DNA from: Melioribacter sp.
GTDB lineage: Bacteria; Bacteroidota; Ignavibacteria; Ignavibacteriales; Melioribacteraceae
NCBI GenBank assembly: GCA_023250955.1
Contig: JAHEZQ010000006.1
Coordinates: 124,001 to 188,000 of the forward strand
Length of the DNA: 64,000 bases
Direction of reading: 5' to 3'
Under the pieces are notes generated by a model. It saw only the letters and a list, made by a program, of their open reading frames with translations. It had not been told where the DNA came from and did not search any database. Below, piece by piece: positions 1 through 64,000 of the stretch. The translations under genes were made by a program, and so were the position numbers. The stretch's first letter is position 1; the number at the start of each line of letters is the position of its first letter.

Positions 1-180
1 ATTAATGTTTTCTATTTAGTTTTAATCTTTTATATACTTACAAGTATTTCTAAATTTTTAATCGTACTCATAGGTTTTGCAGATGCAACTGCTTTCTTTA
101 TTATTACAACAATCGCACAAATACTCTTTGGACTCTACTTTTCGATCTACAGAGAAAATAAGCCCGGAAAAACTATTTAG
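1..180 (+). CDS. C-terminal end of a hydrophobic membrane protein (5' partial)
   Basis: An open frame runs from the first base to a TAG at 178-180 and gives about 59 residues. They form two strongly hydrophobic stretches followed by a short basic tail ending YRENKPGKTI, which looks like the last two membrane segments of an integral membrane protein whose gene begins outside the window. The frame differs from that of the histidine kinase that follows, so the two reading frames overlap if the kinase starts at its earliest possible codon. The family cannot be recognised from this fragment. Alternatively it could be the N-terminal membrane part of the kinase, separated by a frameshift. Confidence 0.5.
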   Translation: MNVFYLVLIFYILTSISKFLIVLIGFADATAFFIITTIAQILFGLYFSIYRENKPGKTI

Positions 181-1399
181 TGTAGAAAACCCGCTTTTAT
201 TTTCTTTGTTATTACTTGTCCTAATCTTAGTGATAACCTTTATTTATTACCGTTTTGTAATAATACCGATGAGAAAAAAGCATCTTAGATCAGAAGAAAC
301 CTTGCGTCTTCAGCAAGCAGAATCAATTGCTCTTTTTGCAGAACTTTCTCCCGATCCTATTTTTAGACTGGATGAATCCGGAAAAATTACTCTAGCAAAT
401 AATTCCGCACACAAAATTTTTCCGCATCAAGTATTGCTAGGCGAGACAGTACAAAACCTTTTCTCTTTTATACAAAATAAAGAGATAAAAGAGATCATAG
501 ATCAAGAGAAAACTATTAATCAATCTGCATTAATAGGCAATAATTATTTTCAATTCATTCTAGAAGGTATTAGTAAACTTAATATTTGCCAGGTTTATGG
601 CCGAGATATAACCGAATTAAAAAACACCGAGAGCAATCTAAAAGTAGCATTAATTAATGCGGAAGAATCTAAACGCTTAAAGGAATTCTTCTTAGCGCAA
701 ATTTCACATGAGATTCGTTCACCGTTGAATGTTATAGTTGGTTGTACTGATCTTTTGCTCGATGAATCTAATGACGCGATGGAACGTGAGTTTGGCTCTA
801 TTTTGCGTTCAATGAAAAATAACAGTAAACGATTATATCGAACATTTGACCTGTTGTTAAATATGTCGCAGCTTCAAACCGGTAAATATGAAGTTCGTTT
901 GGAAAAAATTGATCTTCATGCACTTTTAAAAACTCTGCAAAGCGATTACAAATCTTTAGCCGAAGAAAAAGGGTTAGTTATTAATCTGACTAATTCAATT
1001 AAAGAAGATGCTAGTGTTATCGCAGACCATTATTCGATTACGCAAATATTTGCTAATCTTATAGATAATTCTATCAAGTACACAAATAAAGGTGAGATCA
1101 ACTTAAATATTTATAGAAACAATACAAATATTTGCGTTGATTTAACCGATACCGGCAAAGGAATGTCTAAAGAATATATTGATAAACTCTTCGCTCCGTT
1201 TTCACAAGAAGAAATGGGATACACAAGAAGATACGAGGGAACAGGGTTGGGATTAGCACTTGTAAAAAGTTTTATAGACATTAATAAAGCTCAGATAAAA
1301 GTAAAAAGTGAACTAAATAGTGGAACAACATTCACAGTAATATTAAATGGAGATAAGAAATGGGGCTTACAGCCGAACAAAAACCCAGACTTCTTATAA
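77..1399 (+). CDS. PAS-domain sensor histidine kinase
   Basis: Membrane-bound sensor kinase that autophosphorylates on histidine and passes the phosphate to a response regulator, probably the next gene. A single transmembrane segment lies around residues 38-62, a PAS-like domain around 80-180 (LSPDPIFRLDESGKI), a HisKA dimerisation domain with HEIRSPLN (phospho-His near residue 212), and a HATPase_c domain with N box NLIDNSIKYT, G1 DTGKGM and G2 GTGLGLALVKSF. The frame opens with TTG at 77 and ATG at 83, but the preceding membrane-protein frame runs to 180. The real start may therefore be later, for example TTG at 206, which would shorten the N-terminus. The stop overlaps the regulator gene by 40 bases, so the two are probably co-translated. 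The ligand is unknown. Confidence 0.85.
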   Translation: MQMQLLSLLLQQSHKYSLDSTFRSTEKISPEKLFSVENPLLFSLLLLVLILVITFIYYRFVIIPMRKKHLRSEETLRLQQAESIALFAELSPDPIFRLDESGKITLANNSAHKIFPHQVLLGETVQNLFSFIQNKEIKEIIDQEKTINQSALIGNNYFQFILEGISKLNICQVYGRDITELKNTESNLKVALINAEESKRLKEFFLAQISHEIRSPLNVIVGCTDLLLDESNDAMEREFGSILRSMKNNSKRLYRTFDLLLNMSQLQTGKYEVRLEKIDLHALLKTLQSDYKSLAEEKGLVINLTNSIKEDASVIADHYSITQIFANLIDNSIKYTNKGEINLNIYRNNTNICVDLTDTGKGMSKEYIDKLFAPFSQEEMGYTRRYEGTGLGLALVKSFIDINKAQIKVKSELNSGTTFTVILNGDKKWGLQPNKNPDFL

Positions 1400-1797
1400 C
1401 TGAAGACGATTATGAAAATCAAAAATTTCTTGAATTGTTTCTCAAGAAATATTTCACAATCGATATATGTGATTCGTCCGAATCTTTTTATGCTTTAATG
1501 AATAAAGAGAAATATGATATCGTTCTTATGGATATTTCTATTAAAGGGAAGAAAGACGGTCTTGAATTAACAAGAGAGTTAAAGAATGATCCGAATTATT
1601 CTAACATCCCGGTTATCTGTTACACTGCCCATGCATTTAATAAAGACAGATTAAATGCTCTTGACGCCGGATGTGATGCTTATTTAAGTAAACCATCGGA
1701 TATCCATACTCTTCTTAACTCATTATTCGATCTTCTACGAGAGAAAGGGAAATTAATTGTAGGATCTAATCATATACAGGGTTTGGCTACATCATAA
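1360..1797 (+). CDS. Single-domain response regulator (CheY-like receiver)
   Basis: A 145-residue protein made of one receiver domain with no output domain. The acidic pocket is TEDDYEN near residue 15, the phospho-acceptor Asp is in VLMDIS near residue 56, the conserved Thr is in CYTAHAF and the Lys in YLSKPSD. It overlaps the end of the histidine kinase gene, so it is almost certainly that kinase's partner, acting through protein-protein contact or a phosphorelay. A close paralogue sits alone at 39453-39851. The last 20 or so residues extend past the receiver fold and look unstructured. A strong terminator follows directly. Confidence 0.9.
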   Translation: MGLTAEQKPRLLITEDDYENQKFLELFLKKYFTIDICDSSESFYALMNKEKYDIVLMDISIKGKKDGLELTRELKNDPNYSNIPVICYTAHAFNKDRLNALDAGCDAYLSKPSDIHTLLNSLFDLLREKGKLIVGSNHIQGLATS

Positions 1798-1802
1798 AAC
1801 AA

Positions 1803-1843
1803 AACCCCGATCTCGAGTGTCGTAGAGAAACGGGGTTCTTTTT
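1803..1843. terminator. Bidirectional rho-independent terminator
   Basis: AACCCCG at 1803-1809 pairs with CGGGGTT at 1831-1837, with an inner TCTC/GAGA pairing, followed by CTTTTT. It lies between the convergent response regulator and ahcY genes and should stop transcription from both sides. The core resembles the terminator at 36448. Confidence 0.85.
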
Positions 1844-1864
1844 GAATGAATTAATTTACAAAAA

Positions 1865-3184
1865 TTAATATCTGTAATAATCCGGCTTGTAAGGACCTTC
1901 AGCTTTCACACCAATATATTTTGCCTGCTTCTCATTCAGCAGCTCCAATTCAACCCCGATTTTTTCTAAATGCAATCTTGCTACTTGTTCATCGAGATGT
2001 TTTGGAAGCGTGTAAACTTTATTCTCATATTTATCGGAATGATTCCAAAGCTCGAGCTGTGCAAGAACTTGGTTTGTAAATGAATTAGACATAACAAAAG
2101 ACGGATGACCTGTTGCGCAACCAAGATTAACTAATCTTCCTTCGGCTAATACAATAATATCCTTACCGTCAATTGTGTACTTATCAACCTGGGGTTTGAT
2201 AGTGTCTTTTGTCTTTCCATAGTTTCCATTTAACCAAGCCATATCAATTTCATTATCAAAATGTCCGATGTTACAAACAACGGCTTTGTCTTTCATAATA
2301 CGGAAGTGTTCCTCTGTTATGATATCAATATTTCCCGTAGCTGTAACAATTATATCTGCACGAGGAATTGCATTTTTCATTTTCTTAACTTCATAGCCGT
2401 CCATTGCAGCTTGCAAAGCACAAATAGGATCAATTTCAGAAATGATTACTCTAACTCCTGCACTTCTTAAAGATTGCGCTGAACCTTTTCCAACATCGCC
2501 ATAACCGGCAATAACAGCAACTTTACCTGCCATCATTAAATCTGTTGCTCTACGGATCGCATCAACTAAAGATTCACGGCATCCGTATTTGTTATCAAAT
2601 TTAGATTTTGTAACAGAATCATTTACATTGAAAGCTGGGATTGGAAGTGTTCCTTCTTTCACTCTATCATATAAACGGTGAACGCCTGTAGTAGTTTCTT
2701 CAGAGATTCCTTTTATACCCTTTACTAGTTCGGGAAATTTATCTAGAACCATGTTGGTTAAGTCGCCGCCATCATCTAAGATCATGTTCAACGGTTTTCT
2801 GTCATCACCGAAGAATAAAGTTTGTTCAATACACCAATTGAATTCTTCAAGCGTCATTCCTTTCCACGCATAAACAGAAACACCTGCAGCAGCAATTGCG
2901 GCTGCGGCATGATCTTGTGTAGAAAAAATATTGCACGAAGACCATTTTACTTCAGCTCCTAATTCAATCAATGTTTCAATAAGAACTGCAGTTTGAATTG
3001 TCATGTGAAGACAGCCCGCAATTCGAGCACCTTTAAATGGTTTTAGTTTGCTATATTGTTTTCTCAACGACATTAAACCGGGCATTTCAGCTTCGGCTAA
3101 TTTAATTTCTTTTCTTCCCCATTCAGCTAGAGATATATCTTTTACTTTATAATCCAGAACTTTCGTTTCAACTGCTTGATTCAT
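1865..3184 (-). CDS. ahcY: S-adenosylhomocysteine hydrolase
   Basis: Cytosolic NAD-dependent enzyme that splits S-adenosylhomocysteine into adenosine and homocysteine, relieving product inhibition of methyltransferases. The 439 residues match the family length. Visible are the substrate-domain segment [24 protein letters not shown] near residue 137, the NAD-binding [12 protein letters not shown] near residue 227 and the conserved C-terminal tail ending PDYYRY. A good Shine-Dalgarno (AAGGAAG) precedes the ATG at 3184. The gene lies 17 bases downstream of metK in the same direction, so synthesis of the methyl donor and recycling of its by-product are encoded together. Confidence 0.97.
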
Positions 3185-3201
3185 TTCACTTCCTTTTTTA
3201 A

Positions 3202-4344
3202 TTATAAATATTTTTTAAACTTTGGAACAAGATCCAATTGTTCCCATGTAAAATCTTTTTCGTTTCTTCCAAAGTGACCGTATGAAGAAGTTTTCTGATA
3301 TATAGGTCTTCGTAATTTGAGCCGTTCAATAATTCCGCGGGGTGTTAAATCCACTTCTTTCTTAATCATGTTTGCAATTTTTAGATCGGAAATTTTACCT
3401 GTTCCTTTTGTATTTACATATACCGATACCGGCTCTGCAACGCCAATTGCATAAGCAACCTGTACCAAACATTCTTTTGCGAGTTTCGCTGCAACAACAT
3501 TTTTAGCAATGTGCCGTGCAGCGTATGTGGCGCTTCGATCAACCTTAGACGGATCTTTACCGGAGAATGCACCGCCACCGTGCGGGGCCCAACCGCCGTA
3601 AGTATCAACAATAATTTTTCTTCCGGTTAATCCGCTGTCTCCATGCGGACCACCGATTTCAAATCTTCCGGTTGGATTAACAAAATATTTTGTCTTGGCA
3701 TCAAGATACCTTGCCGGAATTACTTTTTTAATGATGTGTTTTATTACATCATCTTTAATTCTTTTTTGAGAAACATCGCCATCATGCTGGGTTGAGATTA
3801 CAACAGCATCTACTCGCAGAGGTTTATTATTATCATCATATTCAATTGTTACTTGTGATTTGGCATCTGGTCTCAAGTAAGGCATTAGTTGTGGATTTTT
3901 TTTGCGCACATCCGCAAGTCGTTTAACTAATTTATGTGCATAAACAATCGGCATCGGCATTAATTCAGGGGTTTGATCGCATGCATAACCGAACATGAGA
4001 CCCTGATCACCGGCTCCGCCTGTATCTACACCCATGGCAATGTCTGGTGATTGTGCATGAATTGCATTTAACACACCGCAAGATTCGGAATCAAATTTAT
4101 ATTCAGCTTTTGTATAGCCAATGTTACGAATCGTTTTTCTTACGACGGATTCTACGTCAATATAAGCGTTTGTGGTAACTTCACCACCAACCACAACAAG
4201 TCCGGTAGTAACAAAAGTTTCGCAGGCAACACGTGCTTTTGGATCTTTTGAAAAGATCGCATCAAGTACTCCATCTGATATTGCATCACAGACTTTATCC
4301 GGATGACCTTCGGAAACGGATTCTGAAGTGAATAAGTATGACAT
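3202..4344 (-). CDS. metK: S-adenosylmethionine synthetase
   Basis: Makes S-adenosylmethionine from methionine and ATP. At 380 residues it has the normal length. Diagnostic motifs are SEGHPDK near the N-terminus, [12 protein letters not shown] near residue 110, the phosphate-binding [14 protein letters not shown] and [16 protein letters not shown]. It is the middle gene of a minus-strand group, 17 bases after the nucleotidyltransferase and 17 bases before ahcY, so the three are probably one transcript. I saw no SAM riboswitch in the short spacer in front of it. Confidence 0.97.
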
Positions 4345-4361
4345 CTGTTCCTCTATTTATT

Positions 4362-5339
4362 TTAATTAAATTCTATTTCGGATGAATCGCCGGTGTTTAA
4401 TTTTCTAAAATTACTTTTTACAATTGCATTACTGCCAATGATTGAATTTTCAAGCATTGCTTTTTCAATCTTTGCACCGGAACTAACTATTGAATTACGA
4501 ATTATTGAATCAGTGATTTCACAATTCTCTGATATTGTTGTAAAAGGACCAATGACAGAATTTTTTATTATAGCATTTTCAGAAATGAAAACCGGATCAT
4601 TTATAACAACATTTTCTACCCGTCTGTTAGTTCCGCATTTTGTTAATAAAAACTGATTGGTAGATAGAAGAGTTTCCGGTTTACCACAATCGTACCATCC
4701 TTCTACTTGGAATGTTGTTAACCTTTCTCCTTTATCAATCATTATCTGAAGTGCATCGGTTAATTGATATTCTCCGCGAGTTTTTATTTTTTTATTAAAA
4801 AGGTCGTTCAATGATTCTTTCAATAAATTAGCGTTAGTGATATAATATAACCCGACCAATGCAAGTTTGGAAATAGTCTCTTTCGGTTTTTCAATTAGTT
4901 TAATGATCTTTTCATTTTCACAGACAGCAACTCCAAATCTTGAAGGATCGTCAACCATCTTAACACCAAGTGAACTGTTCTTATTCAAAAAAACTTTTTT
5001 TAGATCAACATCAAAAATTGTATCACCGAGTATGATGAATATTTCATCATCATCAAAAGTCGGTATCGCAACTTGAATTGCGTGTCCTAATCCAAGCGCT
5101 TCTTCCTGTTCAACAAAATCAGCTTTTAGAGATGGAAACTCTTTATGAACATATTCAACAATTTTTTCACCAAGATAGCCGGTGACAAAAGTAGCTTTGT
5201 TAATTTTCTCGACAAGTAATTTTTCAATTATATGCCCGAGTATCGGTTTACCGCCAACATTAAGTAAAACTTTGGGAAGAGAATAAGTGTGCGGTTTAAG
5301 GCGTGTACCAATTCCAGCTGCCGGTATTACTGCTCTCAA
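4362..5339 (-). CDS. Sugar-phosphate nucleotidyltransferase with hexapeptide tail
   Basis: Likely activates a sugar-1-phosphate with a nucleoside triphosphate to give an NDP-sugar in the cytosol. Residues 1-230 form a nucleotidyltransferase domain with PAAGIGTRLKP, LPKVLLNVGGKPIL, ILGDTIFD and the GEYQLTDAL segment seen in RmlA/GlmU-type enzymes. Residues 245-315 carry repeating I/V-x4 hexapeptides (VVINDPVFI, AIIKNSVIG, CEITDSIIR) typical of a left-handed beta-helix. No acetyltransferase completion as in GlmU is present, so 325 residues fit a glucose-1-phosphate thymidylyl- or uridylyltransferase-like protein. The substrate cannot be read from sequence. It is the first gene of the metK-ahcY group. 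Confidence 0.85.
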   Translation of the reverse strand: MRAVIPAAGIGTRLKPHTYSLPKVLLNVGGKPILGHIIEKLLVEKINKATFVTGYLGEKIVEYVHKEFPSLKADFVEQEEALGLGHAIQVAIPTFDDDEIFIILGDTIFDVDLKKVFLNKNSSLGVKMVDDPSRFGVAVCENEKIIKLIEKPKETISKLALVGLYYITNANLLKESLNDLFNKKIKTRGEYQLTDALQIMIDKGERLTTFQVEGWYDCGKPETLLSTNQFLLTKCGTNRRVENVVINDPVFISENAIIKNSVIGPFTTISENCEITDSIIRNSIVSSGAKIEKAMLENSIIGSNAIVKSNFRKLNTGDSSEIEFN

Positions 5340-5515
5340 AAATTTCCTTCATTGTTTAAAATCACATGGCAATTTAATTAATAGGTTAGCGTATATCAAA
5401 CCATGCTAAATAACCGCCGTGAGTTATGAATTATTAAGTCTGTTGTTTGGATTTTGAGTTTCGAATTTATGATTTTGAGTGTAACAAAATAAACACTCAT
5501 TAATTGTGATTAATA

Positions 5516-6460
5516 ATGGAAATTAATAACCGCATTACTAAACTCTTTGGAATTAAATATCCCATAATTCAAGCCGGAATGGTTTGGGTAAGCGGATGGA
5601 AACTTGCATCCGCAGTTTCAAATAATGGCGGATTAGGTCTAATCGGCTCCGGCTCAATGAAACTGGATCTTTTACGTGAACATATACAAAAATGCCGTGC
5701 TGTAACCGCCAAACCATTTGGCGTAAATGTCCCGCTTCTCCGCAGAGATGCTGCTGATTTGATAAGGGTAGTAATCGAAGAAAATGTAAAAATTGTTTTT
5801 TCTTCTGCCGGGCATCCGGGAAAATTTATTGATGAATTGAAAAAAAATAATATCGCGGTCGTTCATGTTGTACCGTCACTAAAATATGCTCTCAAAGCAG
5901 AAAGTGTTGGATGTGATGCAGTCGTGGGTGAAGGAGTTGAAGCTGGGGGTCATAACGGCGTAGATGAAATCACAACCTTTTGTTTAATTCCCCAGCTTGT
6001 TGATGCTTTAAAAATTCCTGTTATCGCCGCTGGGGGAATTGCAAACGGAAGAGGAATATTAGCAGCGCTTTCACTTGGTGCAGAAGGTGTTCAGATCGGA
6101 ACCCGTTTTGCTGTAACAGAAGAATCATCCGCTCATCCAAACTATAAAATGAAAGTTATTGCAGCAAAAGATAATGATACTATTCTCGTTCTAAAAAAGA
6201 TCGGGATGGCAAGAATGATAAAGAATGAATTTACTTCAATTGTTCATAAAGAAGAATTGAATGGAGCTGATGAAGAAAAATTAAAATTTTTGCTTGGAGA
6301 AAAACGCGAACGACTCGGAATCTTTGAAGGAGACGAACAAAACGGAATGATGGAAGCCGGGCAAGGTACAGGATTAATAAAAGAAATTCTTCCCGTTAAG
6401 GATTTGATGGAAAGATTAGTTTCCGAATGTGATGATGCATTACTAAAAATTAGTAAATAA
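5516..6460 (+). CDS. NPD-family flavin enzyme (nitronate monooxygenase / FabK-like enoyl-ACP reductase)
   Basis: A 314-residue FMN-dependent TIM-barrel protein. It begins with the family signature PIIQAGMVWVS, has SSAGHPGKFIDELK in the middle, the conserved EGVEAGGHNG around residue 143 and the phosphate-binding AAGGIANGRGILAALSLGAEGVQIGTRF segment. Members either oxidise nitronates or reduce enoyl-ACP in fatty acid synthesis (FabK). The AGGHxG motif occurs in both, and the sequence does not decide. The gene stands alone, diverging from the nucleotidyltransferase gene and converging on the next. No convincing ribosome binding site precedes the ATG. Confidence 0.85.
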   Translation: MEINNRITKLFGIKYPIIQAGMVWVSGWKLASAVSNNGGLGLIGSGSMKLDLLREHIQKCRAVTAKPFGVNVPLLRRDAADLIRVVIEENVKIVFSSAGHPGKFIDELKKNNIAVVHVVPSLKYALKAESVGCDAVVGEGVEAGGHNGVDEITTFCLIPQLVDALKIPVIAAGGIANGRGILAALSLGAEGVQIGTRFAVTEESSAHPNYKMKVIAAKDNDTILVLKKIGMARMIKNEFTSIVHKEELNGADEEKLKFLLGEKRERLGIFEGDEQNGMMEAGQGTGLIKEILPVKDLMERLVSECDDALLKISK

Positions 6461-6510
6461 AAAGGGTGAGAAAACTCGCTCTTAACTTTTAACCTCTTGC
6501 TTCTTGTTTA

Positions 6511-7635
6511 TCAATACCAAAAATGAAATTGCAGAACAAAAGCATTGTTATCAAGATTAGGATCTTCAATATTAAACCTGTACTGAGGACGAACTTCAAT
6601 AAAACTATACGGGAAAAATTCGAAACCTAAAACCAAATGCGCATGCTCGTCTTTGCTTATATCAAGGTTAGGATCAAAGCGATCGTATCGGACAATTGCT
6701 TCAAGTCCTACTATTAATTGATATGCGGCTTCTATCATCATCGCACTGGATTTAATTCCACTGCCTACATAATCATTTGTCATATCATACTCGCCCATCA
6801 ATGAAAATCCTTTATAACCAAAACCGGCAAATCCGCCATATAATTGAGTAGGCAAAGTTTGTGATCCAGTGGGGCCAAATATTTTTGTCTTAGTAGAAGA
6901 GTATGAGGCACCGAATATCAATCCAACTTTATTAATAGTTGGGGTAATTTCAAACCGTGCAGTTAATGTTGGATCAGTAGTAAGAATTCCATTCAATCTG
7001 TTTTTTCCAATGCTAGCTGTAAGTGAAGCTATATCAGAAAAATTTGCGCCGAGTTCTATACCAGTTGTTAAAAAGAATGGATTGTAAATTAATCCTTGAA
7101 TTGAACCGTTGGCAAAAAGCAACCCGAAATCACCGCCTCTTGTATATGACGTGTGATCATCCAAATGGATTCCGTAATTAGGTAAGAATGTACCGACCTT
7201 TATGTAGCTATCGTTTGGTAATATTCTTGCAACGGCAAAACCTTCCCAGATTGATTGAACAAAATCATAACGAGCGAGTACATCAATTTTTTGTGATAAA
7301 GAAGCGTTTAAATAAATTGATCCAGACATATCCTGAAAATCTGTTCTCTTCTTTTCTTGTGAGTAAAGAAATTGCGAACGGTAATCGAATCCGAAACAGA
7401 CACTTTCGGAAAGTTTAGGAGAAAGCTTAAAATCTTCGTCACGTGGGGAGATCATACTTACCACATTCTTACCGAAGAAGAATCCGTTTTCGTTTCGCAT
7501 TAATCCACCGGTAGGATTAATATGGCAACTGCTGCATCTATCTTTTTGCTGAAGAGAAAATCTTGGAATTGCAAAAATTTGTGCGAATGAAAAGACTAAA
7601 ACTGTAAGGGTTAACAAAAATTTTATTATTCTCAT
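6511..7635 (-). CDS. Exported protein with one CxxCH heme site and predicted outer-membrane barrel
   Basis: A 374-residue protein with an N-terminal signal peptide (about residues 1-22), then directly CSSCHINPTGG, a c-type heme attachment motif followed by MRNENGFFFGKN. The remaining 300 or so residues show alternating hydrophobic/polar strands with many aromatic ends (YIKVGTFLPNYG, GLEAIVRYDRFDP) and a C-terminal aromatic (HFWY), as in outer-membrane beta barrels. It resembles a porin with a cytochrome-like plug. The neighbouring T9SS gene has the same CxxCHI(N/D)PxGG(x)RN segment. A role in electron transfer across the outer membrane is inference; the family is not one I can name. Confidence 0.6.
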   Translation of the reverse strand: MRIIKFLLTLTVLVFSFAQIFAIPRFSLQQKDRCSSCHINPTGGLMRNENGFFFGKNVVSMISPRDEDFKLSPKLSESVCFGFDYRSQFLYSQEKKRTDFQDMSGSIYLNASLSQKIDVLARYDFVQSIWEGFAVARILPNDSYIKVGTFLPNYGIHLDDHTSYTRGGDFGLLFANGSIQGLIYNPFFLTTGIELGANFSDIASLTASIGKNRLNGILTTDPTLTARFEITPTINKVGLIFGASYSSTKTKIFGPTGSQTLPTQLYGGFAGFGYKGFSLMGEYDMTNDYVGSGIKSSAMMIEAAYQLIVGLEAIVRYDRFDPNLDISKDEHAHLVLGFEFFPYSFIEVRPQYRFNIEDPNLDNNAFVLQFHFWY

Positions 7636-7723
7636 ACACTCCTCATCGTTTAGTATTCATAAGGTATTAAAAACAATTTGAATCTGCTATAAAATAACAT
7701 TCTTGTTCAAATATTTGAATTAA

Positions 7724-8398
7724 TTACTTCATCAACACCATTCTTACAGAACGATCAAATCTTCCGGCTGTTAATCTATATATATAAATTCCAGATGAAA
7801 CTTCCTTCCCAATTTCGTTTTTCCCGTCCCAAGTTTTTTCATATTTACCTGCAGGTAAATTTTCATTCGTTAACGTTCTAATCAATTGGCCGTTAATGTT
7901 AAAAATTTTCAAAGCAACATTTTCATTTTGAGGAATTTCAAAAGTTATAACAGTTGATGGATTAAATGGGTTAGGATAATTATTAAGTAACTTGTAAGCA
8001 GTAGGAATTTGTTTATCAGCAACATCTGCTGTAACCGGTATACTGTTTGGATCACCCGGATTTGATACAGAGCCGCTGTTTCCGGGATTCGGTTGTCCAG
8101 GTCTCCATGTTCCGTTTGGATCACCTAATTCTTGTCCATTTGTAAATCCGTCACCGTCTGAATCTTGAAAGGCTATTGTTGAATTCCAAAATTCTTCATG
8201 CCCACCAGGGGAAACTTTAGTTTCTACAAGTTTACCAAAATTATTACGTAGCCCTCCGCCTTGAGGATCAATATGACAATTACTACACGAAAATTTTTCA
8301 CCATTTGGAATTTGTCCCACTCTCCAATCCCTTGCAATTAATATTGTAACCATTGCAAACAAAATAAGAGTAGCTATAAATAGTTTAGATTTTTTCAT
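7724..8398 (-). CDS. Secreted CxxCH heme protein with T9SS sorting domain
   Basis: A 224-residue secreted protein. It has a signal peptide (about 1-22), then IPNGEKFSCSNCHIDPQGG with a single c-type heme motif, a calcium-loop-like DSDGDGFTNGQELGDP near residue 78, a low-complexity Gly/Pro/Asn linker (100-120), and a C-terminal T9SS type A sorting domain of about 85 residues with NNYPNPFNPST, GQLIRTLTNENL and VSSGIYIYRL. The sorting domain would direct passage through the outer membrane by the PorT/Sov system and anchoring or release at the surface. It lies 88 bases upstream of the heme/barrel gene in the same direction, so the two probably act together at the cell surface. The function of the heme is unknown. 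Confidence 0.8.
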   Translation of the reverse strand: MKKSKLFIATLILFAMVTILIARDWRVGQIPNGEKFSCSNCHIDPQGGGLRNNFGKLVETKVSPGGHEEFWNSTIAFQDSDGDGFTNGQELGDPNGTWRPGQPNPGNSGSVSNPGDPNSIPVTADVADKQIPTAYKLLNNYPNPFNPSTVITFEIPQNENVALKIFNINGQLIRTLTNENLPAGKYEKTWDGKNEIGKEVSSGIYIYRLTAGRFDRSVRMVLMK

Positions 8399-8514
8399 GG
8401 TTTTCTCCTATAATAAATTAAATTTTATCAACTACTGAGCAATTAAATGTTATGAATTATTTCTCGTCTTCTTTTTGTTATATTTAATTTCAAAATTATT
8501 TAAGAAAGATTACT

Positions 8515-9006
8515 ATGACTTACTTACTTATTAACAAATTACATATCATATTCGCTGGCATGTGGCTGATAAATCTAGCTGCATATCCTATACTACGCAG
8601 TTCAGTTCTTCACAATAAGAACAAATCTGGCGAGAAAAAGTTCATTCACCTCTATCTTACATTTGCAAATTTATTCGGTATGATAGGCGGATTAGGAATA
8701 CTTGCGACCGGAATATTTATGGTTACTAATAACTCATTATATGGTTTATTCCAGTTTACTCTCAATCATTGGCTAGCAGCTAAACAAATTCTAATGGTTA
8801 TATTATTAGTAATTCTAGCTGTGATAATAATTCCAACTTCTAAAAAGGTTAGAACTGCAATCGGTATTGACTTTGAAAAAAACGAACCGCTATGTGATGA
8901 CGTTTACAATAATTTGAATAAACTTTTTAAGTGGAACGCGGTAATTAATTACATAGTGCTGATAAATTTTCTTCTGGCAATTACTCATAATTATATCGGT
9001 AAATAA
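8515..9006 (+). CDS. Four-helix integral membrane protein
   Basis: A 163-residue protein with four hydrophobic segments (about residues 5-25, 48-72, 85-108 and 140-160). The first has KLHIIFAGMW with a histidine and tryptophan as in CopD/HemJ/DUF2269-type membrane proteins, some of which bind heme or copper, but similarity is too weak to assign one. It is nine bases upstream of dxr and probably shares its transcript. No soluble domain is visible. Confidence 0.6.
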   Translation: MTYLLINKLHIIFAGMWLINLAAYPILRSSVLHNKNKSGEKKFIHLYLTFANLFGMIGGLGILATGIFMVTNNSLYGLFQFTLNHWLAAKQILMVILLVILAVIIIPTSKKVRTAIGIDFEKNEPLCDDVYNNLNKLFKWNAVINYIVLINFLLAITHNYIGK

Positions 9007-9014
9007 TATTAATT

Positions 9015-10160
9015 ATGAAAAAAATTTTGGTTCTTGGATCAACAGGTTCAATTGGTATTAACACTTTAGAAATTGCACGAACATTTCCAGAACAACTGGA
9101 AATTATTGGTCTCTCCGTTAACAATAATATCGACTTACTCCAGAAACAAATTTCAGAATTTCACCCAAGTGCTGTTGCTGTTAGAGATAAAAGAAGCGCA
9201 TCTGAATTAAAAAACAGAATTGGAAATAGTTGTGAGATTCTTTTTGGTGATGAAGGATTATTGGAATTAACGCGCCGTAATAATTACGATATTCTGCTTT
9301 CGGCACTTGTTGGGTTTGCTGGATTAGCCCCAACCATTGAAGCAATCAAGTTAAAAAAAAGAATTGCTCTGGCAAATAAAGAGACTCTAGTAACCGCCGG
9401 TGAAATTATTATTGATCTTTGTAAAAAATACGCGGCGGAATTAATTCCTGTTGATTCAGAGCATAGTGCAATTTTCCAAAGTCTGATTGGAGAAGACAAG
9501 AGTAATATAAAAAAAATAATTCTTACTGCTTCCGGCGGACCATTTTTAAATAAAAACAAATCCGAACTTGAAAACGTAACGATTAAAGATGCACTTAATC
9601 ATCCAAATTGGAAAATGGGAAATAAGATTACAATTGACTCAGCAACAATGATGAATAAAGGCCTCGAAGTCATAGAAGCATTTTGGCTTTTTAATCTTCC
9701 TAAAGAAAAAATTGAAGTTTTAGTCCATCCCCAGTCTGTAATTCACTCAATGGTTGAATTCTGTGATGGATCTATAAAAGCACAATTAAGTTTACCAGAT
9801 ATGAAATTACCCATTTTATATGCCATATCTTTCCCAGAAAGGTATTATTTTGATACTATTAATACCGATTTCAAAAAAATTAACCAGTTAACATTTTTTG
9901 AACCGGATTTTGATAAATTTGAATGTCTTAAAATTGCATATAAAGTAATTGAAGAGGGCGGCACTGCACCGTGTATTCTTAATGCAGCAAATGAAATTGC
10001 TGTTGAAAAATTTCTTTCGGGTAAAATTAAGTTTACACAAATACCGGAAATAATTAATGATGCATTGAATACTATCGCTATTAAGTATAATGCAGATCTT
10101 CAAACAATAATTGAGTGTGATTCAATTACAAGAGAATATTTAATTAAAAAATTGAATTAG
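9015..10160 (+). CDS. dxr: 1-deoxy-D-xylulose 5-phosphate reductoisomerase
   Basis: Second enzyme of the MEP isoprenoid pathway: it rearranges and reduces DXP to 2-C-methyl-D-erythritol 4-phosphate using NADPH and a divalent metal. The 381 residues match the family. Seen are the NADPH-binding GSTGSIGINTLEIAR at the N-terminus, LANKETLVTAGE, the metal and substrate site PVDSEHSAIFQSL, ASGGPF, and HPNWKMGNKITIDSATMMNKGLEV. It is followed after eight bases by rseP, a pairing common in bacteria where dxr, cdsA and rseP cluster. The upstream membrane protein probably belongs to the same operon. Confidence 0.96.
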   Translation: MKKILVLGSTGSIGINTLEIARTFPEQLEIIGLSVNNNIDLLQKQISEFHPSAVAVRDKRSASELKNRIGNSCEILFGDEGLLELTRRNNYDILLSALVGFAGLAPTIEAIKLKKRIALANKETLVTAGEIIIDLCKKYAAELIPVDSEHSAIFQSLIGEDKSNIKKIILTASGGPFLNKNKSELENVTIKDALNHPNWKMGNKITIDSATMMNKGLEVIEAFWLFNLPKEKIEVLVHPQSVIHSMVEFCDGSIKAQLSLPDMKLPILYAISFPERYYFDTINTDFKKINQLTFFEPDFDKFECLKIAYKVIEEGGTAPCILNAANEIAVEKFLSGKIKFTQIPEIINDALNTIAIKYNADLQTIIECDSITREYLIKKLN

Positions 10161-10168
10161 GTGGTTGA

Positions 10169-11515
10169 ATGGATTATATAATTTATTTCATGATTACAAT
10201 CGGAATTCTGGTTTTCGTTCACGAGTTCGGTCATTTTGCTGCAGCAAAAGTTTCCAAGATGAGGGTTGATATTTTTGCTATCGGTTTTGGTAAAAGATTA
10301 TTCGGCTGGAATAAACTAACTGGATTCTCATTCGGTGATTTACCAAAAGATTTTGACGGACAGGGAAATACCGATTACAGGTTATGTATTCTTCCTCTGG
10401 GCGGCTATGTTAAAATTGCCGGAATGGTGGATGAAAGTTTCGATGCTAAGTTTGCAGAATCCGAACCGAAACCGTATGAGTTTAGATCTAAGGGAACATT
10501 ATCCAAGCTCTTTGTTATTACCGCCGGTGTAATGATGAATCTTACTCTTACACTTATGATCTTCTGGGGAATTAATTTTTTCCAAGGGAAACTAGTTTTT
10601 AGAACAACAACAATTAATAAGGTTGAGACAGGAAGTGATGCTCAAAAAGCTGGATTTCAATCCTACGATAAAATCTTATCTGTTAATGGTGAACAAGCCA
10701 ACAATTGGCAAAAAACTATTGAGCAATTATTTGTTCAAAATTCAACAAGCGATGTTGTTGTAAAAGTACTTCGTGATGGAAAAGAAAAGACATTAACTAT
10801 TGCACGTCATTTAGTCTCTCAAAATTCTAAAAAAGGATTTTTTATACAACCATGTCCTTCAAAACCATTTGTTGTTGAAGTGATGAAAAATTCTCCGGCA
10901 GAAGTATCCGGACTAAAAGCAGGTGATATATTTATATCAATTAATGGAATCAATGTTAGTGAAGGACAGCAGATTAATGACATTATCTCTTCATACAAAG
11001 AGAAAAATCTTAGGATGATGGTCTTAAGAGGTCGTGACACTCTTAACTTAACTGTTAATCCTGATGCTGATAGTAAAATAGGAATTTCTCACTCAGTTTA
11101 CGAGACTGAAGCACAAACTTTTGGTATCTTCACTTCGCTTACAAATGCAATTAATGATGCCGCTCAATACACAGCGCTTACTTTTGGAATGTTGAAGAAT
11201 GTAATTACCGGTAAAGTGGCATTTAAAGAAGCATTCGGCGGACCGATTAAGATTGCTCAAATCGCTGTTAAGTCTGCAGATAAAGGCGGAATTGATTTCT
11301 TGTTCTTTCTAGCAATGCTCAGCTTAAGTTTGGCAATTATAAATATTCTTCCCTTCCCAGTTTTAGACGGCGGGCACTTTGTAATTATTTTGCTTGAAGG
11401 ACTATTTAAGAAAGAATTGCCGATTAAAATTAAAATGGCAATTCAAAATGCGGGATTTGTAATTCTGCTTTTACTAATGGCGTTTATAATTTATAATGAT
11501 ATAATAAGTTTATAA
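10169..11515 (+). CDS. rseP: RIP metalloprotease (site-2 protease)
   Basis: Intramembrane zinc protease that cuts anti-sigma factors or remnant signal peptides inside the inner membrane. The first transmembrane helix carries the zinc motif VHEFGH near residue 18; a later helix has the third ligand in FPVLDGGHF near residue 406. Two PDZ domains sit between them (GSDAQKAGFQSYDKILSVNG, and SPAEVSGLKAGDIFISING). At 448 residues it has the usual size. A sigma/anti-sigma pair is encoded 1.3 kb away on the other strand; whether that is a substrate is speculation. A strong terminator follows. Confidence 0.95.
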   Translation: MDYIIYFMITIGILVFVHEFGHFAAAKVSKMRVDIFAIGFGKRLFGWNKLTGFSFGDLPKDFDGQGNTDYRLCILPLGGYVKIAGMVDESFDAKFAESEPKPYEFRSKGTLSKLFVITAGVMMNLTLTLMIFWGINFFQGKLVFRTTTINKVETGSDAQKAGFQSYDKILSVNGEQANNWQKTIEQLFVQNSTSDVVVKVLRDGKEKTLTIARHLVSQNSKKGFFIQPCPSKPFVVEVMKNSPAEVSGLKAGDIFISINGINVSEGQQINDIISSYKEKNLRMMVLRGRDTLNLTVNPDADSKIGISHSVYETEAQTFGIFTSLTNAINDAAQYTALTFGMLKNVITGKVAFKEAFGGPIKIAQIAVKSADKGGIDFLFFLAMLSLSLAIINILPFPVLDGGHFVIILLEGLFKKELPIKIKMAIQNAGFVILLLLMAFIIYNDIISL

Positions 11516-11518
11516 AAA

Positions 11519-11546
11519 AAAGCCCTCTGACAAAGAGGGCTTTTTA
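11519..11546. terminator. Bidirectional rho-independent terminator
   Basis: AGCCCTCT (11521-11528) and AGAGGGCT (11534-11541) form an eight-base-pair stem around GACAA, with A-rich sequence before it and T-rich sequence after it. It separates the convergent rseP and TonB-domain genes. Confidence 0.9.
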
Positions 11547-11556
11547 ATTTTACTCT

Positions 11557-12270
11557 TTACTTCTTTTTTAATTCTTCCAGTGCAAATTTATAGGGCAACA
11601 CAATCCACACTGTTATTGCTTCCCCTTTATTAATTGCCGGAGTAAATTTTGATTTCATAGCAGCTTCTACAGCAGGTTGGTTGAAAATCTCATTCTCACT
11701 TTTAATTACAACTGCTTCTTTTGGTGTGCCATCCTTATCAACAAGTATCTTAACAAAAACTTTCCCTTCAATACCGGCTTTCTTAGCTAATTCTGGATAA
11801 TATGGTTTTGCCATTTCCACTATTTTTGGCATAACTTCGGCTTCAACAAATTTATTTGACTCTAAATCCTTAGATTTTTTTGAATTATCAGCATCGAGTT
11901 TAAAAGCTATTGGTAACACAACCCAAACTTCTATAGGTTTATCTTTCACCATTGCAGGAGAAAATTTTGCTGCCTTTACAGCAGTTAATGCCGCTTCATC
12001 AAGCATATCTTTTACTCCTTTTTCAACCTTTGCTTTTGCAACATTTCCCTTTTCATCAATAAGTAGTTTAAGATAAACCGTACCTTGAATTCCCGCTAAC
12101 TTTGCAAGTTTGGGATATTCCGGTTTCAATTGTGATTTTAGCTCAGGAGCTTTATCTACTTCGATAAATCCGGATTCATCAGCTTTTTGCATTTTAATTC
12201 CTTCATCCTGCTGAGAGAATGATAATACAGAAGTAATTATAAAAAGTATAAATATTAATTTCGTTTTCAT
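11557..12270 (-). CDS. Periplasmic protein with two tandem TonB C-terminal domains
   Basis: A 237-residue protein with a cleavable-looking signal peptide (residues 1-19, ending SFS-QQ) and two copies of a TonB_C domain at about 45-120 and 150-230. The repeats are marked by KPEYPKLAKLAGIQGTVYLK and KPYYPELAKKAGIEGKVFVK, and by WVVLPIAF and WIVLPYKF. Ordinary TonB has one such domain plus an inner-membrane anchor and a proline-rich spacer, both missing here, so it cannot transduce ExbBD energy in the usual way. It starts seven bases after the anti-sigma-like gene and so belongs to the sigma factor operon. A signalling or envelope-binding role is a guess. Confidence 0.8.
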   Translation of the reverse strand: MKTKLIFILFIITSVLSFSQQDEGIKMQKADESGFIEVDKAPELKSQLKPEYPKLAKLAGIQGTVYLKLLIDEKGNVAKAKVEKGVKDMLDEAALTAVKAAKFSPAMVKDKPIEVWVVLPIAFKLDADNSKKSKDLESNKFVEAEVMPKIVEMAKPYYPELAKKAGIEGKVFVKILVDKDGTPKEAVVIKSENEIFNQPAVEAAMKSKFTPAINKGEAITVWIVLPYKFALEELKKK

Positions 12271-12277
12271 ATTAACC

Positions 12278-12751
12278 TCATGTGTTAGGTCTAACTATTA
12301 TTTGTTTAGTTCTAAAATAACTGCCCGAAACATCAACCTGCGGTAAAGCATTCATAATTAGTTCGAGCTTGTCGTTCTGCCTTTTGACTTCGCGCGTTAA
12401 ATCAAAAAACTGAACTTTGTACTCTTCCGATTTCGAATAGAAAAATATTGTCAATATCAGAAGTATAACTGATGCTGAATATGTAATTGTGGAAAAAACT
12501 TTTTTATTTATAAAGAATGCTGTTTGCTTCTCATTTAAATTGCTTACTGAGCGAAGAATCTTTTCATCAAGAGATGAAGGAAATTGTTCTGTAGAAGTAG
12601 CAAATACGCTTTTAAGTGCATTCATCTTCTTAAAATGTTCGCGTGCTTCCGAATCTTGAGAAAGCAGCGAGAACATTATCGGCTCATTTCCCTTTTCAAG
12701 TTCTCCATCAAAATAGAGATCTATCATTGTTATAATTTCATTTGTGTTCAT
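12278..12751 (-). CDS. Anti-sigma factor-like single-pass membrane protein
   Basis: A 157-residue protein with a cytoplasmic N-terminus (MIDLYFDGELEKGNEP, similar to the opening of anti-sigma proteins), one transmembrane segment at about 85-105, and a short periplasmic part with a predicted coiled coil (FFDLTREVKRQNDKLELIMNAL). There is no HxxxCxxC zinc motif. The position directly after an ECF sigma gene is the main reason for calling it an anti-sigma factor. Such proteins hold the sigma factor at the membrane until a signal leads to their cleavage. Confidence 0.65.
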   Translation of the reverse strand: MNTNEIITMIDLYFDGELEKGNEPIMFSLLSQDSEAREHFKKMNALKSVFATSTEQFPSSLDEKILRSVSNLNEKQTAFFINKKVFSTITYSASVILLILTIFFYSKSEEYKVQFFDLTREVKRQNDKLELIMNALPQVDVSGSYFRTKQIIVRPNT

Positions 12752-12816
12752 GGCAGCTCACCTTCTTTTTAATCTGAGAACTTTAACAAAAATCCTGTCC
12801 AATATTTTAATTCCAA

Positions 12817-13344
12817 TTAAATACTAACAACTTTAGAAAGTTTATGGATTAATCTTTGCCTGGTTTTATATAAACGGCTCTTAACAAGCTCTTCATCAAT
12901 GCTCATCATCTCAGCAATTTCTCTATAAGATAACCCGCTGTATTCTTTAAGAAGAAACACATCCCGCTGCTCAATTGATATTTTATCAAGTTCTTTCATT
13001 ACAAGTTGGTTTATCTCCTTTAACTCAAAATCTTCGGCAATTTTTACTGAAGAATCTATATCAATTTCGTCTGCATCCAACACTCCATATTGATCTACAT
13101 GAGTTCTCTTGTTTCTATAAATTGTATAAATCTCATTCCGTGTAGTTTTGAAAAGCCATACATCAACGCGCTCGCTGTTGCGTATGCGATACATATTTTC
13201 AAAAAACTTAATAAATACATTTTGAACTATATCTTCACACATCATTTTATCACCGAGCATTTTACAAGCATAGTTATAGATCTTTGTCTTATGCTGATTG
13301 TAGATCAGCATAAACTCAACGATATTTTTTGAGGAATCACTCAA
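12817..13344 (-). CDS. ECF-type RNA polymerase sigma factor
   Basis: A 175-residue sigma-70 family protein with region 2 (YNYACKMLGDKMMCEDIVQNVFIKFF, here around residues 23-50; core DIVQNVFIKF) and region 4 (LDKISIEQRDVFLLKEYSGLSYREIAEMM, with the helix-turn-helix YREIAEMMSIDEELVKSRL). It directs RNA polymerase to a small regulon, usually envelope stress or transport. The frame opens at a TTG (13344) with a weak AGAGAAA upstream; the first ATG would be at 13311, so the start is uncertain. It is first in an operon with an anti-sigma-like protein and a TonB_C protein. Confidence 0.88.
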   Translation of the reverse strand: MSDSSKNIVEFMLIYNQHKTKIYNYACKMLGDKMMCEDIVQNVFIKFFENMYRIRNSERVDVWLFKTTRNEIYTIYRNKRTHVDQYGVLDADEIDIDSSVKIAEDFELKEINQLVMKELDKISIEQRDVFLLKEYSGLSYREIAEMMSIDEELVKSRLYKTRQRLIHKLSKVVSI

Positions 13345-13870
13345 AACCAGTTTCTCTTTTACTTATAGATGCTTGAAAGTAAGAAATGTTGCCTACCCTG
13401 TAAATTATTAATAAGTAGTGTTGCTATAAACCTCGTCTGTTGATTTTTTTTACTAATAAAATAATAGTATTTGGAATCTTGTTTAAACCTGAATTCCATA
13501 CCGTCTGATTCCGATTTTGATTCTAAATCCATTGTTTCATTTCAAAAATATCATTTAGTAGAATGCCTATCAATGAAAACTCACTTTGAACAAATTTTAT
13601 TATCAAATAACTTTCTCAAAATCATTCAGTTGTTTTTAGAATTCATTAGAAAGGTCAAGCGACAATTTAAAATTTATACTGGAGGTTATGATGGGTGTAG
13701 TGGCAGTGCTGTCGTATGGCTTGATTAAACAGGATTAGACGGCTTATTATTAAATTATTTCTAACAACTAAAGTGCTTTCAAATTATTCAATTTGTAATT
13801 TGATTTTAACATTATGTATGTGTTGATTAATAATTATCACAACTTTATTATAAACATATAAAGGTGTTAA
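13345..13870. other. Long intergenic region between divergent sigma factor and T9SS genes
   Basis: These 526 bases hold no recognisable conserved gene. An AT-rich open frame at 13471-13728 has no ribosome site and no family-like composition. A 16-codon frame (13688-13738) begins with ATG ATG five bases or less after a perfect GGAGG, which could be a leader peptide. The region must contain the divergent promoters, but I cannot place them with confidence. Confidence 0.5.
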
Positions 13871-15088
13871 ATGAAAAAGCAAATGATATTAGCATTGTTA
13901 ACATTATTAACGATCAGTAGTGTATTTGGTCAATGGGTACAGGTTTATTCCCATAGTAAAAGCCACATTATAGCAAACGACAATTACATTTTTGCTGCTG
14001 ATTACATTGGAATAATTCGTTCCTCTGATAACGGTGCCACGTGGTCAGAAGTAAATAACGGATTAACTAACCGCCAAGTCACGGCAATAGGATTAAACGG
14101 ATCAAATCTTTTTGCAGGAACTTATGAAGGGGGAATTTTTCTTTCCACCGATTATGGGAATAATTGGACTGCCGTAAACACCGGTTTAACAAATATGAAA
14201 GTTTACTCGTTCGCGTTTAGCGGCAATAATATATTTGCCGGAACCCAAGGCGGAGGCGTTTTCCTTTCAACTAATAATGGCACGAATTGGACACCGGTTA
14301 ATAATGGCCTTTATGGTTTAAGCAACTATGCTCTTTTGGCTAATGGGACATATCTTTATGCCGGCACTAGAGGGGAAGGGGTTTTCTATTCAACAAACAA
14401 TGGAACAAACTGGTTGCAATATGAGACCGGACTTACTAATCTAAACATTAATGATCTTGCAGTAATCGGTTCAAATCTATTTGTTGGTACTGATGGTGGA
14501 GGAGTATTTGTTTCAACTAACAACGGTAAAAATTGGTCTAACGTAAATTTGCAATTAATTTGGCTTATAGGAGTTAAAAACTATTTCGCAAATTCCTTTG
14601 TCGTGAGTGGTTCTAATCTTTTTGCGGCAATTGGTGGTGACGGCATTTTTCAAACTTCGGACAATGGTATTTCATGGAAACGTGTTACAGCTAATTTAAA
14701 CTCTACTTATGAATCATTAGCTATTAAGGGTACGGATATTTATGTATGCACTTTCTATGAAATATGGAAACGGCCTTTGTCTGAAATGATTACAAGTGTC
14801 AAAAATACTTTAGAAAATTTACCCCACGAATACTCTCTTGCACAGAATTATCCTAATCCATTTAACCCGACAACAAAAATTAAGTTTGGTTTGCCTGAAA
14901 ATACTTTTACAAAACTGATTATTTATGATGTGCTTGGAAGAGAAGTAAAAACTTTATTGAACAACGAATTATCTGCCGGTTACCATGAAGTTGAATTTAA
15001 TTCAAGTAATCTTTCAAGTGGAATTTATTTTTATAGTTTACAAGTAAAAGAATTTACATCAACAAAGAAAATGATATTAATGAAATAA
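13871..15088 (+). CDS. Secreted Asp-box (BNR) repeat protein with T9SS sorting domain
   Basis: A 405-residue secreted protein with a signal peptide (1-20) and about six repeats of a sialidase-type Asp box, S-T-D/N-x-G-x-x-W (SSDNGATW, STDYGNNW, STNNGTNW, STNNGKNW, TSDNGISW), alternating with LFAGT strands. This predicts a beta propeller like those of the photosystem-stability and glycosidase-associated families. Residues 315-405 are a T9SS type A sorting domain with QNYPNPFNPTT, GREVKTLLNNEL and SSGIYFYSLQ. It would be exported through the outer membrane. Binding target is unknown. A damaged copy of its sorting domain lies about 1 kb downstream. Confidence 0.85.
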   Translation: MKKQMILALLTLLTISSVFGQWVQVYSHSKSHIIANDNYIFAADYIGIIRSSDNGATWSEVNNGLTNRQVTAIGLNGSNLFAGTYEGGIFLSTDYGNNWTAVNTGLTNMKVYSFAFSGNNIFAGTQGGGVFLSTNNGTNWTPVNNGLYGLSNYALLANGTYLYAGTRGEGVFYSTNNGTNWLQYETGLTNLNINDLAVIGSNLFVGTDGGGVFVSTNNGKNWSNVNLQLIWLIGVKNYFANSFVVSGSNLFAAIGGDGIFQTSDNGISWKRVTANLNSTYESLAIKGTDIYVCTFYEIWKRPLSEMITSVKNTLENLPHEYSLAQNYPNPFNPTTKIKFGLPENTFTKLIIYDVLGREVKTLLNNELSAGYHEVEFNSSNLSSGIYFYSLQVKEFTSTKKMILMK

Positions 15089-15400
15089 AATGTTCAACTA
15101 ATTAAAAAATGAGTTAGGCGTTTTTTTCATATTGACATTGCTGCATTATTGATGAAGTTAAATAGTTAATGAATTTTTGTTGATTGTATTTATTGAAATA
15201 AAAATTGTTTGATAATCTTATTAATTAATATGATGATGGATGAGGTTTGGGATAAAAACAGGTAAAGATGAAACGCTTGTTAAAGCAATTCAAATAATAA
15301 ATGAGAATAAATAATTTAAAAATCAATTTATTTTCAACAAAAACAGTTCAGACAACATTTGATTAATTAGATTATCAAATCCAAGATCGGAGAATGATAA
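15089..15400. other. Intergenic region, no clear gene
   Basis: An AT-rich stretch of 312 bases. The only protein-like piece is a 24-codon frame at 15240-15314 (MRFGIKTGKDETLVKAI...), which reads like the tail of a larger protein and may be a relic. No hairpin terminator after the T9SS gene was evident apart from the T run at 15120. Confidence 0.4.
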
Positions 15401-16072
15401 ATGACTAAAAAGAAAGTAGCAATTTATTTCGCGGTAGTGTTGTTTGTGGTTTCTGCGACAGGATGCTCTAAAGAAGATAGCAAAAGACAAACCGGTTTCA
15501 GACCATTACCTTCCCAGTCTTCAAAAGTCGGTGATAAAAAGTCACATGTTGATTATACAGATGCCAACACCGAGCGATTGGCCAAGATTGAACAGTGGTT
15601 GAAGAAAGCTGACTACAAGTTGGTTAACATGACATTCGCTGGTCCATTTCTAACTTCAAAGCCATATTCACAAGAAGTAGATGAAATAGCTGACTTCTGG
15701 TTGTGTTACAAATCCACGTCGCTTATAAAAGCTCTTTTGACAACGTCTGTTGCGGACGACGGCAAGTTCATCGAACTTCAATTTCCCCTAGTCGTGAAAG
15801 ACGACGCGTTGAAACTTACAAAGTACTTAGATAGTGACCTATTTAATGCAACTACCAAGCTTCTTGTCCAATCTGAAGGAACAGGAGAATTGACATTGGC
15901 AAGTGGATACTCGGTCTCTCTCTCGACTAACTGCCCCACGGCAACGGACAAGAGAGCTATAGTCATTCGAAGTGTTCGAGGGACCCACGAGTTTAACCCT
16001 GATAATTACCAAACTATGCGAGAAATAACCTTAGATGTATACAAAGTACAACACGGTGGAGATCAGAAATGA
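15401..16072 (+). CDS. Predicted lipoprotein of unknown function
   Basis: A 223-residue protein with a lipoprotein signal peptide (lipobox SATGC at residues 18-22), a polar Ser/Lys/Arg-rich linker to about residue 50 and a mixed alpha/beta domain with two cysteines (WLCYKS and STNCPT). I recognise no family. Its third codon positions use more G and C than the neighbouring genes (for example the run around 15780-15960), hinting at acquisition from elsewhere. Directly after its stop codon, in the same frame, begins a degenerate T9SS sorting domain, as if this gene had been inserted into or recombined with a T9SS gene. A possible ribosome site GGAG lies at 15390. Confidence 0.7.
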   Translation: MTKKKVAIYFAVVLFVVSATGCSKEDSKRQTGFRPLPSQSSKVGDKKSHVDYTDANTERLAKIEQWLKKADYKLVNMTFAGPFLTSKPYSQEVDEIADFWLCYKSTSLIKALLTTSVADDGKFIELQFPLVVKDDALKLTKYLDSDLFNATTKLLVQSEGTGELTLASGYSVSLSTNCPTATDKRAIVIRSVRGTHEFNPDNYQTMREITLDVYKVQHGGDQK

Positions 16073-16183
16073 GTATTTACATTATTGAATTATGAATTAG
16101 GTGCTTGTTACCATGAAGTTAAATTCAATTCAAAAAATCTTTCAAGTGGAATATCTTTTTATAGGCTACAAATTACTTATTAA
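16073..16183 (+). pseudogene. Relic of a T9SS type A sorting domain
   Basis: Starting at the first base after the lipoprotein stop, the same frame reads VFTLLNYELGACYHEV, then NLSSGISFYRLQ, to a TAA at 16181. This matches the C-terminal domain of the Asp-box protein (VKTLLNNELSAGYHEV, NLSSGIYFYSLQ). Aligned by hand without gaps over 99 bases against 14947-15045, 80 are identical. It has no start, lacks the NYPNPFNP part, and its last 20 or so residues are gone. It is best read as the remains of a duplicated T9SS gene. Confidence 0.75.
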
Positions 16184-16737
16184 TTTATAGAGGACAACAC
16201 CGAATTCTGAATTTTATAGAGTTCTTGAAGTTTTTGTGCTTTTACCGGAATGGCCGTTAGTTCATAAAATTTATTGCCAATTTTAAATACTACAACACGG
16301 ATATTTCTTTTGGCATCATCTAAATATTCGTAAGCAAAAAATTTCTTTTTGTTGATTTCGAAGGTTTCCTTATTTACAAAACCACCAAATGTTTTTCCAT
16401 ATTTTGCTTTCTTATACACTTTGCTGAATTCAACTACAGATTTTATTTCATCGTTTCTAATTTCTTTCGAAGTGAGTGAATCAATATTTAGCACGATAAA
16501 ATTAAGTGTGGCGGAATAATCATCTTTAATGAGCCAAAGATCAATCAACTTGTTTTCATTGTCTTCTGCCATAAACCATCCGGGCGGAATTTTAACAGAT
16601 AACTGTGATGATTTTGCTTTTGCAATTTCATTTGTGAGAGTGTAACCGGAATCATACATTGAGGATAAACTGCTGGAACATGACTGAACCATGCCTAGCA
16701 GTATTAAAAAGAAAAATATTTTAATGTTGGATTTCAA
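16180..16737 (-). CDS. Predicted lipoprotein of unknown function
   Basis: A 185-residue protein with a lipoprotein signal (lipobox MVQSC, Cys at residue 20), then a globular part resembling small periplasmic PsbP/MOG1-like folds: KIPPGWFMAED near residue 50 and the C-terminal helix AQKLQELYKIQNSVLSSI. No named family is recognised with certainty. It is encoded 53 bases after ahpC in the same direction, with a possible terminator between them, so it may be transcribed separately. Its stop codon overlaps the end of the sorting-domain relic on the other strand. Confidence 0.7.
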   Translation of the reverse strand: MKSNIKIFFFLILLGMVQSCSSSLSSMYDSGYTLTNEIAKAKSSQLSVKIPPGWFMAEDNENKLIDLWLIKDDYSATLNFIVLNIDSLTSKEIRNDEIKSVVEFSKVYKKAKYGKTFGGFVNKETFEINKKKFFAYEYLDDAKRNIRVVVFKIGNKFYELTAIPVKAQKLQELYKIQNSVLSSIN

Positions 16738-16749
16738 ATTGTCATTAAA

Positions 16750-16781
16750 AAATGTGGACTCTCATAAAAGAATCCGCATTT
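16750..16781 (-). terminator. Probable terminator after ahpC
   Basis: AAATGTGGA (16750-16758) and TCCGCATTT (16773-16781) form a nine-base stem with one mismatch. Read on the minus strand it is followed by a T run, placing it just after the ahpC stop. Confidence 0.55.
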
Positions 16782-16790
16782 AATTTTAGA

Positions 16791-17354
16791 TTATATTTTT
16801 CCAACCAAGTCTTCTCCGGGAACAAGAGTTTTATCACCCGGTTCCCAGCTTGCTGGACAAACTTGTTCAGGATGTTGACGCACGTATGCCGCAGCTTTAA
16901 CGCGCCGTAAAATTTCTTTTGAACTTCTGCCAATACTGTTATCATGAATATCAATCGTCTTCAATATTCCATCCGGATCAATAATAAAAGTTCCGCGTAG
17001 AGAAAGACCGTCTTCATCAATGTAAGTTCCAAAAGCTTTGCACATAGTTCCGGTAGGATCTGCCGCCATCGGATATTTAATTTTACCGATTGCTTTTGAT
17101 GAATCATGCCATGCGAAGTGAGCATATTTAGTATCTGTACTAACACTAATAATTTCTGCGCCTGCTTTTTTGAATTCTTCGTAATAATGTGCGGCTTCTT
17201 CCAACTCAGTTGGACAAACAAACGTAAAATCTGCCGGATAAAATAAAAGCACTGTCCATTTACCGCGCGTATCAGATAGTTTCATTTGTTTAAACTCATT
17301 GTTATGGTAAACATCAAATTTAAAATCGGGAACTTCTTGACCAATTTTTAACAT
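16791..17354 (-). CDS. ahpC: Peroxiredoxin, AhpC type
   Basis: Thiol peroxidase that reduces hydrogen peroxide and organic peroxides. The 187-residue product starts at the ATG at 17354, which has a clear GGAG; a longer upstream frame lacks one and is not family-like. The peroxidatic cysteine is in FVCPTELEEA (about residue 46), the resolving cysteine in HPEQVCPASW near residue 165. The typical 2-Cys Prx segment RGTFIIDPDG is present. No ahpF is nearby, so the reductant is probably thioredoxin or another system. Confidence 0.95.
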   Translation of the reverse strand: MLKIGQEVPDFKFDVYHNNEFKQMKLSDTRGKWTVLLFYPADFTFVCPTELEEAAHYYEEFKKAGAEIISVSTDTKYAHFAWHDSSKAIGKIKYPMAADPTGTMCKAFGTYIDEDGLSLRGTFIIDPDGILKTIDIHDNSIGRSSKEILRRVKAAAYVRQHPEQVCPASWEPGDKTLVPGEDLVGKI

Positions 17355-17472
17355 CTCGTTTATCTCCTGTAACTGATTTTTTACTAAATAATAATTTGTA
17401 GGCGGAAAATACGAAAAGATTTTGAATGGTTTAAAACAATGAGACACACATCAGTGCGTCTCTACAAGAAAA

Positions 17473-18504
17473 TTACATCCCGTCACGCATGAACTTGGGT
17501 TGTTCAAGCGTTAAGATTAATGATATCCGGTGTGTATCCGGCAATCGTTCAGTTTCTGATTGACTGAATCGTGCAAAAGAATAATCAATTTGAAGCTTTG
17601 GTAAAAATATTCCGGCCCCAACTGTAAATTGTTTTACATCATTATACCCGGCACGAACAGCAAAAACATTTTTATAATTAAACTCAAACCCAGCATGCGC
17701 ATCAAAGCTAACCGGTCCAATATTAAATGTTGAAGCAGTTTTTCTATTTTCAAAACGAAGATCAAGATCAACAGCAGGCATTATTCTTCCGCCAAGAAAT
17801 TGCAATGCGTATGCTGCACCAATTTTTGCCGTCGGGGAGATTAACTCGTTACGCCCTGTACTCCATGCTACAAGAGTAGTTGTTACATCTTGAATATTTG
17901 CACCAAGAAATAAATTTTCCATCGGGACATAAACAGCTCCAATATCAAAACCGATTCCGAATGCACTATATTCTGCAAGGCTTCTCGAAATCAATTTTAC
18001 ATTTGCCCCCCAGTAAAAATTATCCGAGTAACGTTTAGCAAATGTTAAATACATTGCCCAATCGGTATTGCTGAATTCAGAAATTTTTGAGTAGTCAAGT
18101 CTGTCCGTGTGAATATCAAGAATACCGTCACCGTTTGCATCATACAATGCATTACGTGTATCCGGAATCCCATCAATACTAGAACGCATAATGCTTAAAC
18201 CAAAACTCATATCGTTTCCATAAGGAATTGCAACTGCACCGTAATTGTAGTTAACAAGATTTCCAAAATGTTCTTCGTGCATCAAAGCAATTTGCGGGTA
18301 GTTGATACGTGCAAGCCCGGCGGGATTCCAGTATCCGGAAGTAACATCATTAACAATTGCAGTTTGAGCGCCGCCCATTGCAAGCGCACGTCCGCCAACG
18401 CCAATAGCTAAAAACTCACCTGCATATTTGCCAATTACTGTTTGGGAATAAATTGATGTGGTTGTGCAAAGGAGAAAGGATACAACAAGGATTACCTTTT
18501 TCAT
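17473..18504 (-). CDS. PorV/PorQ-family outer membrane protein
   Basis: A 343-residue beta-barrel protein of the FadL-like PorV/PorQ family found with type IX secretion. After a signal peptide it has the family opening GVGGRALAMGGAQTAIVND and the GYWNPAGLA segment near residue 70. The rest alternates in beta strands (FYWGANVKLISRSL, FAVRAGYNDVKQFTVGAGI). PorV shuttles secreted proteins from the translocon to the attachment complex. Other family members have unknown roles, so PorV itself is only a possibility. The ATG at 18504 has the best-spaced AAGGA; one two codons earlier is too close. Confidence 0.85.
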   Translation of the reverse strand: MKKVILVVSFLLCTTTSIYSQTVIGKYAGEFLAIGVGGRALAMGGAQTAIVNDVTSGYWNPAGLARINYPQIALMHEEHFGNLVNYNYGAVAIPYGNDMSFGLSIMRSSIDGIPDTRNALYDANGDGILDIHTDRLDYSKISEFSNTDWAMYLTFAKRYSDNFYWGANVKLISRSLAEYSAFGIGFDIGAVYVPMENLFLGANIQDVTTTLVAWSTGRNELISPTAKIGAAYALQFLGGRIMPAVDLDLRFENRKTASTFNIGPVSFDAHAGFEFNYKNVFAVRAGYNDVKQFTVGAGIFLPKLQIDYSFARFSQSETERLPDTHRISLILTLEQPKFMRDGM

Positions 18505-18573
18505 AAACATCTTCCTTCTGAATTAGTTATTGTAGAAATAACTATCCGCTTTCTCCTTTTCGTTGATGCAATA

Positions 18574-19320
18574 TTACTTTTTCTCTGTCTGTTTTGCAAC
18601 TGCATTAATTGCCGCATTAATTGCTTCTTGATCACCGAGATAATAATGTTTTATCGGTTTCAAATCCTTATCAAGTTCGTAAACAAGAGGGACGCCGGTT
18701 GGAATATTTAATTCAGTTATTTCAGCTTCGGAAATGTTATCAAGATATTTTACAAGCGCACGCAAACTATTCCCGTGTGCTGCAATGATAACACGTTTTC
18801 CGCTTTTAATAACCGGTGCGATTGTATCATGCCAATAAGGCAAGAAACGATCAACAGTAAGTTTTAAACTTTCTGTTAACGGAATATCCTTTTTATCCAT
18901 GTCGGCATATCGGCGATCTTTACCAGGATATCTCTCATCGTTTATTTCTAATGATGGCGGCGGAACATCGTAACTTCTTCGCCACACTTTTACTTTTTCG
19001 TTTCCGTATTTTTCTGCTGTCTCTGCTTTGTTCAATCCTTGAAGCGCTCCGTAATGTCTTTCATTTAACCTCCACGATTTAACAACAGGGATCCACCACA
19101 AATCCAATCCCTCCAAAGTGATATTCAAAGTTCTGATTGCTCTTTTCAAAACTGATGTAAACGCGATATCGAAAGTATAACCATCTTGTTTGAGAACAAT
19201 TCCCGCTTGCTTGGCTTCTTCCAATCCTTTTTCAGAAAGATCAACATCAGTCCATCCGGTGAAAAGATTCAGCTTATTCCATTCGCTTTCACCGTGTCTT
19301 AATAAAACAACTTTGTACAT
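18574..19320 (-). CDS. gpmA: 2,3-bisphosphoglycerate-dependent phosphoglycerate mutase
   Basis: Interconverts 3- and 2-phosphoglycerate in glycolysis and gluconeogenesis. The 248 residues match the dPGM family. Visible are the phospho-histidine motif [10 protein letters not shown] at residues 6-15, [27 protein letters not shown] with the catalytic Glu, and [12 protein letters not shown] with the second His. A longer in-frame start at 19434 exists, but the promoter-like TATATTTG at 19355-19362 lies inside it and [10 protein letters not shown] is the normal N-terminus, so ATG 19320 is preferred. Confidence 0.96.
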
Positions 19321-19354
19321 TTTTCGATTTCCATAATTGTTGTAAATGCTTTGG

Positions 19355-19362
19355 CAAATATA
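19355..19362 (-). promoter_or_regulatory. Candidate promoter -7 box for gpmA
   Basis: The minus strand reads TATATTTG followed by CC, fitting the Bacteroidota -7 consensus TAnnTTTG, 35 bases before the gpmA ATG. No clear -33 TTTG is at the expected spacing. Confidence 0.5.
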
Positions 19363-19434
19363 GGAAATTTTGAAAAAAGGAGAGTTTCTTTTGATTGCTT
19401 CTTCTATTATCTTTGTTGCAAAAGTAAGAGCCAA

Positions 19435-19890
19435 ATGGATCGTTTGATATATAATTTCTTTAGCGATGATGATTTTCTTCGCATCTCAAATAAGATCAAA
19501 GAGATGGAGAAAAATACCTCCGGTGAAATCCGTATTGCTGTGAAAGAAAAAAAATCTTTTCTCGACCAGAGAAAAAATATACGCGCACTTGCAGAAAAAG
19601 AATTTTACAAGCTCAACATGCACGACACTCGCGATAAAACCGGAATTCTTCTTTATCTTCTGTTGAATGAAAGACAATTCTATATTCTCGCCGATAAAGG
19701 TATTCATGAAAAAGTCGGCGATGAAACATGGCACAAAGTACGCGATGAAATTCAATTGCATTTTCATGATGGGAAATTCTCACAAGGACTAATTTGGGGA
19801 ATCGAAAAGGTTGGCAAAATTCTTGCTGAACATTTTCCAATCAAATCCGGCGATACAAACGAACTTTCCAATAAAATAGTTATCGAATGA
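19435..19890 (+). CDS. TPM-domain protein
   Basis: A 151-residue protein of the TPM (TLP18.3/Psb32/MOLO-1) domain family. The domain is seen in [20 protein letters not shown] near residue 15, [24 protein letters not shown] near residue 68 and the C-terminal [18 protein letters not shown]. No signal peptide or membrane helix is present after the chosen ATG (19435), unlike the secreted homologues, so a cytosolic place is likely. Members have been linked to phosphatase activity and membrane-protein repair, but the role here is unknown. It diverges from gpmA. Confidence 0.8.
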
Positions 19891-19966
19891 TTAACTTTGA
19901 TAACTGCAATCTGCTCACCGCTAACAGCACGGGAATTATTTAGTAATCAGTTTTGTTTATAACAAT

Positions 19967-20905
19967 ATGAAACGCAGAAAATTTATAAAGAAAAGTTTAT
20001 TAGCTGTAGGCGCTACAATTCTAGCTCCCTTATTTATTAATTCCGATTCAAAAGCAAAACCAAGAGTAAAACTAAACTATAAACCCGAACCTGATAAATG
20101 GAATGACAATGAATTAACTCTCGCTTGGATCGGGCAATCAACAGTATTAATAAATTTTTTCGGTAAATGGATCTTAACAGATCCAGTTTTGTTCGAGCGA
20201 ATCGGATTATATTTTTTCGGCGGCAGTATTGGTCCCGCACGTATAACCCCGCCAGCGCTTGAAGTTCACGAAATTCCGAAACCCGATATTATTCTTCTAT
20301 CCCATGCACATATGGATCACATGGATTATCCGACATTAAAAACTATTACAGAACATTATCCGAATGAAATTGATGTTATAACCGCATACTTAACAAAAGA
20401 TGTAATTGATGAACTGCCGTGGAAGTCGCTTCATGTTATTGATTGGAACGACGAACTAATTCTTCAAGATATTCGATTCAGAGCGAATGAAGTTAAACAT
20501 TTCGGGTGGCGTTTTCCTTGGGAAAAGGATCGTTCGCGCGGTTACATGAAAGACGGCAGAAGTTATAATGCTTATCTCATCGAATATAAAGGAAAGAAAA
20601 TTTTATTTGGTGGAGATACTTCTTTACACGATAAATTTCATCAGCTTAAAGACGAGAACGTTGATGTGGCTCTAATGCCGATAGGTGCTTACAATCCATG
20701 GATTAGAAATCATTGTAATCCTGAACAAGCATTACAAATGGCAACTGAGATCAACGCAAAATATTTCATTCCTATGCACACGAAAACATTTCAGCAGGGT
20801 GTTGAACCATTCAACGAACCTATTGATTGGATGAAACGTGTTGCGGCAAATTATAATATTCAAATTGGGCTTGATGAAATAGGGCAAACGTTTGTATTAA
20901 GTTAA
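19967..20905 (+). CDS. Exported metallo-beta-lactamase-fold hydrolase (NAPE-PLD-like)
   Basis: A 312-residue zinc hydrolase with an N-terminal twin-arginine-like signal (MKRRKFIKKSLLAVGATIL), suggesting export in folded, metal-loaded form. The metal-binding motif is LLSHAHMDHMDYPT near residue 112, followed by VKHFGWRFPWEKDRS, LFGGDTSLHDKF and PMHTKTFQQGVEP. This arrangement is that of the NAPE-PLD/UlaG-like branch (beta-lactamase superfamily domain), whose bacterial members hydrolyse phosphodiesters or lactones. The substrate is unknown. The last four bases overlap the convergent EamA gene. Confidence 0.82.
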   Translation: MKRRKFIKKSLLAVGATILAPLFINSDSKAKPRVKLNYKPEPDKWNDNELTLAWIGQSTVLINFFGKWILTDPVLFERIGLYFFGGSIGPARITPPALEVHEIPKPDIILLSHAHMDHMDYPTLKTITEHYPNEIDVITAYLTKDVIDELPWKSLHVIDWNDELILQDIRFRANEVKHFGWRFPWEKDRSRGYMKDGRSYNAYLIEYKGKKILFGGDTSLHDKFHQLKDENVDVALMPIGAYNPWIRNHCNPEQALQMATEINAKYFIPMHTKTFQQGVEPFNEPIDWMKRVAANYNIQIGLDEIGQTFVLS

Positions 20906-21792
20906 ATCACTTTCCTAGATTCGCCCAATTGTTGAAACAGAATCCCACCAATTATTAATACCAATCCAATAATTGATGAAGCAAATAAATTTTCTCCAAG
21001 TACAAAATGAATAAAAAATAATGAGATCACCGGAAAGAGATAAACAATTGTAGAAGTCTTTGCCTTGTTGTCGCTGAGTGAAAGCGCTTTTAACCATAAG
21101 AAAAATGTTATTCCCATTTCAAATAAGCCGATATAAACCGCACCAAAAATATATTTCAACTCAACCGGACCAAAAGAATCAAAAAAGAAAATATATATAC
21201 CGGTATAAATTGTTCCGAATAAAAACGCCCCGAATAATTTAATTGACTCTTCTCTTTTATCAAGAAGATTCAAAATCCAAAAAGCTGCCCAGATAAATGA
21301 ACTAGTTATAGCAAGAAGTACTCCATACAAATTTTCAAAATGAAGAGATAAAATATTTCCTCTTGTAGCTATAACTACTACTCCCGAAAAAGAAATCACC
21401 AATCCGATAATTGTTTTTAAAGATAATTTCTGCTTCAAATAAATCACAGAAAGAATTGAAATTATCAAAGGCCAGGTTAAGTTAATCGGCTGCGCTTCCT
21501 GCGCTGGAAGAATTGAGTACGCTTTAAATAAAATTAAATAATAGACAAATGGATTAATGAACCCGAGTAATATATTTTTTCGAAGTTGGTCTTTCGAAAA
21601 TACCTGCATTAATTCTTTTAGAGAATTTTTGCGAACAAAAAAGAATAATATTATTAGACTTGTTAAAGAAGAATAGAATAATAGTTGAGCTGAGTTCAAT
21701 CCTTGCAAAGTTAGCTTAAAAGAGGTAGCTACTGTTGACCAAAACACGACTGCTAAAAGAGTATACAATAGAGATTTAGAATTATCTTTCAT
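20902..21792 (-). CDS. EamA-family (DMT) transporter
   Basis: A 296-residue integral membrane protein with about ten hydrophobic segments arranged as two five-helix EamA repeats. Characteristic parts are VVFWSTVATSFK in helix 1, LILFKAYSILPAQEAQPINLTWP near residue 90 and the second-half ALSLSDNKAKTSTIVYLFPVISL. The drug/metabolite transporter superfamily exports amino acids and other metabolites. It diverges from the hydroxyproline gene cluster (130 bases away), so export or import of a related metabolite is conceivable but not shown. Confidence 0.88.
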   Translation of the reverse strand: MKDNSKSLLYTLLAVVFWSTVATSFKLTLQGLNSAQLLFYSSLTSLIILFFFVRKNSLKELMQVFSKDQLRKNILLGFINPFVYYLILFKAYSILPAQEAQPINLTWPLIISILSVIYLKQKLSLKTIIGLVISFSGVVVIATRGNILSLHFENLYGVLLAITSSFIWAAFWILNLLDKREESIKLFGAFLFGTIYTGIYIFFFDSFGPVELKYIFGAVYIGLFEMGITFFLWLKALSLSDNKAKTSTIVYLFPVISLFFIHFVLGENLFASSIIGLVLIIGGILFQQLGESRKVI

Positions 21793-21922
21793 TGGTAAGA
21801 TTTTTTAATTAAACGAAAGTAGCATTTTACCTTAACATTTGACGAATAAAAATAAATTGAATAGCGAATTAATAAAATCTATTTTTCATGTGGTTCTGAT
21901 CTTTAATTTGTAATTAATCTCA

Positions 21923-22729
21923 ATGAAAAATACCGGTTACATCTTCGACATAAAAAAATATTCGGTTAATGACGGACCGGGTATCCGAACAACTGTTTTT
22001 TTTAAAGGCTGCCCGCTTAATTGCTGGTGGTGTCACAATCCCGAATCTCAACACACAGAACCCGAAGAAATTGATAACTGTCTTTTCAGATGGAATCTCT
22101 CTTATGATCAATCAAAACGAAGTAAGATTGGTTCTCAAGTTCTTGTTGACGAAGTAATGAAGGAAATTGAAAAAGATATTCCTTTCTATGAAGAATCAAC
22201 CGGCGGCGCTACATTTTCCGGCGGCGAACCGATGCTTCAAATTGATTTTCTGCACTTGCTTCTTACCGAATGCAAAAAGAAAGAGATCAATACTGCAATT
22301 GACACAACCGGTTATGCACCATTCAGCGACTTTGAAAAGATTTATGATAACACAGATATCTTTCTTTACGATCTGAAATTGATGGATGACAAAATTCATT
22401 TTGAATATTGCGGCGTATCGAATAAACTTATCCATGAAAACCTCAAAAAACTTTCTTCACGAGGCAATAAAATTATTTTGCGGCTTCCTATTATTCCTAC
22501 CATAACCGACACAGAAGAAAACATTTCACAAACAATTTCTTTTATTTCAGCATTAAAAAACATCCGCGAGATTGATCTGCTGCCCTTCCACAATACAGCA
22601 AAATCAAAATATGAACGGATGCAAAAAGAAAACAAAGTTGTTAATTTAGTGCCGCCTACAAAAGAGCATATGGATGAATTAAAAAATAGATTTTTACAAC
22701 TTGGCATTCCGATCAAGGTCGGAGGGTAA
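21923..22729 (+). CDS. Glycyl radical enzyme activase (radical SAM), HypD-associated
   Basis: Radical SAM protein that places the glycyl radical on the enzyme encoded next. The 268-residue protein has GIRTTVFFKGCPLNCWWCHN with the CxxxCxxC cluster site at about residues 31-38, the SAM-binding GGEP in TFSGGEPMLQ, and the family segment AIDTTGYAPF. Activases of dehydratase-type glycyl radical enzymes usually carry an extra ferredoxin-like insert with eight cysteines after the first motif; here that stretch is a short linker with one cysteine, closer to the simple pyruvate formate-lyase activase. The stop is one base before the start of the glycyl radical enzyme gene, so they are a two-gene unit. 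Confidence 0.9.
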   Translation: MKNTGYIFDIKKYSVNDGPGIRTTVFFKGCPLNCWWCHNPESQHTEPEEIDNCLFRWNLSYDQSKRSKIGSQVLVDEVMKEIEKDIPFYEESTGGATFSGGEPMLQIDFLHLLLTECKKKEINTAIDTTGYAPFSDFEKIYDNTDIFLYDLKLMDDKIHFEYCGVSNKLIHENLKKLSSRGNKIILRLPIIPTITDTEENISQTISFISALKNIREIDLLPFHNTAKSKYERMQKENKVVNLVPPTKEHMDELKNRFLQLGIPIKVGG

Positions 22730-22730
22730 A

Positions 22731-25094
22731 ATGAACGAAAGGATAAAAAAACTTAGACAACAATCTTTAGATGCTGTTCCAATACTTTCTCACGAACGTG
22801 CAAAACTTTTAACTGAATTTTACAAGAGTTGTGAACCTCAAAAACATTCTGTCCCTGTTGCCCGTGCTCTCGCTTTCAGATATCTCTTAGAGAATAAAGA
22901 ACTTTGCATAAATGATGGAGAGCTTTTCGTTGGTGAAAAAGGTCCCGTACCAAAAGCCACACCGACTTATCCCGAACTGTGTGTTCATTCGGAACAAGAT
23001 TTAGAAATTCTTCACAACCGCGAAAAAGTTTGGTTTAGATCAAGCGATGAAACACGCGACATAATTCTAAATGAAGTAGCCGCGTTTTGGAAAGGAAAAA
23101 GTATCCGCGAAAAAATTCTTGACGAAGTTGAACAAGAATGGCGCGATTCTTACAAAGCCGGAATTTTCACCGAATTTATGGAACAGCGCGCGCCGGGACA
23201 TACGGTTGGCGATGATAAAATTTTTAAGAAAGGAATGCTTGATTTCAAAAAGGAAATTCAAGAATCAATTAGTAAATTGGATTTTTATAACGATACTGAA
23301 GCATTCTCAAAACGCGAAGAACTCCGTGCTATGGAAATTGCCGCTGACGCTTTAATAGCATTTTCAAAACGTTACAGTAAAAAACTTTCAGAGCTTGCGC
23401 AAAAAGAAAAAGATAAACAACGCAAGAACGAACTTGAAACAATGGCAGGTATTTGCGAACGTGTTCCTGCAAATGCACCCCGCACTTTCTGGGAAGCGCT
23501 TCAATATTATTGGTTCGTTCATCTTGGAGTTACAACAGAACTTAACACATGGGATTCTTTTAATCCTGGAAGACTTGATCAGCATCTCTATCCATTTTAT
23601 AAAAGAGATATTGAAAGCAGTTTGCTCACAGAAGAATTTGCTCGCGAACTTCTTCAATCTTTTTGGATAAAATTTAACAATCAACCCGCTCCACCAAAAG
23701 TTGGAGTTACCGCACAAGAGAGTAATACTTACACGGATTTTTGTTTGATCAATATTGGCGGCGTTACAGAAAAGGGCGAAGACGCATCCAACGAGATGAG
23801 TTACATACTTCTCGACACAATTGAAGAGATGCGTTTGCTACAGCCAAGTTCGATGTTGCAGATAAGTAAAAAAAATCCGGATAGACTTTTAAGACGTGCT
23901 TTAAAAATTATTAGAACCGGTTACGGCCAGCCGTCTATTTTCAACACTGATGCAATCATTCAAGAATTAACACGTCAGGGCAAATCAATAATTGATGCAC
24001 GATGCGGCGGTGCAAGCGGATGCGTTGAAGCCGGTGCATTCGGAAAAGAAGCATATATTCTTACAGGCTACTTCAACATTCCAAAAATTTTAGAGATCAC
24101 TCTTCACAACGGATTTGATCCTCTAACAAAAGAACAGATCGGGTTGCAAACCGGCGATCCGGAATCGTTTAAATCATTTGATGAACTTTATTCTGCTTTC
24201 GAAAAACAACTCAATCATTTCATAGATATTAAGATCAAAGGTAATGTCATTATAGAAAGAATTTATGCAGAATATATGCCGGCACCATTCTTATCAATAT
24301 TAATTGACGATTGTATCAAGCAAGGAAAAGATTATAATTCCGGCGGTGCACGCTACAATTCATCTTATATACAAGGTGTTGGCTTAGGAACAATCACTGA
24401 CTCACTTTCAGCGATTAAGTACAACGTGTTTGATAAAAAGAATTTTACAATGAAAGAAATGCTGCAACTTTTGAAAAATAATTTCGAAAATAAAAAAGAA
24501 GAACGCGAAAAACTTTTGTTCTTTACTCCTAAGTACGGTAATGATGATGACTACGCTGATGACATCACCCGCAAAGTTTTCGAAAGTTACTTCAAGGCTG
24601 TGGATGGGAGACCAAACACAAAAGACGGACATTTTAGAATTAATCTGTTGCCAACTACTTGCCATGTTTATTTTGGAAGTGTTCTCGGTGCAACACCCGA
24701 TGGACGATTTGCAAAAGAACCGGTAAGCGAAGGAATATCTCCTGTGCAAGGCGCGGATGTTCACGGTCCAACATCTGTAATTAAATCTGCATCAAAGATA
24801 GATCATTTACGAACTGGCGGAACATTGCTTAATCAAAAATTTACTCCTAACTTTCTTGAGACTGATGAAGGAATTGAAAAAGTTCTTTATCTCATCAGAA
24901 CATATTTTAAACTGGATGGACATCACATGCAGTTTAATGTTGTTAATGTAGAAACTTTGCGTGAAGCACAAAAGCACCCCGAGAAGTATCGCGATTTGAT
25001 TGTTCGGGTTGCCGGTTACAGCGATTACTTCGTTGATCTAGGTGAAGATTTACAGAACGAAATAATTAGAAGAACAGAACACACTGGTGCGTGA
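22731..25094 (+). CDS. hypD: Glycyl radical enzyme, trans-4-hydroxy-L-proline dehydratase type
   Basis: A 787-residue glycyl radical enzyme. The start is the ATG at 22731 with GGAGG before it. The catalytic cysteine is in GGASGCVEAGAFGKEAYI near residue 433, and the glycyl loop RVAGYSDYF lies near the C-terminus. The GCVE motif marks dehydratases rather than pyruvate formate-lyase. The tyrosine 16 residues after the cysteine (GYFN) and the TELNTWDSFNPG segment match what I recall of HypD, which converts trans-4-hydroxyproline to delta-1-pyrroline-5-carboxylate. Neighbouring genes for proline dehydrogenase, P5C dehydrogenase and Xaa-Pro peptidase support this strongly. The enzyme is oxygen-sensitive, so it should work only without air. 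Glycerol or choline lyase activity is less likely. Confidence 0.85.
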   Translation: MNERIKKLRQQSLDAVPILSHERAKLLTEFYKSCEPQKHSVPVARALAFRYLLENKELCINDGELFVGEKGPVPKATPTYPELCVHSEQDLEILHNREKVWFRSSDETRDIILNEVAAFWKGKSIREKILDEVEQEWRDSYKAGIFTEFMEQRAPGHTVGDDKIFKKGMLDFKKEIQESISKLDFYNDTEAFSKREELRAMEIAADALIAFSKRYSKKLSELAQKEKDKQRKNELETMAGICERVPANAPRTFWEALQYYWFVHLGVTTELNTWDSFNPGRLDQHLYPFYKRDIESSLLTEEFARELLQSFWIKFNNQPAPPKVGVTAQESNTYTDFCLINIGGVTEKGEDASNEMSYILLDTIEEMRLLQPSSMLQISKKNPDRLLRRALKIIRTGYGQPSIFNTDAIIQELTRQGKSIIDARCGGASGCVEAGAFGKEAYILTGYFNIPKILEITLHNGFDPLTKEQIGLQTGDPESFKSFDELYSAFEKQLNHFIDIKIKGNVIIERIYAEYMPAPFLSILIDDCIKQGKDYNSGGARYNSSYIQGVGLGTITDSLSAIKYNVFDKKNFTMKEMLQLLKNNFENKKEEREKLLFFTPKYGNDDDYADDITRKVFESYFKAVDGRPNTKDGHFRINLLPTTCHVYFGSVLGATPDGRFAKEPVSEGISPVQGADVHGPTSVIKSASKIDHLRTGGTLLNQKFTPNFLETDEGIEKVLYLIRTYFKLDGHHMQFNVVNVETLREAQKHPEKYRDLIVRVAGYSDYFVDLGEDLQNEIIRRTEHTGA

Positions 25095-25107
25095 ATAAAT
25101 TAACTAT

Positions 25108-25133
25108 GTTATTCCAGCTTTCATTGGAATGAC
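25108..25133. repeat. Short intergenic palindrome (GTCATTCY family)
   Basis: ATTCCA at 25111-25116 pairs with TGGAAT at 25125-25130, with ends GTTATTCC and GGAATGAC. The GGAATGAC end is like the termini of the repeats at 28571, 33461 and 49541. It lies between hypD and the peptidase gene. Confidence 0.45.
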
Positions 25134-25157
25134 AACAATTAACGAAGGAACTACATT

Positions 25158-26552
25158 ATGTTCAACTCAAAAACTTATATCAAACGCAGAACTGAATTAA
25201 GAAAGAAAATTGGTGGTGGATTAATTTTATTCCTCGGCAATAATGAAGCGCCGATGAATTATACAGACAATACTTACACATATCGTCAAGACAGCACTTT
25301 TCTATATTACTTTGGTTTAGATAGATCGGAACTTGTCGCAGTAATAGATGTTGATGAGAACAAGGAAATTGTTTTCGGAAATGATTTCTCTCTTGATGAT
25401 ATTGTTTGGATGGGACCGCAGCCATCCATTAAACAACTCGCATTAAAATGCGGAGTAAAACAAACTGCATCGCTGAACGATCTTGAAACTATGTGCGGTA
25501 ATGCGATACGACAAGGAAGAAAAATTCATTTTGTTCCTCAATACCGATATGACAATGTTTTTACTTTGCATAGAATTCTTGGAATAATGTCCAGCCGTGT
25601 AAATAATTTTGCTTCAACCGAATTGATTAAAGCAATAGCTGAACAAAGGATGATAAAATCAAAAGAGGAAATTGCTGAAATTGAAAAAGCAATTGCAATT
25701 TCCTACCAGATGCAGACAACAGCAATGCGTTTTGCTAGACCCGGAATGTACGAGCGCGACGTGATGGGATTTATCGCCGGGCTTGCAACATCGCTGGGAA
25801 GTGGAACATCATTCCCCGTAATTTTATCTCGTCATGGTGAAACTCTTCATAATCATTTTTATGGAAATAAATTCAAAGATGGTGATTTGGTTGTAAATGA
25901 TTCCGGTGCGGAATCGGCATTACATTATGCAAGCGATATCACACGCACATTCCCGGTAAACGGAAAATTTTCTCCTCGTCAAAAAGATATTTATGAGATA
26001 GTTCTTCTTTCACAACTTGTCGCAATTTCTGAAATTAAACCGGATGTAAATTTTAAATCGGTTCATCTCAAAACTGCCAGAGTAATTGCTGAAGGTCTGA
26101 AAGCGATAGGATTGATGCAAGGAAATATGAAGAACGCCGTTGAAGCCGGCGCGCATGCTCTATTTTTCCCGCACGGTCTTGGACATTTAATGGGTCTCGA
26201 CGTTCACGATATGGAGAATTATGGTGAGAATAATCTTGGTTATGATGAAAAGACAAAACGAAGTACACAATTCGGTTTGAAATATTTGCGCTATGCAAAA
26301 CCGCTTGTTCCGGGAATTGTTATTACAGTTGAGCCGGGAATTTATTTCATTCCGCAGTTAATTGATAAATGGCAAAGCGAGAAAAAATTTACAGAGTTCA
26401 TCAATTATAGTAAGGTTAATAAGTACAGAGATTTCGGTGGTGTTAGAATTGAAGATGATGTTGTTGTAACTAAGAAAGGAAGCCGAGTGCTTGGAAAGCC
26501 GATTCCAAAGGCTGTTGAAGATGTTGAGTCAGTAGCATCGGATAAAATATAA
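25158..26552 (+). CDS. pepP: Xaa-Pro aminopeptidase (M24B, aminopeptidase P)
   Basis: Cytosolic dinuclear metallopeptidase that removes the first residue from peptides with proline (often also hydroxyproline) second. The 464-residue protein has the N-terminal AMP_N domain (1-135, with YRQDSTFLYYFGLD) and a C-terminal pita-bread domain. Metal ligands are visible in NDSGAESALHYASDITRTFP (two Asp), FPHGLGHLMGLDVHD (His), VEPGIYF (Glu) and VRIEDDVVVT (Glu). The position between hypD and proline dehydrogenase makes release of proline and hydroxyproline from peptides the probable role. Prolidase activity on dipeptides is an alternative. Confidence 0.9.
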   Translation: MFNSKTYIKRRTELRKKIGGGLILFLGNNEAPMNYTDNTYTYRQDSTFLYYFGLDRSELVAVIDVDENKEIVFGNDFSLDDIVWMGPQPSIKQLALKCGVKQTASLNDLETMCGNAIRQGRKIHFVPQYRYDNVFTLHRILGIMSSRVNNFASTELIKAIAEQRMIKSKEEIAEIEKAIAISYQMQTTAMRFARPGMYERDVMGFIAGLATSLGSGTSFPVILSRHGETLHNHFYGNKFKDGDLVVNDSGAESALHYASDITRTFPVNGKFSPRQKDIYEIVLLSQLVAISEIKPDVNFKSVHLKTARVIAEGLKAIGLMQGNMKNAVEAGAHALFFPHGLGHLMGLDVHDMENYGENNLGYDEKTKRSTQFGLKYLRYAKPLVPGIVITVEPGIYFIPQLIDKWQSEKKFTEFINYSKVNKYRDFGGVRIEDDVVVTKKGSRVLGKPIPKAVEDVESVASDKI

Positions 26553-26675
26553 GCTAACAAATAGCACGCTGATGACGCAGATTAAGCAGATTTACACTGA
26601 TAATAATTCATAATTAATAACTCATAACTTATAGTTATCTAACACTCGTTATAATAAAACCGAAAGGATCATTTA

Positions 26676-27602
26676 ATGAGCATTTCGCGTAGTATTCTAC
26701 TATGGGCTTCAGAAAATAAATGGATGAGGAAAAATGTTCCTTCTTTCGGATTCGTAAAAAGTGCTATTAAGAAATTCATGCCCGGAGAAAAATTAGAAGA
26801 TGCATTAGATGCTGCACAAAAATTTAAAACAGTAAACACTCCAACAATCTTTACAAAACTTGGTGAGAATATCACCGATCTTTCCGAAGGATTAGTTGTT
26901 CGCGATCATTACTTAAAATTAATAGACCAAGTCGCTGAACGAAATCTTGATATTGAAATTTCCTTAAAACTTACTCAACTCGGGTTTGATCTTTCGGTTG
27001 ATGAAACGTATGAAAGATTTAAAACCATAACTAAAAAAGTAAACGAGAACCTCGGCAATGTAATATGGATTGATATGGAAGGCAGTGCTTACACTCAGAC
27101 AACAATTGAGTTTTATAAGAAGATCAAAAACGAATGTGAGAATGTCGGCTTATGTATTCAAGCTTACTTATACAGTACGGAGAAAGATATTGATAATTTG
27201 CTTAGCGTTAATCCTAATATAAGATTAGTTAAAGGCGCTTACAAAGAAGCACGCGATATTGCATTTCCAAATAAGAAAGATGTGGATAATTCCTATTTAA
27301 GGGTTTCCAAAATGTTGATGCAGACAGCCAAAGGAAAAAATGTTCGTGTTGCGTTTGGGACTCACGATGAAGATTTGATAAATACAATAATTAATGAATC
27401 AAAATATTTAGGTGTTCCTAAAGACAAAATTGAATTCCAGATGTTGTACGGTATAAAAACTAATTTTCAAAATGAATTGGTTAAACTCGGTTATAAATTA
27501 AAAGTTCTTATCAGCTACGGCGATTTCTGGTATCCGTGGTATATGCGAAGATTAGCTGAACGTCCCTCCAATGTTTGGTTTGTATTGAAAAATATTTTTT
27601 AA
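26676..27602 (+). CDS. Proline dehydrogenase (monofunctional)
   Basis: FAD enzyme that oxidises proline to delta-1-pyrroline-5-carboxylate, passing electrons to quinone. The 308-residue protein is the short monofunctional form. Seen are EISLKLTQLGFD, WIDMEGSAYTQTT near residue 130, RLVKGAYKEARDIAFP near residue 188, FGTHDEDLI, and the C-terminal YPWYMRRLAERPSNVWF segment that binds the substrate carboxylate through its arginines. With the aldolase and aminotransferase that follow, it could also oxidise hydroxyproline, as mammalian PRODH2 does; sequence alone does not settle the preference. P5C dehydrogenase is encoded 2.3 kb downstream. Confidence 0.93.
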   Translation: MSISRSILLWASENKWMRKNVPSFGFVKSAIKKFMPGEKLEDALDAAQKFKTVNTPTIFTKLGENITDLSEGLVVRDHYLKLIDQVAERNLDIEISLKLTQLGFDLSVDETYERFKTITKKVNENLGNVIWIDMEGSAYTQTTIEFYKKIKNECENVGLCIQAYLYSTEKDIDNLLSVNPNIRLVKGAYKEARDIAFPNKKDVDNSYLRVSKMLMQTAKGKNVRVAFGTHDEDLINTIINESKYLGVPKDKIEFQMLYGIKTNFQNELVKLGYKLKVLISYGDFWYPWYMRRLAERPSNVWFVLKNIF

Positions 27603-27610
27603 TTAATCAG

Positions 27611-27663
27611 ACCACCCCCTTCTATTCCCCCTCCTTACTTAAGGAGGGGGACATGGGGGAGGT
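27611..27663. repeat. GC-rich intergenic palindrome abutting a translation start
   Basis: CCCCCTCCTT (27627-27636) and AAGGAGGGGG (27641-27650) form a perfect ten-base stem around ACTT. The outer arms ACCACCCCC and GGGGGAGGT can extend it. It is GC-rich in an AT-rich region and ends 11 bases before the ATG of the aldolase gene. A related element lies at 58921-58990. Confidence 0.75.
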
Positions 27664-27674
27664 TAAGAGGAAAT

Positions 27675-28562
27675 ATGAAGCAGTTGAAAGGCATAATGCC
27701 TCCAATAGCAACACCATTTATAAACGATGAAGTTGCATATGATAAGCTTGCGCAAAATTTTTCTAAGTGGAACAAAACCGGATTGAGCGGATTTGTAGTT
27801 ATGGGTTCGAATGGTGAATCAGTCTTTCTAACTAGAAATGAAAAATTAAAACTTGTTGAAGAAGTGAAAAAAAATATTTCCGAAGATAAATTATTAATCA
27901 CCGGAACCGGTTCGGATTCTATTAGAGAAACAATTTCATTATCGAATGATGCCGCAGATCGCGGTGCCGACTATGCTCTGATTCTAACTCCATCTTTTTA
28001 CAAATCGGAAATGAAGCCTGCTGCTTATATAAAATATTTTTCTGCGGTGGCTGATAGAACAAAAATTCCAGTTATAATTTATAATGTACCAAAGTTTACC
28101 GGGGTTGATATAGAAGCTGAAACTGTAGCAAAACTTGCCGAACATAAAAATATTGTGGGCATTAAAAACAGTTCTGAAAATATCCGGCAAACCACAGAGA
28201 TGATTGATCAAACACCTAAAGATTTTGCTGTAATAATTGGGACAGCTTCCGTGTTATATCCCGGATTAGATGCCGGAGCTGTTGGTGGAATACTTGCTCT
28301 TGCAAATATTGCACCTAATGAATGCGTGCAGCTTCAAAAATTTGTAGAAGAAAGAAAACATACCGAAGCACTTGAACTGCAGAAGAAAATGCTACCAGTC
28401 AATAAAGCTATAACCGCTAAGTATGGAGTTGCTGGATTGAAAGCTGCAATGGATATGCTAGGTTATTTCGGTGGAGAACCGCGTGCACCTCTTTCTGTAT
28501 TGAGTGAACCAGATAAGCAGCAACTAAAACAAATACTATTATCTGCACATTTACTAAAATAA
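27675..28562 (+). CDS. 4-hydroxy-2-oxoglutarate aldolase-like protein (DapA superfamily)
   Basis: A 295-residue class I aldolase of the DHDPS/NAL superfamily. The Schiff-base lysine is in IVGIKNSSEN near residue 164 and the catalytic tyrosine in IIYNVP near residue 136. The C-terminal third (GAVGGILALANI, VNKAITAKYGVAGLKAAMD, GYFGGEPRAPL) is close to human HOGA1 and unlike ordinary dihydrodipicolinate synthase. HOGA1 splits 4-hydroxy-2-oxoglutarate into pyruvate and glyoxylate, the last carbon step of hydroxyproline breakdown. Its position between proline dehydrogenase and a glyoxylate aminotransferase gene fits. An automatic label of dapA would probably be wrong. Confidence 0.82.
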   Translation: MKQLKGIMPPIATPFINDEVAYDKLAQNFSKWNKTGLSGFVVMGSNGESVFLTRNEKLKLVEEVKKNISEDKLLITGTGSDSIRETISLSNDAADRGADYALILTPSFYKSEMKPAAYIKYFSAVADRTKIPVIIYNVPKFTGVDIEAETVAKLAEHKNIVGIKNSSENIRQTTEMIDQTPKDFAVIIGTASVLYPGLDAGAVGGILALANIAPNECVQLQKFVEERKHTEALELQKKMLPVNKAITAKYGVAGLKAAMDMLGYFGGEPRAPLSVLSEPDKQQLKQILLSAHLLK

Positions 28563-28570
28563 TTTCAATC

Positions 28571-28649
28571 GTCATCCTGAGCGAAGCGAAGGAACTTTAA
28601 TTAATATCCTTGAGATTCTTCTCCCGATTTGCATCAGAATCAGAATGAC
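28571..28649. repeat. Intergenic palindromic repeat (GTCATYCTGA family)
   Basis: The element begins GTCATCCTGAGCGAAGCGAA (28571-28590) and ends TCAGAATGAC (28640-28649), inverted ends with one mismatch. It fills the gap between the aldolase and aminotransferase genes. The same ends with closely related bodies occur at 49541 and, shortened, at 33461. Confidence 0.75.
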
Positions 28650-28665
28650 ACTAAAAAGGAAAACG

Positions 28666-29784
28666 ATGTCGCATAATTCATTCAAACCGCATAAAAGAAT
28701 TTTAATGGGACCAGGTCCTTCGAATGTAAATCCGAAAGTTTTAGATGCAATGTCTAAAGCGCCGCTCGGGCATCTCGATCCGCAGTTCATTGAATTGATG
28801 GATGAAATTAAATCCTTACTCAGATACACATTCAGAACAGAAAATGATTCTTCTTTTGTTCTTTCCGGACCCGGCTCGCTAGGAATGGAAGCTTGTCTTG
28901 TTAATTTAATAGAACCCGATGATAAAGTTGTTGTTTGCGTCGGCGGATATTTTGCGAATCGAATTACACAAATTATTGAAAAGATTGGCGGACAAGCTGT
29001 TGTTGTAAAAGAAACCTGGGGACGCGCAATCGAACCTCAAAAATTAGAAGATACATTAAAACAGAATTCTGATACTAAAGTTGTTGCCTTTGTTCATGCG
29101 GAAACATCAACCGGTGCGTTATCAAACATAAAAGAGCTTTCTGAAATAGCTCACAAACATAATTGTTTTGTTGTTGCAGATGTTGTTACTTCACTTGGTG
29201 CAACAGATGTTTTAGTTGATGATTGGAAGCTCGACGCGGTTTATTCATGCTCGCAAAAAGGATTGGCGTGTGTTGCAGGAATGTCGCCGATTAGTTTTAG
29301 TGAGCAGGCTGTTCATCATATAAAAAAAAGAACGACGCCAATAAAAAGTTGGTTCAACGATTTGAGTCTTTTAGAAAGTTATTGGAAAGGTTCGGGCAAA
29401 CGAGCTTATCATCACACAGCTCCGAGCAATCAATTTTACGGTTTGCATGAAGCGTTAATAATTCTGAAAGAAGAAGGAATTGAAAATGCATGGCGCAGAC
29501 ATAAAGAGAATAGCGGAAAGTTTATAGCAAAATTAAAACATATAGGATTGGAACCGTTTGTACCAGAGGGTGAAAGAATTCCAAATTTGATAACGGTTAA
29601 AATTCCCGAAGGAATTGATGAAGCAAAAGTAAGAAGCGAATTGTTGAATAAGCACAATTTAGAGATTGGCGCCGGACTTGGTGAGCTTGCCGGAAAGATT
29701 TGGCGTATTGGTTTAATGGGTTACAATTCTAACGAAAAAATGATTGATTACTGTATTAATGCGTTGAAAGATGTAATGAAGTAA
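28666..29784 (+). CDS. Alanine-glyoxylate (serine-glyoxylate) aminotransferase family protein
   Basis: A 372-residue PLP enzyme, starting at the ATG at 28666 with AAGGA before it. It has the AGXT opening LMGPGPSNVNPKVLDAM, LSGPGSLGMEACLVN, HAETSTGALSNI near residue 150, the aspartate in VADVVTSLG and the PLP lysine in SCSQKGLACVAGMSPISFS near residue 205. Family members transfer an amino group from alanine or serine to glyoxylate, giving glycine. Following a HOGA1-like aldolase, it would detoxify the glyoxylate released from hydroxyproline, as AGXT does in mammals. A role in serine metabolism or as a phosphonate aminotransferase relative is less likely. Confidence 0.88.
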   Translation: MSHNSFKPHKRILMGPGPSNVNPKVLDAMSKAPLGHLDPQFIELMDEIKSLLRYTFRTENDSSFVLSGPGSLGMEACLVNLIEPDDKVVVCVGGYFANRITQIIEKIGGQAVVVKETWGRAIEPQKLEDTLKQNSDTKVVAFVHAETSTGALSNIKELSEIAHKHNCFVVADVVTSLGATDVLVDDWKLDAVYSCSQKGLACVAGMSPISFSEQAVHHIKKRTTPIKSWFNDLSLLESYWKGSGKRAYHHTAPSNQFYGLHEALIILKEEGIENAWRRHKENSGKFIAKLKHIGLEPFVPEGERIPNLITVKIPEGIDEAKVRSELLNKHNLEIGAGLGELAGKIWRIGLMGYNSNEKMIDYCINALKDVMK

Positions 29785-29862
29785 TTCTGTTAGTATCACA
29801 TCAAATATTTTTCCTAATTTTCGTTTATCAATTATTTCCTCTTGAAACAAAAAGGTACAAAA

Positions 29863-31500
29863 ATGGCAAATGCAATATTTAATGTTCAACTTCCTCCTAA
29901 CGAACCTGTAAAGAATTACGCACCCGGATCACCGGAAAAAACTGCATTGAAAGCAAAGCTTGATGAAATGGCTAAACAAACAATTGATATCCCAATTATA
30001 ATAGGCGGTAAAGAAATTAGAACGGGCGATACGGATAATTGTGTAATGCCTCATGACCATAAACATGTTCTTGGTAAATATCATAAAGTTTCTGAAAAAG
30101 AAGTTAAGATGGCAATTGATGCTTCTATGAAAGCACACAAAAATTGGTCACGAATGGATTGGCAAGATAGAGTTTCAGTATTTCTAAAAGCTGCAGATCT
30201 TTTAAGTCAAACCGAATGGAGATATATTCTCAATGCGGCAACAATGTTGGGGCAGAGTAAAAATCCATTTCAAGCTGAAATTGATGCAGCTGCAGAGCTG
30301 GTTGATTTCTTCCGCTTCAACGCTTATTACGCAATGAAGATATACCAAGAGCAACCGCTTCATTCACCAATTGGAATGTGGAATAGATTGGAATACCGAC
30401 CGCTTGAAGGATTTATTTTTGCCGTCGCACCGTTCAACTTTACATCCATCTGCGGAAATTTACCAACAGCTCCCGCTTTGATGGGAAATGTTGCGTTATT
30501 AAAGCCGGCATCAAGCGCAGTATATTCTGCATACTGGATAATGAAATTACTGGAGGCTGCCGGACTTCCCGAAGGAGTAATAAATTTTGTTCCAGGTTCG
30601 GGTTCGAAAGTTGGTAGTCCGGTTCTAGATTCAGAACATTTTGCCGGAATTCATTTCACCGGAAGTACTTCTGTATTTCAAGGAATGTGGAAAACAGTAT
30701 CGAATAATTTACCAAAGTATAAATCTTATCCGAGACTTGTTGGCGAAACGGGCGGAAAAGATTTTATCTTCGCACACCAAAGTGCAGACGTTAAAGCTCT
30801 GGGTGCTGCAATGATCCGCGGTGCGTTCGAATATCAAGGACAAAAATGTTCCGCGGCTTCACGCGCGTATATTCCTAAATCAATCTGGCCTGAGTTAAAA
30901 GATTTTATTGTAAGTGAATTAAAAACTGTTAAGATGGGCGATCCGCGCGACTTCACAAACTTTATGAATGCCGTAATAGATAAGGGCGCTTTCGATACAA
31001 TTACGAGTTATATAGATTATGCCAAGAAATCGAACGATGCTAAAATTATCTCCGGCGGAAATTACGACAGCTCAAAAGGTTATTTCATAGAACCGACAAT
31101 TATTGAAGCAGCAAATCCAAAATACAAATCAATGGAAGAAGAAATTTTTGGTCCTGTACTCACTCTTTATGTTTATGATGACAACAAATACGAAGAGACT
31201 CTTCACATTTGTGATGAGACTTCTCCCTATTCATTAACTGGAGCTATCTTTGCTCAAGACAGATATGCAGTAGAACTTGCAAATAAAATTTTGGTGAATG
31301 CTGCAGGTAATTTTTATATCAATGATAAACCGACCGGTGCAGTTGTTGGTCAGCAACCATTTGGCGGCGCACGTGCAAGCGGAACAAATGATAAAGCCGG
31401 AAGTTATCTAAATCTTCTACGCTGGGTTTCCGCTCGAACAATAAAAGAAAATTTTATTCCTCCGCACGATTACCGTTATCCATTCCTGTCTGAAAAATAA
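29863..31500 (+). CDS. 1-pyrroline-5-carboxylate dehydrogenase (ALDH4A1 type)
   Basis: NAD-dependent aldehyde dehydrogenase that turns P5C (as glutamate semialdehyde) into glutamate; the hydroxylated analogue gives 4-hydroxyglutamate. The 545-residue protein starts at the ATG at 29863. Motifs are VAPFNFTSICGN, HFTGSTSVFQGMW (cofactor loop), LVGETGGKDF with the general-base Glu, EYQGQKCSAASRAY with the catalytic Cys near residue 340, and EEEIFGPVLTLYVY. The long N-terminal extension and FNFT/KSYPRLVGETGGK segments follow the mitochondrial ALDH4A1 form also common in Bacteroidota, not the PutA form. It serves all the proline and hydroxyproline routes encoded upstream. Confidence 0.94.
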   Translation: MANAIFNVQLPPNEPVKNYAPGSPEKTALKAKLDEMAKQTIDIPIIIGGKEIRTGDTDNCVMPHDHKHVLGKYHKVSEKEVKMAIDASMKAHKNWSRMDWQDRVSVFLKAADLLSQTEWRYILNAATMLGQSKNPFQAEIDAAAELVDFFRFNAYYAMKIYQEQPLHSPIGMWNRLEYRPLEGFIFAVAPFNFTSICGNLPTAPALMGNVALLKPASSAVYSAYWIMKLLEAAGLPEGVINFVPGSGSKVGSPVLDSEHFAGIHFTGSTSVFQGMWKTVSNNLPKYKSYPRLVGETGGKDFIFAHQSADVKALGAAMIRGAFEYQGQKCSAASRAYIPKSIWPELKDFIVSELKTVKMGDPRDFTNFMNAVIDKGAFDTITSYIDYAKKSNDAKIISGGNYDSSKGYFIEPTIIEAANPKYKSMEEEIFGPVLTLYVYDDNKYEETLHICDETSPYSLTGAIFAQDRYAVELANKILVNAAGNFYINDKPTGAVVGQQPFGGARASGTNDKAGSYLNLLRWVSARTIKENFIPPHDYRYPFLSEK

Positions 31501-31510
31501 TTCTATTCTA

Positions 31511-31535
31511 AAACCCCGTTAAATGCGGGGTTTTT
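31511..31535 (+). terminator. Rho-independent terminator after P5C dehydrogenase
   Basis: AAACCCCG (31511-31518) and CGGGGTTT (31526-31533) enclose TTAAATG and continue into a T run. It closes the hydroxyproline gene cluster ahead of the CBS-domain gene. Confidence 0.9.
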
Positions 31536-31624
31536 AATTTATTATATTTTTTCTCTTGCAATAAATCCTCTGAAACCGTAAGATACTCCTGAAAGACTTC
31601 TAAAGTTTTTTAATGGAGGATAAA

Positions 31625-32053
31625 ATGAAATCATTGAAAGAAATTCTTGGTTTAAAAAATATATTAACAGTTAAATCCGGTACAACTATTTACGATGTAA
31701 CTTGCTTTATGGCAAAGCACAATATCGGACTTGCACCGATAGTAGCAGAAGACGGGAAATTATTAGGGGTTTTTTCAGAAAGAGATTTGGTACGGAGAGT
31801 AATTGCAAAGGAATTGGATCTGAAAAAAACAAGTGTGGATGAAGTTATGACTAAAGATCTTCTGGTTGCGGACATTAATCAATCTCACGAGCAATGCTTA
31901 ATGAAAATGAAAGATAAAGGAACACGTCACATTTTAATTATTGATAAAGAAAAATTGGTTGGAATTTTATCAATTAAAGATCTTCTGGAAGTTGATATAA
32001 AGGATCAAAAAGAAACTATCGAAGTTCTTCATAATTACATTTACGCCAGATAA
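31625..32053 (+). CDS. CBS-domain pair protein
   Basis: A 142-residue cytosolic protein consisting of two CBS motifs: about 12-65 (GTTIYDVTCFMAKHNIG, GVFSERDLVRRV) and 75-130 (SHEQCLMKMKDKGTRHILII, GILSIKDLLEV). Such Bateman modules bind adenosine nucleotides or SAM and act as energy sensors for other proteins. The start is set by GGAGG eight bases before the ATG at 31625. It stands between two terminators or gaps, so its partner is not evident. Confidence 0.9.
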   Translation: MKSLKEILGLKNILTVKSGTTIYDVTCFMAKHNIGLAPIVAEDGKLLGVFSERDLVRRVIAKELDLKKTSVDEVMTKDLLVADINQSHEQCLMKMKDKGTRHILIIDKEKLVGILSIKDLLEVDIKDQKETIEVLHNYIYAR

Positions 32054-32159
32054 TTGTAATTAAAAAATAATCTTATTCCCTTTACGTATTTCACCGTCGA
32101 GTTGTTTAATTTTCAGTTGGAAATTCAACCGATATTGCATTAATAACGTGGAGAGAATA

Positions 32160-33452
32160 ATGCGTAAAAAAATTTACTTTTTCTTATTTGCGCTTCTGTT
32201 CGTTAATTCTTTAGTTGTTCCCCAATCAGAATCATCCTTATTAAAAAAATTAAAATCCTTCAAAGAGATTTCAGATGTTACTCCGGTAAAACACGATACG
32301 ACTTTCTCTGAAGCATACGAGATAATGATAACCCAACCGCTAGATCACAACAAACCATATGGAACAAAATTCAAACAGAGAATTTTTCTTCTTCACAAGA
32401 ATGATATATCCCCTGTTGTATTTGTAACTGAGGGTTATGCCGCCGGTGGAAATTATTCTTCAGAATTAACCAGGATGTTAAACTCAAATCAGATTATCGT
32501 TGAACATAGATATTTTGGTAAATCACTGCCACAAAAAAAAGATTGGAAATATCTTAACATAAAACAAGCAGCGGCAGATCATCATTCGATTGTTCAACTT
32601 TTCAAAAAAATATATAAAGGTAAATGGATAAGTACAGGAATAAGCAAAGGCGGACAAACTACACTTTACTTTAAAAGATTTTTTCCTAATGATGTAGATG
32701 TTGCGGTCCCTTATGTAGCACCAATAAATATTGCTCAGGAAGATCCGCGTATTTATATGTTTTTAAATTCGATAGGAACTGAGGAATGCAGAGAAAAAAT
32801 TAAAAAATTTCAACGCGCATTTCTTTCCAAGAGAGATGAAATAATAAAACTATTAATGAAAGATGCTGAAAGTGGAAATATTAAATTCGCATGGGATTAT
32901 GATTTTGTTTTAGAATATATGACGCTTGAATACTCATTTGCTTTTTGGCAATGGGGGCAAACAAAGTGTGAAGACATACCAAGTCCGGATGCAACTGCAG
33001 AACAATTATATCAGCATATGAAGAAATCCAATCCGCTTTATTTCTTTACCCAAAAAGCTATGGATGATTTTGGCCCATTCTACGTTCAAGCATATAATGA
33101 AATCGGCTATTACAGTTACGACCTCTCTCCATTTAAGGATCTGCTAAAAGAAATAAAGGACGGCTCTAACATTATGCTAGTTCCGAAAGATGCTAAGATC
33201 AAATATGATTGCAGTGTAATGCAAGATGTGAATAACTGGCTTCAGAAGTATGGTAGCAATATTTTATACATTTACGGTGGTAACGATACCTGGAGTGCTA
33301 CTTCGATCCAGTTACTTGGATTAACAAATGCAATTAAAATGGTAAAGAAAGGCGGCTCTCACGGAACAAGAATAAAAAATTTTGAAGGAGAAGAAAAAGA
33401 AAAAATTTATTCAACATTAGAAAATTGGCTGGAAATTAAAATTAAACGATAA
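32160..33452 (+). CDS. Secreted serine peptidase, S37-like prolyl tri/tetrapeptidyl aminopeptidase
   Basis: A 430-residue protein with a signal peptide (about 1-20) and an alpha/beta-hydrolase fold. The nucleophile is in STGISKGGQTTLYF near residue 163, the Asp probably in YGGNDTWSAT and the His in GGSHGTRI close to the C-terminus. ITQPLDHNKP near residue 60 and QIIVEHRYFGKS are typical of the S28/S37 group; the GxSKGG form points to family S37 (Streptomyces PS-10), which removes X-X-Pro tripeptides. That is the repeat unit of collagen fragments. It thus complements the Xaa-Pro peptidase and proline/hydroxyproline genes just upstream. The start at 32160 follows GGAGAG. Confidence 0.8.
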   Translation: MRKKIYFFLFALLFVNSLVVPQSESSLLKKLKSFKEISDVTPVKHDTTFSEAYEIMITQPLDHNKPYGTKFKQRIFLLHKNDISPVVFVTEGYAAGGNYSSELTRMLNSNQIIVEHRYFGKSLPQKKDWKYLNIKQAAADHHSIVQLFKKIYKGKWISTGISKGGQTTLYFKRFFPNDVDVAVPYVAPINIAQEDPRIYMFLNSIGTEECREKIKKFQRAFLSKRDEIIKLLMKDAESGNIKFAWDYDFVLEYMTLEYSFAFWQWGQTKCEDIPSPDATAEQLYQHMKKSNPLYFFTQKAMDDFGPFYVQAYNEIGYYSYDLSPFKDLLKEIKDGSNIMLVPKDAKIKYDCSVMQDVNNWLQKYGSNILYIYGGNDTWSATSIQLLGLTNAIKMVKKGGSHGTRIKNFEGEEKEKIYSTLENWLEIKIKR

Positions 33453-33460
33453 AAATTATT

Positions 33461-33492
33461 GCCATTCCGACTAACGGCCGTATCAGAATGAC
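33461..33492. repeat. Short intergenic palindrome (GTCATYCTGA family, degenerate)
   Basis: GCCATTCCGA (33461-33470) and TCAGAATGAC (33483-33492) are imperfect inverted ends of the family at 28571 and 49541, here around a 12-base centre. It lies 15 bases before the ATG of the DUF2721 gene. Confidence 0.5.
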
Positions 33493-33507
33493 AACGGGAG
33501 AAAAGCG

Positions 33508-33999
33508 ATGGATCTTTTCAAAGAACTAACTTTAAATGCTGTTCAAATCATTCAGCTTATGCTTGCGCCTGCTATAATGATAAGTGCATGCGGATTATTA
33601 TTACTTGGCATTAATAACAAATATTCTTTAGTTGTTAACAGAATACGTTTACTAAATGAGGAAAAAAGAAGATTGTTAAGTAAGATCGCCGATGGTAAAC
33701 ATTCAACTGATGATAACATAAGAGTAGAAAGCGCTGCTATTCAAATTAATGCTTTGGTATACCGAGCAAAATTAGTTAGAAATGCTGTTTTGTGTTACAC
33801 AACATCTGTTGCATTATTTGTTTTAACTTCATTGCTTCTTGGTATTTCATCTTTTCTCTCATTAGATAAATTGAATTATTTTATCATTACCGCATTCTTA
33901 GTAGGAATGGTATTTGTCCTTGTGGGAGTTGTATTTGCCGGATTCGAAACAATAAAAGGATATGATATTATTTCGTACGAAGTAAAATCACATGAGTAG
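33508..33999 (+). CDS. DUF2721 family membrane protein
   Basis: A 163-residue protein with three hydrophobic segments (about 15-35, 93-115 and 120-145). The first has IQLMLAPAIMISACGLLLLGI, followed by the cytoplasmic VNRIRLLNEEKRRL helix; both are hallmarks of DUF2721. The function of this family is unknown. It overlaps the start of aat by eight bases, so translation of the two is coupled. Confidence 0.85.
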   Translation: MDLFKELTLNAVQIIQLMLAPAIMISACGLLLLGINNKYSLVVNRIRLLNEEKRRLLSKIADGKHSTDDNIRVESAAIQINALVYRAKLVRNAVLCYTTSVALFVLTSLLLGISSFLSLDKLNYFIITAFLVGMVFVLVGVVFAGFETIKGYDIISYEVKSHE

Positions 34000-34594
34000 A
34001 GAAAAAAATCTTTCGAAGGTTGATTTGCTTAAACCTGAGAACATGATTTTAATGTATGCGCGCGGTGTCTTTCCTATGGCAGATGAAACCGGCAATATAA
34101 ATTGGTACATGCCGGAGACGCGAACAATAATTCCAATAAATGATTTCAACCTACCTCGGTCGTTAAAAAAATTTTTAGAAGAAACCGATTTTGAATTCCG
34201 CTATGACTCGAATACAATCGGGGTAATAAAAAAATGTGCTGATCGTGAATCAACATGGATTTCAAAAGAATTGATTAAAGCATATAAAGGATTGCAGAAA
34301 CTTGGTCATCTGCATTCAGTAGAAGTTTATCAAAAAAATACTTTAGTCGGTGGATTATATGGTGTTACTTATCAAGGAGCGTTCTTTGGCGAATCAATGT
34401 TTTCGAAAACTCCGCAAGCTTCTAAATGTGCACTTGTAAAATTATTAGAAAGACTTCGCGGAAAAGGATTTACATTACTTGATGTTCAATATCAAACCGA
34501 TCATTTGAAAATGTTCGGGGCAAAAGAAATTTCATTCCAAGAGTTTGCTGAACTGTTATTAAAATCATACAAAAAAGAAATTAGCTTTATTTAA
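33992..34594 (+). CDS. aat: Leucyl/phenylalanyl-tRNA-protein transferase
   Basis: Adds leucine or phenylalanine from charged tRNA to the N-terminal Lys or Arg of proteins, marking them for ClpAP degradation (N-end rule). The 200-residue protein has YARGVFPMADE near residue 18, WYMPETRTIIP, the substrate-binding GLYGVTYQGAFFGESMFS near residue 128 and QYQTDHLKMFGAKEIS near the end. Length is slightly short of the E. coli protein but typical for this lineage. Confidence 0.95.
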   Translation: MSREKNLSKVDLLKPENMILMYARGVFPMADETGNINWYMPETRTIIPINDFNLPRSLKKFLEETDFEFRYDSNTIGVIKKCADRESTWISKELIKAYKGLQKLGHLHSVEVYQKNTLVGGLYGVTYQGAFFGESMFSKTPQASKCALVKLLERLRGKGFTLLDVQYQTDHLKMFGAKEISFQEFAELLLKSYKKEISFI

Positions 34595-34630
34595 ATAACT
34601 TCTTGATTAAATCGGCCTAAATTTTTTTTG

Positions 34631-34638
34631 TATATTTG
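34631..34638 (+). promoter_or_regulatory. Candidate promoter -7 box
   Basis: TATATTTG followed by CG matches the Bacteroidota -7 consensus TAnnTTTG and lies 51 bases before the ATG of the barrel-protein gene. A TTG at 34603 is further upstream than the normal -33 spacing. Confidence 0.5.
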
Positions 34639-34688
34639 CGTACGAAATCAATAATAATTTCAATATATACAAGTAAATAAGGTAAAGT

Positions 34689-35375
34689 ATGAAAAAACAT
34701 TTAACTGTAATTATGATCTTATTTTTCGCTTCATTAACAATGGCGCAGGCAGTTGGCGGTAGTTTTATGCTTGGTTATCCGCAGGGCGATTTCAGAAAAA
34801 ATGTTGATCAGATGGGGTTCGGATTTCAAATTCAAGGAATGCTTTGGGAGCCGACACATGAAAAACCATTTTCAATTGGACTTGACGGAGGATATTTGAT
34901 TTACGGCCATACAAGCGAGCGAAGAGAATGGACCGGATTTCCCGGTGTATATTTAAATTTAACCAGAACAAATAGTATGGCAAATTTACATTTGGTGCTT
35001 CAAGTAAGTCCTTTCTTCGGTACTGTTCGTCCATATATTGAGGGATTATTTGGCGGCTCGTATATCTTTACAACTTCCGAAGTTAAAAACGAAAACGGAA
35101 ATCAGCAGATTGCATCAACAACAAATTATGATGACTTTACTTGGAATTATGGCGGCGGCGGCGGCATTCTTTTCAAATTAGCAGATAATCTTGATAAGGT
35201 TAGTGCTTTATATCTTGACATAAAAGCACGATACTTATTCGGAACAGAAGCAAGTTATCTTACAGAACAAAGCATTACAGTAAATAATCTAGGTCAAACT
35301 ATTTACAATGCAAAAAAATCGAAGACTGATTTTTTCACATTTCATATTGGTGTTGTTGCTTATTTCGGTTTATGA
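34689..35375 (+). CDS. Outer membrane beta-barrel protein
   Basis: A 228-residue protein with a signal peptide (1-20, ending TMAQA) and an eight-strand-like barrel pattern: GGSFMLGYPQGDF, FSIGLDGGYLIYG, RPYIEGLFGGSYIFTTS, ALYLDIKARYLFGTEA, and a C-terminal strand FHIGVVAYFGL. It resembles the OMP_b-brl/OmpA-like barrels without a peptidoglycan domain. The specific role is unknown. It has its own promoter candidate and precedes fba by 56 bases. Confidence 0.75.
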   Translation: MKKHLTVIMILFFASLTMAQAVGGSFMLGYPQGDFRKNVDQMGFGFQIQGMLWEPTHEKPFSIGLDGGYLIYGHTSERREWTGFPGVYLNLTRTNSMANLHLVLQVSPFFGTVRPYIEGLFGGSYIFTTSEVKNENGNQQIASTTNYDDFTWNYGGGGGILFKLADNLDKVSALYLDIKARYLFGTEASYLTEQSITVNNLGQTIYNAKKSKTDFFTFHIGVVAYFGL

Positions 35376-35431
35376 GATAAAATTTATTCAGAGAACCATA
35401 ACGATTTTCATTTATTAGAAAGGCAAGAATC

Positions 35432-36424
35432 ATGACTACATACAAAGAATTAGGATTAGTTAATTCAAAAGAACTTTTTCAAAAAGCTGTAAAAGGCGGA
35501 TACGCAATTCCAGCTTTTAATTTTAATAATCTAGAACAACTTCAGGCTATAATTGGAGCGTGTGTTGAAACAAAATCTCCGGTTATACTTCAAGTATCCA
35601 GCGGAGCGCGTAAATATGCCAATCAAACTCTTTTAAAACATTTGGCAAAAGGTGCTGTAGATTATGCGCATGAATTAGGATTCGACATTCCAATAGTTCT
35701 TCATCTCGATCACGGCGATACACTTGAACTCTGCAAATCATGTGTTGAATCCGGATTTTCTTCAGTAATGATTGATGGCTCTCATCACCCGTACGAAAAA
35801 AATGTTGAAGTAACACGCCAGGTGGTTGAGTATGCTCATAAATATGATGTAAGTGTTGAAGGTGAACTCGGAGTTCTAGCCGGTATTGAAGATGAAGTAT
35901 CAAGTGCAGTAACTCATTACACTAAACCGGAAGAAGTAGAAGACTTTGTTAAAAAAACCGGTGTTGATTCTCTCGCAATATCCATTGGAACATCTCACGG
36001 TGCGAATAAATTTACTCCTGCGCAATGCACAAGAAATGCAGATGGCGTTCTCATCCCACCGCCGCTTCGTTTTGATATTCTTGAAGAGTGCGAGAAAAGA
36101 ATTCCCGGATTTCCGATTGTATTGCACGGTGCATCATCGGTTCCGTCTGATTTGGTGAAAATTATAAATAGCAATGGCGGTAAGTTAAAAGATGCTGTTG
36201 GAATTCCTGAAGAACAATTACGCCGTGCTGCTGCCTCTGCAGTATGCAAAGTAAATATTGATTCTGACGGAAGATTGGCTATGACTGCCGCAATCCGCAA
36301 GGTTTTTACAGATAGCCCTGCAGAATTTGACCCTCGCAAATATCTTGGCCCTGCACGCGATTCATTGAAAGAATTGTACAAACATAAAATTGTAAATGTG
36401 CTTGGAAGTGCAAATAGAGCATAA
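35432..36424 (+). CDS. fba: Class II fructose-bisphosphate aldolase
   Basis: Zinc-dependent aldolase cleaving fructose 1,6-bisphosphate to dihydroxyacetone phosphate and glyceraldehyde 3-phosphate in glycolysis and the reverse. The 330-residue protein has AIPAFNFNNLEQLQ, the zinc and catalytic motif LHLDHGDT near residue 90, SVMIDGSHHPYEKNV, VEGELGVLAGIED, ISIGTSHGANKF near residue 187 and VLHGASSVP near residue 232. The longer form with a C-terminal PRKYLGPARDSLKELY helix matches bacterial type B enzymes. AAGGC before the ATG serves as ribosome site. Confidence 0.95.
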   Translation: MTTYKELGLVNSKELFQKAVKGGYAIPAFNFNNLEQLQAIIGACVETKSPVILQVSSGARKYANQTLLKHLAKGAVDYAHELGFDIPIVLHLDHGDTLELCKSCVESGFSSVMIDGSHHPYEKNVEVTRQVVEYAHKYDVSVEGELGVLAGIEDEVSSAVTHYTKPEEVEDFVKKTGVDSLAISIGTSHGANKFTPAQCTRNADGVLIPPPLRFDILEECEKRIPGFPIVLHGASSVPSDLVKIINSNGGKLKDAVGIPEEQLRRAAASAVCKVNIDSDGRLAMTAAIRKVFTDSPAEFDPRKYLGPARDSLKELYKHKIVNVLGSANRA

Positions 36425-36447
36425 ATACAAATCCATTTAACAAATAC

Positions 36448-36488
36448 GCCCCGCGATCTCGAGCAAAGTCGAGAGACGGGGCTTTTTT
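36448..36488 (+). terminator. Rho-independent terminator after fba
   Basis: GCCCCG (36448-36453) and CGGGGC (36477-36482), with inner TCTCGA and TCGAGAGA able to pair, followed by six T. Shares its ATCTCGAG core and GAGA(.)CGGGG end with the terminator at 1803. Confidence 0.9.
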
Positions 36489-36563
36489 AAAATCCTTAAA
36501 AATATTTCTTGCCAAAAGAAATTTATTCATTTATTATAAGTTTACAACCAACCTTACTATATC

Positions 36564-37325
36564 ATGAATGAAATAAAATTAAAGACCGAAGAGTTCTACG
36601 AGAACAAATATCAGCTAGAAAACGAGCCGTGGGAATACAGCAAAAAGGCTGTTGAACTACTTCGTCATGAATTTATAGTTAATCTTGTGGGAAGTTTTAA
36701 TAAAAATTATTTAAGAATTCTTGATACCGGATGCGGCAAAGGTCAATTAACATTTCAGTTGGATGGTAAGAGTAAACAAATTTTTGGAATCGATGTTTCG
36801 GAAACAGCACTTTCTAAAGCAAGATTAAAACTTCAATTCAACGACACGAATTTCAAAAGCGAATATCTTTTTACAAAGGATAGTATCACTTCAACTTCTT
36901 TTCCGGATAATTATTTCGATTTAATCTTATTGAGCGACGGAATAAATGAATGGTTTGATGATGAAAAGAAAAAAAATGATGTATTAAAAGAAACATTTAG
37001 AATATTGAACACTGGCGGATTTGCAATCATAAGCGACTATCAAAAAGCAAAAAATTTTGATAATTATATTAAAACCGTTAGCTCAAGTCCTTTAAGGATT
37101 ATAAAGACTATTTATTTTTATGATAGATTATGTTATCAATTTTACTCATGGTTTAAGGCGGTTGAAAAGAATTTCATAATTCAAGGTTTATTTAGAAGTA
37201 GAATTCTTGCAAAAACTCTGATTAAAATTTCGTCGCTATTCGGCAGAAAGGGAGCCAAACACTTATTTGTTGTCGCCATTAAAAGTTTGTTAGTGTTAGC
37301 AAATATTTGCTTTGATGCTATTTAA
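36564..37325 (+). CDS. Class I SAM-dependent methyltransferase
   Basis: A 253-residue methyltransferase with motif I ILDTGCGKGQLTFQL near residue 50, the acidic residue in IFGIDVSETAL, and motif IV-like YFDLILLSDGINEWFDDE near residue 115. The last 90 residues are basic and hydrophobic (IIKTIYFYDRLCYQFYSWF) and may dock on a membrane or bind a lipid or quinone-like substrate. The substrate is unknown. Neither neighbour suggests one. Confidence 0.85.
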   Translation: MNEIKLKTEEFYENKYQLENEPWEYSKKAVELLRHEFIVNLVGSFNKNYLRILDTGCGKGQLTFQLDGKSKQIFGIDVSETALSKARLKLQFNDTNFKSEYLFTKDSITSTSFPDNYFDLILLSDGINEWFDDEKKKNDVLKETFRILNTGGFAIISDYQKAKNFDNYIKTVSSSPLRIIKTIYFYDRLCYQFYSWFKAVEKNFIIQGLFRSRILAKTLIKISSLFGRKGAKHLFVVAIKSLLVLANICFDAI

Positions 37326-37416
37326 TTATAACTATTCGCTTATAGAAACGACTAAATAATTGAAGCTTGATTCAAGATTAAAATTCGAGTATAATTTGAT
37401 CAGAATTTCATATAAG

Positions 37417-37746
37417 ATGAAAACGGAACGTATTAAATCCATATTGAAAATTGTTGAATTGGAAGCTGTACTTTGGTTTGCCGGATTAGTTTATTTACTA
37501 ACGATCAATCCATATCAAGTTCAGCAATTTTCGTTTTGTCCTTTTCATAATCTTGGAATAACATTTTGCCCAGGTTGTGGTTTAGGCCGGTCAATATCAT
37601 TTTTTTATCATGGTGATTTTTTCTATTCACTTCAAACACACCCTCTTGGAATAATTGCATTTATACTTATCTCTGTTCGCATAATAAAGCTTTCACATAA
37701 AATGTATCACAACTATCACAAAACTAAAGAGGTTATTTATGGCTAA
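37417..37746 (+). CDS. DUF2752 family membrane protein
   Basis: A 109-residue protein with two hydrophobic segments and the DUF2752 cysteine motif GITFCPGCGLGRSISF near residue 48 (usual form CPxCGxTR), preceded by FSFCPFHNLG. The function is not known; the cysteines could bind metal. I chose the ATG at 37417 because the longer frame begins at a TTG without a ribosome site. It overlaps the following TM2-domain gene by eight bases; such DUF2752/TM2 pairings suggest the two act together in the membrane. Confidence 0.8.
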   Translation: MKTERIKSILKIVELEAVLWFAGLVYLLTINPYQVQQFSFCPFHNLGITFCPGCGLGRSISFFYHGDFFYSLQTHPLGIIAFILISVRIIKLSHKMYHNYHKTKEVIYG

Positions 37747-38089
37747 TGTTTTAGAAATGTTACCAGAAATCATGGGTGAAGAACAAATGTACATATCCAG
37801 TTTATTTAAAAACATGGATGACAAACAAGCACAACAGTTTGCTAACATCTATCGTACACGGAGAAAAGATCCTCAAACAATTTTGCTTGTAACCCTTGTA
37901 GGATTTCTTGGTATCTCCGGTATACAAAGATTTTTAACCGATCAAATCGGTATGGGAATTCTCTATTTACTTACCGGCGGTATCTGCATGATTGGGACAA
38001 TAATTGATTTGGTTAATCACAAAAAAATTGCTTTTGAGTATAATCAAAAACAGGCAAATCAAATTGCTGTGATGGCAAAGAATTTATAG
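37739..38089 (+). CDS. TM2-domain membrane protein
   Basis: A 116-residue protein. The N-terminal 45 residues are soluble and Gln/Asp-rich; residues 46-95 form two membrane helices joined by a short turn in the TM2 pattern (LVTLVGFLGISGIQRFLTD, then GMGILYLLTGGICMIGTIIDLV). A charged tail follows. TM2 proteins have no agreed function. The gene overlaps DUF2752 by eight bases. Confidence 0.82.
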   Translation: MANVLEMLPEIMGEEQMYISSLFKNMDDKQAQQFANIYRTRRKDPQTILLVTLVGFLGISGIQRFLTDQIGMGILYLLTGGICMIGTIIDLVNHKKIAFEYNQKQANQIAVMAKNL

Positions 38090-38097
38090 TTTATAAT

Positions 38098-38122
38098 AAA
38101 ATATTTTTTTAGAAAAATATTT
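38098..38122 (+). terminator. AT-only hairpin, possible weak terminator
   Basis: AAATATTTTT (38098-38107) and AAAAATATTT (38113-38122) form a ten-base stem of A/T pairs around TTTAG, directly after the TM2 gene. Its strength as a terminator is doubtful without G/C pairs. Confidence 0.4.
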
Positions 38123-38216
38123 CTAATTTTATCGCCGTTGGGCGTGTATATCTTTCTATAAATATTCATTGCCCAATGTATTTAATTGTTATTTCTATTT
38201 TCTAGGAGTAGTATTA

Positions 38217-38351
38217 ATGGCAGAACGTGAAAATGGAACCGTAAAATGGTTTAATGCTACAAAGGGCTACGGTTTTATCGAGCGAACTCAGGGCGGAGAT
38301 GTATTTGTACATTTCTCTTCCATCGTTCAAGAAGTGAAAGTTGTGAAATGA
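38217..38351 (+). CDS. Shortened cold-shock domain protein
   Basis: Nucleic-acid-binding cold-shock protein that ends after only 44 residues, where the family normally has 65-70. The start at 38217 follows TAGGAG. The first 35 residues are perfectly typical: [17 protein letters not shown] with RNP1 (KGYGFI) and DVFVHFSSI with RNP2. The chain then jumps to VQEVKVVK and stops, which looks like an internal deletion of the loop and strand 4 followed by loss of strand 5. It may be a pseudogene or a minimal functional form. A 127-base leader and a strong terminator flank it. In the leader TTGGGC (38138) could pair with GCCCAA (38171). Confidence 0.75.
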
Positions 38352-38373
38352 TAAAATTATTATTTAGCAACAA

Positions 38374-38397
38374 AAAACCCCGCTTATGTGGGGTTTT
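38374..38397 (+). terminator. Rho-independent terminator after the cold-shock gene
   Basis: AAAACCCC (38374-38381) and GGGGTTTT (38390-38397) flank GCTTATGT. It can act on both strands and lies between convergent genes. Confidence 0.88.
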
Positions 38398-38425
38398 CAT
38401 TTTTAAATATATGGTTCAACATTTA

Positions 38426-39361
38426 TTAAAAAGTAACTGTTATACCAAATTTGATTGTCTCATAAGTTAACGGTGCTTCAGTTTCAAACGGCCAATTCAT
38501 TCTATCTTTCTTCAAAGTGAAGAATGCATAAGAAAGACCATTGTTCAAAAGAAAATCTACAATAGGAGTAGCATAAGGTGAAGAATCACTTACCTCATCA
38601 ATAAAATTACCCAACAAATGTTTAGCACTTTCTTCAATTATCATACTGCCAAGATGTTTCCAAACTAAATGACGCGGGAAAATAACAGCCGCTTCATAAC
38701 TTACATTAAATGAAACAGTCGAAGATACATCAAATTTAATTCCTCCTTCATTCACAGTTCCAAATCTGAAAGCGTCATGAAATCGGTTGAGAATTTCGGT
38801 GTCGTTAACCGCATCATCCAAACTCATAGGTGGATATGTCAACAAATAATATTGTGCGGGGTAACTAATCATGTCGAGTCGGGACCATACAAAACCACTG
38901 CTGTTATACGGCATTAAAGAAAAATTATTAAACTTGTAAGCATATCCTTCCCTCTTGGCAAAACCAAACCTCCATAAATTAGATTTCATTTCACCAATTA
39001 CCGTCGATGAAGATTTCAAATCAGTACTGAACTTAGAGCCAAAAAGATATTTTTCACTGAACTGAATAATATTTTCAGAATAGTATGTTGAACGTGAAGC
39101 GTAGCCGAGTTTTAATTCTAATAATCCGTTATCTGCAAAACTGCTTTTTAATTTTTTGTGATATGCTGTACCAAATCCGTAATTAATTTCTATAAATGGT
39201 TTGCCATGGAATTCCCAATGGAACCATTCATAATCTTTCCAGTTTAACCATTTTTCTTCATCCCATTTTTTATCGGTTGAATCTTTTCCGTCCTGGGCAA
39301 GCAGATTCATATTGGCAAATAGAATAATCGCTGCAGTAAATAAGAATATTTTACGCACCAT
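38426..39361 (-). CDS. Predicted outer membrane protein of unknown function
   Basis: A 311-residue protein with a signal peptide (1-22, ending NLLAQ), a short acidic/Trp-rich segment (KKWDEEKWLNWKDYEWFHWE) and then amphipathic strands (FIEINYGFGTAYHKKL, GLLELKLGYASRS, TVSFNVSYEAAVIF) ending in FGITVTF, an aromatic-terminal strand as in outer-membrane barrels. No named family is recognised. The ATG at 39361 has GGGAG at good spacing; one four codons earlier overlaps that site. It is read in the same direction as the lone response regulator upstream, 90 bases away. Confidence 0.65.
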   Translation of the reverse strand: MVRKIFLFTAAIILFANMNLLAQDGKDSTDKKWDEEKWLNWKDYEWFHWEFHGKPFIEINYGFGTAYHKKLKSSFADNGLLELKLGYASRSTYYSENIIQFSEKYLFGSKFSTDLKSSSTVIGEMKSNLWRFGFAKREGYAYKFNNFSLMPYNSSGFVWSRLDMISYPAQYYLLTYPPMSLDDAVNDTEILNRFHDAFRFGTVNEGGIKFDVSSTVSFNVSYEAAVIFPRHLVWKHLGSMIIEESAKHLLGNFIDEVSDSSPYATPIVDFLLNNGLSYAFFTLKKDRMNWPFETEAPLTYETIKFGITVTF

Positions 39362-39452
39362 ATAAACTCCCATAGATATTTTAACTTTAGACGAAATTCT
39401 ATTAAGAATTGTTACACAAAATTTTCAATAATATAATTATGAGAGCAAATCT

Positions 39453-39851
39453 TCAATCTACAGTAATTCCAGATTTTTGTTTAAGTGCAGTCAAGAGATT
39501 TTCTAGAAGAAAACTTCCCTGAGCAGGTTTAGTTATAAATATATCTATGCCGGCTTGATAGGCATTATCTCTATCTCTTTGAAATGCATGTGCAGAAAGG
39601 CCTACGATTGGGATATTTTTATATTTCTCTTGAGAGCGTAGTTCTTTTGTGAGTTGAAGTCCATCTTTTGCCCCGCGAAGCGATATATCCATCAAAATTA
39701 TATCATACTCATTTTCATTAAGTCTTTCATAGAATGACTCTGCTGAGTCACAAACTCCTAATTCAAAATTTCTTTTAAGAAAAATACGGAGGAATTTTTG
39801 ATTTTCTAAATCATCTTCTACAACTAGTAGTCTGGGTTTCTTATTATCCAA
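39453..39851 (-). CDS. Single-domain response regulator (receiver only), lone gene
   Basis: A 132-residue receiver domain with acidic pocket VVEDDLENQKFL, phospho-Asp in ILMDISLRG near residue 57, Ser/Thr position in GLSAHAF and Lys in FITKPAQ. It is closely similar through its whole length to the regulator at 1360-1797 (shared EDD.ENQKFL, CDS.ESFY, LMDIS..G.KDGL.LT.EL). No kinase gene is adjacent, so it may share the PAS kinase at the start of the window or serve a distant one. It lies between carB and an outer-membrane protein gene without obvious relation. Confidence 0.9.
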   Translation of the reverse strand: MDNKKPRLLVVEDDLENQKFLRIFLKRNFELGVCDSAESFYERLNENEYDIILMDISLRGAKDGLQLTKELRSQEKYKNIPIVGLSAHAFQRDRDNAYQAGIDIFITKPAQGSFLLENLLTALKQKSGITVD

Positions 39852-39937
39852 GATTATTACCCTTTTCTGTTTTTATTTCTAACTACATGAGTAAAATAAG
39901 TATTTAAATTCTCATAAGAAATACAAACTATTTGAAC

Positions 39938-42900
39938 TTAATATTCATCCCAACTTTTTGCTTCAAGATTTAGCGGATCTTTGTTTGTTAATGCTTCTGC
40001 CAAGCGCATTGCAAGCTGGCGATTTGTAATTAGCGGAATTTTATAATCTACTGCGGTACGTCGAATGATGTAATCGTTGGTTAGTTCTTCTTCCTGGAAA
40101 TTTTTAGGAATGTTTATTACAAGATCTATTTCCCCGGATTTAATATAATCTGCTGCATTACGGGTTTTACTGTTGAGAGGCCATTCCAAAGTTTCTACGG
40201 GAATTCCGTTCGCATTCATAAACTTAGATGTTCCCTGTGTTCCGTAAAATTTTATTCCAAGTTTTACTAATTGCCTGGTTGGTTCAAGTAATTCGGATTT
40301 TGAAACGATCGAACCTGATGATATTAAAATTGATCGGATCGGGAATTTATATCCAACTGATGTAAGCGCTTTTAAAAATGCCTCATCAAAATCTTGACCC
40401 AGACATGCAACCTCTCCCGTTGAAGCCATTTCAACGCCAGTTGTAGGATCAGCTCCTTCAAGTCGGGTAAATGAAAATTCCGGTGCTTTTACTCCGACAT
40501 AATCGTAAGTCAAAGTTTGATCATCCCACTTTTCGACTTTTTTCCCAATTATAACTTTTGAAGCAACTTCTATAAAATTTTTCTTGAGTGTCTTCGATAC
40601 AAAAGGAAAACTTCGTGATGCACGTAAATTACATTCTATTACTTTTACCCTATTATCCTTTGCGATGAACTGAATATTAAACGGTCCATTGATATTTAGT
40701 TTCTTAGCAATGTCTGAAGAGATTTGTTTTATCTGTCTCATTGTTTCAAGATAAGTCCGTTGTGCCGGTAGGACCAAAGTTGCATCGCCGGAATGTACTC
40801 CCGCATTTTCAACATGTTCAGAGATTGCAGAGCAAACAATCTTTCCGTTTTGTGCAACCGCATCAAATTCTAATTCTTTTGCATTAACTAAAAATTTTGA
40901 TATCACTACCGGATGTTCGGGGGAAACATCAACTGCTTTTTGCAAGAACCCGGTTAATTCGAAATCACCGGTTGCTATTGCCATTGCAGCACCGCTTAGT
41001 ACATACGAAGGACGAACCAAAACCGGATAACCGACTTTGTTGGCAAACTGAAGTGCATCTTCTAATGTACTAAGCTTACTCCACACAGGTTGTTCAATTT
41101 CAAGTTCATCAAGCATAGAAGAGAATACGCTTCTATTCTCAGCCGCATCAATTGATTCCGGCGAAGTCCCGAGTATTTTAACCCCAATCTTATGAAGTTT
41201 GAGTGCAAGATTATTTGGAGTTTGTCCGCCCATTGAAACAACAACACCAAGCGGTTTTAATGCATCATAAATTTCCCAGATGGTTTCGGTTGTAAGTTCT
41301 TCAAAGAACAAAGCGTCAAACTCATCGTAATCAGTGCTAACAGTTTCCGGGTTACAATTTATCATTACAGTTTTGTAACCCATCTCACGTAACGTTTTTC
41401 CGGTAATAACACAACACCAATCAAATTCAACCGAGCTGCCGATTCTGTACGGACCTGATCCTAAAATGAAAACACTCTTTTTTAGTTTAAATTCGAAATC
41501 ATGAATGGAACAATTGTATGTGAGATATAAATAATTTGTCTTTGCAGGATATTCTGCAGCAAGTGTATCTATATGCTGAATGAACGGATGAACATTATTT
41601 TTCTCTCTGAGTTTATAAATATCATGTGCATCTTTCCCGATTACGTTTGCAATTTGACGGTCTGAAAATCCATGCTGCTTTGCTTCAATTAAAAGTTCTT
41701 TGGATAATTTTCCTTTTGTTACTGAAATCTTTTTTTCTATATCAACAATGTTTTGAATTTTATAAAGGAACCATTTATTAATGTGAGTAAGCGAATGAAC
41801 CCAATCAACGGAGTAGCCTTGTTTTAATGCTTGAACAACAGCAAACATTCTTTCTTCGGTTGGATTGCGCAGCGCTTCCTCTAATTCTTCAAACTCAACT
41901 TTTGTTCTACTTGCTGTTAATCCTTCAACACCAATATCCAGCATACGCATTGCTTTCTGGATTGCCTCTTCAAATTTTCTTCCGATCGCCATCACTTCGC
42001 CGACGGATTTCATAGAAGAACCGAGATTGCGTTTTACAAGACGGAATTTTTTCAAATCCCATCGCGGAACTTTAATTACTATGTAATCAAGTGCAGGTTC
42101 GAAAAATGCTTTGGTCGTTTTTGTGATTGAATTTGGCAATTCGTGCAGACCAAATCCGAGTGCAAGTTTTGCCGCAACAAATGCAAGAGGATAACCTGTT
42201 GCTTTCGATGCAAGAGCAGAACTTCTTGAAAGACGGGCATTAACTTCTATAACTCTATAATCTTGAGAGTTCGGATCAAGTGCATACTGAATATTGCACT
42301 CGCCGACAATGCCGAGATGGCGAATAGTTTTAATTGCAACCTCTCTCAACATATGAAATTCATTATTGGTAAGTGTTTGGCTTGGCGCAACTACAATACT
42401 TTCTCCGGTGTGAATACCCATCGGATCAATATTTTCCATATTACAAACAGTAATACAATTATCATATCGGTCTCGTACAACTTCATATTCAATCTCTTTC
42501 CAGCCTTCAAGATATTCTTCAACTAAAATTTGCGAAGAATAAGAGAGTGCTTTTGCCGCAAGCTTCTTAACTTCATTTTGATTTCTGCAGACACCAGAAC
42601 CTAATCCACCGAGAGCATAAGCGATTCTAATAATAACCGGAAAGCCGATTTGTTTTGCAAACTCAACAGCTTCATCAATACTTGTTACTGCTTTGCTCTG
42701 CGGAAATTTTATATTTATTTCGGAAAGCTTATTGCAGAATAGTTGCCTGTCTTCTGTATTTTCAATCGCGTCTATTTGAGTTCCCAGTACTTGGATTTTA
42801 TATTTTTTTAGAACTCCTTCTCTATGAAGAGCTAATCCGCAATTCAATGCTGTCTGTCCGCCAAATCCAAGTATAATTCCGTCAGGTCTTTCTTTAGCAA

Positions 42901-43126
42901 TAACTTTTTCAACATAGTTAGTATTGATCGGAAGAAGATAAACTTTATCAGCGAGGTAATCCGAAGTTTGAATTGTTGCAATATTTGGATTAATTAGAAC
43001 TGTATAGATTCCTTCTTCCTTTAATGCTTTGATTGCCTGAGAACCTGAATAATCAAATTCACCAGCTTCACCAATCTTTAATGCCGAACTTCCAATAATC
43101 AAAACTTTTTTAATTTTATGTTTCAC
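39938..43126 (-). CDS. carB: Carbamoyl-phosphate synthase large subunit
   Basis: Makes carbamoyl phosphate from bicarbonate, ammonia (from CarA) and two ATP, for pyrimidine and arginine synthesis. The 1062 residues have the full architecture: two homologous ATP-grasp halves (first beginning KKVLIIGSSALKIGEAGEFD, second VFILGSGPYRIGSSVEFDWC near residue 550) and a C-terminal MGS-like regulatory domain (about 930-1062, SGEIDLVINIPKNF). The unusual GSSALKIGEAGEFDYSGSQA start is normal for many Bacteroidota. Its start overlaps the carA stop by four bases. Confidence 0.97.
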   Translation of the reverse strand: MKHKIKKVLIIGSSALKIGEAGEFDYSGSQAIKALKEEGIYTVLINPNIATIQTSDYLADKVYLLPINTNYVEKVIAKERPDGIILGFGGQTALNCGLALHREGVLKKYKIQVLGTQIDAIENTEDRQLFCNKLSEINIKFPQSKAVTSIDEAVEFAKQIGFPVIIRIAYALGGLGSGVCRNQNEVKKLAAKALSYSSQILVEEYLEGWKEIEYEVVRDRYDNCITVCNMENIDPMGIHTGESIVVAPSQTLTNNEFHMLREVAIKTIRHLGIVGECNIQYALDPNSQDYRVIEVNARLSRSSALASKATGYPLAFVAAKLALGFGLHELPNSITKTTKAFFEPALDYIVIKVPRWDLKKFRLVKRNLGSSMKSVGEVMAIGRKFEEAIQKAMRMLDIGVEGLTASRTKVEFEELEEALRNPTEERMFAVVQALKQGYSVDWVHSLTHINKWFLYKIQNIVDIEKKISVTKGKLSKELLIEAKQHGFSDRQIANVIGKDAHDIYKLREKNNVHPFIQHIDTLAAEYPAKTNYLYLTYNCSIHDFEFKLKKSVFILGSGPYRIGSSVEFDWCCVITGKTLREMGYKTVMINCNPETVSTDYDEFDALFFEELTTETIWEIYDALKPLGVVVSMGGQTPNNLALKLHKIGVKILGTSPESIDAAENRSVFSSMLDELEIEQPVWSKLSTLEDALQFANKVGYPVLVRPSYVLSGAAMAIATGDFELTGFLQKAVDVSPEHPVVISKFLVNAKELEFDAVAQNGKIVCSAISEHVENAGVHSGDATLVLPAQRTYLETMRQIKQISSDIAKKLNINGPFNIQFIAKDNRVKVIECNLRASRSFPFVSKTLKKNFIEVASKVIIGKKVEKWDDQTLTYDYVGVKAPEFSFTRLEGADPTTGVEMASTGEVACLGQDFDEAFLKALTSVGYKFPIRSILISSGSIVSKSELLEPTRQLVKLGIKFYGTQGTSKFMNANGIPVETLEWPLNSKTRNAADYIKSGEIDLVINIPKNFQEEELTNDYIIRRTAVDYKIPLITNRQLAMRLAEALTNKDPLNLEAKSWDEY

Positions 43127-44199
43127 TTCACATCCTTCAAGAATTCATCAAAAATAAAAGCGGTATCTACAGGTCCAGGCGCTGCTTCAGGATGAAATTG
43201 AACACTCCGGAAGGGCAGTTTTTCGTGTCTAACACCTTCATTTGAATAATCATTTAAATTTTCGAACCATGGTTGCCAACCGCGAGGTAATGATTTTGTG
43301 TCAACTGCAAAGCTGTGATTTTGCGAAGTAACATAACACTTATTCGAATCCACTTGCTTAACGGGCTGGTTCTGACTGCGATGACCATATTTTAATTTAT
43401 ATGTTTTTGCACCCGCAGCAAGTGAAAGCATTTGATGACCAAGACAAATACCTAATGTGGGAATCTGTTTTTGAATAAGTTTTTTTGCGGTGGTAATAAG
43501 TTGTTTATATACTACAGGATTACCCGGACCATTGGAAATTACAGCTCCATCAAAATCTTCTTTGTCAATATCATAATTATACGGAACTTTGATAACAGTT
43601 ACTTTTCTACTAAACAGATTTGAAAAAATACTTTTCTTACAGCCGCAATCAATCAATAAAATTCTTTTTTTACCATTTACATATTCTTCTTTTTGACTAA
43701 CGGTTACTTTCGAAATCAAATCTTCAACATCTGGATTGTAATATTTAATTCTTTCTTTCCCGATCTCAATTTTTCCTAACATTGTTCCATGTTCTCGTAA
43801 AATTTTTGTTAGGCGGCGTGTATCAATTCCATAAAGTCCCGGGATTTTTGAATGCTTGAACCATTGATCAAGACTTTCAACTGCGTTCCAATGATTAAAT
43901 GATTTTGATTCTTCCGAAACAATTAAAGCTTGAACTTGAATCCTATCAGATTCAAAATTTTCAGGTATTCCATCATTCATTGGTGGAATGCCGTAATTAC
44001 CAACAAGCGGATAGGTCATTACAAGGATTTGTCCTTTGTAGGATGGGTCTGTTAATGTTTCAGGGTATCCGACCATTCCTGTATTAAAAACGACTTCGCC
44101 GGCTAAAGATTTATGATAGCCGAAAAGTTTTCCTTCAAAAATATTTCCATCTTCTAAAATCAGCTTAGCGGTTTTATCTGGTATAGTTTTCTTGTTCAA
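43123..44199 (-). CDS. carA: Carbamoyl-phosphate synthase small subunit
   Basis: Glutaminase subunit that supplies ammonia to CarB. The 358 residues comprise the N-terminal CPSase small-chain domain (GYPETLTDPSYKGQILVMTYPLVGNYG near residues 40-66; only its core is quoted) and a class I glutamine amidotransferase domain with the catalytic Cys in LGICLGHQM and His/Glu in QFHPEAAPGP. It is the first gene of the carAB operon. A promoter-like pair of boxes lies 66-97 bases before its ATG. Confidence 0.96.
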   Translation of the reverse strand: MNKKTIPDKTAKLILEDGNIFEGKLFGYHKSLAGEVVFNTGMVGYPETLTDPSYKGQILVMTYPLVGNYGIPPMNDGIPENFESDRIQVQALIVSEESKSFNHWNAVESLDQWFKHSKIPGLYGIDTRRLTKILREHGTMLGKIEIGKERIKYYNPDVEDLISKVTVSQKEEYVNGKKRILLIDCGCKKSIFSNLFSRKVTVIKVPYNYDIDKEDFDGAVISNGPGNPVVYKQLITTAKKLIQKQIPTLGICLGHQMLSLAAGAKTYKLKYGHRSQNQPVKQVDSNKCYVTSQNHSFAVDTKSLPRGWQPWFENLNDYSNEGVRHEKLPFRSVQFHPEAAPGPVDTAFIFDEFLKDVK

Positions 44200-44264
44200 C
44201 CTTTTTACGGACTCCTAATAATTATTGATTGCGAAAAGGGAGGAAAAATTCAAAATTGATTGCA

Positions 44265-44296
44265 CGAAGGTAAAAAAATTATTTGTGCTCACAAAA
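44265..44296 (-). promoter_or_regulatory. Candidate carAB promoter
   Basis: On the minus strand TTTTG (44292-44296) is followed after exactly 19 bases by TACCTTCG (44265-44272). This matches the Bacteroidota arrangement TTTG-N19-TAnnTTTG with one substitution. Confidence 0.5.
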
Positions 44297-44398
44297 TATT
44301 TTTCAATTAAACACAGTCTTGCAGTATTCTGTACCAGATAATTTACATTGAATATAAAACTCCTCTATCCTAAGTTTGTCCTAACATTTAGGGCTTTA

Positions 44399-46678
44399 AT
44401 GACTTTTTATACAATCAACCACCGTCAATCACCACAAAGTAAAAAATTATTTGCCTTGAGTTTAACTATTTTCGTTTTGGTTATTACTATTTTCAAAACG
44501 GATTTGCGGGCACAAGAAAAAGGAATACTCCGCGGATTTATTGCCGATTCAGTAAGCGGAGAGTCATTGCCATATGCAAATGTTTACATCAAAGAATTGA
44601 ACCGCGGAGCCATAACCGATTTCCGCGGATTTTTTGTTATGGCATCGCTTCCTTACAAAAGAGTGACCGTTGTGATTTCCTATGTAGGTTATAAATCAAA
44701 ACAGTTTTTTATAAATATTGAACCTGATATTGTAAATGATCTTCGGGTTCAACTCGCGGCTCTTAACATCCAGATGAAAACAATTGAAACTACGGGTCAG
44801 AAAATTGCAAAAGAGAATGCAACCGACCTGAGCTTGCAAAGAATTGCGATTAGAGATTTGGAAAACCTACCGAAAGGTGTTGAGCTAGATGTCTTCCGTT
44901 CGCTTCAAAGTATGCCCGGAGTTCAGACCGGCGGAGATGTTTCAGCGCGGTTCTATGTTCGCGGCAGTCCAAGCAACGAGAATTTAGTACTGCTTGATAA
45001 CACTACAATTTATAATCCATATCATGCGCTTGGCATTTTCAGCGCTCTCGATCCGGATATGATCAGCTCAATGGAATTTTACAAAGGCGGTTTTCCATCC
45101 GAATATGCACATAGATTATCATCTGTTCTTAAAGTAGTTACAAAAGATGGCAACAAAAATTCTTTGGGGGCAAAAGCAGGTTTAAGTTTATTAACTGCAA
45201 AACTCTTTTTAGAAGGACCTATTCCCTCAGGTTCATTTATCATTAGCGGAAGAAGAAATTATTCAGACGTTGTATTAAAAAAATTCAGAAATAATAATTC
45301 TATTCCCGCAGATTTTTATGATCTTTTCGCAAAAGTAAATTACTCCAATAATGATTTTATGCAGGATGCTAAATTCTCTCTCAGCACTTTTATGAGCGGA
45401 GATAAAATTATGAACAACAATCCTAAGCGAGAAGATTTCCAATGGGAGAATCAAACACTCGCTTTTAATTATTTTCAAGTTTCGGATTCACCTCTTTTTT
45501 ACCAGCTTGATCTTTCTTACTCTTCTTTTTCCGGCGAGCAGTCTCCTAATTTAAGCGGCGGTAAAGGAATGAAAAATGATCTATCTGATTTTACAATGCG
45601 AATTGATTTCAGTTATGTTTATGATAATAAAGATGAATTAGCCGGTGGATTTAAAATTTCCGAAGTGCATACAACATTAACACTGGAAAATTTCAGAGGA
45701 CAATCAATAACCACCAATACTCGTGGAGTAAATGTAAGTGCTTTTGCAAAATATAAATTTTTAAGATTTTCTAATTTTGGTGCAGATCTGGGTGCTAGAG
45801 TTCACGCAACAAGATTTGCAGGAGGAGGGGCTTCTTTTTTTATTGAACCCAGGGCAAGCTTTACATTAAGATTTATTCCCGAATTAGCATTAAAAGGTTC
45901 ATGGGGAATTTATATGCAAGACCTTGTTACAATCTCGGATGAAAATGAAGTAGTCTCAATTTTTGAACCTTGGATAATTACCCCGCTTTATTTAAATCCT
46001 TCCAATGCTATTCATTATATATCCGGTTTTGAATTTATACCTACTGCAAACCTTTCTTTCAACTTGGAAGGTTACTATAAAATTATGCATAACCTGGCGA
46101 TAGTAAACGATCAGAAATATTTTGATTCTGATCCTGATCTTATCAGCGGTTCGGGACATTCATACGGTATAGAATTCCAAACTAAGTATCAATTATATCC
46201 TTTTAGTTTTACCGGGTCATATTCCTGGATGCGTTCATTTAAGGACGTTAGAAATGTTGTTTATTCACCGCGATATGATTCTCGAAATAATATAAATCTT
46301 TCTTTAGAGGCAGAGCTTGGTGATGGCTGGGCTGCAAGTGCAGTATGGACTTATTCATCAGGTTTGCCTTTTACACAGATTGCAGGCTATTATGACCGCT
46401 TAACGTTAGATCAATTAAGCAATAATAACTTATTGTTGGATGCTTATACTCCATTTGTACTTTTAGGAAATATGAATACCGGTCAACTGCCGGATTATCA
46501 CCGTCTTGACTTAAGTCTATCCAAGAAAATTCAGATCAACAGATTGAAGATGTACATAGATTTGAGCGTGTTAAATGTTTACAACAGAAACAATTTATTT
46601 TATTTCAAAAGAGATACCGGTGAAAGAGTTAATATGCTTCCGTTTTTACCCTCAGTTAATTTTAAGGTGGAATTATGA
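44399..46678 (+). CDS. TonB-dependent receptor with carboxypeptidase-like regulatory domain
   Basis: Outer-membrane receptor of about 759 residues that imports a ligand using TonB energy. After a basic N-terminus and signal-anchor-like segment comes a CarboxypepD_reg-like beta-sandwich (ILRGFIADSVSGESLPYANVYI, about residues 42-125), then a plug domain (DVFRSLQSMPGVQTGG, RFYVRGSPSNENLVLLDNT) and a 22-strand barrel ending FLPSVNFKVEL. This is the SusC-like organisation of Bacteroidota, though shorter than true SusC. The ATG at 44399 follows AGGG; an in-frame TTG further upstream is less likely. The stop overlaps the DUF4249 gene by four bases. Confidence 0.88.
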   Translation: MTFYTINHRQSPQSKKLFALSLTIFVLVITIFKTDLRAQEKGILRGFIADSVSGESLPYANVYIKELNRGAITDFRGFFVMASLPYKRVTVVISYVGYKSKQFFINIEPDIVNDLRVQLAALNIQMKTIETTGQKIAKENATDLSLQRIAIRDLENLPKGVELDVFRSLQSMPGVQTGGDVSARFYVRGSPSNENLVLLDNTTIYNPYHALGIFSALDPDMISSMEFYKGGFPSEYAHRLSSVLKVVTKDGNKNSLGAKAGLSLLTAKLFLEGPIPSGSFIISGRRNYSDVVLKKFRNNNSIPADFYDLFAKVNYSNNDFMQDAKFSLSTFMSGDKIMNNNPKREDFQWENQTLAFNYFQVSDSPLFYQLDLSYSSFSGEQSPNLSGGKGMKNDLSDFTMRIDFSYVYDNKDELAGGFKISEVHTTLTLENFRGQSITTNTRGVNVSAFAKYKFLRFSNFGADLGARVHATRFAGGGASFFIEPRASFTLRFIPELALKGSWGIYMQDLVTISDENEVVSIFEPWIITPLYLNPSNAIHYISGFEFIPTANLSFNLEGYYKIMHNLAIVNDQKYFDSDPDLISGSGHSYGIEFQTKYQLYPFSFTGSYSWMRSFKDVRNVVYSPRYDSRNNINLSLEAELGDGWAASAVWTYSSGLPFTQIAGYYDRLTLDQLSNNNLLLDAYTPFVLLGNMNTGQLPDYHRLDLSLSKKIQINRLKMYIDLSVLNVYNRNNLFYFKRDTGERVNMLPFLPSVNFKVEL

Positions 46679-47658
46679 AAAGACTAATCTTCTTTTTATT
46701 CATAGCGACAAATATATTTCTGCTAATTTCTTGCGATGATCAAGTAGATCCTAAGACAGACTTTAAGGATGTTTATGCTCTTAATTGTGTTATTAGAGGA
46801 GATACTTCATTTCAAGTTGCAACTATTACCCATTCATATAATGTAGAGGGTTATGATCCATTAACAAATACAAACGATCCTTTCATAAAAGGAGCTATTA
46901 TAAAATTGACTTACGATGCCAATGGTAAGACTTATATTTTTAGAGATACGTCTATTGCAAGACCTGCTGATTCGAGATATACCACACCATTGAGTTTTTA
47001 TTACATTAAAAATTTTCAACCAAAATCAGAAAGTACAATAAGTATTGAAGCAACTTTACCAAATGGAAAAATCTTAAGAGCAAATTCTACTACGTTCTTT
47101 ATCTCTCCATATGTTATACAAAATAACCAATACAGTATACCCATTGCTGTTTTTGGAAATTATCTAGTTTTCAATTGGACAAATCTAACTTCCACTAAAG
47201 ATGAAAAGATTTATTATGTACCTGAATTATTTATTAAATATGCTAAAATACAGAATGGAAGCCAGGTCGAAATGCAGAAAAAAATTCCTTTGTTTTATAT
47301 TTCAGGTGCTGACGGGGATGTTCCTTTATATCCGTCTATTCAAGCAAATATTACAAACGCAAGATTCGATACTACTATTATCCGTAAATCATTAGAAGAA
47401 ATCTCGGCGGGTGATCCAAACAAACAGAACTATATTATTCACAAAGCCGTATTCAGATTGTTAATTGCTGATAAAAATCTGGCTGTTTATTATGCCGCTC
47501 AAAAAACTTTTTTGGATGAATTTTCCGTTAGAGTAACTCAGCCTGAGTTTACAAATATCAACGGCGGACTTGGAATATTTGGAACGCTTACATCTACACA
47601 AATAGATATACCTATCAAAGAAAATTTTATTAGATCCTTTGGTTATTTACCAAATTAA
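46675..47658 (+). CDS. DUF4249-like lipoprotein, partner of the TonB receptor
   Basis: A 327-residue protein with a lipoprotein signal (lipobox LLISC, Cys at residue 20) followed by DDQVDP and a beta-rich chain (FQVATITHSYNVEGYDP, GAIIKLTYDANGKTYIF, STISIEATLPNGKIL). In Bacteroidota, DUF4249 lipoproteins are encoded directly after TonB receptors with a carboxypeptidase-like domain, as here with an ATGA overlap. It is probably the surface-exposed ligand-binding partner. The ligand is not known, and nearby genes give no hint. Confidence 0.78.
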   Translation: MKRLIFFLFIATNIFLLISCDDQVDPKTDFKDVYALNCVIRGDTSFQVATITHSYNVEGYDPLTNTNDPFIKGAIIKLTYDANGKTYIFRDTSIARPADSRYTTPLSFYYIKNFQPKSESTISIEATLPNGKILRANSTTFFISPYVIQNNQYSIPIAVFGNYLVFNWTNLTSTKDEKIYYVPELFIKYAKIQNGSQVEMQKKIPLFYISGADGDVPLYPSIQANITNARFDTTIIRKSLEEISAGDPNKQNYIIHKAVFRLLIADKNLAVYYAAQKTFLDEFSVRVTQPEFTNINGGLGIFGTLTSTQIDIPIKENFIRSFGYLPN

Positions 47659-47667
47659 GTCAATTCT

Positions 47668-47705
47668 ATGAGTTTGAGAGTTTATACTTTCAAACTCATT
47701 TTAAA
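47668..47705 (+). terminator. Hairpin terminator after DUF4249 gene
   Basis: ATGAGTTTGA (47668-47677) and TCAAACTCAT (47690-47699) form a perfect ten-base stem, followed by TTTTAAAATTT. Confidence 0.75.
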
Positions 47706-47828
47706 ATTTGATAGATATTTCTTTTACTCCTTCTTAAATATTTCCGATAAAAATAATTATTATTCTTAACCCAAGTTATACGGAACGAAAATACCCCGAA
47801 TAATGTTTATTATTTTGGAGTATCAATT

Positions 47829-47902
47829 CGTGTAGAGAATCGGTCGGCTGGCAGTTCTCTATACGCATTTAATAAAAAGGGAGCGTATTAACGTTCCCTT
47901 TT
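47829..47902 (+). ncRNA. Possible structured small RNA or leader with terminator
   Basis: Two strong hairpins in a row in a 276-base gap. CGTGTAGAGAA (47829-47839) pairs with TTCTCTATACG (47855-47865) around a GC-rich 15-base loop TCGGTCGGCTGGCAG. Next, AAAAGGGAGCGT (47875-47886) pairs with ACGTTCCCTTTT (47891-47902), a terminator-like stem. It is not tRNA-like and matches no RNA family I recognise. It could be an independent small RNA or an attenuator for the RlpA-type gene starting 32 bases later. Confidence 0.45.
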
Positions 47903-47934
47903 GTAATTTTAAACCAAACGAAAAAGTTAGATTA

Positions 47935-48405
47935 ATGAATAAAAAAGTAACTATCACAACAATTATTTTATTAGCTTTTATTTTGTTAACAGGATGCGGA
48001 TCGGCCCCAAGATTTACATCAAGAGAATCACGGTTTGAAAAAAGAACGCCGCCCTCACCGGAAAATTTAGATCAGTATAAAAACGCAGAACCGCTTGAAA
48101 CTGTTACAGGAGTTGCATCATTTTATGCCGATCAATATGACGGCAAAATTACTTATGGCGGTGATGTATATGATATGTATGGTTTGAGCGCAGCTCATCC
48201 AACTTATCAGATGGGTACAGTTATTCGTGTTACAAATCTTTATAATGATAAAAGTGTAGTTATTCGGATAAATGATAAAATGCCTTTCCGACCGGATCGC
48301 ATTATTGATCTTTCACTTGGATGCGCTCAAGAATTAGATATGGTTAATGTTGGAATTCAAGAAGTTAAAGTTGAAGTTCTTGAATGGGGTCAAGGAAGAA
48401 AGTAG
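47935..48405 (+). CDS. rlpA: RlpA-like lipoprotein (double-psi beta-barrel)
   Basis: A 156-residue lipoprotein with lipobox LLTGC (Cys at residue 21), a polar linker and a DPBB domain at about 55-145: TGVASFYADQYDGKITYGG, GLSAAHPTYQMGTVIRVTNL, VVIRINDKMPF and RIIDLS. RlpA cleaves or binds denuded septal peptidoglycan in the outer membrane. The catalytic Asp position is kept (INDKMPF in place of the usual INDRGPF). The C-terminal SPOR domain of the full-length enzyme is absent, as in many Bacteroidota homologues. Confidence 0.85.
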   Translation: MNKKVTITTIILLAFILLTGCGSAPRFTSRESRFEKRTPPSPENLDQYKNAEPLETVTGVASFYADQYDGKITYGGDVYDMYGLSAAHPTYQMGTVIRVTNLYNDKSVVIRINDKMPFRPDRIIDLSLGCAQELDMVNVGIQEVKVEVLEWGQGRK

Positions 48406-48478
48406 ATTCATTCAAAAATTTGTTGAATCTTAAAACACATAATCTCATCTAATTATTATATAATCAGAATTGTATAAA

Positions 48479-48676
48479 ATGAAACTAAAAAAAATATTGC
48501 CGGTTCTTGTTGGAGCGGTTTTAGGTTATGCGTATTATTATTTTATTGGTTGTAGAACAGGATCTTGTCCAATAACCGGAAGTCCTTACATTTCTACTTT
48601 ATATGGTGCCTTAATTGGTTTGGTTCTCACTATTCCTACTAAAAAGAAAATTGCAAATGATAACAAAGAAAATTGA
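48479..48676 (+). CDS. DUF6132-like small membrane protein
   Basis: A 65-residue protein with two short membrane segments around a cysteine-containing loop GCRTGSCPITGSPYISTLYG. This pattern is that of the DUF6132 family of Bacteroidota, often found near thioredoxin-like and redox genes. The two cysteines could pair or receive electrons. Here it precedes a DUF1858-type gene (20-base overlap) and a TlpA-type thioredoxin gene, supporting a redox link. The ATG at 48479 is used; the upstream TTG is less likely. Confidence 0.72.
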   Translation: MKLKKILPVLVGAVLGYAYYYFIGCRTGSCPITGSPYISTLYGALIGLVLTIPTKKKIANDNKEN

Positions 48677-48851
48677 AATCGAAGATCTTATAAAAGAAAT
48701 TCCAAAGGCAGTAACATATTTGATGGAAAAAGAGATTAGATGTTTAAGATGCGGTGAGCCAATCTGGGGTACACTTGAAACCGCAGCGAAAGAAAAAGGG
48801 TTTAATGATTTAGAAATAGAATCATTTGTAAATGATTTGAACAACTTATGA
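48657..48851 (+). CDS. DUF1858-like small protein with CxxC
   Basis: A 64-residue soluble protein: IEIEDLIKEIPKAVTYLMEK, then EIRCLRCGEPIWGTLETAAKEKGF and a C-terminal helix. This follows the DUF1858 pattern (a short helix pair, a C-x-x-C site and a leucine-rich end) seen in hybrid-cluster and redox-associated proteins. Starting within the end of the preceding gene (20-base overlap) indicates coupled translation. It may bind metal or a cluster with its two cysteines. Confidence 0.75.
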   Translation: MITKKIEIEDLIKEIPKAVTYLMEKEIRCLRCGEPIWGTLETAAKEKGFNDLEIESFVNDLNNL

Positions 48852-48924
48852 ATGAAAAGACTAACTAATTTTTTCCAATGAGAATAAATTCTTATTTTAT
48901 TAACAGCTTAATTCAGAGGATATA

Positions 48925-49530
48925 ATGAATCAGAAAAAAAATAATCAAGATAAACCTTTTGGCGGTTTAACTAAAAAACATAGAAGCTGGATTTACACAG
49001 GCTTTTTTATCGGCGTAATTGTGCTGTTATTTATTTTTAATAACACCGATTATCTATTTGGTAGAAGTGAAGAGAACGGTCCTTATCCGCCTAATTATGT
49101 TCCTGCAGCTCAAAAAGGATCAACACTAGCACCAGATTTCACATTACCTACATCAGACGGTAAAAATTTAAAACTATCAGATCTAAAAGGTAAAGTAGTA
49201 ATCATAGATTTCTGGGCAACTTGGTGTGGTCCGTGCCGCAGAGGAATTCCCGACTTAATAGATTTAAAAAAGAAATATGGTAGTAAGGGTTTTGAAATAG
49301 TTGGTGTTTCTCTTGATACCGATACCAAAAACGAAGTTGTCCCTTTTATAAAGGACCAGGGAATGAATTATCCTGTAGTCTATGGCAATTCTATAGTTGC
49401 ACAGGCATACGGCGGTGTAAGAGCCATACCGACTTCATTTGTAATTGATAAACAAGGTAAAATTGTGGCCAGTTATGAAGGCTTGATGCCTAAATCAACT
49501 TACGAAAATCATATTAAGAAATTGCTATAA
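48925..49530 (+). CDS. Membrane-anchored TlpA/ResA-type thioredoxin
   Basis: A 201-residue protein with an uncleaved N-terminal anchor (residues 25-42, WIYTGFFIGVIVLLFIF) and a periplasmic thioredoxin fold. The active site is WATWCGPCRRGIP near residue 92. The preceding PDFTLPTSDGKNLKLSDLKG and the AIPTSFVIDKQG cis-proline region are typical of the TlpA/ResA group, which reduces apocytochrome c cysteines before heme attachment or repairs thiols. The exported CxxCH proteins in this window would need such a system. GAGG before the ATG fits. Confidence 0.92.
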   Translation: MNQKKNNQDKPFGGLTKKHRSWIYTGFFIGVIVLLFIFNNTDYLFGRSEENGPYPPNYVPAAQKGSTLAPDFTLPTSDGKNLKLSDLKGKVVIIDFWATWCGPCRRGIPDLIDLKKKYGSKGFEIVGVSLDTDTKNEVVPFIKDQGMNYPVVYGNSIVAQAYGGVRAIPTSFVIDKQGKIVASYEGLMPKSTYENHIKKLL

Positions 49531-49540
49531 AAAAATATTT

Positions 49541-49602
49541 GTCATGTTGAGCAAAGCGAAACATCTCCAATTTTAGAGATTCTTCGCTTTGCTCAGAATG
49601 AC
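49541..49602. repeat. Intergenic palindromic repeat (GTCATYCTGA family)
   Basis: A 62-base near-perfect palindrome: GAGCAAAGCGAA (49549-49560) pairs with TTCGCTTTGCTC (49583-49594), inner ATCTC/GAGAT pairs as well, and the ends are GTCATGTT and AGAATGAC. It separates convergent genes and probably also stops transcription. Same family as 28571-28649. Confidence 0.85.
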
Positions 49603-49606
49603 ATAA

Positions 49607-49957
49607 TTAGTGTTCGTGTTCAAAATCCTGATGAAGATTATTTCTAACATCTAAATAATCTCCGTACTGTTCCAACAGATACCAAGAATAAATTCCGAAA
49701 TCGTAACCGTCTTTCCATTTAATTTGAATAGCATAATTACCAACCATTTCAATTTTATCAACAAGATATGCTTCCGATTTTAACGGTGCTCTTTTGGGCG
49801 GGGCATAATGTTTCCAAAGAATTGTCTCGCCCTTGTTGCCTGCATCGGGTGATTCATCCCGTAAAAATTTGAGCGGATACTTTATAATTTTTCCGTTATC
49901 CCAAGTAATTTCAATATGTTCTTGCTTATACAATTTTATTTTAGTTGGAATGGACAT
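49607..49957 (-). CDS. DUF971 family protein
   Basis: A 116-residue soluble protein with the DUF971 pattern: ITWDNGKIIKYPLKFLRDESPD, then VDKIEMVGNYAIQIKWKDGYDFGIYSWYLLEQYG. The usual LRxxCxCAxC cysteine stretch is replaced by LRDESPDAGNKGE, so metal binding through it is lost. The family is related to the beta-barrel part of gamma-butyrobetaine hydroxylases and is found near Mrp/ApbC iron-sulfur carrier genes, but the function is uncertain. Confidence 0.85.
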   Translation of the reverse strand: MSIPTKIKLYKQEHIEITWDNGKIIKYPLKFLRDESPDAGNKGETILWKHYAPPKRAPLKSEAYLVDKIEMVGNYAIQIKWKDGYDFGIYSWYLLEQYGDYLDVRNNLHQDFEHEH

Positions 49958-50064
49958 TTTAATACAACCATCATTGTGATTGATCGTGAATCGGAAGAAG
50001 TGAAACGGAAAAGGAAAAAATTATTTACAAGCTGCTTTTCCCGTTTCACCTTTACCGTCTTAAA

Positions 50065-50931
50065 CTATTGATTCAAAATAATTGGCAAACCATTCTTGCC
50101 CGATCCTATAATAACAATTTTTGCATTTGTGGAGTTCGATAGCTTTTCAGTTGCTTCGATTCCTTTCCATTGCAAATAATTTTGACTGATACCTCTTGCA
50201 ACAATTTCCTGGAAATCAGCAATACCTTTTGCTTCAATTCGTTTACGATCAGCTTCCTGCTCTTCTTTCTTCAAAACAAATTGCATTTGCTGACTGGCTT
50301 GTTCTGCTTGAAGTTTTTGCTCAATTGACGCAGTAAGTCCAGCCGGTAAAATTATCTGTCGCATAGGAGCGGATTCTATTGTTATTCCTCTTGGGCCAAC
50401 TAACTTTTCCAATTGATCTTTCATCTTCGTTGCTAACTGTTCACGAGATTCTGTGTAAAGAGCTTTTGCTTCGTATTCAGAGGTAACACCGCGAACAACT
50501 GAACGAAATTGCGGAACAATAATAATTTCCTCATAATTTTCTCCAACAGACTTGTAAATCTTTGATGCATTATCCGGATCAAGACTGTAGAGCAAACTAA
50601 TCTCAAGCTGAACGCTCAATCCCTCTTTTGACGGAACATTCATAGTTTCTTTTAATTCTTGAGTTTTAATGCTGAACTTTATCACGTTAGCTAACGGATT
50701 AACAATGTTCACACCGGATTTGAGAGTTGTGCTGCTAACACTTCCAAGGAAATCGACAACGCCAACAGTCCCCGCAGGAACTACAGTGAAAATTTGAATC
50801 AGTGCTAGGATTCCGCCAAGAGCAATTCCAATTATAGAAAGTTTTGCCTCCTGGAGTCTTCCCATTTTTTTAGTATTGATGTAAACCAGAATTGATACCG
50901 CAAAAATTATCAGTGCAATTATAAAAAACAT
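50065..50931 (-). CDS. SPFH/Band 7 (prohibitin-like) membrane protein
   Basis: A 288-residue protein with two N-terminal hydrophobic segments (1-18 and 31-50) and an SPFH domain at about 50-235 (VPAGTVGVVDFLGSVSSTTLKSG, SLLYSLDPDNASKIY, RGITIESAPMRQIILPAGL), followed by a helical coiled-coil with QAEQASQQMQFVLKKEEQEADRKR. Such proteins form large ring-shaped membrane assemblies and guard proteases such as FtsH. The C-terminal tail after residue 260 is hydrophobic. It is encoded 46 bases after the phosphorylase in the same direction. Confidence 0.9.
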   Translation of the reverse strand: MFFIIALIIFAVSILVYINTKKMGRLQEAKLSIIGIALGGILALIQIFTVVPAGTVGVVDFLGSVSSTTLKSGVNIVNPLANVIKFSIKTQELKETMNVPSKEGLSVQLEISLLYSLDPDNASKIYKSVGENYEEIIIVPQFRSVVRGVTSEYEAKALYTESREQLATKMKDQLEKLVGPRGITIESAPMRQIILPAGLTASIEQKLQAEQASQQMQFVLKKEEQEADRKRIEAKGIADFQEIVARGISQNYLQWKGIEATEKLSNSTNAKIVIIGSGKNGLPIILNQ

Positions 50932-50977
50932 ATTTCCTCCTTTATCATTGGTTGCTATTTATTTAAATACTAAAAAA

Positions 50978-52291
50978 TCAATTTTGAACGACCAAAGTTG
51001 ATTTAATAAGTTTTACTAATGTAGTTTTTTGATTTGAAACTGTTATCGCGGCTAAAAGTTTTTTCTTTACTGAATCAACTTTTTCTTTTTTGTCAGTATA
51101 TAGTTCAGCAATTACTTCCCCTTTTCTAATTTTAGTTCCGATCTTCGGATAAAAAATTATTCCTGCTTTAGGATCAATTTTATCTTCGATTGTATATCTG
51201 CCTGCACCAAGTTCAAGCGACGCCATTCCTACTTCGTAATTATCAATTGTTTTTATATAACCGGTTTTATCTGCAATTAACGATTCATGAATTTTTGATT
51301 TAGGATATTTTTCAGGTTGCTTGATCATATTAACATCGCCTCCCTGAAGTTTAACAATCTCTAAAAATTTATCGAATGCTTTTCCGCTTGCAACAATTTC
51401 TTTGCTTATTTCCACACCTTCTTTGATAGATGATGCTTTCCCGCCAAGATAGATCATCGCACCTGATAAATTCAGTGACAGATCAACAAGATCGCCAAAC
51501 ATTTCACCGCTCAAAACTTTAATTGATTCATAAACCTCAAGCCAGTTCCCGATATAATTTCCAAGCGGCTGATTCATATCTGTAATAAATGCAATTACTT
51601 TTTTATTGAATGCCCTTGCAGTATCGGTAAGAGAATCAGCTAGAGCTAACGAATCATCATAGTTTTTCATAAAAGCGCCCGAGCCGGTTTTAACATCAAG
51701 AACTAATCCGTCAATCCCCTCGGCTAATTTTTTACTCATAATGCTAGCCGTTATTAACGGAATAGATTCAACCGTTGCCGTTACATCTCTTAGTGAATAA
51801 ATTAATTTGTCTGCAGGTGCAACTTCTTTTGTTTGTCCTGCTAATACCGCTCCGCATTTTTTTAGAACTGATTTATATTTTGATAAACTAATATTTGTTT
51901 TAAAGCCTGGAATGGATTCTAACTTATCAAGAGTTCCTCCGGTGTGTCCAAGTCCACGACCACTAATCATTGGCACATTAATTCCTGCTGCGGCAACTAT
52001 TGGTGCAAGAATCAAAGAAGTTTTATCCCCTACGCCTCCGGTAGAATGCTTATCAACTTTTTTCCCTTTTATCGAATCAAGATTAATTACACTTCCGCTG
52101 AATAGCATTGCCTTTGTTAGCCATGCAGTTTCTTTCTTATTCAAACCTTTTAGAAAGGCTGCCATCAAAAAAGATGAGAATTGGTAATTCGGTATTTTCC
52201 CCCTTGTGAAATTTGAAACTAGATATTTAATTTCTTCATCGGTTAAAGCTTTTCCATCACGTTTTTTTTTAATTAGTTCTACAGTATTCAT
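50978..52291 (-). CDS. Thymidine / pyrimidine-nucleoside phosphorylase
   Basis: Splits thymidine or uridine with phosphate into base and (deoxy)ribose 1-phosphate for salvage. The 437-residue protein has the N-terminal helical domain (MNTVELIKKKRDGKALTDEE), the phosphate-binding DKHSTGGVGDKTSLILAP near residue 83, SGRGLGHTGGTLDKLESIPG, DVTATVESIPLI with the substrate residues, and a C-terminal barrel-sandwich domain (GIIFYPKIGTKIRKGEVIAELY). Whether it is the thymidine-specific (DeoA) or broad (Pdp) form is not decidable here. Confidence 0.93.
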   Translation of the reverse strand: MNTVELIKKKRDGKALTDEEIKYLVSNFTRGKIPNYQFSSFLMAAFLKGLNKKETAWLTKAMLFSGSVINLDSIKGKKVDKHSTGGVGDKTSLILAPIVAAAGINVPMISGRGLGHTGGTLDKLESIPGFKTNISLSKYKSVLKKCGAVLAGQTKEVAPADKLIYSLRDVTATVESIPLITASIMSKKLAEGIDGLVLDVKTGSGAFMKNYDDSLALADSLTDTARAFNKKVIAFITDMNQPLGNYIGNWLEVYESIKVLSGEMFGDLVDLSLNLSGAMIYLGGKASSIKEGVEISKEIVASGKAFDKFLEIVKLQGGDVNMIKQPEKYPKSKIHESLIADKTGYIKTIDNYEVGMASLELGAGRYTIEDKIDPKAGIIFYPKIGTKIRKGEVIAELYTDKKEKVDSVKKKLLAAITVSNQKTTLVKLIKSTLVVQN

Positions 52292-52359
52292 TACCGCTCC
52301 AATTTAGGGTAAGATTAAGTCTACAATTAGAAAAAACAAATTCTTGGTAACCACTTCCC

Positions 52360-52391
52360 TTTGAACTCTCTATCAATTTCTATTAACTTGC
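52360..52391 (+). promoter_or_regulatory. Possible pepT promoter
   Basis: TTTG (52360-52363) is followed after 20 bases by TAACTTGC (52384-52391), a near match to TTTG-N19-TAnnTTTG, 38 bases before the pepT ATG. Confidence 0.3.
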
Positions 52392-52428
52392 TATAACAAA
52401 TTATCTTCAAAACAGAATAGAGGCAAAA

Positions 52429-53679
52429 ATGTTTGATCCTAATTACAAATTTACTTGCGTTGATCGCTTCCTAAAATACGTAAAATATGATACTCAATCG
52501 AATGAGGATTCAACAACATTTCCGAGCGATCCTAAGCAGATTGAACTTAGCAAAGCGTTAGTTAAAGAGTTAAAACAGATCGGTTTGAAAGATGTTGCTA
52601 TGGATGAATATGGTTATGTTATGGCTACTCTGCCATCAAATACGAAGAAGAATGTTCCTACTATCGGATTCATCTCTCACGTAGATACTAGTCCGGCTGT
52701 TACCGGAACAAATGTTAGCCCGGTTATACATAAAAATTACCAAGGCGGAGATATTGTTCTTCCAAAAGATCCAACAAAAGTAATTATTGCTTCTGAGAAT
52801 CCTGAACTGAAAGAAATGTTTGGACTAGATATCATAACTTCCGATGGAACAACTTTACTTGGCGCAGATGATAAAGCCGGCATCGCAGAAATTGTGGATG
52901 CGATGAATTACTTGATCCAACATCCAGAAGTTAAACACGGGACAATAAGAATTTGTTTTACCCCTGATGAAGAAGTTGGGCGTGGAACTGAAAAATTCAA
53001 TGTAACAAAGTACGGCGCAAAATATGCTTACACAATTGACGGATCTACTCGCGGTGAAGTTGAAACAGAAACATTTAGTGCAGATGCGGTAGTGATAAAA
53101 TTCAACGGTAAAAATGTTCATCCCGGATATGCAAAAGGAAAGATGATCAACGCGGTTAAGATTGCTTCAAGATTTTTAGAAATGCTTCCCAAGAATAAGC
53201 TTTCACCTGAAACAACGGAGATGCGCGAAGGATATGTTCATCCTACACAAATCAACGGTAATGAAACACAAATGGTATTAAAGTTTATCATCCGTGATTT
53301 TGACGCAGAAAAGTTGAAAGAATATGAATCGTTCCTTAAAGATCTTTGCCAAAAAACAGTTGTACAATTCTCCGGTTCAACTTTTGATTTTGAAGTGATA
53401 GAACAATACCGCAATATGAAATACATTCTTGATCAACACCCCGAGATCGAGGCAAATGCAATCGAAGCATTGAAACAATTAGGCATAAAACCGATTAACT
53501 CTGCAATACGTGGCGGAACAGACGGCTCACGCTTAAGTTATATGGGATTGCCAACACCGAACTTATTTGCCGGTGGACATAATTTTCATGCTTATACCGA
53601 GTATGTTGCAATTCAAGATATGGAAGCCGCGGTAAAGATGATCGTAACTCTTGCAAATGTTTGGGAAGTGAAAGCATAA
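52429..53679 (+). CDS. pepT: Peptidase T (tripeptide aminopeptidase, M20B)
   Basis: Zinc aminopeptidase that removes N-terminal residues from tripeptides in the cytosol. The 416-residue protein has metal and catalytic motifs FISHVDTSPAVTG near residue 80, LGADDKAGIAEIV near residue 145, TPDEEVGRGTEKF with the catalytic Glu-Glu near residue 180, YTIDGSTRGE and, at the end, FAGGHNFHAYTEYVAI with the last metal His. The dimerisation domain occupies about 210-330. It complements the other peptidases in this window, though it is 19 kb from the proline cluster. Confidence 0.95.
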   Translation: MFDPNYKFTCVDRFLKYVKYDTQSNEDSTTFPSDPKQIELSKALVKELKQIGLKDVAMDEYGYVMATLPSNTKKNVPTIGFISHVDTSPAVTGTNVSPVIHKNYQGGDIVLPKDPTKVIIASENPELKEMFGLDIITSDGTTLLGADDKAGIAEIVDAMNYLIQHPEVKHGTIRICFTPDEEVGRGTEKFNVTKYGAKYAYTIDGSTRGEVETETFSADAVVIKFNGKNVHPGYAKGKMINAVKIASRFLEMLPKNKLSPETTEMREGYVHPTQINGNETQMVLKFIIRDFDAEKLKEYESFLKDLCQKTVVQFSGSTFDFEVIEQYRNMKYILDQHPEIEANAIEALKQLGIKPINSAIRGGTDGSRLSYMGLPTPNLFAGGHNFHAYTEYVAIQDMEAAVKMIVTLANVWEVKA

Positions 53680-53749
53680 TGGTTAATGGATTATGTATGA
53701 CGGATGATGTGAAATAATTTCTAATATGTAATAGAAAGAGTTTTTAAAT

Positions 53750-54601
53750 ATGCCCTACAGATTAAAACGTGCGACGGATATTGCTCTTGTTATTAACATT
53801 TTTCTATTCATCATAAAATCAATTGTAGGAATATTATCCAATTCCATCGCAGTAATTTCTGAAGCACTTAATTCTCTTACCGATATTCTTTCTTCGTTAG
53901 GAATTAAATATGCCGTACAGCTATCGCGTGAGAAACCGGATCCAAAACATCAGTTTGGACATACACCGGCTCAACCGATTGCTGCATTCATTCTTGCTGT
54001 CTTCGCTTTTGTTGTTGGAATAAATATCATTGAAGAATCAGTTAAACGATTGGTAGCACCACAAAATATTAATACAATTCCCGCTGTCTATGTTGTTTTA
54101 ATTATAACCATGATTATTAAAATTACTCTTAATCGTTATCAAATTAAAATTGGAAAGATGTTCAACAGTCCCGCAATCAAAGCTGCTTCTGTAGATAGTA
54201 TTAACGATGTGCTTGCTTCTTCAATTGCATTAGTCGGCGTAATTGGTGCTGCTTATAATCTAAAATTTATTGATAGTATTGCCGGAATAATGGTTGCAAT
54301 GTTTATTTTCAAAACCGGTTACGAAGTTGCAAAAGAAAATCTTGATTATCTAATGGGAAGATCCGCAAGCAAAGAATTTGATGAAAAGTTAAAAAGCATC
54401 GCTAAGGAAATTAAAGGCGTTAAAGGAATAAATGATCTTCGTTCTCATTATGTAGGAAATAAATTTCATATCGAAATTCATATTGAAGTAAATAAAGATT
54501 TAAATACCAAAGCTTCGCATGATATAGGCAACCAAGTAAAATTTACGCTCGAAAAACTTGAGGAAGTTCAAAAAGTATTTGTGCACATAGATCCGGTTTA
54601 A
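53750..54601 (+). CDS. Cation diffusion facilitator transporter
   Basis: A 283-residue metal/proton antiporter that expels Zn2+, Fe2+ or similar ions. Six membrane helices (about 10-200) carry the first metal site SNSIAVISEALNSLTDIL near residue 35 and the second SVDSINDVLASSIALVG near residue 150. Both are AxxxN/SxxxD-type motifs slightly changed from the usual HxxxD/DxxxD. The cytoplasmic C-terminal domain (205-283) has SHYVGNKFHIEIHIEV and HDIGNQVKFTLEKL. The asparagine in ALNSLTD replaces the common histidine/aspartate, suggesting an ion other than zinc (for example manganese or iron). Confidence 0.9.
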   Translation: MPYRLKRATDIALVINIFLFIIKSIVGILSNSIAVISEALNSLTDILSSLGIKYAVQLSREKPDPKHQFGHTPAQPIAAFILAVFAFVVGINIIEESVKRLVAPQNINTIPAVYVVLIITMIIKITLNRYQIKIGKMFNSPAIKAASVDSINDVLASSIALVGVIGAAYNLKFIDSIAGIMVAMFIFKTGYEVAKENLDYLMGRSASKEFDEKLKSIAKEIKGVKGINDLRSHYVGNKFHIEIHIEVNKDLNTKASHDIGNQVKFTLEKLEEVQKVFVHIDPV

Positions 54602-54637
54602 TAAACAATTAAAACATTTACTAAGATAAAAGAAAAG

Positions 54638-56332
54638 ATGAATGAACTTAAAAAATTTACCCTGCTTCAAGTTCTAAATAACAGCGCAGAAAAATTTGCA
54701 GATAGACCAGCTGTGAGCTATTTAGATTTTCCAAAAATTAATTACCGGGAATTCAAATCTAAAGCTGAAAACATATCTAATTTTTTGAAAAGCCAAGGAG
54801 TAATAGCCGGAGATAAGGTTGCAATACTAAGTGAGAACCAACCTAATTGGGGAATAGTTTACTTTGCCGTAACTACCATTGGTGCTATTGCAGTTCCGAT
54901 TATGACGGAATTCCATTCAACTGAAGTTCTTCACATACTTAGACACTCGGAGAGCAAAGCAGTTTTTGTATCGGCAAAATATTTTAACAAAATCGAAGAT
55001 GCCGAGGTTAATTCTCTTTTAATACGGGTTCTTTTAGATGACTTTTCCGTTATACCTCCAAATACAAAAAATGACTTGATCAAAGAAGTTATTGCCGGAG
55101 GTAAAAAAGAATTTGCTAAAATAAAAGAAGCTGCATTAAAATTAGTCGGATTAATTCCTGTTGAAGTTGAAGAAGACAACACCGCTCTAATTCTGTATAC
55201 AAGCGGCACAACGGGACATTCAAAGGGGGTAATGCTAACTCATAAAAATATTGTCTCCGATGCTCTTTCCACTCTTGACATGGTTCATATGGATACGAAC
55301 GATAGAATGCTCTCAATTCTTCCGCTCTTTCACACGATCGAATCAACATTGGGACTTGTAATACCAATAATTGCGGGTGCATCCGTTACATATCTTGATA
55401 AGCCTCCAACTGCAGCGGCACTTTTACCTGCTCTTCAAAAAGTAAAACCTACGGTTATGCTTGCTGTTCCATTAATTATAGAAAAAATATATCGTAATAA
55501 AGTTCTTCCGGAATTTAATAAGAAAGCAATGGTCCGCGGGCTTTATAAAATTCCAACAATTAGAAAAAGATTAAATAAAATTGCCGGGAAAAAATTGATG
55601 TACACTTTCGGCGGAGAATTAAGAATGTTCTGCATTGGCGGCGCTTCACTTGCTGCTGATGTTGAAAGATTTTTGAAAGAAGCACATTTTCCGTACGCTA
55701 TCGGTTACGGATTAACAGAAACCTCTCCGCTTGTAACAGGTACTGGTCCGGAGGGTGTACTGCTGCGCTCTGCCGGTAAAGTCATGAAGTGGATGGAAAT
55801 TAAAATTGATAACCCTGACACAAAAAACGGTGAGGGTGAGGTTCTTATTAAAGGTCCGAATGTTATGAAGGGATATTACAAAGATCTTGAGAAGACAAAA
55901 GAAGTTTTTACTGATGACGGCTGGTTCAAGAGCGGTGATCTTGGAGTAATTGATAGCGAAGGTTATCTTTTTATCAAAGGAAGATCAAAAAATGTAATCA
56001 TTGGTTCTAACGGAAAAAATATTTATCCAGAAGAAGTAGAATCAATAATAAATGAATTTCAGTTTGTTGCAGAATCACTTGTTGTTGAAAAGGAAGAGCA
56101 GCTAATTGCAAAAATTTATCTTAATTACGATCAGATTGACGAAGAATTTAAAATTCAAAAACTTACGGAACCGGAGGCAAGAAAAATTGTAAATAAAATT
56201 ATTGATGATCTACTTCCCAAGATTAATGAACGGGTAAATACTTTTTCGCGGATTAATAAAATTGTTGAACAGAGAGAGCCGTTTGAAAAGACTCCTACTC
56301 AAAAAATAAAGCGTTACCTGTACGTGGAATAA
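54638..56332 (+). CDS. AMP-dependent acyl-CoA synthetase/ligase
   Basis: Activates a carboxylic acid, likely a long-chain fatty acid, with ATP and CoA. The 564-residue protein has the P-loop-like LILYTSGTTGHSKGVMLTHKN near residue 185 (quoted only as the signature TSGTTGHSKG), YGLTETSPLVT near residue 355, the hinge FKSGDLGVIDSEGYLFIKGR and C-terminal TPTQKIKRYL with the catalytic lysine. It ends next to a terminator hairpin that it shares with the convergent MmcQ-like gene. Fatty acid is the default substrate guess from similarity to FadD15-like enzymes. Confidence 0.9.
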   Translation: MNELKKFTLLQVLNNSAEKFADRPAVSYLDFPKINYREFKSKAENISNFLKSQGVIAGDKVAILSENQPNWGIVYFAVTTIGAIAVPIMTEFHSTEVLHILRHSESKAVFVSAKYFNKIEDAEVNSLLIRVLLDDFSVIPPNTKNDLIKEVIAGGKKEFAKIKEAALKLVGLIPVEVEEDNTALILYTSGTTGHSKGVMLTHKNIVSDALSTLDMVHMDTNDRMLSILPLFHTIESTLGLVIPIIAGASVTYLDKPPTAAALLPALQKVKPTVMLAVPLIIEKIYRNKVLPEFNKKAMVRGLYKIPTIRKRLNKIAGKKLMYTFGGELRMFCIGGASLAADVERFLKEAHFPYAIGYGLTETSPLVTGTGPEGVLLRSAGKVMKWMEIKIDNPDTKNGEGEVLIKGPNVMKGYYKDLEKTKEVFTDDGWFKSGDLGVIDSEGYLFIKGRSKNVIIGSNGKNIYPEEVESIINEFQFVAESLVVEKEEQLIAKIYLNYDQIDEEFKIQKLTEPEARKIVNKIIDDLLPKINERVNTFSRINKIVEQREPFEKTPTQKIKRYLYVE

Positions 56333-56349
56333 TTTTAAGTTATTAGTTA

Positions 56350-56383
56350 TAAATTATGAATAAATCTTCTCATTCATAATTTA
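56350..56383. terminator. Bidirectional hairpin between convergent genes
   Basis: TAAATTATGAAT (56350-56361) and ATTCATAATTTA (56372-56383) are perfect 12-base inverted repeats. The right arm contains the stop codon of the MmcQ-like gene. All pairs but two are A/T. Confidence 0.55.
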
Positions 56384-56733
56384 GAATTCATAATTTTATT
56401 CCTCTCTTTTTTCGGTAAACCTTCAACTACTAATTCATAAGAGTGATCAATCCAGCTTAGAATTATTTTATCAGGGAGAGTTCCGTCAAGAGCGATTGTA
56501 TTCCAATATTTTTTGTTCATATGATATCCGGGAGTAACTTCTTTGTATTTTTCACGTAATTCAGCTGCTAATTCCGGATCGCATTTTAAGTTAATACTGT
56601 TTGGATGATCTAAATTCAATAGACAGAACATTTTATTCATTACCTTAAAGACAAGTGTCGTCTCATTAAAGGGAAATTCTTCCGTAACTTTTTTCTTTTT
56701 TAAGCAATGTAAGCGAACTTTTTCTATGTCCGT
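56374..56733 (-). CDS. MmcQ/YjbR family DNA-binding-fold protein with an ACG start
   Basis: A protein of 119 residues with the MmcQ/YjbR fold. A standard caller would begin at the ATG at 56640 and give 88 residues, cutting off the conserved N-terminus. Upstream in the same frame the sequence reads DIEKVRLHCLKKKKVTEEFP, then FNETTLVFKVMNKMFCLLNLD, exactly the family's beginning. The codon before DIEK is ACG at 56731-56733, with AGGAG at 56741-56745, seven bases away, an ideal ribosome site. Thus translation appears to start at ACG, or ATG has mutated to ACG. The family's role is unclear, with a fold like CyaY/DNA-binding proteins. Confidence 0.82.
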   Translation of the reverse strand, partial: TDIEKVRLHCLKKKKVTEEFPFNETTLVFKVMNKMFCLLNLDHPNSINLKCDPELAAELREKYKEVTPGYHMNKKYWNTIALDGTLPDKIILSWIDHSYELVVEGLPKKERNKIMNSKL

Positions 56734-56837
56734 CTTTGTTCTCCTAATATAAAAGTGAGTGTAATTTACCTCATTTTTTTGAAACTAAACTATTATTTTG
56801 GTGTAACACAATTCAACAATACTGAAATAGGAATCAA

Positions 56838-58910
56838 ATGAAGAAACTGTTTATAATTCTAATATTATTTGTGCTTGCGATTAACTCCTATGCACAAAAT
56901 CCTAATGAAGTTCTTTCAAAAGATCATTCAATAGATACAAATAAAGTAATATTACCTGATGAAACATACAAACGTGTCAGCCAGGTAATTACACAATTTC
57001 TCTCGTTATATCATTACAAAAAACAAAAACTGAATGATTCTCTTTCTTCTGTAATCTTTGATCAATACATAAATGCTCTGGATAATAACAAATTATATTT
57101 TCTTAAATCCGATATAGATAATTTTGAAAAATATAGATATCAGATTGATGATTTCTTAAAAGAAGGGAACATCAGTGCTGCATTTGAAATATTCTATGTT
57201 TACAAAAAGCGGCTTAACGAAAGGATAAAATACATTAATGCTCTTTTACAGGATAAAATTGATTTTAATGTTAATGAATCTTTTTCACCAGACAGAGAAA
57301 AATCAGATTGGGCCAAAACATCTGAGGAACTTGATGAGCTTTGGAGATTGAGAATAAAAAATGATGCTTTGAATTTAACTTTATCTGGAAAAGATTGGAA
57401 AGGGACTACAGATATACTACTAAAACGTTACCATAACTATCACAAGATAGTTTTACAATATGAAGCTGAAGATATATTTGCTCTTTTCATGAATTCATTT
57501 ACGCAAGTTTATGATCCTCACACGGATTATTTTTCACCTGCTGCTTCTGAAAATTTTAACATTGCTATGAGATTATCTTTAGAAGGAATCGGCGCAACCT
57601 TACGTCAAGACAATGATTATACTGTTGTAGCAAGCATCGTTCCGGGCGGACCAGCTAATAAAAGCGGATTATTACATGAAGAAGATAAAATAATCGGTGT
57701 GGCTCAAGGTGAAGACGGTGAAATGGTGGATATAATTGGGTGGCGAGTTGATGATGCTATTCAGTTGATCCGCGGAAAGAAAGGTACGATTGTCCGTTTG
57801 CAAATAATGAGAGCTAAAGACGGACCGGGTGATCCTTCAACGGAGATTAAAATTGTAAGAGAAAAAATTAGACTTGAAGAACAAGCTGCTAAAGATGAAA
57901 TATTAGACATCGAAGAAAGCGGAAAAAGTTTTAAACTTGGCATAGTTAAACTACTTTCGTTTTATACTGACTTTGAAGCTCAGCAAAAAGGTGATCCGAA
58001 TTATAAGAGTACAACACGTGATGTAAAAAATATTCTTAATAAATTCAAAGAACAAAAAGTTGACGGAGTAATTCTTGATCTGCGGAATAACGGCGGTGGA
58101 TCGCTTCAAGAAGCAATTCAATTAACAGGATTGTTTATCAAAGACGGCCCGGTTGTTCAAGTTAAAAATTCCGCTAATATGGTAGAGGTTGATAATGACC
58201 CTGATCCTTCCATTGTTTACGATGGACCGCTTGCTGTTATGACAAACAGGTTTAGTGCCTCTGCATCAGAAATATTTGCCGCTGCCATTCAAGATTACGG
58301 CAGAGGACTTATTCTTGGATCAAATACTTATGGTAAGGGTACTGTCCAAAACATGATTGACCTTAACCGTGCAATGCCAATAACAAATAAAAAATTAGGC
58401 CAATTGAAAATTACTATACAAAAATTTTATAGGATTACAGGCAGCTCTACTCAGCATCTTGGCGTTAAACCTGATATTAGTTTTCCTTCACAATTCACAG
58501 CAAAAGAATTTGGAGAAAGTTCACAACCGAGTGCATTGCCTTGGGATCAAATTCAATCTGCACAGTTTAAGCCATATTCAGATCTATCAAAATATTTTCC
58601 TCTTTTAGAAAAGAAGCATGATGATAGAATAAAAAATGATATTGAATACAACTTTATGCTGGATGATATTAAAGAGTTCAATCAAAACAGAGAGAAAAAA
58701 ACACTTTCGTTAAATGAAGCTGTAAGAAAATTAGAACGAAATCAAGCGGAAGTAAATAAAAAAAAGAAAGATGAAGAGCGTGCTAAATACTTAGGATTGA
58801 AAATTGATGAGAAGAAAGAAGTAGAAGTGCCACAGTCAAAACAATCTGATTTTGAATTAAAAGAAAGCGGAAGAATTTTAGCCGATTTAATTTTAGCCAA
58901 GGTTGGTTAA
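56838..58910 (+). CDS. prc: Carboxy-terminal processing (tail-specific) protease Prc
   Basis: Periplasmic serine protease that degrades or trims proteins from the C-terminus. The 690-residue protein has a signal peptide (1-19), the long N-terminal Tsp domain (about 30-230, VYDPHTDYFSP at its end), a PDZ domain (GIGATLRQDNDYTVVASIVPGGPANKSGL, of which SIVPGGPANKSGLLHEEDKI is the core), the S41 catalytic domain with DLRNNGGGSLQEA and the Ser in NRFSASASEIF near residue 478, Lys in NTYGKGTVQ, and a C-terminal DUF3340-like helical region (from about 540). The architecture matches E. coli Prc. Its preceding gap lies directly after the MmcQ-like gene's promoter region. Confidence 0.94.
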   Translation: MKKLFIILILFVLAINSYAQNPNEVLSKDHSIDTNKVILPDETYKRVSQVITQFLSLYHYKKQKLNDSLSSVIFDQYINALDNNKLYFLKSDIDNFEKYRYQIDDFLKEGNISAAFEIFYVYKKRLNERIKYINALLQDKIDFNVNESFSPDREKSDWAKTSEELDELWRLRIKNDALNLTLSGKDWKGTTDILLKRYHNYHKIVLQYEAEDIFALFMNSFTQVYDPHTDYFSPAASENFNIAMRLSLEGIGATLRQDNDYTVVASIVPGGPANKSGLLHEEDKIIGVAQGEDGEMVDIIGWRVDDAIQLIRGKKGTIVRLQIMRAKDGPGDPSTEIKIVREKIRLEEQAAKDEILDIEESGKSFKLGIVKLLSFYTDFEAQQKGDPNYKSTTRDVKNILNKFKEQKVDGVILDLRNNGGGSLQEAIQLTGLFIKDGPVVQVKNSANMVEVDNDPDPSIVYDGPLAVMTNRFSASASEIFAAAIQDYGRGLILGSNTYGKGTVQNMIDLNRAMPITNKKLGQLKITIQKFYRITGSSTQHLGVKPDISFPSQFTAKEFGESSQPSALPWDQIQSAQFKPYSDLSKYFPLLEKKHDDRIKNDIEYNFMLDDIKEFNQNREKKTLSLNEAVRKLERNQAEVNKKKKDEERAKYLGLKIDEKKEVEVPQSKQSDFELKESGRILADLILAKVG

Positions 58911-58920
58911 ATCCATCTAG

Positions 58921-58990
58921 GACCACTCCCGGATTAAAGGGTGCAACAATAAATTAAGAACTCTCCCCTTAGGGGAGGAATGAGGTGGGG
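58921..58990. repeat. GC-rich intergenic palindrome abutting a translation start
   Basis: CTCCCCT (58963-58969) and AGGGGAG (58971-58977) form the centre; the flanks GACCACTCCC (58921) and GAGGTGGGGT (58982-58991) can pair at the outside. The element supplies GGGGAGG and the GTG start of the next gene. Its layout is like 27611-27663. Confidence 0.65.
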
Positions 58991-59458
58991 TTTTTGAAAA
59001 CGAACGCTGTCCGAATATTAGAATCAAAAAATAATTCACATTCAATTATTGAATATCAGTCCAACGAAGATGAGATAGACGCTGTTTCTGTAGCCAACAA
59101 AATTGGAGCGCCCCCGGAAACAGTATTCAAAACTCTTGTTGCAAGAAACGACCGAAACGAAATTATTGTATTTGTTATCCCTGGAAATTTCGAACTTAAT
59201 CTTAAGAAAGCTGCAAAATCTTCCGGAAGCAAAAATATTGAACTGATAAAAGTAAAAGAGCTACAGCCGTTAACGGGATATATTCGCGGCGGCTGTTCGC
59301 CTATCGGAATGAAAAAACTATTCCGGACTTTCATTGATGAATCCGCTCAGCTTTATGGTAAAATATATTGCAGTGCAGGTGCACGCGGAATTCAAGTCAA
59401 TTTATCCCCTTCCGACTTAGTATTATTAGTGGATGCTTGTTTTGCAGATCTGATCTAA
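58985..59458 (+). CDS. ybaK: YbaK/EbsC-type Cys-tRNA(Pro) deacylase
   Basis: A 157-residue editing protein that hydrolyses misacylated Cys-tRNA(Pro). Family features are VANKIGAPPETVFKTLVA near residue 35, IVFVIPGNFELNLKKAAKSS with the catalytic-site Lys, GYIRGGCSPIGMKK near residue 98 and YCSAGARGIQVNLSPSDLV at the end. There is no ATG at the N-terminus: the start is probably GTG at 58985 or TTG at 58994, both inside the palindromic repeat, whose GGGGAGG acts as the ribosome site. Proline-rich peptide use by this organism may make tRNA(Pro) editing relevant, but that is only a thought. Confidence 0.9.
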   Translation: MGFLKTNAVRILESKNNSHSIIEYQSNEDEIDAVSVANKIGAPPETVFKTLVARNDRNEIIVFVIPGNFELNLKKAAKSSGSKNIELIKVKELQPLTGYIRGGCSPIGMKKLFRTFIDESAQLYGKIYCSAGARGIQVNLSPSDLVLLVDACFADLI

Positions 59459-59557
59459 TCTACCAAAATTATTACACTGTTAATTTTCTCAAGTTAGTTT
59501 CAATCTTTATTTTGAAACGTCTAATTTATCCATTGATAATTATACTACGGAGTGTGT

Positions 59558-61405
59558 GTGAAAAATAAAATATTACTATTAACCATTATTTTAATTTCTA
59601 CTTTAACATATTCTCAAAAAAAAGAGAATAATTTTCCAGCTGTAAATTTCTTATCCAATAATCAGCATACCGGTGTATTTAATGAATCGCCTGTCGTTTC
59701 AGCTCCTGAGATAAAATATTATTTTAAAACAGGTGGTGCAGTTCGATCAACTCCTGCTGTCTTTCAAAACAAAATTTATTTTGGAAGCGGTGACGGATAT
59801 TTATACTGTCTTGATGAAAATTCGGGTAAATTTTTATGGAAATTTAAATCGGTTGGCACAATAACTTCTTCGCCTGCGATTTCAAATAACAATATTTATT
59901 TTGCCAGTAAGGATGGTTTTCTTTACTGTATTCAAATAGATAATGGTAAGCTGCTATGGAAATTCAATCTTGGGAAAGATTTATTCTACAGATGGGAATT
60001 TGATTATTACTTGTCTAGCCCGACAATTTTCAGCGGTGTTGTTTATATCGGCAGTGGTGATGGAAATCTTTATGTTGTCAATTCCGAAACAGGAAAACTT
60101 TTATGGAAATATTCAACTAGTTCTAGAATTAGATCAACTCCGGCAATAGCAGATGGAATTTTATATTTCGGTGATTTTGCCGGTAAACTTTATGCGTTGG
60201 ATTTAAAAACAAAACAACCTAAATGGATATACGAAACAGATGGGGTAAAGATTAAAATTGAAAATTTTGGTTTTGATAGAGCGGCTTTAATTTCATCCCC
60301 TACTATTTACGGAAATGCAGTTCTTGTAGGAAGCAGGGAAGGTTGTCTTTACTGTGTTGATACAGAAACGGGAAAACTTAATTGGAAAGACGATCAGAAA
60401 ATGTCTTGGGTAATTTCTACTCCGGCAATTTATAAAGGAAATGTTCTCGTTGGAACATCGGACGGGCATTTTGTAAAATCACTTAACATTAAAAACGGCG
60501 CTGAAATTTGGAGATATAATACTGCAACTCCTGTATGGTCATCAATTGCAATTGCAGATAATGTTGCTTACGGAGGAGATTATTCTGGAAACTTTTTTGC
60601 TTTAAATGCAGATGACGGAAAAAAACTTTGGGAGATCAAAACTGAAGATAGAATTCATTCATCTCCTGTTATTCATAATGGTGCAATTTATTTGGGCTCC
60701 GATGATGGTTACTTTTATGCAATTAGCGGTTCATCAAAAATTTCTGATCGTTTACAAAAATCCAAGAAAGCTGTTTATTGGGAAGAATCTAAAGGATTTA
60801 ATTGGTTTCAAAATAAATCCGATGAATTAATTAGAGACTTCTTTGTTAAAGAAGGATATGAATTAGTTGATGTTCAAAAATTAAAATCTTTTTTTGAAGA
60901 AAGAATAAAAGATCATTTACCAAGTGCAGTTGTATTTGCAAGAAATGATTTCCCTGCTACAATTTATAGTGATTCAACTAAAACAGATTTACTCCGTGAA
61001 TACCTTAAAGGAGATAATAAAGTTGTTCTGCTCGGAGAAAATCCTTTAGCTTATATTAAAAATAAAGACGGTGTACTAACTGAATTAGATTTCAGAAAAG
61101 CATCAAAGTATTTTGGTATTGATTACGGAGGCGAATTGACCGACGCTATGAAAGGTTTAATTCCAACATATGTAACAAATGATGGAATAAAAATTGGTCT
61201 TAAAGGATTCACAATTGCAATGGCTGCGGTGGCTCCTAATCAGGTTACAACTGTTTATTCATTGAATGAAATTGGATTAGCAGCATCCTGGATAAAAAAT
61301 TACGGAGGACTACAAAATTCCGGATTAGTACAGTTAATTGTTAATCGTCAGCTTCCGACAAATTTAACGATGATCAAAAATGCAGTAGAATTTGGGCTCC
61401 AATAG
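59558..61405 (+). CDS. Exported PQQ-type beta-propeller protein with extra C-terminal domain
   Basis: A 615-residue secreted protein starting at GTG 59558 (GGAG five bases before). After a signal peptide, residues 50-390 contain about eight propeller blades of the PQQ/BamB kind, with repeats like IYFGSGDGYLYCLDENSGK, LWKFKSVGTITSSPAI and GVVYIGSGDGNLYVVNSETG. Residues 400-615 form a separate alpha/beta domain (SAVVFARNDFPATIY, LLREYLKGDNKVVLLGENPL) resembling class I amidotransferase-like folds seen after propellers in other Bacteroidota, but without a clear catalytic Cys. It does not end in a T9SS domain. Function is unknown. Confidence 0.75.
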   Translation: MKNKILLLTIILISTLTYSQKKENNFPAVNFLSNNQHTGVFNESPVVSAPEIKYYFKTGGAVRSTPAVFQNKIYFGSGDGYLYCLDENSGKFLWKFKSVGTITSSPAISNNNIYFASKDGFLYCIQIDNGKLLWKFNLGKDLFYRWEFDYYLSSPTIFSGVVYIGSGDGNLYVVNSETGKLLWKYSTSSRIRSTPAIADGILYFGDFAGKLYALDLKTKQPKWIYETDGVKIKIENFGFDRAALISSPTIYGNAVLVGSREGCLYCVDTETGKLNWKDDQKMSWVISTPAIYKGNVLVGTSDGHFVKSLNIKNGAEIWRYNTATPVWSSIAIADNVAYGGDYSGNFFALNADDGKKLWEIKTEDRIHSSPVIHNGAIYLGSDDGYFYAISGSSKISDRLQKSKKAVYWEESKGFNWFQNKSDELIRDFFVKEGYELVDVQKLKSFFEERIKDHLPSAVVFARNDFPATIYSDSTKTDLLREYLKGDNKVVLLGENPLAYIKNKDGVLTELDFRKASKYFGIDYGGELTDAMKGLIPTYVTNDGIKIGLKGFTIAMAAVAPNQVTTVYSLNEIGLAASWIKNYGGLQNSGLVQLIVNRQLPTNLTMIKNAVEFGLQ

Positions 61406-61452
61406 GTAATTACTTCGCTAATAACAGATTTTTATTTTTGCCTAATTTTGCA

Positions 61453-61460
61453 TAGATTTG
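61453..61460 (+). promoter_or_regulatory. Candidate promoter -7 box for the 53-residue protein
   Basis: TAGATTTG followed by CC fits TAnnTTTG, 26 bases before the ATG. TTTTTG runs are present upstream, but not at the ideal distance. Confidence 0.5.
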
Positions 61461-61485
61461 CCTCCAAAATTAATGGAGAAAGATA

Positions 61486-61647
61486 ATGGCAAAACAACAA
61501 TCCTTCGGTGATAAAGCTAAAGGAAAGGTTAAATCTACTGTTGTTAATGTGAAATTTATCAAAACAGTAAAAAGCGGCAATAGTTATAAATTTCATGAGA
61601 AGTTTGTTAAGCTCGATGATATCAGCAAAGTAACAACACTTAAATAA
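61486..61647 (+). CDS. Small basic protein of unknown function (53 residues)
   Basis: A 53-residue open frame, MAKQQSFGDKAKGKVKST and then VVNVKFIKTVKSGNSYKFHE, ending VKLDDISKVTTLK. It is rich in lysine, with a predicted beta-rich second half. Strong signs that it is real are GGAG eight bases before the ATG, a promoter-like TAGATTTG 26 bases upstream, coding-like codon use and a tight rho-independent terminator after it, so it is a monocistronic gene. It looks like a small RNA- or ribosome-associated protein by composition; I cannot name the family. Confidence 0.8.
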   Translation: MAKQQSFGDKAKGKVKSTVVNVKFIKTVKSGNSYKFHEKFVKLDDISKVTTLK

Positions 61648-61666
61648 AAATTGTTGCTAAAAACAA

Positions 61667-61693
61667 AAAACCCCGATCTAAGTCGGGGTTTTT
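61667..61693. terminator. Bidirectional rho-independent terminator
   Basis: AAAACCCCGA (61667-61676) and TCGGGGTTTT (61683-61692) form a perfect ten-base stem around TCTAAG, ending in T. Convergent between the small protein and the Nfu gene. Confidence 0.92.
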
Positions 61694-61712
61694 CATTTTA
61701 AAAATGATTCGG

Positions 61713-62261
61713 TCACTCAGCAGAAACAACTTCAATTGAAGGATTAACTTCCCTTCTTAGAAGATTCTCAATCGCAACCAATGTTCCTCTAATTGAACTT
61801 GGGCAGCTACCGCAAGCACCTTGATATTTAATCTTAAGAGTGTAACCTTCCATTCCGGTAACTTCAAGTCCGCCGCCATCACCTGCAAGTGCCGGACGAA
61901 CGCGCTGATCTAAAATTTCATTTACTTTTTTGAGAAGGGCTGTTTCTTCTTCACTATTAACTTGAGTTGAGATGTTTTCAGCAGGTATTAATGATTTATC
62001 AAAATTTTTGATGAACTCAACTAATGGGCGTTGAATTTGTCCCCAGGCAACTTTAGCTTCTTTTTCGATCGTGATAAATTTATCCATATAAAAGACAGAA
62101 ACAACTCCAGCTATTTCAAAAATACCTTTTGCCAGCGGATCATTCTTTGCCTCATCCTTTGAACCGAAATTACGTGTTTCTTTTAGCAAGAGTTTTTCAT
62201 TTAGAATAAACTTCAACGCTTGAGGGTTCGGTGTCAGATCAACATCTTGAACCATTAACAT
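61713..62261 (-). CDS. Nfu-type iron-sulfur cluster carrier
   Basis: A 182-residue scaffold that hands Fe-S clusters to target proteins. The N-terminal Nfu_N domain (1-85) begins VQDVDLTPNPQALKFILNE and has FEIAGVVSVFYMDKFITI. The C-terminal NifU-like domain (105-180) has LDQRVRPALAGDGGGLEV and the cluster-binding YQGACGSCPSSIRGTL near residue 152. The two-domain arrangement is that of mitochondrial NFU1 and many Bacteroidota. AAGGAG before the ATG at 62261. The glycyl radical activase and other Fe-S proteins here would need such a carrier. Confidence 0.92.
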   Translation of the reverse strand: MLMVQDVDLTPNPQALKFILNEKLLLKETRNFGSKDEAKNDPLAKGIFEIAGVVSVFYMDKFITIEKEAKVAWGQIQRPLVEFIKNFDKSLIPAENISTQVNSEEETALLKKVNEILDQRVRPALAGDGGGLEVTGMEGYTLKIKYQGACGSCPSSIRGTLVAIENLLRREVNPSIEVVSAE

Positions 62262-62360
62262 ATTTAACTCCTTTTCTACCTAAACAAATGATAATTCTAA
62301 TAAGTTTCGTTGTAACATTATCAAAAAATGATTTGGGATTCAAGGAAACCGATCAATTAG

Positions 62361-62810
62361 TTACACTCCAAACTGTGAAAGATGATGATCAAGATGTTTA
62401 TACTGCAGCACGCCCCATTCAGCCGGTGTTAATTTTCCGAAAAAAGAATGCGGATTGGTGGTACATTTTGCCTCTCCGCCTTGATGAAAAATATTAATTT
62501 GGTTGAGAAGATTCTGCTTTTCTTTTTCAAATCCCTCAGTATCAACAAAAATAAAAGCTGGATTTGTTGGACTATTTTTCTTAATCGGTTTTTCTCCAAC
62601 TCCAAAAGACTTGAAGAATCTACCGACTAACTTTCCCATTAAAAGTTGAGGAAAATATTTAGAACCAATTGCGGATTCCATTGCTATTGAGCAATGTGCC
62701 AGCATTTGATTTACATTCATCTTGCCCCATTGATGCTGAGTACTTGCAGAAAGTTTATTTACCCTGTTAAGAATTTCATTAACAGTTTCTTTTTGAAATA
62801 AAGATTTCAT
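62361..62810 (-). CDS. DUF1569 family protein (DinB-like fold)
   Basis: A 149-residue cytosolic protein matching DUF1569: VNEILNRVNKLSASTQHQWGKMNVNQMLAHCSIAM near the N-terminus (core WGKMNVNQMLAHCSIAMESA), then the C-terminal NPHSFFGKLTPAEWGVLQYKHLDHHLSQFG with histidines at DinB metal positions. The DinB superfamily includes metal-dependent thiol transferases, but this branch has no known function. The ATG at 62810 has AAGGA nine bases before it; the one six codons earlier does not. Confidence 0.82.
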   Translation of the reverse strand: MKSLFQKETVNEILNRVNKLSASTQHQWGKMNVNQMLAHCSIAMESAIGSKYFPQLLMGKLVGRFFKSFGVGEKPIKKNSPTNPAFIFVDTEGFEKEKQNLLNQINIFHQGGEAKCTTNPHSFFGKLTPAEWGVLQYKHLDHHLSQFGV

Positions 62811-62834
62811 AGTTAGCGGTTCCTTCATTTATTT

Positions 62835-64000
62835 TTATTTAGATAAAATTATATACTGATAAGGAGAAAGGGTTAATTCTGTTCCTGTCGTATAATTTGA
62901 GTTATCAATAAGATTTGTCCAAGTAATATTCTGAAGCGAAGCATTTAGCTGAAACGTTTGCGTTGTTCTTCGCGTATTGATCAAGACTAAACAGTCTCTG
63001 GATTGATACGATTTTGTAAAGGCCACAATATTCACATCAGAAAAATCTGTGATGGCTCCTTTTTTCAATACAGAGTTAGAATTGTAAAGAGAAAAAAGCT
63101 TTTTGTAAGCAACTTTCATATCAGGATTAATATTCCAGTTTATTGGACTACGACTGAAAAATGGAAGCTTGGTCGGGTAGCCTATTTCCTGTCCGCAGTA
63201 TATAAGAGGGGCTCCGCCCATAAATATTGCGGCAACTGATGCAGCCAAAGCCCCCTGCTTTCCATTAAATATTACGACAGGAGGATTGTCCCAGGCAGAT
63301 TCATCGTGGTTTGTTGTAAACCTAAGTTTGTAACCGTTAGTTATACTTCTGTATTCATTTTGATGAGTAGTAAAAAGGTAAGAAGCATTATAGCCATCTC
63401 GGAAAACATTTTTGAGCATTGAATAATAATCCCAAGCATAATTAAGCTGAAAGCCTGCGGTAAAGTGATCGCTTCTGCTTCCTTCTGCTAACAAGATCAA
63501 TTTTTTATTTGGGATATTTTTGAGTGTATCAAGAGCTTGTTTCCAAAAAGAAAATGGAACATAGTCTGCAGCATCGCATCTGAATCCGTCCACACCAATA
63601 TCTTTAGCCCAATATTTCATTGCGCTTATCATTGCTAAACGCATTTCGGAATTATTGTAATTAAGATCTGCAACATCATTCCACCCGGTTCCCGCTGGAG
63701 AAATAATATTTCCGTTTCCGTCCTGCGTGTACCAGCTTTTATTCACAATCCAAGGATTATCCCAAGCGGTATGATTAGCAACCCAATCTAATACTATAGA
63801 TATTCCAAGATTGTGCGCTTTACTTATTAAATTTTTCAGATCATCCAAAGAACCAAATTCTGGATTTACAGTTAAGTAGTTTTGAACCGAGTAAGGAGAA
63901 CCAAGCTGTCCAACTGATTTAATGGCTCCAACAGGATGTATTGGCATTAGCCAAATAACATTTACACCTAAAGCTTTAATCGAATCAAGTCGGGCTGTAA
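62835..64000 (-). CDS. Alpha-amylase family glycoside hydrolase GH13 (5' partial)
   Basis: The C-terminal 388 or so residues of a GH13 enzyme that hydrolyses or rearranges alpha-glucans; the gene begins beyond the right edge, since the frame continues upstream as TARLDSIKALGVNVIWLMP. All four conserved GH13 regions are present: I LDWVANHT, II GVDGFRCDAADY with the nucleophile Asp, III ILLAEG with the acid/base Glu, IV FTTNHDES. A short C-terminal beta domain ends SPYQYIILSK, with no T9SS sorting domain. Specific activity (amylase, maltase, neopullulanase) is not decidable. Confidence 0.93.
   Translation of the reverse strand, partial: TARLDSIKALGVNVIWLMPIHPVGAIKSVGQLGSPYSVQNYLTVNPEFGSLDDLKNLISKAHNLGISIVLDWVANHTAWDNPWIVNKSWYTQDGNGNIISPAGTGWNDVADLNYNNSEMRLAMISAMKYWAKDIGVDGFRCDAADYVPFSFWKQALDTLKNIPNKKLILLAEGSRSDHFTAGFQLNYAWDYYSMLKNVFRDGYNASYLFTTHQNEYRSITNGYKLRFTTNHDESAWDNPPVVIFNGKQGALAASVAAIFMGGAPLIYCGQEIGYPTKLPFFSRSPINWNINPDMKVAYKKLFSLYNSNSVLKKGAITDFSDVNIVAFTKSYQSRDCLVLINTRRTTQTFQLNASLQNITWTNLIDNSNYTTGTELTLSPYQYIILSK

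Follow-up and report, generated by a model that had tools for sequence, protein, structure and literature searches.

The window analysed here is a stretch of 64,000 nucleotides from a Melioribacter sp. genome of 3.26 Mb, and it holds two adjacent minus-strand genes whose products each carry an N-terminal hydrophobic export signal (judged by eye) and, shortly behind it, a single CxxCH. The upstream gene (positions 7724-8398, minus strand) encodes a 224 aa protein, here called heme-temptin, which was recognized from its open reading frame and its Pfam and NCBIfam domains. It is followed after a gap of 88 nt by a gene for a 374 aa barrel protein (positions 6511-7635, minus strand), which the open reading frame, structural model, fold search and profiles identify as a probable Cyc2-like fused monoheme cytochrome-porin. 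CxxCH occurs in just one further ORF of the 64-kb window (ATG-started ORFs longer than 90 aa), which by eye looks like a radical-SAM activase. A scan for promoters and terminators gave nothing above shuffled sequences and no terminator between the heme-temptin and barrel genes. A perfect palindrome, TTCAAATATTTGAA, without a T-run, lies right behind the heme-temptin stop codon (positions 7706-7719). On the plus strand at positions 8515-9006 there is a syntenic neighbor, a divergent membrane protein of 163 aa with weak UPF0093, DUF2269 and CopD matches, all below the cut-offs.

Both the barrel and the heme-temptin gene are under purifying selection. Compared with two close relatives, the barrel gene gave dN/dS values of 0.036 and 0.072, and the heme-temptin gene values of 0.086 and 0.110. 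With two farther relatives dS was saturated for one gene per pair, and the other gene gave 0.157 (secreted protein) and 0.096 (barrel).

The sequence-only reading had taken the 374 aa protein for an outer-membrane barrel, and structure prediction bore this out, with 16 strands and porins as the top matches. The AlphaFold2 model, built with 61 sequences, reached a pLDDT of 86.4 and a pTM of 0.82. Its strands begin at residue 79, so that the predicted 16-stranded outer-membrane barrel occupies residues 79-374 (positions 6514-7401, minus strand), and residues 23-78 form a separate segment of lower confidence, with the CxxCH heme c motif at residues 34-38 (positions 7522-7536, minus strand). The structure search with this model returned OprO (Z 24.7) and OprP (Z 24.3) at the top, and Foldseek ranked OprP first; general porins score less than 2 Z units below these, which makes the ranking weak alone and leaves the architecture as what counts.

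Between strands 5 and 6 the protein has a long loop (residues 151-189, positions 7069-7185, minus strand) that contains the motif DDH..TRGGD, with DDH at positions 7153-7161, and that in the model sits where porins have their constriction loop L3. In an alignment of 23 barrels that was not motif-selected, H161 was kept in 23/23 rows, D159, D160 and R166 in 22/23, and G167 and G168 in 19/23; M103 was likewise kept in 23/23. The residues of the loop motif are invariant in a larger alignment of 61 rows as well, where conservation of DDH is partly built in by the DDH-pattern scan that found the sequences, the 23-row alignment being the independent set. The loop would line the pore, where it could bind a metal ion or, via H161, the heme; M103 and H161 are candidate distal ligands in the barrel protein.

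The 61-row alignment consists of the window protein and 60 of the 80 loci found with the DDH-pattern scan. One CxxCH is present in all 61 rows, 59 of the 60 fetched rows having been chosen with the help of the motif, and its context reads A-[IL]-P-[RK]-F-x(7)-C-x-x-C-H-x-N-P-x-G-G-x-x-R-N. Outside this alignment stand 20 loci, with CxxCH in place in 17 and absent in three, of which one is cut by a contig end, one has a broken frame and one matches from residue 114 only. The last two (L171:6001-7093 and L164:6001-6750) are relatives of the barrel without a readable heme segment, and are possibly cases of decay or assembly errors.

The nearest relative from a named organism is the barrel of Melioribacter sp. 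MnB_16 (97% identity), which places the source of the window among the Ignavibacteria. A search with the barrel-family profile at E 0.001 gave matches in 60 of the 296 genomes analysed from the phylum, a count that takes in weak and partial ones. NCBIfam searched at E values up to 1 gave no name for the barrel, nor for six Cyc2 proteins from plasmids. Pfam returned scattered porin-type and stray weak matches across the family, with Porin_4 in 11/61 rows at E 0.1. In a sequence search of the PDB the barrel by itself had no match at E 5; its profile had two, both weak, at E 0.27 and at E 0.3, and the latter was a c-type cytochrome aligned over 43 residues. Neither the barrel nor heme-temptin matched a plasmid at E 1. 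An Ignavibacteria-type barrel (55% identity) was also seen on a contig labelled Candidatus Hodarchaeum mangrovi (L130), where it is probably a binning error.

To the sequence-only reading no system of such composition was known, but the fusion of a monoheme cytochrome with a porin is already published for Cyc2, whose porin part PMC8406198 describes as 16-stranded, with OprO and OprP as templates. The window barrel, at 374 aa, lies above the Cyc2 length criterion of at least 365 aa, as do 54/61 rows in all, and a single CxxCH behind the signal peptide (by eye), as Cyc2 requires, is found in the window protein and in 61/61 rows. The signature of Cyc2 is another matter. The full upstream motif AXPXFAR[QK][TY], as given in PMC8406198, occurs in 0/61 barrels and the partial form [AS]xPx[FY][AS] in 57/61; PxL, expected four residues past CxxCH, occurs in 0/61, compared with PEL or PQL in 6/6 plasmid Cyc2s. 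The full upstream motif is present in the Cyc2 that the genome itself encodes, yet in only 3/6 plasmid Cyc2s, the other three being off by at least one residue. Plain Cyc2 membership was rejected, the published signature failing in 61/61.

Profile comparison related the heme segment of the barrel to that of Cyc2 at 92% (P 6.7e-7), the Cyc2 profile being made of six plasmid proteins found via a typed consensus. When signal peptides were left out the value was 82.7%, with a score of 49.1 against 38.5 for the best of 40 column-shuffled controls. The Cyc2 profile also matched the heme segment of the barrel family in at least 21 of the 296 genomes (best E 5.6e-8), though at E 0.1 it missed the barrel in the window, and the barrel profile found the Cyc2 gene in 6/6 Cyc2 plasmids, with per-record E values from 1e-4 to 0.035; these genome and plasmid matches span signal-peptide columns, which only the comparison with shuffled controls leaves out. 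BLAST alignments against Cyc2 were confined to the signal and heme segment, with no sequence similarity between the barrel parts. Because the signature is absent and the barrel parts lack sequence similarity, the protein is best classed as a divergent Cyc2-like fused cytochrome-porin, a distant relative and not Cyc2.

A canonical, full-length Cyc2 is encoded elsewhere in the same genome as a separate gene (G000:C13:2950-4248; L228:2947-4287, minus strand; E 2.2e-131). It reads AIPSFARQTGMSCNTCHTIFPEL, and a cytochrome c gene lies upstream of it at a distance of 19 nt. Canonical Cyc2 was found in two congeneric genomes too, making 3/296 in all at that level. The window locus and the genome's own Cyc2 share a gene logic, in which a gene for a small heme protein directly precedes the fused barrel; at the plasmid Cyc2 loci a c-type cytochrome gene comes next downstream in 6/7 (two of them near-identical). 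In family f24 many genomes have one or several frames of about 400-500 aa that match the first ~70 to ~125 positions of the Cyc2 profile, and this family may hold further groups of fused cytochrome-porins.

Heme-temptin consists of a Temptin_C domain and a type IX secretion (T9SS) sorting tail. The former (Pfam PF24784; residues 28-115, positions 8054-8317, minus strand) matched positions 9-97 of the 98 in the profile, with E 2.8e-15 and 57 bits over a cut-off of 27. The tail (residues 141-221, positions 7736-7978, minus strand) matched TIGR04183 with E 7.1e-11 and 41.9 bits over a cut-off of 23, which confirmed the T9SS domain already assigned to the secreted protein from its sequence. Both Pfam domains, Temptin_C and Por_Secre_tail, were present in 14/14 rows of the secreted-protein alignment at E 0.001. 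The CxxCH of the temptin domain lies at residues 38-42 (positions 8273-8287, minus strand); C38, C41 and H42 are invariant in alignments of 14 and of 18 temptin proteins, and so are D79, D81, D83 and E90. The calcium site of temptin is given as DSDXD in PMC10075465, and heme-temptin has DSDGD at residues 79-83, within a putative calcium site that reads DSDGDGFTNGQE (residues 79-90, positions 8129-8164, minus strand) and contains the invariant acidic residues.

Among the 296 genomes of the phylum, Temptin_C was found in 18, at 20 places, all of which had CxxCH (20/20). One genome (G066) has two adjacent temptin genes, and in one of them the CxxCH reads CAMCH. A second invariant His or Met was not found in the alignment of 18 temptin proteins, so that the heme of heme-temptin may be five-coordinate and the protein something other than a simple electron carrier. 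Profile comparison of heme-temptin with Cyc2 gave no signal (4.6%). The structural model was weak in the temptin part (pLDDT 73 and pTM 0.43 for the whole model), and the fold search with it, returning mostly Ig-like, FlgD and PorU chains, was uninformative on the heme part. Searches of the PDB by sequence found only calmodulins and SoxA for the temptin part (E 0.06 or worse), and with the tail included the temptin profile matched mostly FlgD and PorU, by way of that tail. A whole-word literature search found nothing joining temptin to heme.

The sequence-only reading held that the two proteins share one short consensus behind CxxCH. This stood, with one difference in detail: CHx[ND]PxGG and RN are aligned column by column, but the FGK triplets are four residues out of register. 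Comparison of the barrel (61 rows) and secreted (14 rows) family profiles gave 97% over 33 columns (P 1.1e-10), and 95.3% with the signal peptides cut off; the barrel profile reached 39% and 14% against two other CxxCH families. At the level of sequence, the heme segments of the barrel and of heme-temptin are related. A chance motif was ruled out by the conservation of the motif, the profile comparison and the dN/dS results.

The genome has matches of the CcmC and CcmF type, a CcmE-like ORF (by eye) and SprA (616.7 bits, above the cut-off, at a contig edge). The proposal that both proteins are exported with a single heme each, the one as a barrel and the other as cargo of T9SS, has held up, and cytochrome c maturation genes and SprA are present in the same genome. 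The CcmE-like protein (L216:6334-6723, plus strand) reads CPSKY. The classical heme-binding site of CcmE is HxxxY, and a CxxxY type of CcmE also exists, whose pattern this sequence shows. T9SS exports folded proteins from the periplasm, and for this reason heme-temptin could carry heme out. Nothing was found in the literature on T9SS with multiheme cytochrome and extracellular electron as search terms.

A multiheme conduit was considered and rejected, as there is one CxxCH per protein and the window scan gave no multiheme ORF. A giant open frame in another genome (G078) was also discarded; it coincides with a masked run of N. In PMC8478452, FeGenie matches to Cyc2 from a deep mine fall mostly into 'cluster 3' at most sites, and Ignavibacteriales are among the taxa with iron-oxidation genes. 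Two of the barrel loci (L162 and L185) come from genomes titled DeMMO. Literature searches with fixed phrases tying Melioribacter or Ignavibacteria to Cyc2 gave unrelated papers only.

Pairing of the two genes was assessed in the 79 genomes of the window's family, of which 29 have the barrel (one as a fragment), 50 have temptin and 27 have both. Of the 28 full-length barrel genes, 21 have the temptin gene immediately upstream in the same orientation; in the remaining seven temptin is on another contig (six) or was not found at E 1e-15 (one), and some of these seven come from fragmented assemblies in which a contig break could hide adjacency. Temptin is present in 27/29 barrel genomes compared with 23/50 others (Fisher P 2.2e-5, uncorrected for kinship), and 23 of the 79 genomes have temptin without the barrel. 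Across the 61 aligned barrels, a neighbor was defined as a same-strand CxxCH ORF within 700 nt: it was heme-temptin in 13, an upstream diheme protein in four, a small downstream cytochrome in five and none in 39, the last group including two barrels with less than 600 nt of upstream flank and some with little downstream flank. Small neighbors from barrel loci matched PSCyt1 in 13/14 cases, and the one diheme neighbor tested matched CytoC_RC. On a quick tree the temptin label required three changes. The supposed pairing thus survives as a conserved gene order (21/28) but is not obligate, 39/61 barrels having no cytochrome neighbor and 23/79 genomes having temptin alone. Strict pairing was ruled out by solitary barrels, other cytochrome neighbors and temptin-only genomes.

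Other neighbors recur at these loci. The 163-aa membrane protein adjoins the barrel, temptin or both at eight loci of the family, and its residues H10, W17, N84-H85-W86 and K90 are invariant in 8/8. A dxr-like gene stands beside it at 7/8 loci, the eighth being a contig end. In two relatives heme-temptin (L100:8326-8982 and L102:8330-9286) is near a MarR-like regulator and a YceI-like gene (by eye). In another genome (G062) heme-temptin (L101:8216-8920, plus strand) lies directly behind look-alikes of ccmC, ccmE and ccmF, and these in turn behind an ORF with eight CxxCH.

The explanation we favor, with a probability of roughly 0.58 as a whole, is a pore in the outer membrane that transfers electrons to or from small soluble redox species, together with an exported partner cytochrome. 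The barrel and heme-temptin would probably act jointly, carrying electrons between the cell and small external molecules. Calculation backs the architecture, the kinship of the heme segment with Cyc2 and heme-temptin, the conserved gene order and the presence of maturation genes and SprA. In the proposed sequence of events, the barrel protein would be exported by Sec and heme c presumably attached at CxxCH by Ccm, and the short heme segment would plug the periplasmic mouth of the 16-stranded porin, by analogy with Cyc2. Small soluble redox species, perhaps metal ions such as Fe2+ or else small organic shuttles, would enter from outside, pass the constriction at the putative pore loop with its conserved DDH..R motif, and exchange electrons with the single heme of the barrel, which in turn would give electrons to, or receive them from, a periplasmic cytochrome. 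Heme-temptin, as a monoheme domain with a calcium site, would be exported by T9SS to the cell surface, and would most likely be the pore's extracellular cytochrome or metal-binding partner. The sequence-only reading had raised a route for electrons across the outer membrane; as a direct heme-to-heme wire such a route is doubtful, since one heme alone would not reach across the membrane. From a surface heme to one at the periplasmic mouth the distance is probably too long, and a small shuttle or metal ion between them would be more plausible.

It is somewhat unlikely, in our judgment, that the barrel is a Cyc2-like redox pore and heme-temptin a surface cytochrome or binding protein in its own right, with no more in common with the barrel than the operon or the maturation or secretion regime. 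The 23/79 family genomes with temptin and no barrel speak for such independence, as do longer temptins (open frames of 509-574 aa) in barrel-less genomes and the six genomes, of genera g5 and g6, in which both genes are present on different contigs. Against it stand the strict gene order in 21/28 genomes, the kinship of the two heme segments and the enrichment of temptin in barrel genomes (27/29 versus 23/50, with a Fisher P of 2.2e-5 that is uncorrected for kinship).

The remaining alternatives give the pair a function other than electron transfer. That the two proteins form a heme-based surface sensor or a pair that binds peroxide or NO, the barrel serving as a signalling or protective porin, would suit the single hemes, the lack of a multiheme ORF in the window and a temptin family without an invariant distal His or Met; we consider it improbable, since neither Pfam nor NCBIfam found a signalling domain in either protein and the cytochrome neighbors tested in other lineages belong to electron-transfer families (PSCyt1 and CytoC_RC). 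Less probable still is a porin for the uptake of metal or heme, in which the CxxCH segment binds metal or reduces it before import. The porin fold of the barrel and the conserved DDH in the presumed constriction loop would fit that function, but no transporter gene recurs among the named neighbors (by eye), and it is CxxCH neighbors that recur beside barrels instead.

A more far-reaching account can be offered, although taken as a whole it is unlikely. A second Cyc2-type pore would have evolved in Melioribacteraceae, with its partner cytochrome replaced by a T9SS-exported, calcium-bearing monoheme domain that acts outside, docking at the pore mouth or relaying electrons via a small shuttle. 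The Temptin domain would then have been a c-type cytochrome ancestrally, and animal temptins would be its heme-less descendants.

Cyc2 serves as a marker gene for iron oxidation. Automatic tools could mistake for Cyc2 those fused cytochrome-porins that have its heme segment and fold and lack its signature; alternatively, such proteins could widen the range of what Cyc2-like pores do. A T9SS-exported heme protein as the partner of a pore would, if true, be a different route for a cytochrome onto the cell surface, and a Temptin domain that carries heme would, if true, change the reading of the Temptin family.

Among known systems, the window barrel resembles Cyc2 in its signal peptide, in having one CxxCH 12 residues past the A of A-x-P-x-F, in its predicted 16-stranded barrel with OprO and OprP as top matches, and in the c-type cytochrome gene that is adjacent in many genomes. 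It differs from Cyc2 in that its family has CHxNPxGG..RN and the DDH loop instead of the signature, in its shorter length (374 aa compared with 446 aa for the genome's own Cyc2), and in its neighbor, a T9SS-exported heme-temptin. With MtrAB, MtoAB and OmbB it shares an outer-membrane barrel and, presumably, a c-type heme for electron transfer; in contrast to MtrAB and MtoAB, as described in PMC8406198, in which a separate decaheme protein goes with 26 strands, the window barrel would have one heme in a fused barrel of 16 predicted strands. OmbB- and MtrB-like complexes occur in Ignavibacteria according to PMC7399161, and these are of a different kind from the window barrel. Heme-temptin resembles animal temptin, a water-borne pheromone, along almost the whole Temptin_C profile, including the calcium motif DSDGDG. 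Animal temptin has two disulfides (PMC2762978), which are impossible in heme-temptin, since its only two cysteines are both in CxxCH. Set against animal temptin as it is described, the bacterial family has CxxCH, followed in the window protein by the T9SS tail. That tail, the C-terminal sorting domain TIGR04183, is what heme-temptin has in common with T9SS type A cargo, from which it differs in that the cargo is a putative monoheme c-type domain.
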